Below, in pieces: positions 1 to 64,000 of a DNA stretch of 64,000 bases (position 1 is its first letter; each line of letters starts with the position of its first letter). The position numbers and the translations under genes are program-made. Source of the stretch: Bactericera cockerelli (Eukaryota > Arthropoda > Insecta > Hemiptera > Triozidae); the NCBI GenBank assembly GCA_024516035.1, contig CM044957.1, forward strand, positions 45,297,547 through 45,361,546. Direction: 5' to 3'. Under the pieces are notes generated by a model, which saw only the letters and a program-made list of their open reading frames with translations, was not told the origin of the DNA and made no database searches.

Positions 1-3000
1 ACGAAGATCATTGTCATAGAAATAGAAAGATCACAAATGATAAGCGTGCTAGGAGAAAACTCTGGCTTGCGTCAATACTCTGTCTCGTGTTCATGATATG
101 TGAGATAATAGGTGAGTACTGAGTAGCTATTTGTTTACACATTATTTATACAAAACTATCATTAATAAATTAAATAACCTATTTTTTTTTTGTTGAAATA
201 TACAAAAACAAAATATAGAACAAAATTAATTTACATGTTTACATTTTTTTAAATTGTTAAATACATGACAAGTAAAATGGTTCAAATATATATAACAATG
301 ACAGTTTACATAATTCGTAATATTTTTAACTGAACTTATGCTAGTTTCTTTTGGCTGTCGTCATACCACATTAAGGGTAATTCATTTGTAATTCAAGTAC
401 AATTGTTCGAAGTTAATGCCTTAGGCCTTCTCTGTCACTTAACTCTGGAAATATACCTTATGTTGAATTTTAGCTATTGGTATCTCTGGTTATGGAAATG
501 ACTGCTTCCGTGTGCATGATTTTTCTTATTTTCAATGACCTTAGTATTGAAAGAATTCTCCAGGCTTCCGTGAATAAGTGGATACAAATTCTGGTTTAGC
601 ACGCTGGATGGGACTTATTAGCTCTATGGGACTGTTGTAACCAATTTTTTATTTTTAAGAAGTATAAGTTTTATTTTTTTAAATATAAAAAAAAAACTTA
701 TCCCAGGGACTGTTCTTCCGGAAGGGAACCGAGGATCCAAGAAGCATTTCCTCTTTGAATGGCTAGACAATGTTTTGGTAAAGAAAATGATTGGAACGGG
801 TTATTCCAATCAATTTCTCTCCCAAATGGTCTAACTATTTCTTAGAGTCGACGCTTCAAGCACCCATGGTTTCCACAGCAACAGGTTTTTATTTAACCAA
901 TTATAGACTGGTAACCAATTTAATGGAGGACACGCACAGCCTGTGTTTTAGTTTCTAATAAATTCTATTTTCTCCCCCCTCAGGTGGTTACTTTTCCGGG
1001 AGTCTGGCGATCGCCACCGATGCGGCTCACTTGCTCACGGATTTCGCCTCGTTCATGATATCCTTGTTCGCCCTCTGGGTAGCCTCCCGCCCGCCCACCC
1101 AGCAGATGCCCTTCGGGTGGTACCGGGCGGAGGTGCTGGGCGCTCTCACGTCCGTGCTGCTCATCTGGGTGAGTCTTGTACTACAGCGCAAAATTACTTC
1201 TTTTCTTCTTCTTCTTTTACTCTGTCTTATCCCACTCAAGCAGGGTCGACGTTGTTCAACCTCATGGTTGAGGTTGATTGGTCTTGGCACATTTTTAACG
1301 ATTCTATTTGATTTAACGCCCTGGATTAGGACGGGGGTTTTACCCTCCATTCGCTGGGGATCGTACCAGCTACCCACATTAACCTCACCCAGCTGGGTAG
1401 GGCCGGAAATGCCAGCCTCACGTGTTTGGATGGAACAGAATTTTCTTCGAAAAGTCTGCCCCAGCCGGGAGTTGAACTCTGGACTACGGGCAGTAGTCAC
1501 AACCAATACGCCACGGAGGCTGTTACAACGAAAATTACTACATTGCTTGTATGAAAATCAACCCACAAACACATTTTGATATGTATCTTCAACTGCTTAG
1601 CTGAAAACCTAAAGTCCATAGAAATGTGGAATTTGGTGATTCTTCGTGGATTTCGGGGTATTTGGGTAAACGGTTGTGGATATAAAGATGTATGGGAATT
1701 GACCCTCTCAAACCATACATAAAACCCCCAAATCGGCGGGGCTGAATTTGGGATATTTAAAAAAATGAGAATCGACCCCCCTAACCTATTGATAAAACGC
1801 CATAATAATCAATCAAAATAATTTTAAAAGTCATATTTCTAAGTTTTATTTGCTTTAATTTTACTTTACAAAAATTTATCATTCTCGAGTTAAAAACGAA
1901 AATCGGAAAATGGAACATCTTTTCACCTCCTTTGCCCCCCTTGAATCTTTTACTCCCATCTTAGACGTCAAGTCTTCTAATATGTTTACTCTCTCACCTT
2001 CCTGAACAAATATCAAAAGAAATGGGCTGCGTCGCCTCTCACGCACTCTTACACCTTCATTAACGTCATTAAATATGATATCATCATAGATGGCGTCATC
2101 GTGAACGATGGTAGCCAGACACTGGAGGAATGACTCAGCACTTCTACCACTGTCTTTACAAGGAGGCTTATAATTGACAAGGGCCCCCAGAACCAAGCCA
2201 ATGCTGGTCTACTCCCTGTTTATAGTCCCCCAGCCAGACTGTTGGTCTACTCCCTGTTTATAGTCCCGCAGCCAGACTGCTGGTCTACTCCCTGTTTATA
2301 GTCCCGCAGCCAGACTGCTGGTCTACTCCCTGTTTATAGTCCCCCAGCCAGACTGTTGGTCTACTCGCTGTTCATTGTCCCCCAGCCAGACTGCTGGTCT
2401 ACTCCCTGTTTATAGTCCATGTGTGTCCACACAAATATGATAATTTAAATTAAATTATTCATGTTATTTCTTGGAAGGTAAAAAAAAAGCTTCGAATTTC
2501 CAGGTTGTGACCGGGATACTGCTATACATAGCTGTTGAGCGAGTGCTGACGAAGCAGTTTGAAATAGAACCCACCATCATGTTGTACACATCTGTATTCG
2601 GACTCGTGGTGAATGTCTTGTAAGTAAAAATTCACCACGTTAGATTTTTAAAATTAGCCTAAAAATGTCATATGGATCTCGTGGTGAATGCCTTGTAAGT
2701 GAAAATTCACCACGTTAGATTTTTAAAATTAGCCTAAAAATGTCATATGGAAATATAAAAAATGAAATACAATATACCTATGTACTAAACAGCATCCCAA
2801 CAAAAGAAGGCGAGGTTAATGCTCAAAGCATTTTCTACCATCTAATCCTCAGTCTTATTATTATGTGGTCATATACACAAATTAATGAGCAAAAATTCAT
2901 GCATTAGGTGGGATTCAACGAACGGATCCCTGCGCTACCTGGATTACCAGACTAGTGTCTTAATCACTTGACTACCAATGAAAATGATCTCAAAATCTCA

Positions 3001-6000
3001 AGGAAAAGTTAGGGAATTACACCAACAAATAAGTCGTCCTACGTATAATGCGGTACAAAACCCTATAAATGTATTATCTATGTCTGCTCCTGGATCACGG
3101 TACCCTGAATGGAAAATTCAAAATTTTAATTCCACGCAAGATGGTACTTGAAATATTTCAATCCACTAGGGGAATTTTCTATGGACACGAAGTGTTTTTT
3201 GGGGAGATATCAGTTATTTTTGATACGCAATATTGGGTATCAAAAATTGGGTCTGGGGGCCCTTGTCAATTATTAGCCGCCTCCTTGTAAAGACAGTGGT
3301 AGAAGTGCTGAGTCATTCCTCCACTGTCTGGCTACCATCGTTCACGATGACGCCATGATGATGAATATTGACAAAAAATATTTATTTTTTCAGGATGGGT
3401 TGTACGCTACATCAGCACTCTCACTCTCATGGGGGCGGGTCGGTGGAGGAGAATAATGTGAATGTGCGAGCCGCCTTCATCCACGTGCTGGGAGACTTCC
3501 TGCAGTCCTTCGGTGTATTTGTGGCGGCTGTGGTCATCTACTTCAAGGTACTCACCGACATTTCATAATAACTTTATCAAAATTGAAAAAGTACGATGAA
3601 TATGAGTTAGACTTAAAAAAACTATTTTAAGAAATGAAACTACCCCACAAAACAAGAGGACTGCATCCCCTTAGTGTGGGGTAGTCGCATTAAATATATG
3701 TTACCTATTATGTACAATTATTATTGCAAATAAATTACAAATTTTAAAATTCCTATCAAAATTAAGAAATATTTTTAAAATTGTCAGTTTTAAGTGCATA
3801 ATTTCAACAAACTACACATACACCATACACTACACACTGGACATGGAAGGAGCCCAGAACAATGGTTCTGGGCGTCCAAAGGGTTCACCCATGTCAATCC
3901 TTCCACCACCATGACATCACACATGGACACAGAAAGCAAGTACTCACCATTTCTTATTCTCAATACTGATTTATTCTGAGTCATACAGTGGCATTCCCCA
4001 GCTAACCAATGTATTTCTTATCATTGTAAAAAAAAATTTCATTTAAGTTTTTGTAATCTCTCATCTTTTCATCGAGCAATACAGTGAGAAGCAACAGTGC
4101 AATTGAAATTTTTGATCACAACTGACGATTACGTAGAAAAACAATGAAACACTGTAGATACTGCTGGATAAAATCTGATAAAGATAGGTACCAGTCTGTA
4201 AATGTGTATATGTAAAGTTAAATGTGAAATAAAGAAATTTAAAAATAAAAAGATCGGTTTAAGGATATCAACGAGGAGGTCATATTTCGTCTCTCTCACA
4301 CTGGGGTTTAGTAAGGTACGTGATGAAGCCAACACCGCCTTTCTTTGTAGCTTTTCAACACCATATTCTGACTTTAATACACAAAATATAAAACACATCT
4401 TATGTATGTCGCATTTTTCTACTTGTTTCATGCAGTGGCGTGTGACATGTGTATATGCACTCCGCTAGTATTACATAAAATGGTTTTATTTATGCAGTAA
4501 ACGTCCAAATAAGGCTTGAGAATCTGATATTCAGTGAAAGTTATAAACATGATATAAATCTAGTGTCCCTCCCTAGCTCCCTACAATGTGATACAGTGGC
4601 GTATGAAATGTGTATGAACTCCGCTAGTATTACATAAAATGGTTTTATTTATGCAGTTAACGTCCAAATAAGGCTTGAGAATCTGATATTCTCAAGCGAA
4701 AGTTATAAACATGAAATAAATCTAGTGTCCCTAGCTCCCTACAATGTTCAAGTGCACTGATAGTCAAGTGCTTAACGCGCTAGTCTGGTAATCCAGGTAG
4801 CGTAGGGATCCGTTGGTTCGAATCCCACCCAGTGCATGATGAATTTTTCCTCATTCATTTGAGTTTGTGACCACATAATAATAAGACTCTGAGGTTTAGG
4901 TGGTAGAAAATGCTTTGAGCATTAGCCTCGCCTGGTGGTTACCTTCCACTACATACATTCGTAATCGTTCTATCCTAAGGGACAGGTCGATGCACAAAGC
5001 CTCTCCACCAAACTCTATTATTATATTTTTGATTATTTTCAATATCCCCTCAATCTCCCTGTTTCTTCTCAACATCCGATTTAATGACGTCATTATAACG
5101 GTATCTTGGGCGTCTCTTTGGTTTTTTTCCTTCCTTCTACTAAAGAGTGTTATTATTATTCAATTGTTCATGTCTACCTTGTTTCTTTGTCCACCGTAAA
5201 TTCACCCCCAGTATTATTCCTTCTATTTCAGCCTGAGTGGGTTCTGGTCGACCCCATCTGTACATTCCTCTTTGCCATTCTGGTTCTGGGAACAACTTTC
5301 ACAATTCTGAGAGATATCATGATTGTGCTTATGGAAGGTGAGTGTATATGTAGTTGTCAATTCTTATAATTATGCTTTAGACAGTCGATTAGCACAAATC
5401 ACAAGTCGCTTTCAATTACATGTTCATATTACGACGGGGAAACCACCTCAAACCTCACCCAACCTGAGTGGGGCCGGAAATAGCCAGCACCACGAGTGTT
5501 CAGCATTTGAGTGGGTACCCATTCAAGTCCTGACTTCGCTGGACATTGTTTAACTTCTGTGACAGAACGAGAACTGGTGTATTCGACGTGTATTTTTACT
5601 GCAAAAAATTTGGCAATCTATTTTTTTTTTGACAAATGGTGTGGACATACGAGTATGATATGATTGAGGTTTGTCAGTAGATATGAAAGATAAAACATCC
5701 TGAGGTTATGTTTATCTTAAACGTTTAAACCCTTTAGTTAGGACACATATTATGTATATATTTATTTATTTTCTCTTTATTTTTTTCCGTCTATTATATT
5801 GTATTTTAATTTGTAATTATTTGTGTTGTATATAATATGTCCTATTAATAAAGTGTAAATAAATAAATTTACTTTTTTGGTTGATCCAAATATTCTACGA
5901 TTGGTTCATTCCTTGTCTCCGCTGTGTCCCGCAGGTATCCCCCGCGGGGTCGAATTCACCGACGTGCTCAACACATTTCTCGCCATCGAAGGCGTGCTCA

Positions 6001-6215
6001 AGGTTCACAACCTGCGCGTGTGGGCGCTCAGTCTGGACAAGGCGGCGCTGTCGGCGCACCTGGCCGTCAGGCCCGGCACGGACACGGGCGACGTGCTGCG
6101 CCGCGCCTCGCGCCTCATCCACACCCGGTTCCAGTTCTTCGAGATGACGCTCCAGATCGAGGAGTTCGCGCCGACCATGGAGGCGTGCGACCAGTGCCAG
6201 AGCCCCGCCCTCTGA
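1..6215 (+). CDS. ZnT: ZnT2/3/8-like vesicular zinc transporter (SLC30 family), 5' partial
   Basis: Exons by GT-AG splice sites with matching phase: 1-111 (5' end outside window), 984-1168, 2504-2619, 3394-3547, 5232-5337, 5935-6215; 316 residues are visible, ending in TGA. The product is a cation diffusion facilitator that moves Zn2+ from cytosol into vesicles in exchange for protons, normally as a dimer. Visible signs are an N-terminal HCH motif (DHCHRN), the two membrane zinc-site HxxxD motifs (HLLTD in TM2, HVLGD in TM5), a histidine-rich TM4-5 loop ([11 protein letters not shown]) and a cytosolic C-terminal domain from about GIPRGVEF onward ending in CDQCQSP, the CxxC tail seen in ZnT2/3/8. 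TM1 starts near [12 protein letters not shown]. Only the extreme N-terminus is missing. The last exon is much more GC-rich than its surroundings. Which of ZnT2, 3, 4 or 8 it is closest to cannot be settled here. Confidence 0.93.
225..385 (-). repeat. Dispersed repeat K (copy 1, minus)
   Basis: Reverse complement matches the copies at 12607-12765 and 12790-12966: an end with a TGTGG..CCTTAGTG-type hairpin, then GCCAAAAGAAACTAGCATAA, then a tail with AACTGTCATTGTTATATATA. It lies in ZnT intron 1. Class is unknown; no ORF. Confidence 0.6.
1205..1522 (-). repeat. tRNA-headed SINE family D (minus copy)
   Basis: Read on the minus strand it starts with a tRNA-like head (GCCTCCGTGGCGTA, box B-like GTTCAACTCCCGG) and ends in a CTTCTTCTTCTTTTAC tail (GTAAAAGAAGAAGAAG on its own strand). 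It matches 56447-56809 over its length. It sits just inside ZnT intron 2, 36 bp after the exon 2 donor. Its long open frame is not a gene. Confidence 0.8.
2070..2430 (-). repeat. Hairpin-rich repeat with 38-bp tandem array
   Basis: The first part (about 2080-2210) has two self-complementary blocks: CATCGTGAACGATG and a near-palindrome from GACA.TGGAGGAATGACTC to its complement ending CACTGTC. After it a 38-bp unit (GGTCTACTCCCTGTTTATAG plus TCCC.CAGCCAGACTG.T) is repeated about 5.7 times to about 2420. Related copies: 3262-3360, 19310-19620, 38555-38625, 41855-42010, 57970-58175. Confidence 0.8.
2603..2752 (+). repeat. 75-bp tandem duplication spanning ZnT exon 3 donor
   Basis: Copy 1 (2603-2677) holds the last 17 bases of exon 3, the donor GTAAGT and 58 bases of intron. 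Copy 2 (2678-2752) repeats all of this with two or three changes and a second intact GTAAGT at 2695-2700. Period 75 is a multiple of three, but reading through copy 1 meets TAA at once. Confidence 0.92.
2800..2980 (-). repeat. tRNA-headed SINE family A (minus copy)
   Basis: Matches the family A body (AGGTGGTAGAAAATGCTTTG, GTGACCACATAATAATAAGA) and tRNA-like head with a box B resembling GGTTCGAATCC, here decayed to GATTCAACGAACGG. In ZnT intron 3. Confidence 0.75.
3255..3362 (+). repeat. Hairpin-rich repeat (partial, plus)
   Basis: Contains GACAGTGGTAGAAGTGCTGA and its near-complement ending CCACTGTC, then CATCGTTCACGATG, the same order as at 41855-42010. It ends 31 bases before ZnT exon 4. 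Confidence 0.75.
3649..3685. repeat. 11-bp inverted repeat
   Basis: ACTACCCCACA at 3649-3659 and its exact complement TGTGGGGTAGT at 3675-3685 with a 15-base loop; in ZnT intron 4. The right half resembles the hairpin at one end of repeat K. Confidence 0.7.
4433..4747 (+). repeat. 161-bp tandem duplication
   Basis: CAGTGGCGTGTGACATGTGT at 4433 and CAGTGGCGTATGAAATGTGT at about 4594 start two copies that stay alike through AGTGTCCCTAGCTCCCTACA. Small indels separate them. In ZnT intron 4; no coding content. Confidence 0.85.
4750..4960 (+). repeat. tRNA-headed SINE family A (plus copy)
   Basis: Near-full element: tRNA-like head GTGCACTGATAGTCAAGTGC, box B GGTTCGAATCCC, body GTGACCACATAATAATAAGA, tail GGTTACCTTCCACT. 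It lies about 270 bp upstream of ZnT exon 5. Confidence 0.85.
5435..5525 (-). repeat. SINE D fragment
   Basis: AACCTCACCCAACCTGAGTG and GGGCCGGAAATAGCCAGCA match the middle of family D in reverse. Head and tail are absent. Confidence 0.5.
5735..5868 (+). repeat. Repeat family I tail
   Basis: AACCCTTTAGTTAGGACACA then a T-rich stretch and CCTATTAATAAAGTGTAAAT. Same layout as 11146-11335, 11756-11940, 23386-23550 and 58787-58965, which begin with GGTTGGGTGGAAGAGATTGC. In ZnT intron 5. Confidence 0.6.
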
Positions 6216-6225
6216 CACACAGAGG

Positions 6226-6462
6226 TGTCCAGGCGCGCCCGCGCGAGAGAGACACAAGACGAGACACTGCTGCTGGGTCCAAGAAGATGCAGGGCGAAAT
6301 TAGGAGGTCCAGGCGTGCCCACCCGAGAGACACAAGACGAGACACTGCTGGTCCAAGAAGATCTAGGGCGAAATTAGGAGGTCCAGGCGTGCCCACCCCC
6401 ACCAGAGAGACACAAGACGAGACACTGCTGGGTCCAAGAAGATGCAGGGCGAAATTAGTAGA
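6226..6462 (+). repeat. ~80-bp tandem repeat (three units) in ZnT 3' flank
   Basis: Starts 10 bases after the ZnT stop codon. Each unit runs GTCCAGGCG.GCCC...GAGACACAAGACGAGACACT, GTCCAAGAAGAT, then AGGGCGAAATTAG. Units begin near 6226, 6308 and 6380. The last base block resembles the terminal motif of the MITEs at 6697-7151. Confidence 0.85.
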
Positions 6463-6478
6463 CTAATTCGGGAGCACC

Positions 6479-6668
6479 TCCTCCGTGGCTCAGTGGTTAA
6501 GAGCGTTGGTTACTGACACGGAGGTTGCCGGTTCAAATCCCGGCCGGAGCGGAAATTTCTGACCGAAATTTTCCGTTTCCGGAATGGCATGGATGTAAAG
6601 GTAAAGTGTCCTGAAGTAATGCGGAAGCGGTTCCGGGGCACAACTACCTTTAAAAAAAAAAAAAAAAT
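6479..6668 (+). repeat. tRNA-headed SINE family H
   Basis: tRNA-like head TCCTCCGTGGCTCAGTGGTT with box B GGTTCAAATCCC, a body GAAATTTTCCGTTTCCGGAA, ending in a run of 16 A. Only one copy in the window. The poor acceptor-stem pairing and A tail argue for a SINE rather than a tRNA gene. Confidence 0.75.
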
Positions 6669-6696
6669 CGGGATCACAAGTTCGGACTTAAGCATT

Positions 6697-6830
6697 TAGG
6701 GCGGAATTAATAGACAACATCAATAACTTAAGTCGTTGGTAAGTGTCGGTTTTCCCTATCTTACACAGTACGCAATCCGTGACTTAGCGCCACAGAGGTA
6801 TTACAATAACGTCTATTAATTCCGCCCTTA
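6697..6830. mobile_element. 134-bp MITE, ~19-bp TIRs
   Basis: Left end TAGGGCGGAATTAATAGAC, right end complement GTCTATTAATTCCGCCCTTA. No ORF. The interior is nearly identical to the element at 6922-7056. Flanking TTA/TA suggests a TA-type target. Confidence 0.85.
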
Positions 6831-6862
6831 GTTTATCCATTGAAAACAAAACGCAAAATCTA

Positions 6863-7151
6863 GGGCGAAATAGACAAAAATCGAGATCTTAAATCATGAC
6901 TTAGCATTGATTTTCCCCATATAAGGGCGGAATTAATAGACAACATCAATAACTTAAGTCGTTGGTAAGTGTCGGTTTTCCCTATCTTACACAGTACGCA
7001 ATCCGTGACTTAGCGCCACAGAGGTATTAAAAAAACGTATATTAATTCCACCCTTAGATCACAAGTTTGAGTCAGAACTTACATTTCCCCATTTAAAACA
7101 ATACGCAAAATCTAGACCTAAGCCCACCGAATGTCTATTAATTTCGCCCTC
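6863..7151. mobile_element. Older MITE interrupted by a nested MITE (6922-7056)
   Basis: The outer ends AGGGCGAAATAGACAAAAAT and ATGTCTATTAATTTCGCCCT are related inverted repeats. Inside lies a second element at 6922-7056 (TAAGGGCGGAATTAATAGAC to ATTCCACCCTTA) sharing the interior of 6697-6830. Confidence 0.7.
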
Positions 7152-8398
7152 AGACTCTATTAACTTCCGTATTAATGAAAAAGATGTTGGCTCTTGAGGA
7201 GGCATCATGCGTATTTTTAGGCATGAATTCAAATGATTTTTACTGGATAAGACTTAACTAATACTTATGAATGAGCCAATATTTTTTTCGTAAATATTGG
7301 TGTTAAATATTCTCAATTTCAGAATTTTTCAATCCTTATTTGTTGTGAATTTCTATAATTTTCTGTATATTACTTACTTTATCCCACGCAAAAAAAGAAT
7401 TAATGTAATGGGCTGAAATTTGCAATGACCAGTTTTCAGTGACACAACACGTTTTATGGTCCCCCAAAGATTTTTTTTTTTTTTAAATTTCAGCCATTGG
7501 AATTGGTCCGTGTTATTTGTGTGAATGTATGGATGTGTCTGTTTCTGCGTTTGAGAGAGTAACCAAGATGGTTAAAAAATATAATCTTGAACTAGGATTT
7601 AACCACAAACAAAAATCCCATTTTCGGCATTGTTTCTTTCTGTCTCTCAATGCCATTGTTTTCGATCCAAAGGAAAGATTTTTTTCACTAGTTGGAAAAC
7701 TAAACTAATGTGATAGTGTGTTTAGATTTAGGAAATGGAGATTTTCTTGCCTCCACCGATGGCCAGTGTTTTATACTAAAATTTAGATTAAGATTCCTCA
7801 TATACCTCATCCATTATTATATTTTAATATATTATGTTTTACATTTTCTATGCCGAATTATTGAATGTCTTTAGAGATTTTTTTAAAAAATAAATTATAT
7901 TTAAATTAAAAATATATATTTTACAATGTTCATGGAATATGTATAGGGTATCCAAATACACGTTCTTTTCGTGCTGTCTGAGGTGATGGCATAATTTTCA
8001 TCTGCAAATTGTTCATTATTATTTCAAGTAATCTCTTTGGTGATGACACGAATATGTATTTAGCCTCATTTATTTGAGTAAGTGATGGTTGACCACATAA
8101 TAAGACTGGGTTAGTTGAAAATGCTTCAATGATTGACCGCTTCGTCTATTCACTAGTAATACAGTGTGAATCCGTTAAGTGGCGACAAAAAATATGGTGA
8201 ATTTCACACATCAAGGCGCGTCGAAAAGCCAAGAACCATTTTTTCACATTTATTTGACGGTCCTGGAAGCTAGAACAAGCACCTGAAAAATTACAGTACA
8301 CATAGTGTAATTGTTTTTGACATTTTCATGTCTTTGCTCTGGCACATAACCAAAATTATGTGACGAAATTATGTAACGATATTATGTAACGAAATATT
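7152..8398. other. AT-rich intergenic DNA, nothing recognised
   Basis: Between the 3' ends of ZnT and CAND1. No exon, no clear repeat family; only short A/T runs. The 63-codon open stretch near 7517 has no recognisable protein features. Confidence 0.5.
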
Positions 8399-8514
8399 GA
8401 ATTGTAAAGGGAGAGAAGAGGGAAAGTGTGTGTCATGCGCACAATGGCTAAGTATTGAATTGTAGAGGGAGAGAAGAGAGAAGGTATGTGTCATGCGCAC
8501 AATACGAAATTTGG
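8399..8514 (+). repeat. 58-bp tandem duplication
   Basis: ATTGTAAAGGGAGAGAAGAG at 8401 and ATTGTAGAGGGAGAGAAGAG at 8459; both copies end in GTGTCATGCGCACAAT. Confidence 0.8.
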
Positions 8515-8634
8515 TCAGTTAGGTTTTGGACCTTGAATAGTAAAGATGAAAATGTCCCAATGGTTGCAGACTCGTATGCAAGCGTTTTTTTAAACAAAAA
8601 TTTAACATCGCTTTCAACTGCATGGTCATATCAG

Positions 8635-8725
8635 TAGTCACCGTGGCAGAGTGAGTTAGCGCGCTAGGCATTGTACGCATGGTGACCTGGGTTCGATTCC
8701 CAGCGGGCAGGAATTTTTTGTATTT
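8635..8725 (+). repeat. tRNA-headed SINE family B (head only)
   Basis: GTCACCGTGGCAGAGTGAGT, then GACCTGGGTTCGATTCCCAG, the tRNA-like head of family B (full copies at 20149-20410 and 59223-59505). The downstream body is not recognisable. Confidence 0.75.
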
Positions 8726-9930
8726 ATCTTTTCATATTTTTTGCACATAGGTGAGAAACATTGAAATACACATCCTCCTGCTAGGACAACTCCATACAGT
8801 TGAAGCAGACGTCACAAGAGGAAAATAAAACGCATTACCGTACGCTAGCAATGGGCCAAAAATGTTGACGGAATACTGATTGCAAAAATACTGTGGCGTG
8901 AGACTTTACTGCAGATGTTAAAAAGATTCTGTATTTTTTTTACAGTTGAAAATAAACATTTACCTCTATCATATTTTGGGGGTAGATGACCAACTCTAAC
9001 TTTCTTAAAAAGGTTCAACTTTTAAATCAATAAAATATCTAACAGAGATAAGTTGGATAAAAATATGTTCTACCGCTATTTAGGTAAAAAGCAGTCATTT
9101 TTTCAAAAAAATAATAAAAATAAAACAAAGGAAATTTAACTTTAATATTTTTTATTAAATTGAATAATTTTTGGCTGGTTAATCCTAACTTACTAATATT
9201 AGGGACCCTGGTACCCTACATAAGTAGAGAATCACTGAAAAAAGCAAAACAGAAAAGTCCAATGTCGTCGAGACTACACAATACATGACTTTATTTTCGG
9301 CCTCTGTACATGCTTTTTAAGATTATTTTTTTTTAAATTAAATTATTTCTTTTTATTTGTGGATTAAATAATACAATAATGATATAAAAAAAACACTGAA
9401 ATAATTTTAATCCTTCGGTTATATCACAATACTCAATTATTATACTTTCATTAAAAAATAATATCGAAAAAAAGATGATGCAATTCATTAAAATATAATC
9501 CTAAAATGTTACACATTTTTAAATGATGTCATTTTAACTGAAATGCACATTCGTAAAAGTTTTAATGCACCGTTACTAACTGTACGAGTATCGCCAGCTT
9601 TCAAAGGTTAAGTTGTACAGAATACTGTTTTGACTATCATGTAACAATTCACTGAAATGTTACAGTTCTAACAACTTGTTACTAAATGTATACGGTTATG
9701 ACGGGCTTAAAAAGGGGTCATACTAATAGTTCTGACTGAAACCTACCTGTGAACTACAAATTTCACAGATAACTGGTAGTTGTTGTTATTATTATTGTAA
9801 AAATATGGCTGGCTATAAGAAGGTGTTCAGTATGTATAAACAGAGAAGTGAGAATTGAGCTTCGACTCTTACTTATTAAAACCCAGTGATATTTGTGAAA
9901 ACTCTGTTGTAAATTATACATCGATAAAAC

Positions 9931-9934
<4 letters not shown>

Positions 9935-9969
<35 letters not shown>
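9935..9969 (+). repeat. Poly-A tract (35 A)
   Basis: Uninterrupted A run between CAND1's 3' end and the ZnT side. No clear retrotransposon body precedes it. Confidence 0.95.
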
Positions 9970-9970
<1 letters not shown>

Positions 9971-10090
9971 AGTGATATAAATAGATATTTAGTTCAATGC
10001 TTTCAAAACTAAAGTGGGTGTGGCCGGATGAAATAAAAGTTGATCGGAATAAGAAATTATAAAAAAAAGAAGAGAAGGAAAGACAAGTAT

Positions 10091-13000
10091 CTAGCTCATA
10101 TCCATCAGGTGAGGGTCTTGTAGGTTGGGCAGGCTGGAATCTTTTTGCATGGACTCGAAAATGGTCTGAAGCTCCGGACTGTTCTTGATCGTCACAACGA
10201 AATCACTGAGGGCCGGGTTCTTGTCTGTCAACAGAAAATCCATTTTTCGTTAGCAATAGTTATCATATTATTTGTGTTAATCACTTTCGTGATGTCACAA
10301 CTACTCTAACTCGCTTTACTAAATCTATGCTGAAACCGGGACTTCTTCAACCACCGACCTCCAGTTTACAAGTCCGCCGCCTTATCGATCAAGCTACTGA
10401 AGTCGGTTCGTTAGCAATAGAATATAATAATATCGTCTTATTCATACTGCCCGATTATGACAATTAAAGTCTCATTACTGCAACAGTAAGCCCAAAACAT
10501 ATTATTATGTGGTAGAAATCCCAAATGGGAGGAACTTGTCATGTCCCGGCTGGGTTTCGAACCCACGACATCTGGAATCTCTAGATTCACAGAGTGCTGC
10601 CTTTACCACTGAGCTACCGGGACAGATATAGTGTCAGTCTGGGTAGGGCCGGAAATGCCAGCCTCACATGTTTGGACAGTTGTGGCGTAACAGTTATGAC
10701 TACTGCGCGTAGTCCAGAGATACTGAGTCCGATTCCCGGTTGGAGCTGGCTTTGCACACTCTGTTCCCTCCGAACACGTTAGGCTGGTATTTCTGACCCT
10801 ACCTAGGCTGGGTGAGGTTAACGTGGGTAGTTGGTACGATTCTAAATGGGAGGATAACTTGTCATGTCCTGGCTGGGTTTTGAACCCGCGACATCTGGAT
10901 TCACAGCGTGCCGCCTTTATCACTGACCTACATATATAGCGATGATACATACAAGTGAAATGTAGGTGACTCACCTGCATCCTGAATAGTGAGCAGAGCC
11001 GCCACGGCTCGCAGTGCCGACCTCTTCAGTTCATCTTGCTTCTCGTACTCCTGCTTCACGGAGTTGGCTTTCACTTTCAGCGTGACAGTGTTGCGAAGAG
11101 GCTCCACAATTCTTTCCAGCCCTGCGAGAGACAAACAGCGGACATTTTGGGTTGGGTGGAAGAGATTGCCATAGGCAATAACCCCGCCCTTTAGTTAGAA
11201 CATATGTATATATTTTGTTTTTTTTTGTTTTGTTTTTTTTCCTTGTTTATATTATTGATATTGTCTATTTTTATTTTACCATTATTTGTCTGTATATATA
11301 TGTTCTTCCTACTAATAAAGAGTTTATAAATAAATAAATAAATAGACATTTACACATCAGACGCCAGACTACTTTTTCGATAGTGTAACATGGTACCGGA
11401 CTACCACTACTAAATTACTGCTCATGCTATCAGAAAACCAGTTAGACATACGTGTAGCCTGGTACCAGCGGAAAGAAATACATTGAAATGTGAGCCTTAT
11501 GGGTGTCACATGTACAGAAATACAAGAGTCTCCTGTGACACTAATAAGGGCCACATGTACCAGGCTACAAGGCACTGTGACCCTTATGTGAGTCACGTGG
11601 CGTCCAATGTGTTAATCAAATTTTATTATACATTTTGAAATGGAACAGAGCGAACAGTGTTAATATTTTTTTTTTTTTTTTTTTTACAATTTTAGACATA
11701 GTGTAATAAAATGCACTGTTTCTCTCAAAATGTAAGCAATCAGACGAACCCAACGAAAAGGGTTGGGTGGAAGAGATTGCCACAGGCAATAACCCCGCCC
11801 TTTAGGTAGGACATTATTGTTATTTTCTTTTCTTTTTTACTTATTTTATTTTTGTCATTTGTTTGTTCATTTTTCTTCTTTCTTTTCTTAATTTTATACT
11901 GTTGCCTGTTTGTCCTCCTAATAAAGCTTTAAAAAAAAAAAAAAAAAAACATCCGTTTCTCCAAAAAGAACTGAGTCGGAGACTTGGTTCTATTTGGAGA
12001 AACGGATGGTTCTACCTTCTGATTGGTTCTCATTCTGCGTCCTTTTGATTAATGGAATATTAAATGAGAACGCCAAATTTTGAATCTGCATTTTAAATTT
12101 ATTTTTGAAATGAGATGAGCTAAGAACCAATACAGCTGATTATAGAAATTTCATCTGTTGTTGATCTCTGAAATGACCTGGTTATATTTTCTTCATATTC
12201 AACCAACCAAATGCCCCAAACATGTAAATACAGCCGTATTTTTCTTTCTAACCAAAGTGGATGCAACTGGAGTAAAATAAACAAACTGGAAGCAATTCTT
12301 CTTTTGGAAGAGGAAAATTCTTCTTCCAGTTAGGTTAATCAAACTGGAAGAAGAAAATTCCCTCTTCCATCCCTTACGAATCCCTTAGAAACAATTATAA
12401 CCAAAGAATTAAGAATACAAATTATTGTCGGCACGGGGGATCGAACCCGGGATCTTCCCATGGCAAGCGAGTGCTTAACCACTGAGCTAATCGCGCGCTC
12501 TCATAGCTTATTTTACATCTAGGCGATGATGTTGATGGAAATAATGATTATTTTCTACAAAAAGAAATAGAAATGTAAAGGATAGTGTAATAATAATTAA
12601 ACAAAAACAAGGCTGCATCCCACGACACAAGGACCATACTTCATAGGTGTGGCCCTTAGTGTGGGATGACGACAGCCAAAAGAAACTAGCATAAGTTCAG
12701 TTAAAAATATTATGAATTATGTAAACTGTCATTGTTATATATATATGCCTTTGGCAATCTCTTCCACCCAACCCTTCGAGTAGTTATTGTTATTGGTCGA
12801 GCATTCCACGACACAAGGACCATACTTCATAGGTGTGGCCCTTAGTGTGGGATGACGACAGCCAAAAGAAACTAGCATAAGTTCAGTTAAAAATATTATG
12901 AATTATGTAAACTGTCATTGTTATATATATTTGAACCATTTACTTGTCATGTATTAAATAAATAAATTGGTCGAGCATTCCGAGGTCGGTCGCTTCACTT

Positions 13001-16000
13001 ACTTTTTTTAGAAAAATATTATTTGTCTGTATATATGTTCTTTGTTCTACTAATAAAGAGTTCTTTAAGTGCTATAGTATCGTGCTAAAAGTATCTTTTT
13101 TGTTTAGGGGGTTCTACTAATAAAGAAGAGTTTCCAAATAACTAAACTCACTCTGCAGCAGCGCGGCCGGCGTCATCTGAGCTAACCTCGCCAGCATGAG
13201 TAGGGGAGCATCTTGATGTCGTAGTGGTCACGCAGGCCGGACATTAACCTCACCCAGCCTGGGTAGAGCCGGAATTTGTCTGTATATATTATGTTCTACT
13301 AATAAAGAAGAGTTTCCAAATAACTAAAAACTTACTCTGCAGCAGCGCGGCCGGCGTCATCTGAGCGAGCCTCGCCAGCATGAGGTAGGTGAGCATCTTG
13401 ATGTCGTAGTGGTCACGCAGCCCCGCCTCCAGGTGGTTCAGGAACTCGAACATGTCCACCCGGTCCAGACACGTGTCCAGCAGCGTGTACATGCACTCGA
13501 AGGCGGCCTTGCGAATGTCCAGCCCATCGTCCACTGTGTGCTTGAACGGGCCCATCTCCACCTCACGGATGAGAGTTTTCTGGGAGACAGAGGGAGAGTT
13601 TTTGTACGTGTTTTAATAATAATATTAATCCATGCTTCACTGTATCAACACACGAAGAAAATCAACCTGCCTTATTTCATTGTAAGAAAGATACAGAAAA
13701 GCGTGTTACTTGAAACATGCCGTATTGTTAGAAAAGTTCTAAGCACTTAGAAAAGAAAGCCCCGCCTCATCTTATGCTCACTACAACCATCACGAAGCTA
13801 TGTTTGTCCTCTCTCTGCAGCTTATGAAGATGTTTCAGATCCCTCTAATTATTATTAACAAATCAATGTTTGCTATATTAGCCCATAGATAAATGTATGT
13901 ACCATTTAAATAAATGAGAAAATATAATTATAATAATAATAATAAAAAACATTGAATACCTGATCGAAACATCACAGAAGTCCGTCATTTTCTCCACAAC
14001 ATCTATTATCCGTAAATGATATCAATTAATTTATGTACATTTGGTTTTTTAAAACCTATGTATGTATGTATACCTCAAATAAATGAGTGAAATCTTTGAT
14101 AATAATACTCTTTAGTGGAAGGTAACCACCAGGCGAGGTTAATGCTAAAAAGATTTTCTACCATCTAACCTAATTAATTTAATGGGAATGGTTTTAATGG
14201 AAATAGAATAAGAAACAGATGGAACTTACTGTTGAAGATTACCTGGGAGGAGAATGTGTGAAAAGGGAATAAGAAACAGAAATATTTTTTTAGACCATTC
14301 TTTTTTTTGTAATTGCTTTGTTCAACGTGGCAGGACTCTCCCAAAGGAGCTCTTCCACCCAACCACCCAACTAATTATTTTTGGAATGGTTCCCCACCCG
14401 GCCACTTTTGCACATTGTGAACTGTGAACCTATTAGTATTATTAGGGTCCTGTTTTCACATCCTCTTAAGAGAGATGGGTTATCGATTTTAACAAGCTAA
14501 GCCTAATGTATATATTTATTTAAATAAATAAATATATACATAATATATGTCCTAACTAAAGGGAGGGGTTGTTGCCTTAGGCAATCTCTTCCACCCAACC
14601 CTAATTAGGTTGCTTGCAACTGTTTTGTAATACACTTTAAACAAATATACGAAATTCAATTTATTCAATTCAATTATTATTATGTACAATAGAAACACAC
14701 GCAATACCTTGACCGCAGTCTCGGCGTACAGCTGCGGCAGGACCGCGTCCAGCAGGTCTATCACCAGGGAGGGCTTGTTGTGCGCCGCAGAGTTGAAGGC
14801 TATCAGAGCCACACGCCGCACGTTCAGGTCGGAATCCTTCAGGGCAGACAGGAAGTCGCCGATGTTCTGTCGCAGGAGAGGGTCGATGCTCTGCGGCTGT
14901 GGGACAGAACGGGGTGGAAGAATAATGTGATATCACCAGTGCACTGGTAGTCAAGTGGTTAAAAAGTGTAAAAAAAAAAAAATTAAATCGATAAAAATAT
15001 ATCATGGTTCGAATTTTACATTTACAATTCCTACAAATTCACACGGCTTTCCAGTAGGGTTTTGTAAGCCATCCCCGTCTTTTTTTTTTCTTCAAAATGT
15101 TAAGACCAAATTTACCAGATAAAATTAATGAACTACCTGATCGGATATGGTAAACTTGACAGCTGTGAGCACGGTGGTCCTCATGAGAGCGGATTTAGAT
15201 TTGAGAGATTCCTGGAGTCGCGGGAGCAGGTTGACGGGGTCAATGAGGGTCAGCTTGCCTAGACACTCGGCCACAACGTTCCTGGTGCCTGGAGCAATAC
15301 AGGGGTTAAAACTGAAGATTAGATATGAAGGCAGTACGGTTTCATGTATGGCCCCGCACTTTTTATTTTTTATTTTTTTTAGATGGGGTTGACAAGAATC
15401 CACTCGGGCTGAAATAGAGGGAATAATACTGGGAGTGAATTTACGGTGGACAAAGAAACAAGGTTGACATGAACAATTGAATAATAATAAAACTCTTTAG
15501 TGGAAGGTAACCACCAGGTGAGGTTAGTGCTCAAAGCATTTTCTACCACCTAACCCTCATAGTCTTATTATTATGTAGTCACAAACTCAAATTAATGAGG
15601 AAAAATTCGTGCACTGGGTGGGATTCGAACCAACGGATCCCTACACTACCTGGATTACCAGACTAGCGCGTTATCCACTTGACTACCAGCTCCCAGTGCA
15701 CATTCTTCATTACACCAGAAACTTACTTTGGGTGTTTGTGTTGTATTGATTTTTCATATTTGTGTATTAATTACTTTTTACTACTTCTGATAATATTTTT
15801 TACCATTATTTTATTTTAACCTTTGTATTTATAGACATTTTTATTGTTGACATTGCAAATAGGGCTATACACTCCTGTACACCAGGTATTTATTATTATT
15901 ATATAAAAAAAGTTTCATTGTATTAGAATAAAAAAAAAAGTTAAAATGAATGAAGTTTTTAAATCAGTTTCAATTTTTGAAGATATTTGAACAATTTTGA

Positions 16001-19000
16001 GTGAGAAAATTGAAAATTTTGCAGCTGCTCAGTCGCCTGCTCAGCCGTAAAAAGGTTTAGGAATGCATAGAATACATAAACACGATGCATGGGACTTAAT
16101 AATCGTAATCGGGCAATATAAATAGGTCGATATTACTTCATGAAATAACAAAATGTAGGTATTTGTTATTTTTAAATTATTTTTAATATTTATTTTTTCT
16201 TCTTTCTTATATTAATATTTATTTTAAGCTCACCTAAAATTAATCATAGTCTTAATGCCAACCATTTGCATTGTAACAAAATTTGATTTTATTACAAATA
16301 AAATCTATCTATCTATGGTTTTGGGCCCACGCGACCTGGTGAAACCGGATAGTAAGTAAGTAAGTATCTGTCTAACTTACCCTCTTCTTGGCATTCACAG
16401 TGCAGGAACAGTTGCGCCCAAATGGCGGGAACAAACTGTTGCAGCTGAGCCACGCCACTGTTGCTGGTGCTCTGCCAGGATATGATCTCCTTGAGAGAGT
16501 GGAGCAGGAGATATTGACGCTTGGGCTGGTTTTCTATCTCCTTCAGGACGAACGGGACATACTGCTGAAGATTACCTGCGGAGGAGCATGTGAGAGAACA
16601 AGACTTAGGGGGGAAATTAAACGGGACATACTGTTGAAGATTACCTGGGGAGGAGCATGTGAGAGAACAAGACTTAGGGGGGAAATTAAACGGGACATAC
16701 TGTTGAAGATTACCTGGGGAGGAGCATGTGAGAGAACAAGACTTAGGGGGGAAATTAAACGGGACATACTGTTGAAGATTACCTGCGGAGGAGCATGTGA
16801 GAGAACAAGACTTAGGGGGGAAATTAAACGGGACATACTGCTGAAGGTTACCTGGGGAGGAGCATGTGAGAGAACAAGACTTAGGGGGGAAATTAAACGG
16901 GACATACTGTTGAAGATTACCTGCGGAGGAGCATGTGAGAGAACAAGACTTAGGGGGACATACTGCTGAAGATTACCTGCGGAGGAGCATGTGAGAGAAC
17001 AAGACTTAGGGGGGAAATTAAACGGGACATACTGCTGAAGATTACCTGCGGAGGAGCATGTGAGAGAACAAGACTTAGGGGGGAAATTAAACGGGACATA
17101 CTGCTGAAGGTTACCTGCGGAGGAGCATGTGAGAGAACAAGACTTAGGGGGGAAATTAAACGGGACATACTGCTGAAGATTACCTGCGGAGGAGCATGTG
17201 AGAGAGCAAGACTTAGGGGGGAAATTAAACGGGACATACTGCTGAAGGTTACCTGCGGAGGAGCATGTGAGAGAGCAAGACTTAGGGGGGAAATTAAACG
17301 GGACATACTGTTGAAGATTACCTGCGGAGGAGCATGTGAGAGAACAAGACTTAGGGGGGAAATTAAACGGGACATACTGCTGAAGATTACCTGCGGAGGA
17401 GCATGTGAGAGAACAAGACTTAGGGGGGAAATTAAACGGGACATACTGCTGAAGATTACCTGCGGAGGAGCATGTGAGAGAACAAGACATAGGGGGGAAT
17501 TAATAGACAAAATCCATTACCTGCGGAGGAGCATGTAAGAGAGCAAGACTTAGGGGGGAAATTAAACGGGACATACTGCTGAAGATTACCTGCGGAGGAG
17601 CATGTGAGAGAGCAAGACTTAGGGGGGAAATTAAACGGGACATACTGTTGAAGGTTACCTGGGGAGGAGCATGTAAGAGAGCAAGACTTAGGGGGGAAAT
17701 TAAACGGGACATACTGCTGAAGATTACCTGCGGAGGAGCATGTGAGAAAGCAAGACTTAGGGGGGAATTAATAGACAAAATCCATTACCTGCGGAGGAGC
17801 ATGTAAGAAAACAAGATTTAGGGGGGGAATTAATAGACAAAATCGAGTGCTTAAGAAGTTATCTTTCCTCATCTGAGACAGTATGCAACGTTTATTTCAT
17901 CTTAGAAGCCAAATAAAAATGGCTTAGGATGATACTGTTGAAGATTACCTGCGGAGGAGCATGTAAGAAAACAAGACTTAGGGGGAATTAATAGACAAAA
18001 TCGAGTACTTGACCCATAAACGCCTGAAATGTTGGAAAACGTTGATGCATTTAAAAAAATTAAATGTCAAAATTTGTGATAGAACAACTGATAGAACTAT
18101 CCAATAAAATTCAGAAGGTAGCAAATATTGTCAACAATGAGAACTATAATGTTTTAAAGTGGTAACATGTACCGTATTGAACTAACAGGTCAGAAACTTG
18201 CACTGCCTCCATCGTTGCCATATGGCAACGCTAGGCGTTAATGGGTTAAGTTATCTTTCCCCATCTCAGACAGTATGCAACATTTATTTCATCTTAGAAG
18301 CCAAATAAAAATGGCTTAGGATGGGTCCTCTGTAAAAAAAAAAAAAATGTGAAAAATAAAACAAATGATTTATTTATTTATTTATTTATACCGCCCTAAG
18401 AAACAAATGGAACTTACTGCTGAAGATTACCTGGGAGGAGAATGTGAGAAAAGGGAATAAGAAAGAATTATTTTTTTTAGACCATTCTTTTTTTTTGTAA
18501 TGGCTTTGTTCGTGGCAGGATTCTCCCAAGGGAGAATCTCCCAAGGGAGAATCCTGCCACGTTTTGGGTGGAAGGGAGCTCTTCCACCCAACCACCGGTA
18601 TTGACAGGTTCCGTATCAGACGAAAACCCCCAGACGAAAAAGAGAGAATTTTCTCAAGACCTAGCTCGTACACTATGAAACTATCACACTTATTTAATAT
18701 ATAATAATAATATCGCCTTATTTATAACGCCCGATTAGGACTATTAAGTCCCATTATTCCAGCAGTAAGCCCAAGACATATTATTATGTGGTAAAAATCC
18801 CAAATGGGAGGATAACTTGTCATGTCCCGGCTGGGTTTCGAACCCGCGACCTCTGGAATCTCTGGATTCACAGAGTGCCGCCTTTACCACTGAGCTACCG
18901 GGACAGATACTGGAGAGCTACTCTATAAATCCCATTTTAGTCTGGTTTATGTGGCAGCACCCCCAAAACATTTTGCCACCGGCCGCGCCTGGTGTTGTAA

Positions 19001-22000
19001 CATACCAACTGCGATGCTGCCAAGAGTATAACTCGCTGCAGATTTGACTTCCTCGGATGTGGGAGTGAAGGCGTTGAGTATCACTTGCTTCAGATCCGCC
19101 ACACTGGTCAAGTCGGTGTGTCTGCCGATCTCACCTGAGAAATTCAGTGGAAAATATAAATTAATAAATAATCCGAAAAATTACGACTCTGCTGGAATGT
19201 GAATCCAGGTCAATAATACGTACATAGGCCAAGCCTACAGCCTGTATTTTTTTTTTTTTTTTTTTTGAAGATTTTTGTCTGACTGGCTGATTTAAAGACT
19301 AAAGATGTCTGGCTGGGTGACTATAAACAGAGAGTAGACCAGCAGTCTGTTATCTACCACCTGATTTTATCAATGTAATTTTTATATCTTTTAACTCTCT
19401 CTTGATATATCATGTACCTTGTACCTAGCACACATACAAAAATGTATATTAAATGCTATAATATAAATTAAAAAAGGTTACTATAAACAGGGAGTAGACC
19501 AGCATTGGCTTGGTTCTGAGGGCCCTTGTTAATTATTAGCCTCCTTGTAAAGACAGTGGTAGAAGTGCTGAGTCATTCCTCCACTGTCTTGCTACCATTG
19601 TTCACGATGACGCCTCCTGATAATGATCATTTAAAGACTTGTGTTTGATAGCCTTTTTTATTTATGTCACAACTACTCAAACTCGCTTTACTAAATTTAC
19701 GCTGTAACCGGGACTTGAACCACCGACCTCCAGGTTACAAGTCCGCTGCCTTATCGATCAAGCTACTCTTACTTACCAATAACAAGCAGAGCAAACACCT
19801 GATGAGCGTCATCCCTGTTCACCTTCAACTCCTTCAGGAACTTCTCCACAACGGGCAGGGCCTCCTTCTGCTGGGTGATGGCCAGCACTGCCACGCACTT
19901 GGCAAGGGACAGGAACGCTTGCTTGTGTAGAACCGCCCCTGGTAGAAGGAATGGCATGAAAATGTTGTAGAGATTTGAATAAACATTCTTCTTAAGTGGA
20001 AAAAAAATAAATAAAGTCACGAGGCTAGGGTAGGCCCCGACATCCAAAGTACAGAGCCGAAAAAATCCGAGCCTGCTGGGATTCGAACCCGGGTCACCTG
20101 GAGTGCAAGCCGAGCATGCTACCGCTAGACCAAGGTGACTACTAAGAAGTCACCGTGGCAGAGTGAGTTTGCGCGCTAGGCATTGCACGCATGGTGACCT
20201 GGGTTCGATCCCCAGCGAAGCAGGAAATTTTCTGCTCTGTTCGGGGTCCACTACCTCGTGAGGAAAAATGAGTAGCTGCTTTGATGTAAAGCAGCGACCA
20301 GTGGCGGAATTATAGGCAAAAAACATGATATTGTCTATAAAAGTGGTAAAAGTTTAAAATTCTGACATAGTAACACAAAGAAAAACCATTATTATTATTA
20401 TTATTATTATATACAAAGTTTCTTTCAAATTGTCTCTCTTATCTACTCTCTGACAGCCTGTAATACTTATATTTCAGGAACCCAATGAAAATTACTATCA
20501 TATGTACATAGTTAGCAATGAATGATAATGGTTCCTGATAGTGTCACTCCTCGCCCATCAGAGGAGAGGCATTCTAAGAGGTGGACAAGTTACAACACAG
20601 ACCACAATAGTCTACCTACAGTAGCTCCTGTTTCATGGATGAAAAAAAAAAAAACAACAGTGAAACAACACTCATTTTGAAGAAAAAAAATTGAGAAGCC
20701 CAGCATTTTGAAGAAAAAAAAATGGAGTAGGTCAGACCATCTGATGAATCTGTTCAAGAACTAGGCTCACCTGTCTACCTACAGTGGCTCCAAGGCTGTG
20801 AAACACTTAAAAAATCATCGAGTAAGTTTTTACTTTCCTTATCCTATAATAAGGAAAGTAATGGAATTATTGGTGGTCAAGTGCACTGGTAGTCAAGTGG
20901 TTGACGCGCTGGTCTTGTAAACCAGGTAGCGTAGGGATCCGTTGGTTCGAATCCCACCCAGTGCATGAATTTTTCCCCATTTAATTTGAGTTTGTGACCA
21001 CATAAAAATAAGACTCTGAGGGTTAGGTGGTAGAAAATGCTTTAAGCATTAACCTCGCCTGGTGGATAAGAGTATTATTATCACATATTATTATAATCAT
21101 TTTCTGATCATTCTGTTTTTTTTATTGTTCTCTTGAAGAACTAATGAGGTCACCTGTGAGCACAGGAGCTATGATCATGTTGAGAAGCTGCTGGAAGCCC
21201 AGTCGCGGGAGATCTGCCTGCACCAGAGCCTTGAAGAACTCCAGCAAGGAGTTCAGGGCGGCTCCCTGCAGTAGGGGAGACTTGGCAATGTGTAACACCT
21301 GGAGAAAGTTTACAATTATTATTATTATTTTACATTTTATTAGATATAAATGGACATTATGTACAATGTAAATAATTATTATTTAAACAATGAAAAAAAT
21401 GGAAACAATATACACACTAAAAGGAAAAAGAATAGATATTTAACAATATTCATTACTGGCTAGATTTACTGCACTTTCCTGATATATAATTTCCTACTGC
21501 ACTTTCCTGATATATAATTTCCCACTGCACTTTCCTGATATATAATAACCTACTGCACTGTCCTGACATATAATTTCCTACTGCACTTTTCTGATTTGGA
21601 TATTTCCTCATTCATATGCTTTCTGAATGATAATAAGACTCAAGAAAACGCCCTCTTTAGGATACACCTTGTATCCAAAAGTCTGCCATTGAAATAACAA
21701 ATGTGATTTGCTTAAAAAATCCGACCATATGAGTGACTTTAAGCACTATTTTTTTAAGTGAGAGGGACAGTAAAACGTTGTATAAGATACTAGAAGAGCA
21801 AGACAAGGTAATGTATATATTTTTAAGTTATCATATTTGTGTTAATCACTTTCGGATCACAACTATTCAAACTCGCTATACTAAATCTACGCTGAAACCG
21901 GGACTTGAACCACCGACCTCCAGGTTACAAGTCCTCCGCCTTATCGATCAAGCTACTGAGGTATGTGACAAGGTAATGTATATTACCTGTGGTAGAATGC

Positions 22001-25000
22001 TCACAGCTGCAGGTTCAACTAAAGCTTTTGGCTGAATTTTGGCAATGCTCGTCAGTAATATCAGAGTCAGCTGGGCGATGTGCAGATCTGATTCGCTCAC
22101 TAAAGCTGCCAGTTCCACGGTCACTTTGTTCAACATCTCTGTAGATATGGCACTCGGATAATTGATCACCAGAGTATCGAGCAACAACAGAGTACTCAAT
22201 TTCAACGCGCGCTGATTTTTCCTCAGGAAACTTCCCAGAATAGGAATGCCGTCTGTGAGAATCGGACGCAGGTCAATACGCAGTGGACTGGCGGCGATCT
22301 TCGTCAGCGCTTTCACTGTGGTGAGTCGCGTGATTTCGTTCCGCAGTCGATCGAGAAGAATCGGCAGACACACTGGCAGCTCCGCCTTGAGATAGTCTCC
22401 GAGGTTGCATATGATCTGTCCCATGCAGGAGATGGCGCGCTCCTTCACTTCCTGATCGATGTCGGCCGCTTTCAGTCGCAGCAGAGTGGACTGGTAGATG
22501 TCCGAGGTGAAGGGGGCGAAGTCGTAGCTGGAAGGGGAGGTGAGCGGACGAATCACCTTCACGAATTGTTGCAGCACCAGCAGCGCCTCTGCCGTGATCT
22601 TGTAGAAGCTGTCCCCCACGGCTGTGATGACAGGGGGGAGGAGGGTGTGGATGTGCGGGTGGAACACGGCGGGGGGGTGGGTGGTCAGCAGGGTGTGGAT
22701 GAACGTCAGCGTGTCTATCTTCATGTTGGACGAGGAGTTCCGGTCCCCCATGCAGTAGACCACGCCGGGTATGAGCGCGGGGAGGGCCGGGGCCAGACAG
22801 CCTGGCAGGGTCTGCACCAGCTCCCGCAGGAGGGCCAAACAGTCCTGCCGGGTGCGCGTGGACTTCTCACGCAGCTGGCCCTGCAGAGCCTTCACCAGGG
22901 CCGGCACCTGGCCGGAGAGGAGGCACAGGGGCGAGTCCTCCTGCTCCATCTGGTTCGGGTCGCCCGAGGAGAGCGGGTGGGCGGTGCGGGTGCCTCTCAG
23001 GAGGCCCATGTACGCGTGGAAGATGTCGCTGCGGACGTTCTCCTCTCTCTCTGGAACACAAGTGGTTCAGCATCATTGTTGCAATATAATAGCATATAAT
23101 ATAAGAATAAACGTTGAATATATTAATAACAACAACTGACATCTCATGATGTTTGCCTATAGACACAGTAGTACATAGTATGGTGATTTTGGACATTCAT
23201 AATGGTGGATGAATTTCTTTTCTAAATAATGGACGCAGCAATTAGGAATTTCCTTCTTTTTTTTAGAAAAGACCCCAGAAATAATGTAATGTAATGCAAC
23301 ATCATTGAATTGGAAACGGAAAGGCCGGTTTCCCACTGAGTGCAACATTTTCTCACAATAAGATCTCACAATATTGATGATACTAAGGGTTGGGGGAAGA
23401 AATTGCTACAGGCAATAACCCCACCCTTTAGGTAAGACACAACCTTTATTTTCTTCTATTATTTTTGTTTTTTTGTTCAATCTATATTTTTCTCTTCAAT
23501 TCATACTGAAAATTATTGTTCATTGTCTTACTAATAAAGAATGATAATCCTCATAGGTAGGTAATAGTAAAACTGAGGTATCATAAAAAAATAAATAATT
23601 GTTTCAAGCTCAGAGGGGCAATGCGGCCAGCATCCTTGGCTCATTACCAGATGCTGGTCAGATGAAGGAAATTTTTTTCCTATAAAAAATGTTATCATCT
23701 TGTTGATTTGAAATAAAACTCCACCAATTTAACACATTGCGTGCCACGTCACACTCTAGAGTGCGACAGTGCACTTGCCATTCTGACTCTGTCACACTGT
23801 ACAGTGGGACACCATGTTGTTTCTTTAAACGTGTGACATGGTGTCTGGAGAAACATGAAATTAAAATTCCCTTGCACTTCTGTCCCTGTCACACTCTACA
23901 GTGTGACCAGAGAAATTGACCAAAATTCGGCTGGTCCCTGGGGAAACATTCACAAATAAGGCTTGGCACGCAATGTGTTAAATGCTCAGAATATATTTTT
24001 ACCTTTGAATCTTGCAATGAGCGGGGGCGACACGAGTCGGTACATATCGGCGATCAGGTCCCGGCGAGTCGTGATGATCGCCTCGAGACACTTGGCTGCG
24101 GCGCGTCGCACTTTCCAGCTCATGTCATCGTCATCCGAGTACTCGTTGTCTTCGCCTTCGTCGTCTCCTGACGAACAACAACACAATGCCCTGTTTATAC
24201 ATTCTCAAGGGGTTTTTTTTTTTATTATTAAACAAGTTGGATCAAGTTTTATTTACAAAATAATGACATAGAATATATACATACATAGATATTAAAATTA
24301 AGAAAACAAAACTTGATCAAGGGCGGTGCTAATGCCAACGGCATTCTCTTCCGTTTTTTTCGTTTAAAGTCTGTCCCGGTAGCTCAGTGGTAAAGGCGGC
24401 ACTCTGTGAATCCAGAGGTTCCAGAGGTCGTGGGTTCGAAACCCAGACGGGGCATGACAAGTGATCCTCCCATTTGGGTTTTTTACCACATAATAATATG
24501 TCTTGGGCTTACTGCTGGAATAATGGGACTTTAATAGTCCTTATCGGGTAATATAAATAAGGCGATATTATTATTATCATTATTTCAACTGCATGGTCAA
24601 ATCACTCCTGGAAACACCCCAAGCCCAAGCTTACCTTAGGACTCAACACGCTAAGCTTTAAGGGCTGAATAGCTTAGGTGCACCCAGAATGAGGACCTCG
24701 CGTGCTTGGACTTAAAGTGTTCTCTAGATATCACAACGATGGTGTTACCTTCCAAACGTGCTACCCACATTAACCTCACCAAGCCTGAGTTGGCCCGGAG
24801 TGACAGCATCACAAAGTTTTCAACTCACTGGACGTTCCCTCACCAATGGGAAGAGAAGATTAATGTTGTTGTTGTTGTTAACGCTATTCAACTTCAATCA
24901 GTTAGTTTCTATGTCAAGGAAAATCGCTGCTGCTCTGGGTTCTGTCCATAAGGAGGTGGGGTCCAGGCTTGTTGGATTTGCCGTACATTCAAAGAAAGAG

Positions 25001-28000
25001 GAATGATGTATTATTGTTGAACTTTTGTATATTTTTTTAATAAAAATAATTAGTTTTGAAAAAAAAAAAAAATACGAGCAAGCAATGAAATATTCTTGGC
25101 GCTTTTGACATTACCTTCCTCTTCCTCTGTGTCCATCCCATCACCTCTGTCTCCTGAGTCCTCGTCTTCGTAGTTGTAGTTGGGATCATACGTGATGTAG
25201 CCAAGACACAACTCTGTGATCTGAAAGCCAAGACATGGTACATAATATGATAAAATTGAGCTGAAAGCCAAGACATGGTACATAATATGATAAAATTGAT
25301 TATTATAATATTATTGAAAACAAAATATTTATGTATTACATGACAGTAAAATGAGAAATACATTTATAATGTTTATTGTATGACAGTAACATTTTCCATG
25401 TTTCATAATATTTTAACTTAGGTAACTTAAATTATGCTGATTTTATTATCTATTAGCTGTCATGATCCCACACTAAGGGCCACACCTATGAAGTATTTAT
25501 TTCTTCATTTATGTTATTCTCACAATTTTGCCTCTTTCTTCATAAAAATCAAAGTTCATGTGTAGCCCTGAAAGCATTGGCAGAGGCTTGACTTTAACGT
25601 AGAAAAAATAAATATATAAATCAAACAAAAAGTACACTGCCAATTATGGACACAATACTTCTTTGTGAATGGTCATCAAAATTTTCAAATTTTACTATCG
25701 CTAGAATCAGATATTTTTTTTACTGAATCACTTACATTTACAAAAGTTCTCAACCGATTCTATTCAACCGTTTTCCCTACATTCTAGATTCTACAAAAAA
25801 TTCTGTATCGGCAAGTGGTGGACTTTCTTTTTTGTCCAAAATTTCGGATTTTCTTGAAAATCAGAGCTCTATCAAAATTTATTTAAAAAATAATTATAAA
25901 TGCACAATGTAAAATGCTAACACGCATATACATAAAAATTTCATCAAAATCGGGTGTACCGTTCACGAGATATCAGCGTTTAAGTAAAAAGTTAAAAAGT
26001 CCAGAAATACGAAAAAAATTGAAATCGAAGAAATATTTTTTTTTTTTTTTTCAAAAACAAACACAATACTTCCGATTTCTAACATTAGAAATTTTCGGAA
26101 GTTAGTAATAGATCCACTTACGTTACGCCAGCCTCCGTGGCGTAACGGTTATGACTACTGCCCATAGTCCAGAGATCCCGAGTTCGATCCCCGGTCGGGA
26201 CAGAATTTTCTTCGAAAAGTCTGTCCCCTCCAAACACGTGAGGCTGGCATTTCCGGCCCTACCCAGGCCGGGTGAGGTTAATGTGGGTAGCTGGTACGAT
26301 TCCCAGCGAATGGAGGATAAAACCCCCGTCCTGACTATCTATCTCAAATCAGGACATTAAAACCAAATAGAATCAACTGGTCACAATAGATCTAATTAGG
26401 TCGCAGTGTTAATTGTTAGGGTTTCACTGAAAACCCTGCAACCGGATCAGATAATAATAATAATAAACTTACCGCTTGAATGTGTGGGGTGATCTCCTTG
26501 GGACAGCGGTGTACAATGGCTTCGCATGCTTGAAGACAGAACTCCCTCAACTCATCATCTTCCTCCTGACTGTATTTTAATATGAGGGGCACCACGCGCT
26601 CTATATGATCCGCAAACCTGGGAGATTTTTATTTATTAATGTTCACTTTAATTATTATTATTTTTTTTTTAAACATCAACAATTAATTAAGAACAAGGAA
26701 AAAACTTATAAATATATCTATATATAAAGAAATAGAACAAAATTTAGGCATTCTCTGCCACTTTACCCTTAGACATGATCAATCAATAAAGATATTAATT
26801 TTTATGTCTCTTTTGTGCTGCTAGACCAACTGTGGTACTTTTGTGGTCATAGAGATAGATTATAGCCATATTTTTTATTTATTGGATAGTTTAAATAAAT
26901 AAGAGCGCACGAATAGCTCAGTGGTTAAACACTCGCCTGCCATGCGGAAGGTCCCGGGTTCGAACCCCCGCGCCGACGAAAATTTGTATTCAAATTATGG
27001 TTACATACCTTCGGGTGCGCTAGTGTTGACCCAGCACCTAAATGGGAAGTATTGTGTCACTTCTCGTTCATCAAGGAGGATGTGCAAGCTACAACACAGA
27101 CCACAAGCATCAACACTAGCTCCTGCTTCATGGTTACAAAAAAAGTCTCTCGAACTTTCATTAAACGGACATTCCATTTTTATTATTTAAAGTCCCTTGC
27201 TCGAAATCAAAAAGAATCACATCACGTCACAAACCTGTGTCCTGCTTGTCGACACATGGCGGCAAAACATTGAATGTAGGTGCGATTGGTTGAGGTGCTC
27301 TTGTTAGTTGTCAGGCCTTCAAGTAGGAAATCAATCAGTTTAGTATACAGTTGCTGGTTGCAGAACATGACTAGATGACTGAGAGCAACAATTGTTCTGG
27401 GGAATAAGAAAAATAGAACACAATAATTATTAGATACATATCAATGTTTTCAAAGGTTTGCTTGAGATTTCAAAAATAAGATTTCTAATATTAGGACTTT
27501 ACTTCCAATAACTTCCTAATATTAGAAATTGGAAGAATTGTGTTAGCTTTGTAAAAATAATAATATATTTTTGTTCCAATTTCAATTTTTATCATTTTTT
27601 TTAGTTTATAGAAATGTGCTTTATGATGCATAAGATTCCTGAGAAATTTTTAGCTAACCTTTGAGTCACCAGTGGGTTTTGGTTCTGTTCCCATTCCTAA
27701 TATAATAAGCAAAGTCATGTGATGTTTACACCAGATTTTTTCAAATATGTTTCAGTTTTGCTCTTATCTTTTATACAAAGAGATTGTGTTCTGAAAAGTT
27801 GTCTGCTATGCCTTCACCTACCATTGTTCAGACTACAATCTTTTAAAAACTAATGTACCTAATCACTGTGCCACCAAAGCTGGCTATTGATTTTGTTTTG
27901 GGGACAGAAATTCTTACCTCTTTCGTACAGCTTGCCTGGGAGAAGATAGTTGAGGTAAAAGTGCAGTCAAGATAACAAAGTGGAAACTAGGAAGAAGTGC

Positions 28001-30551
28001 CCCAAATCTTGAGAGCAAGTCAGACAGTATGTCCAGAGCTTCAAGCTGAACTGATACATCTTCTTGCTGTATAGAAAATCAAAGACAAATTAATTAAATA
28101 AATTATTTTAAAAACTTCAATTTTATGGATTCAACAAATTACCAGTTTTGTGGACTAAGTCAAGAGAGGGGGGCTTGAAAAAACTTGCATTTCTTTTCAA
28201 GTAAAATTCATTACATTTGGCTCAGTGTTATTGTATCAGCATTCTATCATGGTATTTATTTTAGTCAAGAAGTTGTTATGAATTGAACTTTGTACTGCCA
28301 GTGTGGTTGCTTTCTAAAATTACTGATTTGAACATTATTTTAAGTATCACCTAACAAAATTGAAACACATACATTGAATAAAATGTTTAGAATCAAAATA
28401 TTTACTGCACATATTAAGCAGAAAAATTATCTATCATATTGGGGGTAATCATAATAACTGAGACTGGCTTTACTATTAATATTTTTAATTTAGCTCAACT
28501 TGAGACTTGAACCACCAACCTCAAGATTGTAAGTTGACCACCTTACCAATCAAACTACTGAGGTTGGTGAGCAGATGAAATATTTGCCAGATATTTCTCC
28601 CAGAACAGAAAAGCACAAGTTTAGTACAAATAGTATTTTTAAATAGTGAATACATTTTTTTTTATATAAAAAGATACATATAAATACTTTCCTTCTCTAT
28701 AGCTGTACTGAGTCTACCAGTGATTCTGCGGCATACATTTGCAGCCAAGGCATTTGAGCCTAAAGGCAGCTCACTGATGACTGTCTTGAGTCCAATACTT
28801 GAGATATCTCTCAGTTGTTCTTTGTCTGAGACCATGTTAGAACAAAGAGCATCAACTATTGTTTCAACTTGAAATTCTTTCACTTTATTTACTAAAGGTC
28901 CCAAACTGTAATTAAAAATTCAACAATGTTAGTATCATCACAATATTAATTTGTCCTGGCCTGGGGAATACTAAAAACAAGTAAAGTAGAAGTAGGTACA
29001 GCTGGAGCACTGCAAAAATAAAGCAAAGTAGTAGTCTGGCCAGACAACTATTAAAAGGAAGTATTTGTCTAGAAAGGGAACACAACTAAGAAACAGAGGG
29101 TGAATACTGTTTGTCTGGGGTGTAGAAAATTAAAACAAAAAGAAATAATGTTTCTTTTTTTATATCAGAAGAACAAAAATACACCGAGTAGACCAATGTC
29201 CTGGTTTGGGTACTATACACCTAAAAATGTATCAACTGTTAAGCTTCACAAGTTGAATCTTCATAAAATTAAGATTTTTTATTTGTTGAAATTTTAAATA
29301 CTTCTAATTGACCAAGGACAAAGAAAAACTTCAAGACAGAATTTCTTTCTAAGTGCAATGGTTTTCTTTTTCTCTCATGTCCAGATGTACAATGCAAGTT
29401 CACTAGAACTTACCATTAATTGAGACACCTATTGTTATCATTGAACAAAACTTACCATTTGACAGCCAAGTTCTGAACTTCTCCATTTTTGTCTTCAAGC
29501 AATTTTAATAACATTTTAACAACTTTCCTCTCTGAATCATCATCTAGTTTAATGCTATCTTTCTGTAATTCACTCATCAGATCATTAGTTGCCATAAATC
29601 GAAAATCTTTATCACTGGAGGTCATCTAAAAATGAAGAAAAGTAAATGGAGGTAGGTATTTTTTTAAATTACTAAGGTACCTTCCTAAGAAAGTCTAAAA
29701 TGACCCATATAGCATTCAATAGAATTTTATGGTGCCTGATTTGAAATAGGAGGACTTGTTTGCCATGAACAATAGTCCAAAAAAAGTAGCGTCAATTTAA
29801 AATGCAATGTGAGTAATTTAAATTGTAAACATTATAATTTCAAGTTTTTCAGACCTAAATAATTTTTACATAATTGCAGTAAATTTGAGAAATATTTTTC
29901 TATATTTTTGTCTTTCTACTGTTAGTGCTAACACTGGTTAATTTATTATTTGAACAACTTTTCATTTGTCCTCAAAATTGCAGCAATTATGTATGGACCT
30001 CAGACATTTAAAATACAAAAGTTCCTACTTAGCTGGGATTTTAACCCAGGTCACTCTGTATACAAGTCTATAGCACTCATTCACTTGGCCTTTATTGATA
30101 CTTAAATGCCATGGAAATTTTCAAAACTACACATACATCCATGCAGAATATCAAGGTTGTTTCAGCTCAGTCTCAGACATATGAGACATATTCTGATGGA
30201 ATTCCCAGTGATAAACTTTGCATCTTTATTTCTGGTGGTGAGTCTTCCTGGGGGATGATTGACAGATACAGTACCAGCTCTGTCAGGCCAAGAGGCAATA
30301 ATATAAATCATTGACAGTGGTGCTTTTAATAGGGTTGATGTTCAGAAAGGCATCCAGCCATTGAATGTAGAAGTAGGAGTGCCGGAATCAAACAACCTCA
30401 ACCATGAGGAAGAGGTTGACCAATGCCAACCCCAAGTAGGTTTGAGAGAAGGCAAAGTGAAAGAAGAAGATTCCTTGTGGTCTGTGCAGCTAACTGAATG
30501 GTTGCTTACCTTCTCCAAGAGATTTGCTATCTGGAATGAGACGTTAGCCAT
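10091..30551 (-). CDS. CAND1: CAND1, cullin-associated NEDD8-dissociated protein 1
   Basis: Eighteen coding exons, all phases compatible, 3714 bases = 1237 aa (human 1230): 30510-30551, 29456-29625, 28688-28905, 27918-28062, 27235-27396, 26473-26617, 25115-25220, 24003-24167, 21987-23050, 21154-21298, 19777-19938, 19006-19134, 16381-16575, 15137-15288, 14708-14896, 13336-13579, 10975-11121, 10091-10224. The protein is a HEAT-repeat solenoid that wraps unneddylated cullin-RBX1 and swaps substrate receptors. Family signatures are clear from [14 protein letters not shown] at the start, through the acidic [13 protein letters not shown] and [78 protein letters not shown] and [15 protein letters not shown], to [14 protein letters not shown] 5'UTR acceptor (CTCACAG, exon edge 30576) implies an upstream noncoding exon. 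Exon 4's acceptor is ambiguous (28062 keeps phase). Introns are heavily colonised by repeats; intron 12 holds the junction minisatellite. Confidence 0.95.
10270..10405 (-). repeat. tRNA-headed SINE family F (minus copy)
   Basis: Complement of the head AGCTTGATCGATAAGGCGGC GGACTTGTAA and box B-like GGTTGAAGAAGTCCCGGTTT; its body TAGATTTAGTAAAGCGAGTT follows. CAND1 intron 17. Confidence 0.75.
10430..10935. repeat. Two SINE E copies (minus) flanking a SINE D piece (plus)
   Basis: 10430-10625 is a full family E copy in reverse (GGTTTCGAACCCACGACATC, tail ATATAATAATATCGTC); 10626-10830 is a family D head and body in plus (GTTGTGGCGTAACAGTTATG); 10835-10935 is a second E head in reverse (GGGTTTTGAACCCGCGACAT). 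The order suggests insertion and local duplication. Confidence 0.7.
11146..11335 (+). repeat. Repeat family I
   Basis: GGTTGGGTGGAAGAGATTGC, CAATAACCCCGCCCTTTAGT, a T-rich middle, and CTACTAATAAAGAGTT at the end. CAND1 intron 16. Confidence 0.75.
11349..11615. mobile_element. TTAA-type MITE, diverged TIRs (piggyBac-like)
   Basis: Left TTTACACATCAGACGCCAG, right complement CTGGCGTCCAATGTGTTAA-like (ACGTGGCGTCCAATGTGTTAA region, 11595-11615). The ends resemble those of the intact element at 23730-23981. No ORF. The interior has GGTACC and GCCTGGTACCAG-type palindromes. Confidence 0.55.
11756..11940 (+). repeat. Repeat family I
   Basis: Second copy within 600 bp: GGGTTGGGTGGAAGAGATTG, AATAACCCCGCCCTTTAGGT, T-rich centre, CCTAATAAAGCTTT and an A run. 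Confidence 0.8.
11951..12007. repeat. Inverted repeat (hairpin)
   Basis: ATCCGTTTCTCCA at 11951-11963 and exact complement TGGAGAAACGGAT at 11995-12007; pairing resumes inside at GAAC/GTTC. Confidence 0.8.
12430..12500 (-). repeat. tRNA-headed SINE family G (head, minus)
   Basis: Complement of GAGCGCGCGATTAGCTCAGT, box B complement GGGATCGAACCCGGGATCTT. The GCC-type anticodon loop region CTTGCCAT suggests a tRNA-Gly origin. Confidence 0.75.
12607..12966 (+). repeat. Two direct copies of repeat K
   Basis: CCACGACACAAGGACCATAC at about 12619 and again at 12807, each followed by AAAGAAACTAGCATAAGTTC and AACTGTCATTGTTATATATA. A piece of repeat I (CCTTTGGCAATCTCTTCCAC) lies between. CAND1 intron 16. 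Confidence 0.85.
13111..13240 (-). pseudogene. CAND1: Duplicated, decayed copy of the 3' part of CAND1 exon 16
   Basis: About 186 bp downstream (in transcription) of the real exon end, the last ~87 coding bases of exon 16 with donor and intron start are repeated. The real donor is CAGA|GTAAGT; the copy has CAGA|GTGAGT. The copy has lost single bases (GCTCCCCTACTCATG against GCTCACCTACCTCATG) and gained TTAGCT, so the frame is broken. No acceptor of its own is evident. Confidence 0.85.
14105..14170 (-). repeat. SINE A 3' fragment
   Basis: CTCTTTAGTGGAAGGTAACC, CACCAGGCGAGGTTAATGCT: the complement of the family A tail only. CAND1 intron 15. Confidence 0.7.
14200..14372 (-). repeat. Dispersed repeat carrying a copy of the CAND1 exon 13 junction
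   Basis: On the minus strand: TTCTCCTCCCAG|GTAATCTTCAACA|GTAAGTTCC, the same junction as exon 13 but in intron 15. Flanks (GACCATTC, CTTTGTTC, GGCAGGA) are shared with 18386-18600, so this is a moved unit, not a local tandem copy. Confidence 0.65.
14510..14605 (-). repeat. Repeat family I (minus)
   Basis: Complement of GGTTGGGTGGAAGAGATTGC at its right end and CTAAAGGGAGGGGTTGTTGC; the AT-rich tail lies at left. Confidence 0.65.
14937..14968 (+). repeat. SINE A 5' fragment
   Basis: AGTGCACTGGTAGTCAAGTG then an A run; only the first ~30 bases of the head. Confidence 0.6.
15486..15706 (-). repeat. tRNA-headed SINE family A (full, minus)
   Basis: Complete element in reverse: tail CTCTTTAGTGGAAGGTAACC at left, box B complement GGGATTCGAACCAACGGATC, head end CCAGTGCAC at right. 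CAND1 intron 13. Confidence 0.85.
16553..17833 (-). repeat. 69-bp minisatellite made of the CAND1 intron 12/exon 13 junction
   Basis: The first ~25 bases of exon 13 (16575 down to about 16553, coding NLQQYVPF) and ~44 bases of intron before it recur about 16 times up to 17833, at near-constant 69-bp spacing. Each unit on the minus strand has a pyrimidine-rich stretch, CTCCKCCGCAG or close, then GTAATCTTCA. Units vary at a few sites (CGG/GGG, ACT GCT/GTT). One unit lacks about 10 bases (near 16956), and two (near 17507 and 17782) have lost the exon part, replaced by TTAATAGACAAAATCC. The frame is open through the array, adding 23 codons per unit. Confidence 0.95.
17929..18005 (-). repeat. Outlying unit of the junction minisatellite
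   Basis: ACTGTTGAAGATTACCTGCG and GAGGAGCATGTAAGAAAACA repeat the array unit about 100 bp beyond its end, followed by TTAATAGACAAAATCGAG. Confidence 0.8.
18386..18605 (-). repeat. Dispersed repeat carrying the exon 13 junction, with a hairpin
   Basis: Contains TTACTGCTGAAGATTACCTG and GGAGGAGAATGTGAGAAAAG as at 14200-14372. Within it CGTGGCAGGATTCTCCC (18511-18527) and its exact complement (18545-18561) form a 17-bp hairpin. Confidence 0.7.
18700..18908 (-). repeat. tRNA-headed SINE family E (full, minus)
   Basis: Complement of CTGTCCCGGTAGCTCAGTGG at the right end and box B complement GGGTTTCGAACCCGCGACCT; tail ATATAATAATAATATCGCC at left. It ends about 100 bp from CAND1 exon 12. Confidence 0.85.
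19310..19620 (+). repeat. Hairpin-rich repeat, split copy
   Basis: GACTATAAACAGAGAGTAGA CC at 19318 and again ACTATAAACAGGGAGTAGAC near 19480, then GACAGTGGTAGAAGTGCTGA with its near-complement and ATTGTTCACGATGACGCC. About 120 bp of AT-rich sequence splits the two halves. Confidence 0.75.
19650..19770 (-). repeat. tRNA-headed SINE family F (minus)
   Basis: CACAACTACTCAAACTCGCT, GGGACTTGAACCACCGACCT, CAAGTCCGCTGCCTTATCGA. It abuts the donor of CAND1 exon 11 at 19776. Confidence 0.8.
20000..20410. repeat. Composite inverted SINE pair: C (minus) joined to B (plus)
   Basis: 20000-20140 is family C in reverse (ATTCGAACCCGGGTCACCTG); 20149-20410 is family B in plus (GTCACCGTGGCAGAGTGAGT, GACCTGGGTTCGATCCCCAG). 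The joint AAGGTGACTACTAAGAAGTC is identical at 47109-47130, so the two heads face each other as one unit. Confidence 0.85.
20540..20650 (+). repeat. SINE G 3' part
   Basis: TCGCCCATCAGAGGAGAGGC, AAGTTACAACACAGACCACA, GCTCCTGTTTCATGG then A run; matches the body of 26905-27140 without its tRNA head. Confidence 0.65.
20831..20860. repeat. Palindrome TACTTTCCTTAT/ATAAGGAAAGTA
   Basis: 12-bp arms with a 6-base CCTATA loop; the same palindrome is at 51258-51287 and, with loop TATAGG, inside the reverse-transcriptase reading frame at 40227-40256. Confidence 0.85.
20878..21072 (+). repeat. tRNA-headed SINE family A (plus)
   Basis: GTGCACTGGTAGTCAAGTGG head, GGTTCGAATCCCACCCAGTG, GTGACCACATAAAAATAAGA, ending GCATTAACCTCGCCTGGTGG. 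CAND1 intron 10. Confidence 0.88.
21466..21592 (+). repeat. ~29-bp tandem repeat, five units
   Basis: TACTGCACTTTCCTGATATA TAATTTCC recurs at about 21469, 21494, 21523, 21550 and 21578 with small changes. CAND1 intron 9. Confidence 0.85.
21830..21965 (-). repeat. tRNA-headed SINE family F (minus)
   Basis: GTGTTAATCACTTTCGGATC, GGGACTTGAACCACCGACCT, CTTATCGATCAAGCTACTGA. It ends about 20 bp from the donor of CAND1 exon 9. Confidence 0.82.
23386..23550 (+). repeat. Repeat family I
   Basis: GGGTTGGGGGAAGAAATTGC, AATAACCCCACCCTTTAGGT, T-rich middle, TTACTAATAAAGAATG. CAND1 intron 8. Confidence 0.75.
23730..23981. mobile_element. 252-bp piggyBac-like MITE with TTAA duplication
   Basis: TTAA at both edges (23730-23733, 23978-23981). 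Perfect 14-bp TIRs CACATTGCGTGCCA and TGGCACGCAATGTG. The interior has three GTCACACT..A.AGTG.GAC palindromes. No transposase. Its right edge is 21 bp from the exon 8 donor. Confidence 0.88.
24230..24345 (-). repeat. Repeat M (minus)
   Basis: AACAAGTTGGATCAAGTTTT, CATAGAATATATACATACAT, AAACTTGATCAAGGGCGGTG; copies at 32325-32445 (minus), 46265-46385 and 60475-60605 (plus). Confidence 0.75.
24373..24590 (+). repeat. tRNA-headed SINE family E (full, plus)
   Basis: CTGTCCCGGTAGCTCAGTGG head with box A, GTGGGTTCGAAACCCAGACG box B, body TTTACCACATAATAATATGT, tail AAGGCGATATTATTATTATC. CAND1 intron 7. Confidence 0.9.
24755..24850 (-). repeat. SINE D fragment (minus)
   Basis: CTACCCACATTAACCTCACC, AAGCCTGAGTTGGCCCGGAG; head lost. 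Confidence 0.5.
25221..25300 (-). repeat. 40-bp tandem duplication at the CAND1 exon 7 acceptor
   Basis: 25221-25260 and 25261-25300 differ only at the last base. Each has, on the minus strand, TTGGCTTTCAG, so the 3' splice site is doubled; exon 7 follows the proximal one. Use of the distal one would add 40 bases and shift the frame. Confidence 0.95.
25640..26110 (+). repeat. Repeat P (long AT-rich dispersed element)
   Basis: CACTGCCAATTATGGACACA, CGGGTGTACCGTTCACGAGA, TATCAGCGTTTAAGTAAAAA, ending in the palindrome TTCTAACATTAGAAATTTTCGG. Close relative at 55570-56225 (plus) and a reversed partial at 62090-62600. Confidence 0.75.
26125..26365 (+). repeat. tRNA-headed SINE family D (plus)
   Basis: GCCAGCCTCCGTGGCGTAAC, GAGTTCGATCCCCGGTCGGG, body GAGGCTGGCATTTCCGGCCC and TGGTACGATTCCCAGCGAAT. 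CAND1 intron 6. Confidence 0.88.
26905..27140 (+). repeat. tRNA-headed SINE family G (full, plus)
   Basis: GAGCGCACGAATAGCTCAGT, CTGCCATG (Gly-GCC-like loop), GGTCCCGGGTTCGAACCCCC, then a body with CTTCTCG and ACAACACAGACCACAAGC. CAND1 intron 5. Confidence 0.85.
28495..28570 (-). repeat. SINE F remnant (minus)
   Basis: TTGAACCACCAACCTCAAGA, CTTACCAATCAAACTACTGA: a decayed head of family F. CAND1 intron 3. Confidence 0.6.
29990..30090 (-). repeat. Probable SINE C remnant (minus)
   Basis: TGGACCTCAGACATTTAAAA and GGGATTTTAACCCAGGTCAC resemble the complement of the C head; much decayed. Confidence 0.4.
30310..30480 (+). repeat. SINE D tail remnant next to CAND1 exon 1
   Basis: AAGGCATCCAGCCATTGAAT, CAACCATGAGGAAGAGGTTG, AAAGTGAAAGAAGAAGA follow the 3' half of 56447-56809. 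Confidence 0.55.
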
Positions 30552-31211
30552 TTTTAGTCGTGGAAGGACTCTTCACCTGTGAGGAAAGATTACACAGTAA
30601 GGATTTGAATATTTCAAAGTCACATCAACCTCAGTGACTAGAGTCTCAAACGTATATCCCTGTATATTTCACTTGACAAAATTTACACTGATCCAGAATT
30701 TCCAGAACCTTGTTGAAAATTGAAAAGCTGAATCGGGAATCGGCAAAATCTCAATGTTGCCAGGTGAACAACACAATATTGAGATTACCGTACATTTTTT
30801 TTTTGGTCGTGAAATTACCGTACACCCTCAATAAAAACACCATACGACTTTTTATTAATTTTGAAAAAAGAAAAAGTATCAAAACAATCTTTTTTTAAAT
30901 TAATTTATGTTTTAAAAAATTCCGAAATTCAGTAAATTCTATATTCTTCAATTAAAATTATTTGATAAGATAAGTGATTTGTGATGTATTTTACTCTTGC
31001 CATGTAAGTATAATGGTTGTAAGTTTACTATTGTCGTATAGTAGGTAACTGCTACATTGCACTGTCTCTTTAATGGCTTCCTTTTTCCCTTAAATTGTAA
31101 TAGGTATTAAGAGGCTTTCCTTGCAAAAGATAATGCTATCTCATCCAGGTATTTGCAAAGACAAGCTCTGATATTTCTGATAAAATATTTTGAGGTAGTG
31201 ATCAGTGATCC

Positions 31212-31456
31212 ATTAAGAACTGTCAGAAGCCTGGGGGCTAATGTTCCATAGCACTATCTGCTACAACCACTTTATCTGTTCCATAGCACTAATGATAATA
31301 CACAGATGGTAGTTCAAAATGATCACAAGACTTTCTCCCTAAATAAGTAAGTACTGAGTTCCTGGAGTTAAAGAAAAAAATTTCAACAAATTAACAGGCT
31401 ACTGGGTCAGCCCTCACTCCACTAGCCCCCAGGCCAGGCTTCTGACAGTTCTTAAT
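31212..31456. mobile_element. 245-bp TIR element (MITE)
   Basis: Left ATTAAGAACTGTCAGAAGCC then TGGGGGCTA; right is its complement (TAGCCCCCAGGCC, AGGCTTCTGACAGTTCTTAAT) with a 4-base insertion. No ORF. Confidence 0.8.
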
Positions 31457-32324
31457 ATGCAGCACATCTGTGTGTGTCCAACTGGCTGACTGTGTACTCT
31501 TCGGGGTTGTGCGTTTACAATACCATAGCCCCAACAGTAACAGACTATATTGGAATTTTCATAATAATTGACCCCCCCTAAACCACCACCATCAAATTAT
31601 TAAAATTAATTCTCAACTGTCCTCAAGTTATAGCATTCCTCAAGATAAAAACCTTTGAATCCCTCATGAATATTTAAAAAAAATCCAGTGTTCTGACATT
31701 TCATATTAACATTATTTGACTGACTCTTCAATCAAAAAGGACAACAGCCATGGGAAAAATCCATAATAGCAACAAAGTACCAGGGATTTTACTAGTGACC
31801 TATGTAAGAAATTTTATACGTGCAATTTGGTGCACACAGGCCAATCACTGAAACTTGTATTTAGGCCCTAACTCAGGGGACCTTAAAATAAATCAGGCTT
31901 TGGCACTGAAAACTGACACTCAAATTGTAGGTGATTAACTTACTCTCCATTTAACAGCTACCAAGTAAAAAATGGAGTTTAGTGTTTGCAGCTCCTGGTC
32001 AATGTATTGTTAGCCCTGATTTACCATGGTACTAAATTATAAAATAGGACCATGCACAAAGAGAATAATATAAGGCCATCCATTGTCCTTATTGTAATCT
32101 TTTTGTTGTTATTGTAATTTGGCCCTAATTATACCACTTCAAATCTAAATTGTTGTTCTTCTGAATCTTACAGGAATAGGATAAATTTGGAGAAGATCCA
32201 GAGCCTTCATGAGAGGATACTTTTCTAGAAAATCAATACATCACAATCAACCCCCACAGAAAAGAGAAAATGTCTCAAAGTAAGTGAATTTTTATTTCAT
32301 AAGAGGCATATTTTAACTATTATT

Positions 32325-32445
32325 ATTATTAAACAAGTTGGATCAAGCTTTATTTACAAAATAATAACATAGAATATATACATACATAGATATTTGATAT
32401 TAAAATTAAGAAAACAAAACTTGACCAAGGAGGTGCTAATATTAT
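32325..32445 (-). repeat. Repeat M (minus)
   Basis: AACAAGTTGGATCAAGCTTT, AGAATATATACATACATAGA, AAACTTGACCAAGG. Confidence 0.75.
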
Positions 32446-33099
32446 TATGATTATAATATTCACATATATTATATATTATGATTATAAACCATTATTGCGA
32501 AGAAAAATTTAGAAAAAAAATTGAAACACCATATATAATGCAATAAGAAATCATAATTTTAAGTACCAAACATACATAATAAGTATGGAAAAACAACCCT
32601 CAAATGAAGAACAAATGAAAACAACAACAAAATATTCAATTACAACTTGAGAAAATAGAAAAGAAAATTAAAAAGAAGAAGCCTACATGTTCCTGAAAAG
32701 TACACCTAATACTTATAGAGGAACATGATAGACCATGATGTTATTTAATGCATAATAAACATTATTATTATAACTACATATAATAGTTTTGGATTTCTAC
32801 CTTCCAGTTCTACTATAAGATTTTTGATACATGGGTCAAATAAACTCCAGTAAGTTATGAAAATAAAATAAAGGGTTTCTTTGTTTTATTATATCAATAT
32901 TTAAGTGCCACCCTTTGTGGCACATCAGTTGTGACTACTACCCATAGTTTTCTAAATCACATGGTCTAATATTGTTTTTTTGTAATCCTTGGTGTAACAG
33001 TTGTGACTAAAATATGTACATGTCTCTGAAAACTGGAAATCTACTACTATTAATTATATTTATTATATCTCATAGGGGCTCCTATATGATTTGGACAGA

Positions 33100-35794
33100 A
33101 TGTCAGAGAGAGAAGTTGTGTGGCCTAGTCCAAAAACACCAGAAGTCTCATCTATTGTACAGTTCATCATTGACAACAGTACTGCCGTAAGTTAATTTAA
33201 TGTATATTTTTAGTTTTCCTGCATTAATTCTGTACATGAAGAATACATTGTAGGAATACACTATCTGCTATAGCATCTTTCAGTTATTGAAGGATTCTTG
33301 GTTTGTTGATGCACACTTGGGATTTTAGATATCCTCACAAGAAGAAATATCCTCATGATTGTTTTCTCTCAACATAACGTGATATCCCTTGGGCCTCCAA
33401 AACTCCTGATCTATCAAAGTGTACTTTTCTTATGAAGAGGTTATCTAAAATCCCAAGTGTACGTCAACAAAACGAAAACTGACAATGCATATAATCAATG
33501 CTTTAAAATCAACCTAAAATCAATGCTTTTCTTGAAGACATGTAGGTTAACGTTATTCAAAGCTTGAGAAAAATGTCCGATATCATATTTCTACATCAAG
33601 GCCAACATCACCATGATGTGATTTTCAAGTCTTGAATAGATGCAGTATAACAACAAATGCTATCTTGTTTTCTAGCATTCCATAAAAAAAATGAAGCTTT
33701 AGAATTTTGAAAATATTGAAGTTTTAATTCAAAATAGTTTATAATCATTGGACTCTGAAGTATGAAATAAATTAATAATAACCAAATTAAATTAAGGAAC
33801 CAAATTCATTTAAGATTAAAATTAAGTGTGGTAGACTAGAAATTAAATTGTCGTAGTTACAAGTTAATTTTGTTGGTTTCCTATACATCTAGAATTTGAT
33901 CAAGTTAAATCTGATGTGAAAAATTTGATTATCTTTCAGGGTAGAAATTTCTCAACTGCAAATCATCCCAATGTTCTGTTGCCTTCTGGTTTTGTAAAAG
34001 AAGAGGAAGTGCTGAGTCGGGATTCAGGATCAGAGGGTGACTACACTGTTCTGGGAGTGTCTCCTTCTATAACACCTAGTCTTGCCTGTGAAGTGTTGAT
34101 TACTGAAGTAAGTAGGCAAGAGAATTTGTTATGGTGATATCATTACTATTTTTCATGTTTTTTGCTATTTAAATTTTGAGAGGAATGGACACTTCTCTAA
34201 TACCACCCAAGGGGTTGAACCTGGATTCTAAGGTCACCAATAAATTGAAACCAACTGCTAATAGACATTTCCTGACTGTTTATACTGACTGATAGACATT
34301 TTCATATCAATATCATTAAAAAAAAAAAAAAAAAAAAAAAACAATTGAAAAATTCCAATTTGTTCATAAGTTATGGACAAAGGGCAAGAACTTTTGATGA
34401 GACATGCCATGAAGCTAAAATCGTATTATGACTAATACCAATAATTATAGTGCAATGCAACATTTTAATGACTTCCAATGATTGCTTTGAAAATGGAAAG
34501 TCTAGTCAGGTTTAGAAGCTTTAAGAACTCAAACTTATACATCAACCAGATTTTAAAAAAAATGTTATAAAGACATAGTGATATTGTGATGAGAAAAAAA
34601 AAAAAAAAAAAATGATGTAAAAAATTAGTATAAATCTAGCCCAGGCACGCGCCGGTATGGCTGCATAAAGTTCTGCTGGAATATTAAAATTTTAAGCATC
34701 AAAATTTCAAGTCAAATTGTAGGAAAAAATAGACATACATAGGAGGCATTTAAAGAACGAGTTGACAAGCTCAAGAAAGAGATGGGTTGAGAAAAATTAA
34801 TTTTTTTGTAAAAGGCAAAGTGTTTGCGAAATAATATAATATTTTTTAGGGTAAGGAAATTAATGTCCAAAAGGTGTAGAAGCTATTGTATGTGTCAATA
34901 CACTACATGAGAAGAAATGTTGGTGAGATCAGAAAAGAGAAGGCTGTGCATTCTCCAGACGTGCTCGGAAACAATTTCATATTCGTGGAAGATAACGTCC
35001 AACCTCACACTGCATGCGTTTTACTGATTTTCATCAAGAGGCTAGAACCTCAACAAGCCAAAATACAACCAATCGTCGCGATCTGCGAAGCTTCTACTCT
35101 ATCAATACCTTTTTGAATTTATGTTAAGAATGTGATGTATTAGTTTCATTTAGTAAAGGGTTCAAGGAACAGGTTGAAATTTGGTCTAGTAAACTTCACT
35201 ATTTATCTGAGACATAAAATTAAAAAAAAAAAATCAGAATGGTTTCAAATTACTAAGAGTCAAGTCTATTTCGAAACTAATTTTCACTCTATTTTCATCA
35301 AACAGAACGGTGACCGGTCAAAGCGAGCTTCATCTGTTAACAGCACAACAACCACTTCGACCCATCAGACAAATTGCCTGCGTGAGATTGATCTCTCCAT
35401 GAATCACAATGGAAATCACCTGCTCAGCAAGAGCGATTCAGAGCTGAAGGAAGAAAACCTTGATAATGACTATGAAGAACAAGAGCCCGAGGAAGACAGT
35501 TTGTCCGAAGCAGAGCTGAATGTTGACGAAACAGAAGCAATGAAACAGCTAGGATACTGCATACACCGTATCTCATATTTCAAGCTTTATAACGAGCATG
35601 TTGATTCGGTCAAATGTTCGTCGTGTGATGAAGTCATTGGTAAAACGGTTCGAGAAACTTCCTCCGTGGTCAAATTAGAATTCACTTGCAATTACTGTGA
35701 CCTCCAGTTTGACTTGATCGGAGATCTGAATATGCATCTGATCAATCATTATCATGAAATAGAAACGGGACGACCTGTTCTCTATGAAACCTGA
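33100..35794 (+). CDS. Acidic orphan protein with paired CxxC and C2H2-like motif
   Basis: Three coding exons with phase-0 joints: 33100-33186, 33940-34107, 35306-35794; 247 aa. A 5'UTR acceptor (CTCATAG, exon edge 33076) precedes ATG. I do not recognise the family. Residues 1-85 are serine-rich and low in charge; about 86-110 is Ser/Thr-rich; about 131-165 is strongly acidic (DNDYEEQEPEEDSLSEAE). The C-terminal third has C189-x2-C192 and C213-x2-C216, then H229-x3-H233: either a C4 zinc ribbon with 20 residues between pairs, or a canonical C2H2 finger with a spare pair. A nuclear, DNA- or protein-binding role is only inference. Splice sites, even phase and codon-like sequence support a real gene. 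Intron 2 holds a Tc1-like fossil. Confidence 0.75.
33299..33474. mobile_element. TIR element (MITE) in orphan gene intron 1
   Basis: Left GTTTGTTGATGCACACTTGG GATTTTAGATATCCTC (33301-33336), right complement GAGGTTATCTAAAATCCCAA GTGTACGTCAACAAAAC (33436-33473). No ORF. Confidence 0.8.
34870..35116 (+). pseudogene. Tc1-like transposase fragment
   Basis: The frame includes VLGNNFIFVEDNVQPHTACV, matching the second catalytic aspartate block (xDNAxPHTA) of Tc1-type DDE transposases. The first D block and the third D/E block are not seen and the frame stops soon after. No TIRs found. In orphan gene intron 2. Confidence 0.65.
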
Positions 35795-38420
35795 TACTTT
35801 CTAGACGAATAGTTCGCGGAAGAATTGTTCGTCCATAACGATATGCTTAATCGTCTATGAGTTCTACAATAGCATGTGTTGTAAGAAAGGAAAAAAACGT
35901 TTAGAATATATGGGGGTGTATGTGAAAGACAACAGATGAGGGCACATGCATTTTGCATGGAATGTATCAATATTTGAATTTGAGTTGGACACGTGGCGGT
36001 ATGGCTGATAACTCTCCTGCTTGAATTTTCAAAAAATTCTTCTTCTTCTTTTACTCTGTCTTATCCCGCTTGAGCAGGGTCGACGTTGTTCAACCTTTAG
36101 TCAATCTTTGCAGAATGAATAGATATTTTTCCTAAATCTTCAAAAGATGTTTGGAGATGAAGTGATTAACCATTGAAATGGGTTGGAAAATAGATTGGCT
36201 TAGAGTTGATGAACCCTGTTATAAGTGAATTTTAGTTCAATAGAAAAGAAGATTTGCAATATGTGTTTTTTTTAATCCATTGTGAATTAAATTACTTAAA
36301 ATAAGGTTCTCACAATTGTTGGTTATATGCATCTTATCATAAATAACAAATACTGTTACCCCAGGCTGAAATCAGAAGAGATTGCAGTCATTCTAATAAG
36401 AAGAGATTGAGATAATTCAAATAGCCATATTTTAATGTCAGAATTTAATATCTAGAGTTAATTTAACCCATTTAGAAAGGATCAAAACGATTTGACATCA
36501 CTACTATAACAACCAATACTGTGATTAGCTACAAAATCTACCATTATGCATTGAGTTTTTATGTTCACTTAACAAATAGATGATCTCCATATTTTTTGTT
36601 CCTTTAACACAGGAGAACACATGGTTTTAAAAGTTTCACACATATTTGTCAGTAGAGCCGAGCTCACGTTCGATGAAATACAATTCTGAAAAAATGAATA
36701 CCCTTTACTATGTTTTTTTTCTCACTCATAAAGAATATACATATTGACAGTAATTACAATAATCTCATAATGTAGTAGACTTTGAATTTTCCATTGTAGA
36801 ATTAGCCGTCTTCAGGGTTGTGTTTGTACTGTGCAGTGCAAAAAATATCAGCAACTTGGTAACAATTTAGTCATTCTGACTCCAAACAAACAAAATTCTT
36901 GTATATGACCGTGGACGCCAAGTACAAAAGGAAAGAGCATTAAAGAAACAGAGGCAACAATTTTACTTCCAGTTCAGTCAGATGTACTGGTTAACATTCA
37001 ACATTACCTGTTGAGAGAACTGGCTTTTGCTTTACAATCAGGTTTTGAGCATATGAAATCCAACTCTGGGGCTGTACGTCCAAGTCAAATTCTTGTTACA
37101 GAAAGATTCAAAACAAATTCCTGAGATGCATAGTCATTGCATCCTAATACAAAAGAATTGTTATTATGAATTCAGCCGACTAAAAATGGCATATTATTGT
37201 TTTCAGAATTGATGACATGTTGAATAAATGAAATCTGATTAAATCCCATGAACTTACATAAGTACACCATTTGTTTGGCAACCAACCGCCAATCAAGCCT
37301 GTATAATAGTTATGCTCAGCATGTAAGTTTGTTTAACTAACATTATTTTAGATGTACAATACTCATTAAATTTAAGTATCTAGATTGTATTAATAAATGT
37401 CCAAAAAGCTAATATCAGAGAAACTGATGTGAACATCACTTAATTTTCTATTGAAAATTACAAGTCATTCTCATAGCATATTTCATTATCATTACTCAAG
37501 AAAAACCAGAATTTATTTAACATTTAATGAATTGAAAAAAAAGCAATGGAAATTGATATATTGATAGTAAAAAGATGTAAAATAAAACTAATAAAGTTTC
37601 ATTTTGAATATATGTCACAATTTCTGTTCATAAGGAATGTCAGGTAAAAAATGAGCTCATTGGAGGAAATTGATAATAATATACGAAAAAATGTGTGTAA
37701 AATCACATTAAAAATGATATCTGTCATCCTTTACAAGAAATTTGCATTTTTATTAGTTTTCAAGATATGCTAACAACTTCACAAAATTGTTACTTGTAAC
37801 ACCATTGAGCTACAAGCAAAATTTCATTGCTTTAAATCTTGCTTTTAAAGCAATGATATTTTGGATACATGTGAGTTTTGACAATCCCATTAGTTTCAAT
37901 TATTACCAGAGCTAATTGATAAAAACATTTTGTAAACTTCGGTGATTTTCAGATTGTATATTTTTTTTTATACATAATCTTGTTTTAATCTCAACAGAGA
38001 TAGTAGTTAATGTGGCCGAATGGAGTAACTCACTAGACCTTGGCAGGGTAGGAATTTTGTTTTGCTCTGTTCATGGTTGTCAAGGGGTCCACTCATACCT
38101 CGTCAGGAAATATAAGTAGATATTTGCATGGAGCAAAACTAGGTCAAACAAAATCACATCTTCTACCATTTTACTCAGAACCGCGAAACTTCACCAAAAT
38201 GCTGCCACTGATGAAATCACAATTACAACAGCAGGTTTACATAAGAATTTCAAGTCCATTATGTACCTTTCTGGAGATATCTTCAAAACAGACAGACTTT
38301 GTATTTGAACTTTCCTTTAGTAAAGAACAATGAGAGTAAAAAGGATCAGTCAGATTTTTTTTTTTATCAAAAAGATTAGTATAGTGAAAACTGTATCAGA
38401 ACATGGTGGTTGGTGGTCCT
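35795..38420. other. Convergent intergenic region, mostly unique AT-rich
   Basis: 3' flanks of the orphan gene and CFDP1. 36038-36100 is a reversed SINE D tail; 38010-38130 is a decayed SINE B (TGTGGCCGAATGGAGTAACT, CTCATACCTCGTCAGG). AATAAA-type signals are near 37225 and 37580 on plus. Nothing else recognised. Confidence 0.5.
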
Positions 38421-41400
38421 CTATCTTAGTGTTTTCCGAGTGACATTCCTGAACTCTTTTTCTTGCTCGAATTGTCTTTTGTCTGTTCGTTGTAGAAAAT
38501 CTTGCTTTTCTAAATACCTGTGGGTAAAAAAAGCGTATTTAAATCATTATAGAGTGGCGTCATCGTGAACGATGGTAGCCAGACAGTGGAGGAATGACTC
38601 AGCACTTCCACCACTGTTTTTAAATAAATTTAAAAAAATAAACAATTTAATCTTTCAAATTCACAAACAGGTCACAAACATTTGTAAATATTTTATAAAA
38701 TCTTGTATATAACTGATTAATAGCCAAAGAATGTAATTGTATTAAATTAGAGTGATTTAGTTCTTGTGAATGTGAAAGCTGATGACAAAAAATAGTCAAC
38801 CATAGTTTTAAAAAAAAAAAAGTTTTTAATGAGGGAGAGATATACTGTCAATTATTTCTTATTGAAATTCAGCAAGTACATACCCATCTTTTCCTTTGTT
38901 GAATGTAGACAGTTGCTCCTCTAGACCTTCAGCTCGTTTGAATTGGTTCCAATCTAGCTTTGATTTCTCCAGAATGCTCAGCTTGGGTTGTTTCCCCAGA
39001 CCTCCTAAAATACCTGAGAGTCCTCCCCTCTTCCGTCCTCTACCTGGCCCCGTAGACACAGGAACCTGTTTCTCAACTCTAAAATATAAACACAGATTTG
39101 ATAAGGTGAGAAATATGGCTTTCTTTTATGCTATTTTTTAAGTACCCTCTAAGCAAGAGAAATAGATGTTCCCTTAGTTATGCATTGGTCTTGTGTGTTT
39201 CATGGGTTTGAACTGGCATTATTTTCATAGGAAAAGTTAATTATTTCTGTCAAATTAGGATGTAAATATGAGATTTTGTTTGGCAAATGGTTGTAGTGAT
39301 GATCTCTTTTAACTTGCACCATATGAAAAATACAGGTTTTTTTTTTAACTCAAAAGTTGAAAGTAGATATTTAAGAACAATTAAAGGGAGAAACAGGGAT
39401 ATTTTATACAGATAAATTGAAGGAATCTTAAATTTGAAATCACCAATTTTTGATGGTTTTAAATTTTTTGAAGCTAGTGTCAATGGCATGAAGAATACAC
39501 TACTTCTCGGTCTGTCACAAAAGATAAGCATTATCCAGTGAGGTTAGGAATTGGATGAGTGAACACTCAAATTTGTACCCTTATGATGCTGGCTATGTGA
39601 TGTCCACACCAGTTTATTTTCCTACATATTTGTGTTTCTCTTGTTGAATTAAATGTCAGTATACTATAAATTAAAATTCTACAGGACTTACTCTACTTTT
39701 TCACCAGCAAACATACAAACTTGTGTGACATTTTCAACTTGAGGGCTAGAGTTTTTAGTTTCCTTATCTTGGTCTGAATCTGGGGTTTTTTTAGGACTTG
39801 AGTTGAACTCTGTAAAGATAAAAGTATAAAAAATGTTAATAATTCAATAGTCAATACAGAAAGGACTTAGACCCTGTTACCTACAGCGTGGGAACTAGTC
39901 AAGGTGACCCTTTGGCAATGTGTATGTATGCTATTGGTATTTTACCCCTCATAAAAATATGTAAAGAACCTGATAAATATATTCAAAACTGGTATGCGGA
40001 TGATTCCGCCTGTTTTGGTCAACTATCTCAGATCAAATTGTGGCTCACAACACTTATTAAAGAAGGTCCAAAATATGGATACTTTCCAGAACCATCTAAA
40101 AGTATTATAGTTGTGAAAGAATCCAACAAAAAAGAAGCAGAACAATTATTTTGTCAATTTGGTTTGAAAATTGTGACCTCCCACAGATTCCTTGGCAGTG
40201 TCATTGGTAAACAAGAAGAAATACAATACTTTCCTTATTATAGGATAAGGAAAGTAAAAAGAGACTATGTAAATAATAAAATCAATGAATGGATTGAATG
40301 TGTCCGAAAACTATCAAGAGCCGGAGTAAAAAATCCTCAAGCTGTTCATGCTGCTTTTACGAAATCTCTACAGCAAGAATGGTCCTATATTCAAAGAGTG
40401 GTTGATAATAATGAAGATCAATTTATTCCTCTAAAAGAAGTAATACGGAACCACCTAACTCCTATAATTCTAGGAAGAGAAATCATTTCTGAAGAGAATG
40501 ACTTGTTTTCTTTACCGGCAAGATGTGGAGGATTAGCCATAAATGACCCTGTTAGAAGCAGCAAAATATCATATGCCACATCTATTCGAGCAAATGAGAT
40601 TCTCATTGAAAGTATTTGTTCTGGAAGTGAATTAAATATCACTGACCACTTCAAACACGTTAAAACAATTACATCAGAAGAGAGAAAAAATAGAGAAATA
40701 GATGAAGAAAATAGATACATTGAAACAATAGCAAAGCTACCTGACAAAACTAAAAGAAGTGTACAAAGAGCAAAAGACAACAAATCATCATAATGGCTTA
40801 CAATCATACCAAGAGCATCTGATAATAATGATCTAACTGCTTCACAATTTCGGGATGGTTTAGCAATTCGCTACGGCCATGAACCAATAAATCTACCTAC
40901 CAAATGTGATGGATGTGGTGACGACAATTTCAACTTGAACCATGCTCTGAACTGTAAGAAAGGCGGACTAGTGAAACACGGGCATGACCAACACCGTGAT
41001 GACATAAAAGATTGGGCACAACTAGCCTGGGGTCCAACCACAGTGGAGCCAGTCATGCAGGAAGCCACCCCTAATAATCCTGCACTGATTGGTGATCTCA
41101 TGATGAGTGGAGTTTGGGAAGCAGCGAGGAAATCGTTCTTTGATGTACGCATTGTGAATGCCGACGCCTCCTCATATGCGACCAGACCCTGGAAGTCTAT
41201 CGAGAATAACCACTCACACGAAAAATATAATAAGTACAATCGCGCTGCAGAAGACTTGCGTGCATCATTTACGCCATTAATTATTTCTTGCGACGGTGCA
41301 ATGGGCATTGAATATATCAACTTTCTAAAACAAACAGCAGCCAGACTGAGCGAAAGCATATTCCCAAACACTAGGATGGTTGAGGGTAAAAGTCCAGATT

Positions 41401-44386
41401 TCTATTATCAAAGCCGTGTCAATAAGAATGAGGGGGATGAGGAAGAAAGTGCGGGGTGTTGAATGTGAAGATGGGGCAGGAATGATGGTAATTGAAAGTT
41501 GTTAAAAATTGAAAGAAAGAAGAAAAAAAAAGTATCACATATTCATTCATTAAAAAAATTTTTTTTCGGGACTCTGTTGAGGCTGCTTACTTTTAATAAC
41601 ATGGTTAGATTATTTCATGTGGTACCAGTGCTACCCTAGGGCCTAGGGTACAGGGCTCCATTGTTTTCACGACCTTAGGTGTAACTGTTTAACTTGAAAG
41701 TCTCTATAAAGACATTTCATTGGTAACTTAAAAAACTATTTCCAGTTTATGCTATTATGATTTCTTTGTAAAAGGTAGCTAAAGAACTTCTGTATCTACA
41801 ATAATAACTACCTCTGTTTTTATTAGATTTTTTTCCTCTATGTATAGTACATTCTGGCTGGGGGACTATAAACAGGGAGTAGACCAGCATTGGCTTGGTT
41901 CTGGGGGCCCTTGTCAATTATTAGCCTCCTTGTATAGACAGTGGTAGAAGTGCTGAGTCATTCCTCCACTGTCTGGCTACCATCGTTCACGATGACGCCA
42001 CCCTATGATGATGATAGTACATTTGTATTCACCTTTCAAAGAAGCAACTTTTTGGGTCACAAACTTGTTTCAGTAAGGTTAATTTCAATAAAATTAAAAA
42101 AAAAGTGCACTGTAAGTCAACTGTTAACACACAAGCCTGGTGATCCAGGTAGCGTAGAGATCCATTGGTTTGCATTAAACCTAGTGCATGAATTTTTCAT
42201 TGATTTGAGTTTGTGACCACATAATAATAAAACTGAGGGTTAAGTGGTAGAAAATGATTTGAGCATCAACCTCACCTGGTGGTTACTTTACACTTAAGAG
42301 TGTTATTATTATTAATTTTGAGTTTCAAGAATAGCTTCTAAGTTTAGTCTAAAATTGTTATAAATGGGATTGACATTTCACCCTTTATTTCTTGATATTT
42401 TTTTGGAAAAAGTTTCCCTCAGAATTCTTTTCTTTTCTGAGTTTTATCATAGGTTGGATATTATAGTTTGTGGGTTTGGTGATCACTTTCGTTGGAGATT
42501 AATTCTTATTCTTCAAATTTGAAAACTGTCATTTGTTTAGAAAATGATAGCTTTATTTAATTAGGGCTTCAAAAGAACAGCTTTTGGTTTTGATTTTTTG
42601 TGTAGAAAACTTGAGAAGGACTCTGAACCTCAAAAAATGATGAGATCTGTTTGAGTTGTTTTTTATGGCATATTAGTTGGTTAATTTACCTGCCCAGAGT
42701 TGATCAATGTCATGTTTATCTTCTTTTTGTGTATCCTCTTCTTTTTCTGAAATATTGTCAGTTGATTTCTCTTCTAATTCAACTCTTCTTCTTTTACTGA
42801 AAATATAATTATTTTACCTTTTACTCAAAAATATTATCAAATGTACATTATGTAAAGGAAAATTATTTTACCTTTGCATTTCTACAATGTATAAGTCTTA
42901 CTATAGTTTGAGGGCATATCTACAGGATCCACCAAAAAAAGAGCCGAATATCTATAGAATGTATTTAATTTTTTTTTTTTTTAATGCTGAATCATGTGTG
43001 CTATTATATCAAGAGGGAAACATTTTCTACTGGATTTTGATCCAGGGGAGTCAATTTTGGAACCTTAATTGGAACTCTTTGAGATACATCTCTGAAAACT
43101 AACTGAATTGTGTTTTTGTAAAAATTGCTGAACACATGTTGTGCAATTTGAGATAGTTAAATTTTCATATCTTTTTATACACCATTAGCTTTACAAGAAG
43201 AAATGTCAAGGGTTCAGCCTTTTATTAGAAATTCCAAGACCTATCTGTTTTTACTAGTTTCTGATAAATAAATGCTATCAGTCTTGTTGTTTAGTCAAAA
43301 GTAAAAACAGGGCCAGGTTTAGTTCAATTTAATGTTAAAAATGGTAAAATCTGTGTGAATTCCGAGTCTCCAGCCCTGTTTTCAATACCAAATTATTATT
43401 TAAACATTTTTCATTTAAGAGATCACAAAAAAAAAAGATAAAAAGAAGAAAGACATGGGTACAATTTTACATATTATATCATCCAAAAAAGTAAATAAAT
43501 GACCCTATAATTTACCTCTTCTTGATTCCTTTAGTGCTCTTGGTTGGCTCACTACTATCTTTGTCTTGACAACTCTCATCATCACCACTACTATCTTCTT
43601 CAGACAGTTTACCATCTTCCTCTGTTGAAAAATGTTTAAGCAAAATTTTGTTACCTAGTTTATAAAAAGTAGGGAACATGATGTGTTTTTCTATATAAAA
43701 AAAATCTGGGAATTTCAATATACTATAATTTAATCCACATACTTACACAAAGTTTATTTCCACTATAATCAGATGTATTGTGTTCATTGAGAGAAAAAAA
43801 TGCTCCTATTTTAAAAAAATAACATGGGTATATCAAAATACATAATTATTATGTATATACCTATATCCATATCATTTACTGTGCATTGAGTGCAATATTG
43901 TATTTTGAAAATGTTGTTCCAATGGTCTCACCCATGGAAAAATATGTAATGTCTCAACCTGTCCTGTAAAATCATCTTGGTCCTCCTGTTCTGTAAATTA
44001 GTTTGAGGGCAGACATATTAGACATTTTTGTAATACCTCTGTTACACTAAGTCTTTATAAGTCATGACTTGGAACTCAATTTTGTCATAAATCAGGAGTT
44101 CAACCATCCAAGTCCTAACCTCACGGGAAATCACTCAACTTCAGTGACAAAATGAGTACTGGTGTATTCAATGTGCCATCAGCATTGGCTTTTACCATAT
44201 TACTTTTGTTATTTTAACTTTTTCAACACACCAAAGGTCCTTACTGGTCCAGCTATACCATCTTCAGAAAGAAAAGGCAATAGTCATAACTGTTGAAACA
44301 TGATGTACTGATACAATAAACATACCTGGCACAAAGTCTTCATCACTGTCATCTGAAGAAGGAAGATTTTGATCTAATTCAGCCAT
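38421..44386 (-). CDS. CFDP1: CFDP1 / BCNT (craniofacial development protein 1, SWC5-like)
   Basis: Six coding exons with compatible phases: 44326-44386, 43516-43621, 42690-42796, 39692-39809, 38884-39078, 38421-38517; 227 aa. The N-terminal two thirds is acidic and Ser-rich ([29 protein letters not shown]) with Lys-rich patches, and has the DQLWA motif found before the core in this family. The C-terminal BCNT domain, about residues 150-227, carries [37 protein letters not shown] and the [12 protein letters not shown] end. Known role: a subunit of SRCAP/SWR1-type chromatin remodelling (H2A.Z exchange) in the nucleus; Drosophila YETI is the fly homologue. Intron 3 (39810-42689) contains an antisense reverse-transcriptase element. 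Confidence 0.92.
38555..38625 (-). repeat. Hairpin-rich repeat (partial)
   Basis: GTGGCGTCATCGTGAACGAT, GACAGTGGAGGAATGACTCA, CACTTCCACCACTGTTTTTA. In CFDP1 intron 5. Confidence 0.75.
39852..41463 (+). pseudogene. 5'-truncated reverse-transcriptase element, one in-frame stop
   Basis: One frame runs from about 39852 to TGA near 41463, broken by a single TAA at 40791-40793. In order: RT motif [12 protein letters not shown], catalytic YADD ([12 protein letters not shown]), a connector region, then [17 protein letters not shown], a CCHC knuckle, and after it [13 protein letters not shown], which may belong to a PD-(D/E)XK-type nuclease. Fingers and the N-terminal part are missing, as in 5'-truncated non-LTR insertions; the 3' flank is A-rich (about 41515-41530). 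The CCHC-plus-nuclease order is that of non-LTR elements with restriction-like endonuclease; clade not assigned. A palindrome at 40227-40256 lies within the frame. It is antisense to CFDP1. Confidence 0.8.
41855..42010 (+). repeat. Hairpin-rich repeat (full, plus)
   Basis: GGCTGGGGGACTATAAACAG, GGGCCCTTGTCAATTATTAG, GACAGTGGTAGAAGTGCTGA with near-complement, CATCGTTCACGATGACGCC. The best single full copy. Confidence 0.85.
42107..42312 (+). repeat. tRNA-headed SINE family A (decayed, plus)
   Basis: AGTGCACTGTAAGTCAACTG, GGTGATCCAGGTAGCGTAGA, box B decayed; body GTTTGTGACCACATAATAAT intact. CFDP1 intron 3. Confidence 0.8.
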
Positions 44387-44769
44387 GGAGGAAATGGATT
44401 TTATCTAGCAATTTTATGTTTTATAGACAAAGGAATGATTTAAATGAAACACCAAGAACGAAAGCTTGAGAACATACAACAAAATCTGCTAGGAACTCAG
44501 AAATTTAGCTATAAAATACCAGAATATTTATATTTTTTAATTGAACATTAATTAAAATTAAAAAAGATAACACAGTATTACAAAAAAAAATTTACCAACT
44601 GATCTGAACTGTAGATGAAGTTATCATCGAATCAATCGAATGACTCAAATTTTCAACAGGGTTCAAAAAACGGTTAGAAAATCTTCTCATGAACTATACA
44701 TTCAGGGTTGCCAGATGTGGGATGATGAAATTAGTGCTTTTTTTTAAACGTCGCTTTCAACGACTGGGG

Positions 44770-44860
44770 TTTTACCCTCCATTCGCTGGTAACTTTTAAA
44801 CCAGCTCCTAAAATTACCCTCACCCAGCCTGGAGGGACTGGAATTAGCCAGCATCAGGGT
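44770..44860 (-). repeat. SINE D fragment (minus)
   Basis: GGGGTTTTACCCTCCATTCG CTGG and ACCCTCACCCAGCCTGGAGG; middle part of the element only. Confidence 0.55.
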
Positions 44861-44957
44861 CCAGTGGCGAAAGTAAATGTTTTTTTGTTGGTATTTTTCC
44901 GGTTATCCTAATTCCTCTTCTATAAAATAAGACCAATTTGAGTTAAGTACATTAAAA

Positions 44958-45185
44958 GTGGAAGGTCCCGGGTTCAAACCGCCGCGCCGACAAAAAATTG
45001 TATTCAAAATTTGGTTACAGTTGTTTGTAAGGTATACCTTCCGGTGCGCTCGTGTTGACCCAGCACCAAAATGGGAAGTATTGTGTCACTTCTCGCCCAT
45101 CAGAGGGGAGACATACTCGTACTACGGGATGGGCAGGCTAAAACACAGACCAAAAGTGTCTCCTGTTTCATGGCGACGAAATGAA
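44958..45185 (+). repeat. SINE G, head truncated (plus)
   Basis: GGAAGGTCCCGGGTTCAAAC CGCCGCGCCGAC, CTTCTCGCCCATCAGAGGGG, GGGATGGGCAGGCTAAAACA, TCTCCTGTTTCATGGCGACG. Confidence 0.8.
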
Positions 45186-45409
45186 AAAGGCTGTGAAACT
45201 CATCTTAAAAAAAAATCTACGTCAGAGCATTTCTTGCAAAATATATCGATCCAATCTCCCGCCAAGTGTTAAATCATCGCTGGAGGGAAAACTCCAGTTG
45301 AGGTATTAAATTAATGAGGTTCAATCTTTTTATTGTTATTGTGTTATGGATTAATGTGTACATGTGGTTTTGTGAGTTTAAAAAGAATAAATAAACAAAT
45401 CAAAGCCAC

Positions 45410-45579
45410 AATGTCAGGTATATGTAATATTAATATAAAACTAGGATTCTTTAAATTTTCACTTACTTTTCGACTTAAGTTTCGCCTAGGCTCGTAGGCT
45501 TGATCACGATTACTTTAAAGAATCCTAGTGTTATGGATTTAAAGAATCCTTCTTTTATATTAATATTACACCTAACATT
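45410..45579. mobile_element. Foldback element, ~34-bp near-perfect arms
   Basis: Left TGTAATATTAATATAAAA then GGATTCTTTAAAT (45423-45456); right is its complement (45537-45570) with two mismatches. Pairing extends out through AATGTCAGG/CCTAACATT. An extra TTTAAAGAATCCTAG sits inside the right side. No ORF. Confidence 0.85.
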
Positions 45580-45734
45580 ACTTAAGTAAAGTAATCCAAA
45601 TTTGGATTTTTAATATGAACCTGATAACAAATAATTCCCCACAATGTCAGCCAAAGAAATCATCAGAGAGAGTTATATTTTAAAGTTTTTAGTTATACAC
45701 TAAAAACTTTAAAAAAGACGATTCAGAATAAAAG

Positions 45735-46070
45735 AAGTGGCATGCTGATTGCTGACATAGGGGGTCTATTTGCTGCACGACAATGCCATAAAGGAACTAC
45801 TGGATTCGTTTGGATGAGATGTTTTGAACCACCCTGCCCATTTTCCTGATATGGCACCTTCAGATTACCACATGGTCACTACCTTGAAGATGCTCATGGG
45901 AGGAAAAAAAAAGTTTTCAACCGACGGCAACGAGAAGGTAGAGAAGTGGACGAAGGAGCTGGCGGGATATTTGAGGCAGGCATTTAAAAATTGATCCCTC
46001 ACCTCGACACCTGTATCGAAAGGGATGCCGATTACGTTGAAAAGTGTAATTTACCCACATAAACATTACC
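45735..46070 (+). pseudogene. Mariner-family transposase fossil (C-terminal half)
   Basis: Across frameshifts one can read LLHDNA (second D), then HPAHFPDMAPSDYH (third D block), GGKKKFSTDGNEKVEKWTKE, LAGYF, and LIPHLDTCIERDADYVEK, which is the mariner C-terminus. Stops and an A-run break the frame. The N-terminal HTH and first D are absent. Confidence 0.85.
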
Positions 46071-46264
46071 AGGTTTTTTTGTGAGGCCTACACAAATTAA
46101 GTACTCTCACTTTATGGACATGACTCGTAATAGCACTAAGCGAACAGATCAATGGAGGGTTACGGAACTATAGAACTTGGTAGTTTAGTAACTTGCGCGA
46201 TATCTGAAGTTTTGACTTTTTAAATCAAATCCTCGACAGACCCAGCATGGTAGGATCGAACATG

Positions 46265-46385
46265 CCGTTGACATTAGCACCGCCCTTGATCAAGTTTTGT
46301 TTTGTTAATTTTAATTTCTATGTATGTATATATTCTATGTCATTTGTAAATAAAACTTGATCCAACATGTTTAATAATAACATGA
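46265..46385 (+). repeat. Repeat M (plus)
   Basis: GCACCGCCCTTGATCAAGTT, ATGTATGTATATATTCTATG, AATAAAACTTGATCCAACAT. The short arms GATCAAGTTTT / AAAACTTGATC are inverted. Confidence 0.75.
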
Positions 46386-46819
46386 ATGAAATTCTGAATT
46401 AACCAGTGTTAATAGAATATTCTAATCTATATTATAATTATGTATAATAAATTAATGACCTACATGTGTCATAACCAGCTAGAGTTATTTCGTTAAATAA
46501 CGACAGTTACATGGTAAAGCCAGGACAAGCAACTGATAAAATACCGTACGCGTAGTGGAATAAAATTGTTTTCTTGCAAACTTGGTTTATAAAAATACAA
46601 GTCCTCCCAGCATAGGCATATCACCGTTCGCACAACTTGATGGAATCAAAAAAAAAAAAAAAAAAAAAATGTCACTGGACAAGATTACCGTACGCTTGAA
46701 TGAAATGTTCCAAAAATATAACAAAAATACTGTGGCCCACGGATTTACAATTTACTACAGTAGTAAAATAGATTCCAAAGTTTTTCTGTCAAAACTTGTT
46801 TGATTATATTATTATAATC

Positions 46820-47325
46820 AATATAAAGATAAAGAGCTAGTTATTCGTGTTATTATGTCACAATTTTACGGGTTAGCATCGACATTACGAGAACTAATGC
46901 TTATGCATGATATCTCCAAACAACCATCATTTTCCAATATCAATCTCGTAATGCCGCTACTGGTCGTTGCCCACTCTACAACTACCCCAACTGTCCTCAC
47001 GAGGCTAGAGTAGGACCCGACATCTAAAATACAAAGCCGAAAAAATCCGACCCTGCTGGGATTCGAACCCAGGTCACCTGGAGTGCAAGCCGAGCATGCT
47101 ACCGCTAGGCCAAGGTGACTACTAAGAAGTCACCGTGGCAGAATGAGTTAGCGCGCTAGGCGTTGCACGCACGGTGACCTGGGTTCGATCCCCAGCGGGG
47201 CACGATTTTTTCTGCTCTGTTCTTGGGTGTATGGGTTCCACTCATACCTCGTGAGGAAAAATGAGTAGCTGCTTTAATGTGAGCATCGACCAGTGGCGGA
47301 ATTATAAGCAAAAATAAGATATTGG
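46820..47325. repeat. Composite inverted SINE pair: C (minus) joined to B (plus)
   Basis: 46820-47121 is a long family C copy in reverse (tail ATAAAGATAAAGAGCTAGTT at left; box B complement GGATTCGAACCCAGGTCACC). 47129-47325 is family B in plus. The joint is the same as at 20130-20150. Confidence 0.87.
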
Positions 47326-47329
47326 GATT

Positions 47330-48654
47330 ATATCATTATACCTGAATTCTAATCCTCAACTCAGGGACCACCTCACTCTTGCAGTAAATGAACAATGAAC
47401 AAAAATTACTCATGTAATAAATTCCTATTCCACAAATTTTTTGTTTTTTATCTGTCATTTTTTTTGGTTCATTGCAAACGTAGGGTATTTATATATAAAA
47501 AAAATTTGTGATGTCTGCTTTGACTGTATCAAGTAGTGTGAATAGTAGATATTTTCCTTATTTTTTCACAAAATGTGCAAAAAAATGGTAATCAACTTTT
47601 CAAAGTATCTTGATGTGTAGAATTCACCATATTTTTTGTTGCTACTTTGAAACCACCATATATTATAAAATATGAGCTCATAATAAATGTATGTTGTGTA
47701 TAGCTAAGAGAGAAAGAAAATGAATGGGTTAGAGGGGGAAAAAATGGTGTTAGTGATGTCTGGGTATTATGTTGAGGTTGAAATGGAAGTGGGCTGGACA
47801 ACAGATGTACGTTGGACTTGTTAAATCCTTATTATTATTTAATTCTTTATTTGTAAATTCATATACATTTATATACATACAAAATATGTTGAGTACAAAG
47901 AAATAGATATATAAAATTTGGAAATACTAAAATAAGAAAAGAGAAAATAAAAATAAATATATACATTTGTCCACACTAAAGGGACAATTTATGTATATAG
48001 TATATACATAATCCTTGCTTGGATACCTCAAGATAGTTATAGGCTAAAGTAAGACCAATTGGTAGGTAGAGAGACTTGAGGAAGTTTGGTGGTGTTAACT
48101 GAATGAACAAAGCTCAGGATAGAACCCACCCATTGCATAAATTTATCTTTTTTAACTCTTTAGTTCTAATGGTGCAGTAAAAATCTATGAATATAAGTGT
48201 TTATTATTATATATTATTACTTATTACAAAATTTAATCATAGAAAATAGATAATTTTACCTACAATACAAACTGCATCAATTTTCTCTGACTTGCACTGC
48301 CCTAATTTTCCTACCCAATGTATTGAGAAAACTCAAAACTTCAGTAAACTTTATATTGTTGAAAAATTGTAATTTGTTTTTCAACAGAAAATTGGTATTT
48401 TCTATTGCCTGACAGAATTTCATTGTTAGGTTTATTTTGTATCAGCTGTAGATAGTGTAATATCATAATCTTGCTTTTTGCTACAGTTGAAATTTCTCTT
48501 AACAAATAGTTTTAATTTCAAAGATACCGATATCATTTTAAAATTCAGACAAGATCAGTTGGGATCACTATTACAATCATGAAAATTTCAGACTGAGAGG
48601 CATATACCTAGAACAATATCACAGTCTTAAGATTTAAAAAAATATATTGGGTTT
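47330..48654. other. Intergenic, AT-rich, nothing recognised
   Basis: 3' flank of UGCG. Only simple A/T-rich sequence, including TATTTATATACATAC-like runs near 47860-48010. No exon-like stretch on either strand. Confidence 0.5.
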
Positions 48655-50800
48655 TTATACCTGAATGTATGGTTTACATTCATCTACTAACTCTGCTATA
48701 CCACCCCATTTTAGTTTATAAGATCTTGTTCTCCATTTTATAACAGGATCCCATATTGATGTGAAAAACACCCAAGGCCCAAGAACCTCTCGGAAAAGCC
48801 AGCAAACAATAAGGTGAAATTTACTAAATGGCAAAGAACCATTCTGAATAACTGAAATAAGTATGGCATCTAACAAGAACCAAGCAAGAATGTGAACCAA
48901 ATAAAATACAGCTGCATCTATTTGAAAGAGAAAGGAAACAGCCCAACTGGCACAAGCTCCCAATATAAGGCACTCGGACAGTGGTTCACAAACCAAGGTG
49001 AATGGTGCCATGGCAATCCTCAGCTTGACCCATCTACTTAATCTGTTTTTAAAACTAGTAACATCACAGTGACCTGAATTCTGCCATGCTGGTTGTCCAC
49101 TGATGGTGATCTTCCACCCTTGTTCAGATACTGCTCGAGCAAAGAAAAGGTCTTCTGCTAAGTAGGAAGAAAATGCTTTTATTCCACCCAAATCTTCAAA
49201 TATTGATTTTCTAGTCAATGTAGACATACCTGCAACAAAAGACACATTTAAAATAATCAGCACATAAGGTTAGCAAAATAATAATAATATTAAATTATTT
49301 ATACTGTCCAATTAGGACTAATGAGTCTCATCATTCCAGCAGTAATTCCAAGAAATATTATGTGGTCAAAATCCCAAATGAGACAGTAACTTATCAGATC
49401 CAAACTGGGTTTTGAAACCACAACCATTTGGAAAAAGGGAGGAAAATTTGACTATATTTTTTTTCTATTGAAATACCTTTGAAAGCCTTTTATTATTGCT
49501 GAATCAGAAAAAAGCAGACATGTGTTTGTGACGTCATATTTAGTAAGTTAAATTTTTCTCTCTACATGTTTCTTACGGAACTTTTTTTCTAACAAATTTT
49601 TCATTATGTTTTGGGTAATCTCCCTCTGATTTTTTGGAATTTATATCAGGAATCAATTGGGGTTTTTTCCCAGGGATTTTTTTGTATTCTAGACTTTGAA
49701 TGTTTGTTACTCATAATATAGTTCCTTTAAAATTTTGTTAGGAATTGTTTCATGTATTCAGAATTATTTAAAAGAAATGATTTTCAAATACCAAGGGTAA
49801 TTTTTTTTTCACACTGACCAAATGTAATTTTTTTTTATAGTGAAAACAAATTGACTCATATATTCATATGACATGTTATTCCATTTTAATCCTGAAGTGA
49901 GGTACAATTATATTAATAGTTACTGACAAATTAAAACCTTACAAAACTTATAAAATCTGCAAAATAATGCCTCTATAGGTATACAAATCTTGGCCAAGTA
50001 CCTATAAGGCTACATAATTCAGTAAATCATCTTACCCCACATTACCTTCATTCTCCGATCTCTCATCTAAAGCTATAATATCTCATAATTAGTAATTATC
50101 CCCATCTCTTATACTGAATCTTTCATAAAATGAACAGATACTTGGTTGATTACTCACCTGTGTGACAAGGTATCTGCAGAAAATTAGCTGCCAAGTAAAT
50201 TCTTGCTTGAGCTGTTCCAAAATATGTCTTTTCTAAAGCAGCAGCAAATCCTTTTCTATCCCATGTGAAGGGCATCTGATGTACAAGTCCAACATCAGGC
50301 TTCAAATGATTAACCATGTCAAGCAATGTATCCTCCTTCATTCGAATCCCACTGTCTGATATCAGAATTAATTCATGTTTGGCTGCTTTGTATCCTGGCT
50401 GCATGTTATTGATTTTTGGATTCACGCCTACTACTTGACCACCTATGAACACACTAGTATCTACATTTGGATATTTTTTACACAATTTTTCAACAAGAGG
50501 CACTGCAGCATCAAGATCATCTTCAAAACAGAAGCATATTTCATATTTTGGATAAGACATGGTGAAAAATGTCTCTAAATTAGTGTAGAGATTAGGATCA
50601 ACTCCTAGCAGAGGTTTGATGATGGTAACTCCAGGGTAAGGCATTTCTTGAGGTAATAGAGGAACTTTAGGATGTAACTTGTATTTACCATAAAAGATAG
50701 CTGCCAAATGTATAAACCACATCCCAAACCAAAACACAAAGAAAAACACTGCAAATCCACTCAGTGTGTACATTAGGGAGGTTAAAGAAACGTCCAACAT
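48655..50800 (-). CDS. UGCG: Ceramide glucosyltransferase (GlcT/UGCG)
   Basis: Two coding exons, 50158-50800 and 48655-49229, joined in phase (codon split G|GT); 405 aa (human 394). It transfers glucose from UDP-glucose to ceramide on the cytosolic face of the Golgi, the first step of glucosylceramide-based glycolipids. GT21 signatures: N-terminal membrane anchor about residues 8-34 (GFAVFFFVFWFGMWFIHLAA); VTIIKPLLGVDPNLYTNLET; D1 at D94 (CFEDD); FIGGQVVGVNPKINNMQPGY; D2 at D149 (ISDSGIR); D3 at D241 (YLAEDLFFA); and the RxxRW acceptor motif at 277-281 (RLSRW). C-terminal hydrophobic segments follow. An in-frame stop upstream supports the chosen ATG. The C-terminal tail (CKPYIQV) differs from vertebrates. 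Confidence 0.95.
49280..49440 (-). repeat. SINE E remnant (minus)
   Basis: ATACTGTCCAATTAGGACTA, CATTCCAGCAGTAATTCCAA, GGTTTTGAAACCACAACCAT. In the UGCG intron. Confidence 0.6.
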
Positions 50801-51257
50801 TTCTGTCGATTTTGCTGGTGCTATCTAATCATTACACTTAATTTTCTTATTGGTTTATTTAGTTACATTTAAAAATTAAATTACAAGGAAAATAGGAAAA
50901 GTCCTTTCAATTTGTTACATAAATTATTACTCATCTTTACTGATTACATAAATTATGTTTTAGAAGCTAACAACTAACATCTTTTCTGAAAAAAATATAT
51001 GGAAATATATACAGGGTTCGGCGAAATCTTTAGACTCTCTTTTTGTTTGTTCAAAAATCCCTTTTTCTCTTTTTTTATAAAGTAATCTTCCCTTTCTGCG
51101 ATATGAAAATTATGAAGATTTTATTAACCAAAATGGATTTATAAAATTCTTGCTTCCATTTCTTTATTCCTGGTTAAGTTTTCATTTTTCCATTGTTTAG
51201 CTTTCAAAGTACCGAAACATATTTTTCTTTCACGAAAAAAAACCGAACCTGGATTTT

Positions 51258-51960
51258 TACTTTCCTTATCCTATAATAAGGAAAGTATTGTATTCGTCGA
51301 AAATTTCACCTACCCAGGTTTTCACATTTCTGGACGAATCATAGCCTCAGGATACCAAAAAAGTTGTTTTCAGCCATTGGTCCGTGCGTCTGTCTGTCTG
51401 TCTGTCTGTGTGTCTGTGTGTGAACAGGATATCTCGAGAACGGTAAGAGATAGAGACTTGAAATTTTGTATGGAAATTAATTTTATACACTAGACGAACC
51501 ACGAAACTTTTGGTTGAAATCGGCCGCATTCCACGGCCGCAGGGCCGCAAATATTAGCCACAAGCGCCGCTTCTTTGAATTGGTTAAAGATACAAAAAAA
51601 GTTGTAGAACAACATTTTCTTAGAATGCAAAAATAATAGGGGTCTATTCTGATCATTTTTTTGATATCTTGAACTTTTTGGACCTCGGCTCCAATTTACC
51701 GGTATTTTGGAGGGACCCGCTTTGACTAACTTTTTTATTATTCATCCTAGTTGGGGGTTGTGACATATCAAATTGAATGATTTTGAAGTGCTGATTACGA
51801 ATTCGGCATTTATTTTTAGTTATCTGTTACTGTTGAGTCACCAGTGGCGGAATTCGAGTCCTTTTTGGGGGATAAGGAAAGTCGTGTGATGTTTACACCA
51901 GATTTTTTTTTAATGCGGCTATACACCTATTGCCCTTTTCTTATAATAAAAGAGAGTATT
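51258..51960 (+). repeat. Palindrome-capped dispersed element
   Basis: Starts with TACTTTCCTTAT..ATAAGGAAAGTA (12-bp arms). Contains a GTCT microsatellite (51388-51420), CAGGATATCTCGAGAACGGT, CACGAAACTTTTGGTTGAAA, CCAGTGGCGGAATTCGAGTC and GTGTGATGTTTACACCAGAT; the last also at 27715-27745. No ORF of note. Confidence 0.65.
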
Positions 51961-52229
51961 GTATTTATTTTTGTATATTTTGTTGGAAGAAATAAAAATC
52001 TTCCGAAAAACACTAATATAAAATATGATGGATTTTTCCCCCCCGTTCCCCCCGAAAATAATGGTCATGGTCAGTGCCATTTTTGAACCCTGTTCTAAAA
52101 ATTTCTCAAACATTATGACTTTACGTTTCTCATACATAGCAAGTAGTATGTTGGTCGTTAATTTTTGAATTTTCGAAATTCAAATTTTATTTTATTTTTA
52201 TTCATCAAATTGTGATTGTGAAGACGCTG

Positions 52230-52400
52230 AACACTTCATGATGCTGGCAAGCTGGTATACTGACCCAAACCAGGCTGGGTCATGGGTAAGCTCAAACAGG
52301 GTAGCAGGTTTGTGAGTTTCCTATGAATGGAGGGTAATATCCCCCTCTTGAGATGACCTAGCTGTTGAAAGGGACGTAAAACCCCAGTTAATAATAAAAA
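52230..52400 (+). repeat. SINE D-like remnant
   Basis: ATGCTGGCAAGCTGGTATAC, CCAGGCTGGGTCATGGGTAA, ATGAATGGAGGGTAATATCC CCCTC and AAAGGGACGTAAAACCCC follow the order of family D's body. Confidence 0.5.
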
Positions 52401-52520
52401 TTGGCAATTGAAAGTTAAGTCAAAATTTTAAACATTTTTTTACCTACATACTATGTCCTCTGAATTAAAACGGGGGGAACTTATGCAAATATTAGATATA
52501 CAAGTATTTTTAATAACAAG

Positions 52521-55462
52521 ATGTCTGAGATACATTATATGGAAGAAGATATTATATTCTTGAAAAGTCTGCAGTTTCATAGCTTGAAATCCAATGAAAA
52601 AGATGTTCAAACAATTGAGAAAGTTATGGCTGTCCCGAATTTATTCTGTACTAGAATAGACTTTGAAGGTAAGTTAAACGTTCAGTGGCGTAGCGAGACC
52701 TACATTTGGGGGGGAGGGTTTGAAGGGATTTCAGGGTTCAGAAATTTGCCTAACATATTATATTCCATCTTTGCTGGGGTTTCTTGGAAATTTGGGGGGG
52801 GGGGGGGGTTTAGGTTCCAGTCCCTGGAATTTCCTTATGATTATACAGGTCTGACTGTATATTCAAAATAATCTGAATAAGCTTTCCTCCACACTACATT
52901 ATATCCCGTTCAGATTCATGTGAGATGTACTTCTTATGTCTTTGGTGCATCTAATGATCTAGATATTCTTGTGAAAGTGGGCACAGCTCCTTAGACCCTA
53001 GGATTCCTCCATTAGTAGTATTTATACTCTTTTAATAATAATAATAAATACTGTTAGGTATTGTATATTTTACGGTTCATGACAAAGATACAAAAAAAGA
53101 ACAATAACAAAAAATATCAATTTTTTTACAGATACACACTAATATTGATTATGCTCCTTCTTCTCTCCTTGGTACTGCTTTTTTTCTTCACATCTTCTTC
53201 TTAGCTACAAGTTAATTGTGTATAAATTAATTCTTAGCTTCATTTTAAATAATTTACATGTTGGGTGCATCTTGATAATTATTATTAATAATCAAGAGCC
53301 CTCTAAAAGTGGATTCTGTCCTCAATTTTTTTTTTTTTTTAAATTGGTTTAATGAAACAAAAATCACCAATTCCACCAAGTATCTTGGTTATAGTGTGTT
53401 TACCACAATATTATATTTATTAAGCTTTGTCCCTTGTGATCTCACTTATTATTACCATATGTGTGTCCCAAATATGGTGAATCACCCTGTATGATATTAT
53501 GATTGCAGATGAAAAAGAAAAACTAGAGACTGCAAAAGAAGAATGTGCAAGACTTCAAAAGTTAATTGATGAAAGATCTCTTGAACTGAACAATGCTGAA
53601 GATCAATTGGAAGCATTACAAGATAAAAAAGTAAGCTCAAAATTTACAGACTAGATACTGCTTACCTATATGGTATCTCTCAAACATCCTTCCCTTTTAT
53701 CCAAAACTTTTAAACATGTTGGATTTTTTAATACTTTTGATTTCTAAGGATAGGAATTATAATCCACAATTGAATCCCAAAAATAAAGTACCCAATAGGT
53801 ACTTGGAAATCTAAATTAGATTTTAAGTATCCATGTGCAATTAGTGAGTTCTGGCAGTGCAACCTTGTGACTGAAAGTAAGCTAGGACTTGTTTTCTTAA
53901 AAGTAAGCTAGCACACTTTACATCTAAATTCTTTGGCATAAGTAGGAATCAAACTTACGACGTACTGGTTCAAATATGTAAAGTGTGCTAGGTTACTTTA
54001 AAGAAAACAACTAGCATTTTGATCTAGAATGAGTAGTTGCATGTGGATATACATAGAAGAAAGTAGCTTACTTTACATTTTCAAATCTTTATGTCCTAGT
54101 TGATCTAGGTTCTAAAAATAACCAATATGAATGTTTTCATGAAATCAAAATTTCATAGTGGTCAGGAAAGGAGTTCAGCTTACCATAAGAACTTCATGAA
54201 AGACAATCTATTTTCGAGTCTTACTATGAATACCTATGAAATGACATTTAATAAATGTCATTGGTATGTAGGAGAAAACAAAGAAATAAAATATGTACAA
54301 ACTAGGTTTCATGTTATTACAGGCCTGGCGTGCTTCATGAACAATGCTTACCATGAAGCTAGAACGATTTTAAATATACCCTTTTGAAATGCATTTTTTA
54401 TTGTTTTATTCCGACCTCAGTAGCTTGATCGATAAGGCGGCGGACTTGTAACCTGGAGGTCAGTGGTTCACGTCCCGGTTTCAGCAAAGATTTAGTAAAA
54501 CGAGTTTGAGTAGATGTTACATCGCGAAAGTGATTAGCACATGTATGATAACTTAAAAAACTTTATTGTTTTATTCAATTCAATTACAGGAACTTTTAAA
54601 GTCAGACATGAAAGATGTTGGAGATAAAGTTTCAGTGAAGGTTCAGGAACTTCACAAATTAAAGAAATTACAAAGACCTGGTTCTAGTGATAGGAGGAAA
54701 GTTCTCTCTCAGATGTAAGTATTGTCTTTTATCTTTCTCACGTTATGTTAGAATTTTCTGTGGTTTAGTTTAGTAATTAGGATATTGGAATGAGTAGGCC
54801 GCACAACACTACGGCATGGGCAAGAAGCTACAACATAAGTTTAGTGTCTGTATGGTCTTTGTTGTAGCTTGCCCATCCCGTAGTATGCCTCCCCTCTGAT
54901 GGACGAAAAGTGACACAATATTTCCCATTTTGGTGCTCGGTTAACACGAGCGCACCGGAAAGTACCCTTTACAAATAACTGTAACTATATGTAGAATATT
55001 TTTTTTTGTCGGTTTGGTGTATCGAACCCGGGACCTTCCGCATGGGAAGTGAGTGCTTGACCACTGAGCTAATCGCACGCTCCTTGAGACTCTGAGTTTT
55101 TGTTGTTGTTTTTTTACTCCGAAAAGTTTAAAGTTTTACTTGGACGGATTGCAATAAGTAATTATACCTTCTATTAGGCTGGATTACTAGTGATTTACAG
55201 TTAATATACCATTATAATTTGTTAAGAAAAAAAAAAGAAGTAGGCAGTTGGACCCATTATACCTTATGGGTAAAATATAATGTAAAAATGCCAACAAACC
55301 CAGCTTATCCTACGCCTTATTGCGCAAAATTACCTATTTATTGTTATTTTTATTTTCAGAAAATTATTGAAAATTTACGAAAATCTTTTCAAAATGAAAT
55401 TACGTGATTCTTCACTAATGGAGAATAAACCCAAGAATTTCGTATATGGCTGTATCCTTTAA
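52521..55462 (+). CDS. Small coiled-coil protein, possibly Spc24-like kinetochore subunit
   Basis: Exons 52521-52668, 53509-53630, 54590-54714, 55360-55462, joined in phase; 165 aa if the last exon is terminal. Start MSEIHYMEEDIIFLKSLQFH. Residues about 50-135 form a heptad-rich helix (EKEKLETAKEECARLQKLID, ERSLELNNAEDQLEALQDKK, then VKVQELHKLKKLQ), continuing to RKVLSQ and LLKIYENLFKMKLRD. A long coiled coil followed by an (L/I)Y-x(3)-(F/L)-x-(I/M) stretch is the layout of Spc24/Spc25 proteins of the Ndc80 complex, which bind the inner kinetochore. The C-terminal globular part would be unusually short, so a further 3' exon may exist. The first three exons are firm; the last and the family call are tentative. 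Confidence 0.6.
52683..52820 (+). repeat. G-rich tract, possible transposon end
   Basis: CAGTGGCGTAGCGAGACCTA then a G7AG3 run (52709-52720) and a 15-G run at 52794-52808. CAGTGGCGTAGC.A is a common terminal motif of DNA transposons, but no opposite end was found. In intron 1 of the coiled-coil gene. Confidence 0.5.
53882..54014. repeat. ~40-bp inverted repeat (foldback/MITE)
   Basis: Left CTAGGACTTGTTTTCTTAAA AGTAAGCTAGCACACTTTACAT region (53882-53923), right its near-complement (53975-54014), loop about 51 bases. Coiled-coil gene intron 2. Confidence 0.8.
54411..54565 (+). repeat. tRNA-headed SINE family F (plus)
   Basis: CCGACCTCAGTAGCTTGATC GATAAGGCGG, CTTGTAACCTGGAGGTCAGT (Thr-TGT-like loop), GGTTCACGTCCCGG box B, body TTAGTAAAACGAGTTTGAGT. 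It ends near the acceptor of exon 3 at 54590. Confidence 0.85.
54780..55085 (-). repeat. tRNA-headed SINE family G (full, minus)
   Basis: Right end complement of GAGCGTGCGATTAGCTCAGT; box B complement GTATCGAACCCGGGACCTTC; body CAAAAAGTGACAC and GCAGGCTACAAC-type sequence in reverse. Coiled-coil gene intron 3. Confidence 0.82.
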
Positions 55463-55569
55463 AACACTATTAGTTAATTATAAGCACATTCAATAACATT
55501 AAATAGTTTGCAAATAAAAATCCGTTGATGAAGTTGACCACTAAAGATTAAAATATATTTTTTTGTAAA

Positions 55570-56225
55570 CGATGTTTGTGAAAAAAACACTGCCAATTAT
55601 GGACAAAATACTTCCTCGTGATTGTTTCACATTGTATACACGTCGCAATTTGGGATTTCATATTAAATCACTTGTATCTCCAAAACAGCTTAACCGGTTT
55701 TCTTCAAATTTGTTTTATATGCTACAGTACTATTTTTCGTACATTCTAGACTCTAGAGTATTCTAGACTCTACAAAAAATTCTATATCGCCAAGCCGAAG
55801 ACCTCATTTTTTCACTTTTTTGTCAAATATTCTGGAAATTTCTTAAATATTAGAGCTAAATCATAAAATCGGGTGTACCGTTCACGAGATATAAGCGTTT
55901 AAGTAAAAAGTTAGTGGTCAGGCGCATGGTCTCTTTCACCCAGAACCGCTACTATGAAGTTGATGAATTTTAAATCGGACCATCTACAGAATGTCTCCTA
56001 TATGTGTACAAAATTTCATCAAAATCCGTTCGGTAGTTCCTGAGATTTGCGCGTTACAAGGAATATTTTTAACAGACCAACAAACAGACAGACAGATAGG
56101 CACAAATCCAAAATTGCTCAAGAGGTCCAGAAATATGAAAAAATTGAAATCGGAAGAGAAACAAATATTATTATTTTTTACAAAACAGAACACGATACTT
56201 CCGATTTCTAATATTAGAAATTCAC
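55570..56225 (+). repeat. Repeat P (long, plus)
   Basis: CACTGCCAATTATGGACAAA, GTATCTCCAAAACAGCTTAA, CGGGTGTACCGTTCACGAGA, GTTCGGTAGTTCCTGAGATT, ending in TTCTAATATTAGAA. Longer than the copy at 25640-26110. Confidence 0.75.
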
Positions 56226-56237
56226 CCGGTCGTCAAA

Positions 56238-56403
56238 GTCCCGAATTATGAAACAAGATTTGGTTAACTAATCCTTCACTATCCCTTAACACGCCCTCTG
56301 GTAGGAATACCAACCAATCAGAGAGCATTTATATCAAAGTGATAGTGGCTTGAATTAAATAATCCTTGGTATTTATTTAATCCTGTTTCATTATACGGCC
56401 CTT
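56238..56403. mobile_element. Probable MITE, diverged TIRs
   Basis: Left TCCCGAATTATGAAACAAG, right complement CCTGTTTCATTATACGGCCC; interior ACCAATCAGAGAGC resembles the element at 58602-58749. Confidence 0.5.
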
Positions 56404-56446
56404 AGTGTTAATTGAATTAGCGGCCCTTAGTTTAATTGAAATAGTA

Positions 56447-56809
56447 CGCCAGCCTCCTTGGCGTAACGGTTGAGACTACTGCCCGTAGTCCAGAGATCCC
56501 GAGTTCGATCCCCGGTTGGAGCAGACTTTTCGAAGAAAATTCTGTTCCCTCAAAAAAAAAAGTGAGGCTTGCATTTCCGGCCCTACCCAGGCTGGGTGAG
56601 GTTAATGTGGGTAGCTGGTACGATTCTCAGCGAACGGAGGGTAAAACCCCCGTCCTACTCCAGGACGTAAAATCAATTATAATTGTTGGCGTGAGGAAGA
56701 GCATCCAGCCTTAAAAGAAAGTGCCAAAACCAACCAACCTTAACCATGAAGTTGAACAACGTCGACCCTGCTCAAGTGGGATAAGACAGAGTAAAAGAAG
56801 AAGAAGAAG
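56447..56809 (+). repeat. tRNA-headed SINE family D (full, plus)
   Basis: Longest copy, about 363 bp: head GCCAGCCTCCTTGGCGTAAC, box B GAGTTCGATCCCCGGTTGGA, body TGGTACGATTCTCAGCGAAC, GCATCCAGCC, CAACGTCGACCCTGCTCAAG and a (GAA)n tail. Confidence 0.9.
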
Positions 56810-57569
56810 TTTAATCGAAATAGTGTAATCTTAAATATGATAACGTGATTTTTGAAAAACTCACCAACTCCTTAACCACAACTTCAGTTATCTATAATGA
56901 TGTAACCACGTACGTGAGGAATTTCAACTTACCCCTGGTCCAAGGGATCGCCTGGGATTTACTCCCCCCCGCCGCCCACCTGAGCTGGGTGATTGACTGT
57001 TCGGATGATGAGAACAACTTGGAGATGTGCCAGTCGAACGTACCATATAATTATGAAAAACAGTAGAAAGCTGTCAACCAATTTGAAATTCTTCCTACCT
57101 AGTTTTCCTCGTTCATTTGAGTATGTGACCACATGAGAATAAGACCGGTAGCTCAGTGGTCAAGAAACTCTGTTGTGTTCGCGCACTGACCGTAAATGTT
57201 CGTTTTTTAGACCATCTCATCCTTTTTTGATCAAGGGATTTAAAGTCACAAATAACATTTGACTTGATGAAAAAATATTTAAGAAAACTTAGTAATAATA
57301 GAAATGTTCAACAAAATGCAAAACGGATTTGTGTTTTCAAAAAAAAAAAAAAATGTTCTTTCGACGAAAAAAGCTATCGATCAAACTATTATGGTAGGTA
57401 TAAGAAAAAAAATCACCTACACCTCACGTTGCGATCCTTAAGCATCCATTAAGATACTATCAAAAAAGAAACATGTCACCCTGTAATAATTTATTAGTAA
57501 GTGCCTTATTAAGTTTCTAATACAAAGTACATAGTACCTAATAATTATAACAATAATATAGTATTGTTG
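56810..57569. other. Intergenic, no supported gene
   Basis: A 73-codon open frame at 56845-57066 has no recognised family, no splice context and no family-like residues; I treat it as chance. A short SINE E-like head remnant (GACCGGTAGCTCAGTGGTCA) is at about 57144. Confidence 0.45.
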
Positions 57570-57785
57570 TGTTGTGGACTGGTAGTCAAGTGATTAACGC
57601 GCTAGTCTGGTAATCGAGGTAGCGTAGGGATCCGTTGGTTCGAATCCCACCCAGTGTATGCATTTTCCTCACTAATATGAGTGTGTGACCAAATAATAAT
57701 AAGACTCTGAGGGTTAGGTGGTAGAAAATGCTTTGAGCATTAACCTCGCCGGGTGGTTACCTTCCACTAAAGAGTATTACTATTG
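57570..57785 (+). repeat. tRNA-headed SINE family A (plus)
   Basis: GGACTGGTAGTCAAGTGATT, GGTTCGAATCCCACCCAGTG, GTGTGACCAAATAATAATAA, GGTTACCTTCCACTAAAGAG. Nearly full. Confidence 0.87.
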
Positions 57786-57969
57786 TGATTCAAAGCTCAC
57801 AATTTACTGTTGGAAATTAAATGTTCAATTAAAAACACAATTAAATAAAATTTACTTTACATTAAATAAATAAACCTCTGTACAGAAAGACTTTATGTTC
57901 TGTTCTTCTTATTTTTTTTATACAATACTTGAATCAATCTTGCTCTTAGATTATAAGACATATCATCAT

Positions 57970-58175
57970 CATCATCATAGGGTAGCACATCATCATCGTG
58001 AACGATGGTAGCCAGACAGTGGAGGAATGACTCAGCACTTCTACCACTGTTTTTACAAGGAGGCTAATAATTGACAAGAGCCTCCAGAACCAATCCAATG
58101 CTGGTCTACTCTCTGTTTATAGTCCCCCAGCCAGACTGCTGGTCTACTCCCTGTTTATAGTCCCCCAACCAGAAT
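57970..58175 (-). repeat. Hairpin-rich repeat with two 38-bp units (minus)
   Basis: CATCATCGTGAACGATGGTA, GACAGTGGAGGAATGACTCA, CTACCACTGT, then GGTCTACTC.CTGTTTATAG twice 38 bp apart. Confidence 0.85.
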
Positions 58176-58601
58176 TGTTAAAATCATAATTATTAATATA
58201 TTCATTACGGTGTTAATTTCCCTTCTCTATACCACACAGTTTTGTATGTTTGTATTTGAAAACATTTAAATTACTGATTTTATTTTGACAATATAAACTG
58301 ATGACTATATTAGTCAATACAGGAAAAGAATGTGTTCATTTAAAATGCCTGACATTCTGTGCCTATAGATACCACGCATTGGAATGTCCAAATGTTGATG
58401 TAGAAAATAAGCTAATTATTGATAATGTTTCTTTAAAAAAAAAGGCAATTCATTTTGATAAATAATAAAATAAAATAATCAATACTCATATGAAGATGCT
58501 TACAAATAATTTGTATACATGTTTCACTCACCAAAATTATCTTTGACTTATCAAGAACGTGTTTTTTTTTAAAATCCAAGATCACTAGCACACAAATTCT
58601 T

Positions 58602-58749
58602 AGGGCAGAATTATAAAACAGGATTAAGATTAAGATAAGCTAGATCCTCCCTTAAGTCAGAGTTTGAACCAATCAGAGCGCAGTACAACCCAGCTTGAGG
58701 GACATTCAGGCTGATCTTAAATTTAATCCTATTATATAATTCGGTCCTA
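58602..58749. mobile_element. ~148-bp TIR element (MITE)
   Basis: Left TTAGGGCAGAATTATAAAAC AGGATTAAGATTAAGAT, right diverged complement ATCTTAAATTTAATCCTATT ATATAATTCGGTCCTAA. Interior AACCAATCAGAGCGCAG. Confidence 0.7.
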
Positions 58750-58786
58750 AATAGACGAATTATTATTTTTAGTTAGGCTTTCAAAA

Positions 58787-58965
58787 GGGTTGGGTGAAAG
58801 AGATTGCCACAGGCAATAACCCCACCCTTTAGGTAGCACATTAGATTTATTCTCTTTTTTGTTCTTGTTTCTTCGTTCAATCTATTTATTTTTTCTTTAT
58901 AATTTCATTGTATTTTACTGTATGTATTTTGTGTAACCTAATAAAGCGTAATATAATATCTAATA
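58787..58965 (+). repeat. Repeat family I
   Basis: GGGTTGGGTGAAAGAGATTG, AATAACCCCACCCTTTAGGT, T-rich centre, ACCTAATAAAGCGTAATATA. Confidence 0.8.
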
Positions 58966-59222
58966 ATAATAATTATTTCTGTTGTGTTATAATTTTTACG
59001 CAGTGAAATGAAATGAAATGATTTTTTCTTGTTTCCTGGGCCTTGTTCTTGAAATAAATCTCACTCTCCAAATCTCCTTTTCAATAGTCAAACTTCGATT
59101 AAATAATGGATTCAGAGATTGAGTTATCTGAAGGAAATTTGATGGATGGAAGGAAGATTTGTGAATTTTAAGATTGACCGTGTTTTCTGGAATGAAGCCC
59201 TGAAAAATCTATTGAAACTTGT

Positions 59223-59505
59223 AGTCACTGCGGCCGAGTGAGTTAGCGCGCTAGACATTGCACGCATGGTGACCTGGGTTCGATCCCCAGCGGGGTGGGA
59301 ATTTTTCTGCTCTGTACTTGGATGTTCGGGGTCCACTCAAAACTCGTGAGGAAAAATGAGTAGCTGCTTTGATGTGAAGCAGCGACCAGTGGCAGAATCA
59401 TAGGCAAAAAAATACAAGATATTGTAAATTAAAGTGGTAAAGTCCTATGATTCTGTGGTACCTACTAAAATTGTGACATAATAACACAAAGAAAAAGCAT
59501 TATTA
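59223..59505 (+). repeat. tRNA-headed SINE family B (full, plus)
   Basis: GTCACTGCGGCCGAGTGAGT, GACCTGGGTTCGATCCCCAG, GAGGAAAAATGAGTAGCTGC, GTGACATAATAACACAAAGA and (ATT)n at the end. Not paired with family C here. Confidence 0.87.
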
Positions 59506-59792
59506 TTATCTATTGAAACTTGCTGTAATGTCTTTTCTGATAGTACTTTTTGATCCCAGCTCTTGACGATTTTTATCACTCGAAGTGTATTTTGAGCGAT
59601 TGATGTTACTATTGGAAGAATTCTTTGTGTAAACAACAAAATAGACCCTAACAGTACGTACAGTAGTTTGTAAACAATTACATCATACACTTTTGCATGG
59701 GTGTTGTGCAGAATCTCAGAATAAACACTGTTTGTTTCTTCTTTATTTTACAGAACTTTTATACATACCAGTAGTTCTGTGAACTGTAGACT

Positions 59793-60012
59793 CGTGCACT
59801 GGTAGTCAAGTGGTTAACGCACTAGTCTGGTAGTCGAGGTAGCTGAGGGATCCGTTGGCTCGAATCCCAGCCAGTGCATGAATTTTTCCTCATTAATATG
59901 AGTTTGTGACCACATAATAATAATAAGACTGAGGGCTAGGTGGTAGAAAATGCTCTGAGCATTAACCTCGCCTGGTGGTTACCTTTCACTAAAGTGTATT
60001 ATTATTATTATA
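59793..60012 (+). repeat. tRNA-headed SINE family A (plus)
   Basis: GTGCACTGGTAGTCAAGTGG, GGCTCGAATCCCAGCCAGTG, GTTTGTGACCACATAATAAT, AACCTCGCCTGGTGGTTACC, ending (TTA)n. Confidence 0.88.
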
Positions 60013-60059
60013 TCCCTCACTCAGCTATCGTCAAGAACTGACTGCAAAATCTCTAAATA

Positions 60060-60245
60060 AAGAGACAAATTCTATATCACAAGTCATTGCTAAGCGTCGG
60101 TTTTCCCTATCTTACACAGTTCGCAATCAGAGGTATTACAAAAGAGGTATTTGTAATACCTATGTGGAGCTAAGTCTGGATCTGCGTATTGTCATAGATG
60201 GAGAAAATTAATGCTAAGTCATGACTTAAGATCTCGATTTTGTCT
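60060..60245. mobile_element. Relative of the 6697-7056 MITE
   Basis: GCGTCGGTTTTCCCTATCTT ACACAGTTCGCAATC matches the interior of 6697-6830; GTCATGACTTAAGATCTCGA matches the outer element. The ends are decayed. Confidence 0.65.
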
Positions 60246-60474
60246 CTAAAATTGTTCGATCAGGCTTTAAAACAACCGAAATTCCTTTTCTGATCGAACG
60301 AAGTGAATTGATCTGTATAGTAGGCTCTGCCCATGGTGGGTTTTTGTGCAGCAAATCAATGAGTCGAAAAATCTCTTTTTGGCTAGATGATTTCTCCCTC
60401 CATCTTCTTGATCCTGGCATTGCCGCCCAACTCAGTCTGGGTGAGGTTAATGTGGGAAGAGAATGCTGCTGGCC

Positions 60475-60605
60475 TTAGCACTACCCTTGATCAAGTTTTG
60501 TTTCTATAATATTATTTAAATGTTCCTTGTATGTATAATTGTATATATAGGTACATCTTATAAATACTGGAAATAAAACTTGATCGAATTTGTATAATAA
60601 TAGTA
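60475..60605 (+). repeat. Repeat M (plus)
   Basis: GCACTACCCTTGATCAAGTT, TGTATGTATAATTGTATATA, AATAAAACTTGATCGAATTT. A SINE D tail-like piece follows to about 60700. Confidence 0.7.
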
Positions 60606-60984
60606 GGTTTGTAAGCTTCCTGCGGATGGAGGGTTTAACCCCCGTCGTGTTCATACACAACGGAGGTTTTATAGTCATCTATGCTGTTCAAAAAAGACAT
60701 TAAACTCTTAAAAAAGAAAAAAAATTATGATATTTTAGTGATTAGCCCAAGTTGTAATCCGATAATCTCAGTCCTAAGACTTCCAACTTTTTAAGATAGG
60801 GTTCGAGTTTTTTGTTATTCATGTTTTTAAAACAATTTTTGTTGTTGAATAATTTGACCTCTCTTTACATGCATGTTTTTAAGAATCAATTTTTGTGAAA
60901 ATATCCAGTTTCCTGTTGTAAGCTGATACTCGACCTTGCAGAGGAATTTCGTGTTTGAGTTAAACTCAGAGTGCGTCATATTTC

Positions 60985-61235
60985 AAACACAGGAAAGTTG
61001 GTTCCAAATTCCACTTTCCATGATGATACCATTGAAGAAACATTGCATTGTAAACATTGTCTCTTAGTACATTATGATCACGTACAGGGAATTCGCTTAA
61101 ATATTCGTAATCGTATTGTGCAATGTACCGTTGTACAATAAGTCCATAACTATGTATTAGAACTATGTAAAATATGTCATCATATTTCCGATGAAATGCT
61201 AAGTATAGGCAAGAGTCTATTCTCTAATCGATTTT
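60985..61235 (+). pseudogene. Possible decayed coding segment with CxxC pairs
   Basis: One frame, broken by one TAA near 61140, reads ETLHCKHCLLVHYDHVQGIR then LNIRNRIVQC, and after the stop VLELCKICHHISDE. Two CxxC pairs around a basic stretch look like a small zinc-binding domain. No splice context that keeps it in a known gene was found and the family is unknown. It may be chance. Confidence 0.3.
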
Positions 61236-61504
61236 TTTAAAGATGATTGTTTTACATGTTGTTGTTGTAGCCAGCTTGGCTACAGCTGGAGGGGTGAGTG
61301 ATGGTCTTCAGCCAACTTATATTTCAAAGTTAGCTCGTCCTAAACCACACATTTCTATGTGCGATCAACCATCATGAGGACTTGGACTTTTCTTTATAAG
61401 CCATTAAACCCTTAGGAAACTGGAAGCTAGCCTGACTTGTAAGGGTTGGCTATTCTGTTCTCTGTTTATAGTCCTCTAGCGAGACATTGTTTCACATCAG
61501 CCTT

Positions 61505-61805
61505 TTTTATTTCGTAGCCATGAAACAGGATCTACTGTAGACGCCTATGGTCTGTGTTGCAGCCTGCGCATTCCGAATTATGCCTCTCTTCTGATGGGCG
61601 AGAAGTGACACTTCCCATTTAGATCCTGAGTCAACACGAGCGCATCGGAAGGTATCCCTTACACACAACTCTTTAAAGGAAACAACTCTTTGTGTCAGTT
61701 TTCGTCTTTCAGAGGGGAGGTATACTACGGGATGGACATTGGGCAAGCTACAACATAGACTACGAGCGTCTACAATAGTTCCTATTTCATGACTACAAAA
61801 AAACA
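61505..61805 (-). repeat. SINE G body, two partial copies
   Basis: CATGAAACAGGATCTACTGT, GATGGGCGAGAAGTGACACT, CAACACGAGCGCATCGGAAG in reverse, then a second stretch in plus (AGAGGGGAGGTATACTACGG, GCAAGCTACAACATAGACTA). No intact tRNA head. Confidence 0.65.
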
Positions 61806-61943
61806 CTCATCTTAAAAAAAAATTAAAAAAAGTTGTATACTTGGCAGAGTGCACTACCACGCACCTATATTGATATTATTCATTTGGTTCCATTGAATTG
61901 ACCTAAATGATGTTGATATATTGCTGATCCTGCTGAATGATTC

Positions 61944-61975
61944 AGTCGAGTCAGAACTATCGAGTGAACCAGTCA
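61944..61975 (+). promoter_or_regulatory. Candidate core promoter: initiator at 61944 plus DPE
   Basis: TCAGTC (61942-61947) fits the arthropod initiator with A+1 at 61944. AGTCA at 61971-61975 is exactly +28 to +32 and fits the downstream promoter element RGWYV. CGAGT at +18 to +22 is near the MTE/bridge consensus. No TATA box is evident at -30, as expected for DPE promoters. Confidence 0.6.
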
Positions 61976-62010
61976 ACAGTACTCGTTCTGAGGCAGAACC
62001 ATTTTATGAG
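61944..62010 (+). other. Candidate 5'UTR exon 1 of the secreted-protein gene
   Basis: From the initiator to the donor TTATGAG|GTGAGTG at 62010/62011. It would splice to the acceptor TCATTTCAG at 62899, whose exon starts with UTR and then the signal-peptide ATG. Confidence 0.5.
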
Positions 62011-62089
62011 GTGAGTGCGTACAGTATTTTCATGCATTTTTTCCTCGTAATTATACAAAGTGGTTGGATCAAAGGTTGATTACTTCCGA

Positions 62090-62600
62090 TATTTTCTAAT
62101 GGTAATAGAAATCGGAAATATTGTGTTTATTCTCGTAAAAAATTTTTTGCTCCGATTTCAATTTTTTTCATTCTGGACGTTTCATAACCTCCTGAGCAAC
62201 TTTGGTTTTCGGTCTGTTACATACATTTCCTGTTAAGCGCAAATCTCAGAAACTACTGAACGGATTTCAATGAAATTTTGTATTCAAAATATAATAATAA
62301 TAAGTCATATCTTTATTTTTCATTTCCTTTTTTGTATACAGAGGACCTATCCTAAGCAATTTTATTTGACTTCTAAGATTCTAATATAGGAGACGTATTG
62401 TTAATGGGTCCCATTTTAAATTCATCAACTTCGCATTAGCGCTTCTTTGAGATAGAGACTATGCGCCTGACCTCTAACTTTTTACTAATACGCTTATATC
62501 TCGTGATCTACCCACCCGATTTTGATTTTTTGTTAATGTATCTTTATGTGTATTCGAGTTTTACATTGTGAATTTGTAATTATTTTTTAATAAAATATGA
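62090..62600 (-). repeat. Repeat P (minus, partial)
   Basis: Complement of the P motifs: CAGAAACTACTGAACGGATT, TCTCGTGATCTACCCACCCG, and near the left end GATATTTTCTAATGGTAATAGAAATC. In intron 1 of the secreted-protein gene. Confidence 0.65.
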
Positions 62601-62739
62601 TTGAGCTCTGAAAGCTATTTAAGAAAATCCGAAATTGCCGACGAAAAAGTGCAACAAATCAGTCTAAAAAGACACCTTAAGGTGTATCCTTCCACCCTAA
62701 GGTGTATCATTTTAACAGTTATTCACAATTATTGTGATA

Positions 62740-62870
62740 TCATAATTTACTCAAACTCGCTTTACTATTTTTTCGATTTTTTAATGATAAAACATAGGAC
62801 TTGAACCACCAACCTCAGATAGCAAGTCCGCCACCCTATCGATCGAGCCACTGAGGTTGGTGTTAAGGTG
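62740..62870 (-). repeat. tRNA-headed SINE family F (minus)
   Basis: ACTCAAACTCGCTTTACTAT, GGACTTGAACCACCAACCTC, CACCCTATCGATCGAGCCAC TGAGG. It ends about 40 bp upstream of exon 2 of the secreted-protein gene. Confidence 0.8.
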
Positions 62871-62956
62871 TATTATTATTAAAATTTCTTTCATTTCAGA
62901 TTGAGTCAGCAATTTCCTCATTGTTTCAAATGTGTTGAACTACCAAGCTCTCTACC

Positions 62957-63023
62957 ATGGCCAGGCTATTACCCACTTTGTGTTTTGCCGCTACACTGTT
63001 CGTGTGCTTGTGGTCTGCTGACG
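62957..63023 (+). CDS. Signal-peptide exon of a secreted or membrane protein, 3' partial
   Basis: ATG in a good context (CTACCATGG) opens MARLLPTLCFAATLFVCLWS then ADG, followed by donor GTAAGT at 63024. The exon begins at 62900 after TTTCATTTCAG. The short basic start, hydrophobic core and small residues near SAD/G make a typical cleavable signal peptide. A stop in this frame precedes the ATG. The body of the protein is beyond the right edge; no further exon is seen up to 64000, so its identity cannot be known. Confidence 0.65.
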
Positions 63024-63212
63024 GTAAGTAGCGCATCATAAAGAGACTTCATTGAAAAAAATGGGGAAAAAAATAGCGGGCTACACCTGTTGGTCGCTAG
63101 GGCATCACACACATAACGCATACCCAACCACACAAACAGTGCACTCACATAGAGGAACCTTCTTATTTATTTTTTCCTTCTTATTTATGTTCGTCTCGTT
63201 GATTTCTTTTAT

Positions 63213-63523
63213 AAAAAAGATAAAGATAAAAAGCTAGTTATTTGTGTTATTATGTCACAATTTTTTAGTGGGTAGCATCGACATTAAGAGAACTAATGCT
63301 TATGCATCATATATCTCCAACCAACCCTCATATTCCAATATCAATCTCGTAATGCCGCCACTGGTCGTTTCCCACGCTACAAGTACCCCAATTGTCCTCA
63401 CACGGCTAGGGTAGGCCCCGACATCTAAAGTACAGAGCCGAAAAAATCCGACCCCGCCAGGATTCGAACCCGGGTCACCTGGAGTGCAAGCCGAGCATGC
63501 TACCGATAGACCGAGGTGACTAC
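63213..63523 (-). repeat. tRNA-headed SINE family C (full, minus)
   Basis: Tail AAAGATAAAGATAAAAAGCT at left, GCCACTGGTCGTTTCCCACG, box B complement AGGATTCGAACCCGGGTCAC, head end ACCGAGGTGACTAC. Ala-TGC-like loop (CTTGCAC). Confidence 0.88.
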
Positions 63524-63601
63524 TGTTGATTTCATTACTTGATTGACATTTTTCTGCTCCAACCGCTTTCACGAGTTTCATATACACCTCTAATAGTATT
63601 A

Positions 63602-63932
63602 GTCACCTTGGCCTAGCGGTAGCATGCTCGGCTTGCACTCCAGGTGACCCGGGTTCGAATCCCGGCGGGGTCGGATTTTTTCGGCTCTGTACTTTGGATG
63701 TCGGGGCCTACCCTAGCCTCGTGAGGACAATTGCGGCAGTTCACTCTACAGCTACCGCAATTGTCCTCACGAGGCAACGACCAGTGGCGGCATTACGAGA
63801 TTGATATTGGATCATCATATTCCAATGGTTGGTTGGAAATGCATAAGCATTAGTCTGTTCTCTTAATGTCGATGCTACCCACTAAAAAATTGTGACATAA
63901 TAACACACATAACTAGCTCTTTTATCTTTATA
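63602..63932 (+). repeat. tRNA-headed SINE family C (full, plus) with internal foldback
   Basis: GTCACCTTGGCCTAGCGGTA, CCGGGTTCGAATCCCGGCGG, TACTTTGGATGTCGGGGCCT. Inside, GCCTCGTGAGGACAATTGCG G (63716-63736) is followed by its exact 21-base complement (63755-63775). It ends in TAACTAGCTCTTTTATCTTT. Head-to-head with 63213-63523. Confidence 0.9.
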
Positions 63933-64000
63933 TACACCTCTAAAATTAGAAGAGTCATATGTTCGCTTTTTCACCTCTTTTGAAATTACAGACATTAAAA

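Follow-up and report, generated by a model that had tools for sequence, protein, structure and literature searches.

A minisatellite of 69-bp units over the intron 12/exon 13 junction of CAND1, probably a tolerated field of decoy acceptors

Tandem duplication of a splice junction is already known to make introns or isoforms. Introns that arose from tandem arrays were reportedly the subject of Zhuo et al. 2007, to go by its title. In potato RdRp, tandem duplication of a segment spanning the 3′ end of an intron and the start of the following exon has given rise to a new intron, as attested by 106 RNA-seq reads; the branch site, tract and AG came with the duplicated segment, and a cryptic GTAAG in the upstream copy of the exon was recruited as donor (PMC4974935). 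Human genes in segmental duplications carry internal tandem repeats at exon–intron boundaries, minisatellites averaging four units of 30 bp in recent paralogues, which create new or alternative introns and length variants, with a repeat-retaining transcript also supported in 66% of the intron modifications (PMC2812944). Fission yeast has gained introns consisting of 24-nt tandem units of exonic sequence, each with a proto-splice site (PMC3629103) that reads AGGC in that report and AGGT in the account given by PMC4974935. Single duplications of an AG/GY proto-splice site within coding exons of Drosophila turn the intervening stretch into an intron of the size of the duplication (PMC2891723). 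Lastly, Drosophila recursive sites and RS-exons juxtapose an acceptor and a donor at AG/GT, and splicing into them regenerates a donor; they number one to few per intron, are conserved and lie in very long introns (PMC6110457, PMC8605326), and of two such competing donors the stronger usually wins (PMC8605326). Among the titles and opening lines of abstracts surveyed on repeats over splice junctions, none describes an array like that of CAND1.

We scanned a window of 64 kb (C3:45297547-45361546) from an assembly of 565 Mb in 1032 contigs, in which CAND1 lies on the minus strand with 17 coding exons, collinear and on one strand, between 29625 and 10091. The exons were placed by comparison with human CAND1, of which residues 15-1225 were matched; no exon was found in this way for the first ~14 residues, and for the second placed intron the choice of acceptor was judged ambiguous. 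Exons are numbered as in the original prediction, whose exon 13 is number 12 of the 17-exon model. In the spliced model exon 13 (16381..16575, minus strand, 195 nt) starts GTAATCTTCAGCAGTATGTCCCGTTCGTCC, and its protein matches CAND1 in the PDB over residues 886-936, which together with the collinear exons bears out the identity proposed for the gene. Exon 12 (19006..19134, minus strand, 129 nt) ends GTTG|GTATGT in phase 1, and the 2430-nt intron 12 (16576..19005, minus strand) contains the array and an older copy of the junction. The gene model predicts the AG at 16576..16577 (minus strand) as the genuine acceptor of exon 13, with 16576 the last base of the intron and 16575 the first of the exon, as had been proposed.

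The array is real, chance being excluded by the repeat itself. TRF reports it at 16551..17833 (minus strand) with a period of 69, as originally described; the units are of 69 bp, with some of 56 or 61 bp, and include 19 acceptors counting the real one. Twenty AG|GTAAY junctions run along the minus strand from 17949 to 16576, namely the exon 13 acceptor and 19 decoys, spaced from distal to proximal by 160, 61, 69, 69, 69 and 61 bp, then seven times 69, once 56 and five times 69. Eighteen of the decoys fall within 16553-17833. Sixteen of these include 22-25 nt from exon 13, in agreement with the predicted 16 or so extra copies, and the other two (17521 and 17789) have GTAAT alone. The predicted make-up of the unit is likewise confirmed, with 25 nt of exon 13 and 44 nt of intron. 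The intronic part comprises 32 nt from the native end of the intron, plus ~12 nt (TAATTTCCCCCC) that match a dispersed element at its end. All 20 junctions keep the AG, the pyrimidine tract and the GTAAY donor, giving GT...AG stretches bounded by repeats as in intron gain by tandem duplication, and the head-to-tail 69-bp units fall within the range of about 10-100 bp that defines a minisatellite. That 69 is a multiple of three is an event of about one in three and unremarkable. The 69-bp units are joined at CCCGTT|TAATTT, whereas in the two 61-bp units (17460..17520 and 17728..17788, minus strand) a join GTAAT|GGATTTTG replaces the exon piece. The 56-bp unit lies at 16921..16976 (minus strand) and breaks the frame for more distal acceptors. 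A detached copy of the junction (17932..17991, minus strand, acceptor 17949) is followed by a 76-bp block that is repeated at 18248-18323.

By analogy, the closest known kind to this array is the intron-forming tandem duplication of potato RdRp, in which the duplicated segment has the same composition. In CAND1, however, the candidate donor is the GTAAY that opens the exon copy, exactly at the acceptor, rather than a cryptic GTAAG, and the potato case is one duplication proven by RNA-seq whereas CAND1 has about 20 copies (PMC4974935). The human boundary repeats are alike in being minisatellites at exon–intron boundaries, but the CAND1 array has units of 69 bp and about 20 junctions, its units keep the parental acceptor and, unlike the human paralogues, no copy at another locus was found in the assembly (PMC2812944). 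The fission-yeast units are exonic whereas the CAND1 repeat is made from an existing intron–exon junction (PMC3629103), and the Drosophila AG/GY duplications are single and within coding exons where CAND1 has an array at the end of an existing intron (PMC2891723). CAND1 junctions share the juxtaposition of acceptor and donor with the recursive sites of flies, yet recur each 69 bp in an intron of 2.4 kb (PMC6110457, PMC8605326). In our judgement, what is new in CAND1 is the copy number, the presence in every unit of an acceptor with an abutting donor, and the element-derived piece.

A fragment of the dispersed element occupies 17819..17888 (minus strand). There its 3′ end (CTCGATTTTGTCTATTAATTC-CCCC) directly borders the native end of the intron, some 32 nt upstream of the acceptor. 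Overall, this 3′ end reads CTCGATTTTGTCTATTAATTTCGCCCC or nearly so; two distant copies have 132 columns in common at 91%, and relatives occur at eight places outside the window, on contigs C2, C3, C5, C6, C10, C11 and C99, with more at several places inside it. The tandem segment thus consists of the element end, the native intron end and the first 25 nt of exon 13. The older copy of the junction at 18397..18534 (minus strand, acceptor 18431) has a degenerate exon part with an in-frame TAA and is without the element-derived C tract; a 90% copy of it, over 143 columns, lies at 14209..14349 (minus strand, acceptor 14243), within the intron that follows exon 15. From these sequences we infer an order of events in which a duplication of the bare junction would have been followed by insertion of the element and then by tandem expansion.

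A core pattern of the array, searched through the 565-Mb assembly with up to three mismatches, gave 18 matches, all at the CAND1 locus (the real junction, the 16 exon-type decoys and 17949), and none with a reversed control, though the pattern overlooks the known copies at 18431, 14243, 17521 and 17789, and similar ones elsewhere would escape it too. Similarly, among the best candidates scored, a query of 18397-18480 against the assembly found solely 18431, 14243 and places in the array (15 matches). The idea that the array or its junction is itself a dispersed element is therefore unsupported, since the matches of both pattern and query are confined to CAND1.

We also considered whether junctions are special targets of duplication in this gene. 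Among 34 exon ends examined, three have local copies, one of them being the exon 13 acceptor, compared to 60 of 489 tiles across the gene span that have a local copy on the same strand (24 of them outside 16450-18050, a count that includes tiles of the junction copy near position 13.2 kb), and there is thus no clear enrichment. Separately, the acceptor of the CAND1 exon at 25115-25220 is also duplicated in tandem (25217-25299, 40-bp unit, 97%), reading TTTCAG|CTCA and then TTTCAG|ATCA, with a unit that is not a multiple of three. At 13110-13238 the intron following the exon at 13336-13579 contains a copy of that exon's 3′ end and donor (131 columns, 94%); the exon part of the copy has a gap of one base, and GTGAG stands in place of GTAAG.

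Several other features of the window were recorded. A nearly identical 38-bp tandem unit (TGCTGGTCTACTCCCTGTTTATAGTCCCCCARCCAGAC) occurs at 2202-2418 and at 58099-58173, 56 kb apart, and a 28-bp minisatellite of 4.6 copies (21467-21595) lies upstream of the acceptor of the CAND1 exon at 21154-21298. Within intron 12, a repeat at 18701-18907, which by eye looks headed by a tRNA, is 95% like 24370-24577 and 90% like 10416-10628; Rfam tRNA matches are found at 20883-20965, 10542-10623 and 6481-6549. Minus-strand open reading frames at 48658-50824 presumably belong to a ceramide glucosyltransferase.

Assemblies are known to go wrong at tandem repeats, and the array could in principle be a false expansion of a shorter repeat. 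We consider this very improbable, for the units differ from one another in a mosaic of seven variable columns, 56-bp and 61-bp kinds are present, the locus lies within a contig of 53 Mb, and no second place for the array was found in the assembly. The 17 exon-type junctions (17521, 17789 and 17949 being dropped from this count) show a mean pairwise difference of 3.8% over 54 columns, which speaks for a young array. Differences between units correlate with their distance (r 0.26, permutation P 0.012); as the mean differences are flat over lags 1 to 7 (1.6-2.0), with neighbours not clearly more alike, the correlation arises from longer separations, and local duplication is weakly supported as the route of expansion. 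The haplotype of the real junction is that of 17391, 17046 and 16977 and differs from that of its neighbour 16645. Since it is shared with remote units and not with the adjacent one, units have probably been exchanged.

What the array might do to the protein depends on the reading frame. Exon 12 ends in a phase that every copy accepts, as had been predicted, the final G of GTT G| joining the GT AAT or GT AAC of each copy to complete a Gly codon. The accompanying claim that the frame stays open across the array does not hold: the 56-bp unit and the two 61-bp units break it, none of the spacings 56, 61 and 160 being divisible by three. When a single acceptor is chosen the CAND1 frame is open for six of 20, namely 16576 and the five proximal decoys (16645..16922, minus strand, with AG ends at 16645, 16714, 16783, 16852 and 16921). 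The predicted insertion of n × 23 residues without a frameshift therefore stands for these five, with n from 1 to 5 and at most 115 extra residues, and fails for the other 14 of the 19 decoys, which lead to stops. The 23-residue translation given for the unit applies to most copies, while some read SPG rather than SAG. With one further internal removal between junctions allowed, 323 of 1330 enumerated combinations are open, 19 of which give the canonical mRNA.

The original prediction offered the array as either a tolerated decoy field or a source of length isoforms, and the two remain live readings. In the second, at least one proximal decoy would be used substantially, yielding CAND1 with 23n residues before the HEAT helix of exon 13; we regard it as unlikely. 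It has in its favour that the five proximal units are all of 69 bp, in frame and open, but frame-breaking units show no sign of being kept away from exon 13, the first break, at the sixth of 18 units, being at an ordinary place (P 0.35), and 14 decoys end in stops. Intron sequence, moreover, supplies 15 of the 23 residues. Of five distinct variants seen in the 69-bp units, four are synonymous when read in the frame of CAND1 (26% expected, nominal P 0.018), which also speaks for insertion, but this is a post hoc test on a tiny number of variants, in units that exchange sequence, within an array whose frame is broken by three units. Coding selection on the repeat peptide is therefore at most hinted at.

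Splice signals were scored with rough matrices built from 15 introns of CAND1 (14-15 sites), leaving out the ambiguous intron 2 and, when array junctions were scored, the array intron. The real acceptor scores 7.59 and the array decoys 5.15-10.19. Four of the 19 decoys lie above the real site, 16645, 16714 and 16852 at 10.19 each and 17659 at 7.76; the first three, which carry CCCAG acceptors, are in frame and again favour the use of proximal decoys for longer isoforms, with stronger sites making up three of the five in-frame decoys versus one of the 14 others (hypergeometric 0.037, post hoc). The synonymous lean and these stronger in-frame decoys are both faint signs that translation of proximal units may occur, with the proviso that units exchanging sequence are not independent. 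Branch-like motifs were inspected in eight copies, array copies having TTAAT at −42 or −40 and, at −16, either CTCAC or CTTAC; five of the eight have a further AG at −30, which 17789, 18431 and 14243 lack. The real acceptor has the highest pyrimidine fraction (0.79) among 16 acceptors compared. Four RNA folds set against shuffles gave no signal of structure (z 0.19, −0.68, 0.08 and −1.38).

The donor halves of the junctions score 8.24-10.17, against a median of 5.93 for CAND1's own donors. The commonest, CAG|GTAATC, scores 9.28 and is exceeded by three of 15 own donors, and CAND1 uses CAG|GTAATA and AAG|GTAATG elsewhere. With each copy carrying a good donor, extra units could be spliced out of the mRNA again even after use of a distal acceptor. 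These donors, like the copies at 17949, 18431 and 14243 and the element end in the unit, had no place in the original prediction. By its sequence form, each unit is a candidate GT...AG mini-intron whose junction resembles a ratchet point of recursive splicing, a good acceptor being followed directly by a good donor, as judged with small matrices from the gene itself. It is conceivable, though decidedly doubtful, that intron 12 is removed stepwise, exon 12 first joining a distal junction and the regenerated or internal donors then re-splicing in 69-nt steps to 16576, which would be harmless because every step takes out whole units. For this counts that each of the 20 array junctions is an AG|GT whose acceptor and donor both exceed the thresholds used: the two strands of the 64 kb contain 460 AGGT sites, and 30 of these pass an acceptor score of 5 and a donor score of 8, of which 20 are array junctions and two more are 18431 and 14243. 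A length of 69 nt is, besides, a spliceable intron size in many animals. On the other hand, the donor regenerated by joining to exon 12, TTG|GTAATC, scores 4.48, lower than 13 of the 15 own donors and higher than two, and recursive splicing in flies is apparently confined to very long introns (PMC6110457), and intron 12, at 2.43 kb, is not one. A combined possibility, in which the typical unit would be at once a complete mini-intron and an in-frame exon piece of 23 codons, with each junction serving as both acceptor and donor, so that the array cleans itself stepwise by re-splicing and leaks a ladder of CAND1 forms that depends on copy number, is also quite unlikely. As a separate observation, the start of exon 12 (19135) reads AG|GTGAGA, donor-like after a high-scoring acceptor (13.6 and 10.2, from matrices that include CAND1's own sites), and in sequence form the exon fits an expressed recursive-splicing exon.

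The reading we prefer, and think probable on the sequence evidence, is that of a minisatellite of recent origin that started from a 3′ splice junction already in place, forming a tolerated decoy field from which mostly canonical mRNA would be made. Units would have arisen through unequal exchange or slippage, without a role of their own, and the spliceosome would face about twenty roughly equivalent acceptors. Exon definition from the strong donor of exon 13 (9.95, against 4.48 for the donor regenerated at the 5′ end of that exon) would favour the nearest of them; preference for the real acceptor over the four higher-scoring decoys is assumed here. Distal choices could be re-spliced, since junctions of neighbouring units form GT-AG introns. 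For both reasons the mature mRNA would be mostly canonical. Choices beyond the nearest decoys that were left un-re-spliced would run into premature stops and be lost. A minor fraction may use the nearest decoys, adding 23, 46, 69, 92 or 115 residues before the HEAT helix of exon 13. Against a pure decoy field we count potato RdRp, where the upstream acceptor is used (PMC4974935), and the potato and human precedents together argue against complete silence of the array.

With about twenty near-identical natural acceptors in one intron, the choice of the spliceosome between equivalent tandem 3′ splice sites could be read from long-read cDNA, and the same array could show whether re-splicing hides distal acceptor choices. 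The CAND1 locus also presents, in many copies, the kind of junction duplication that has been proposed as a route to new introns.
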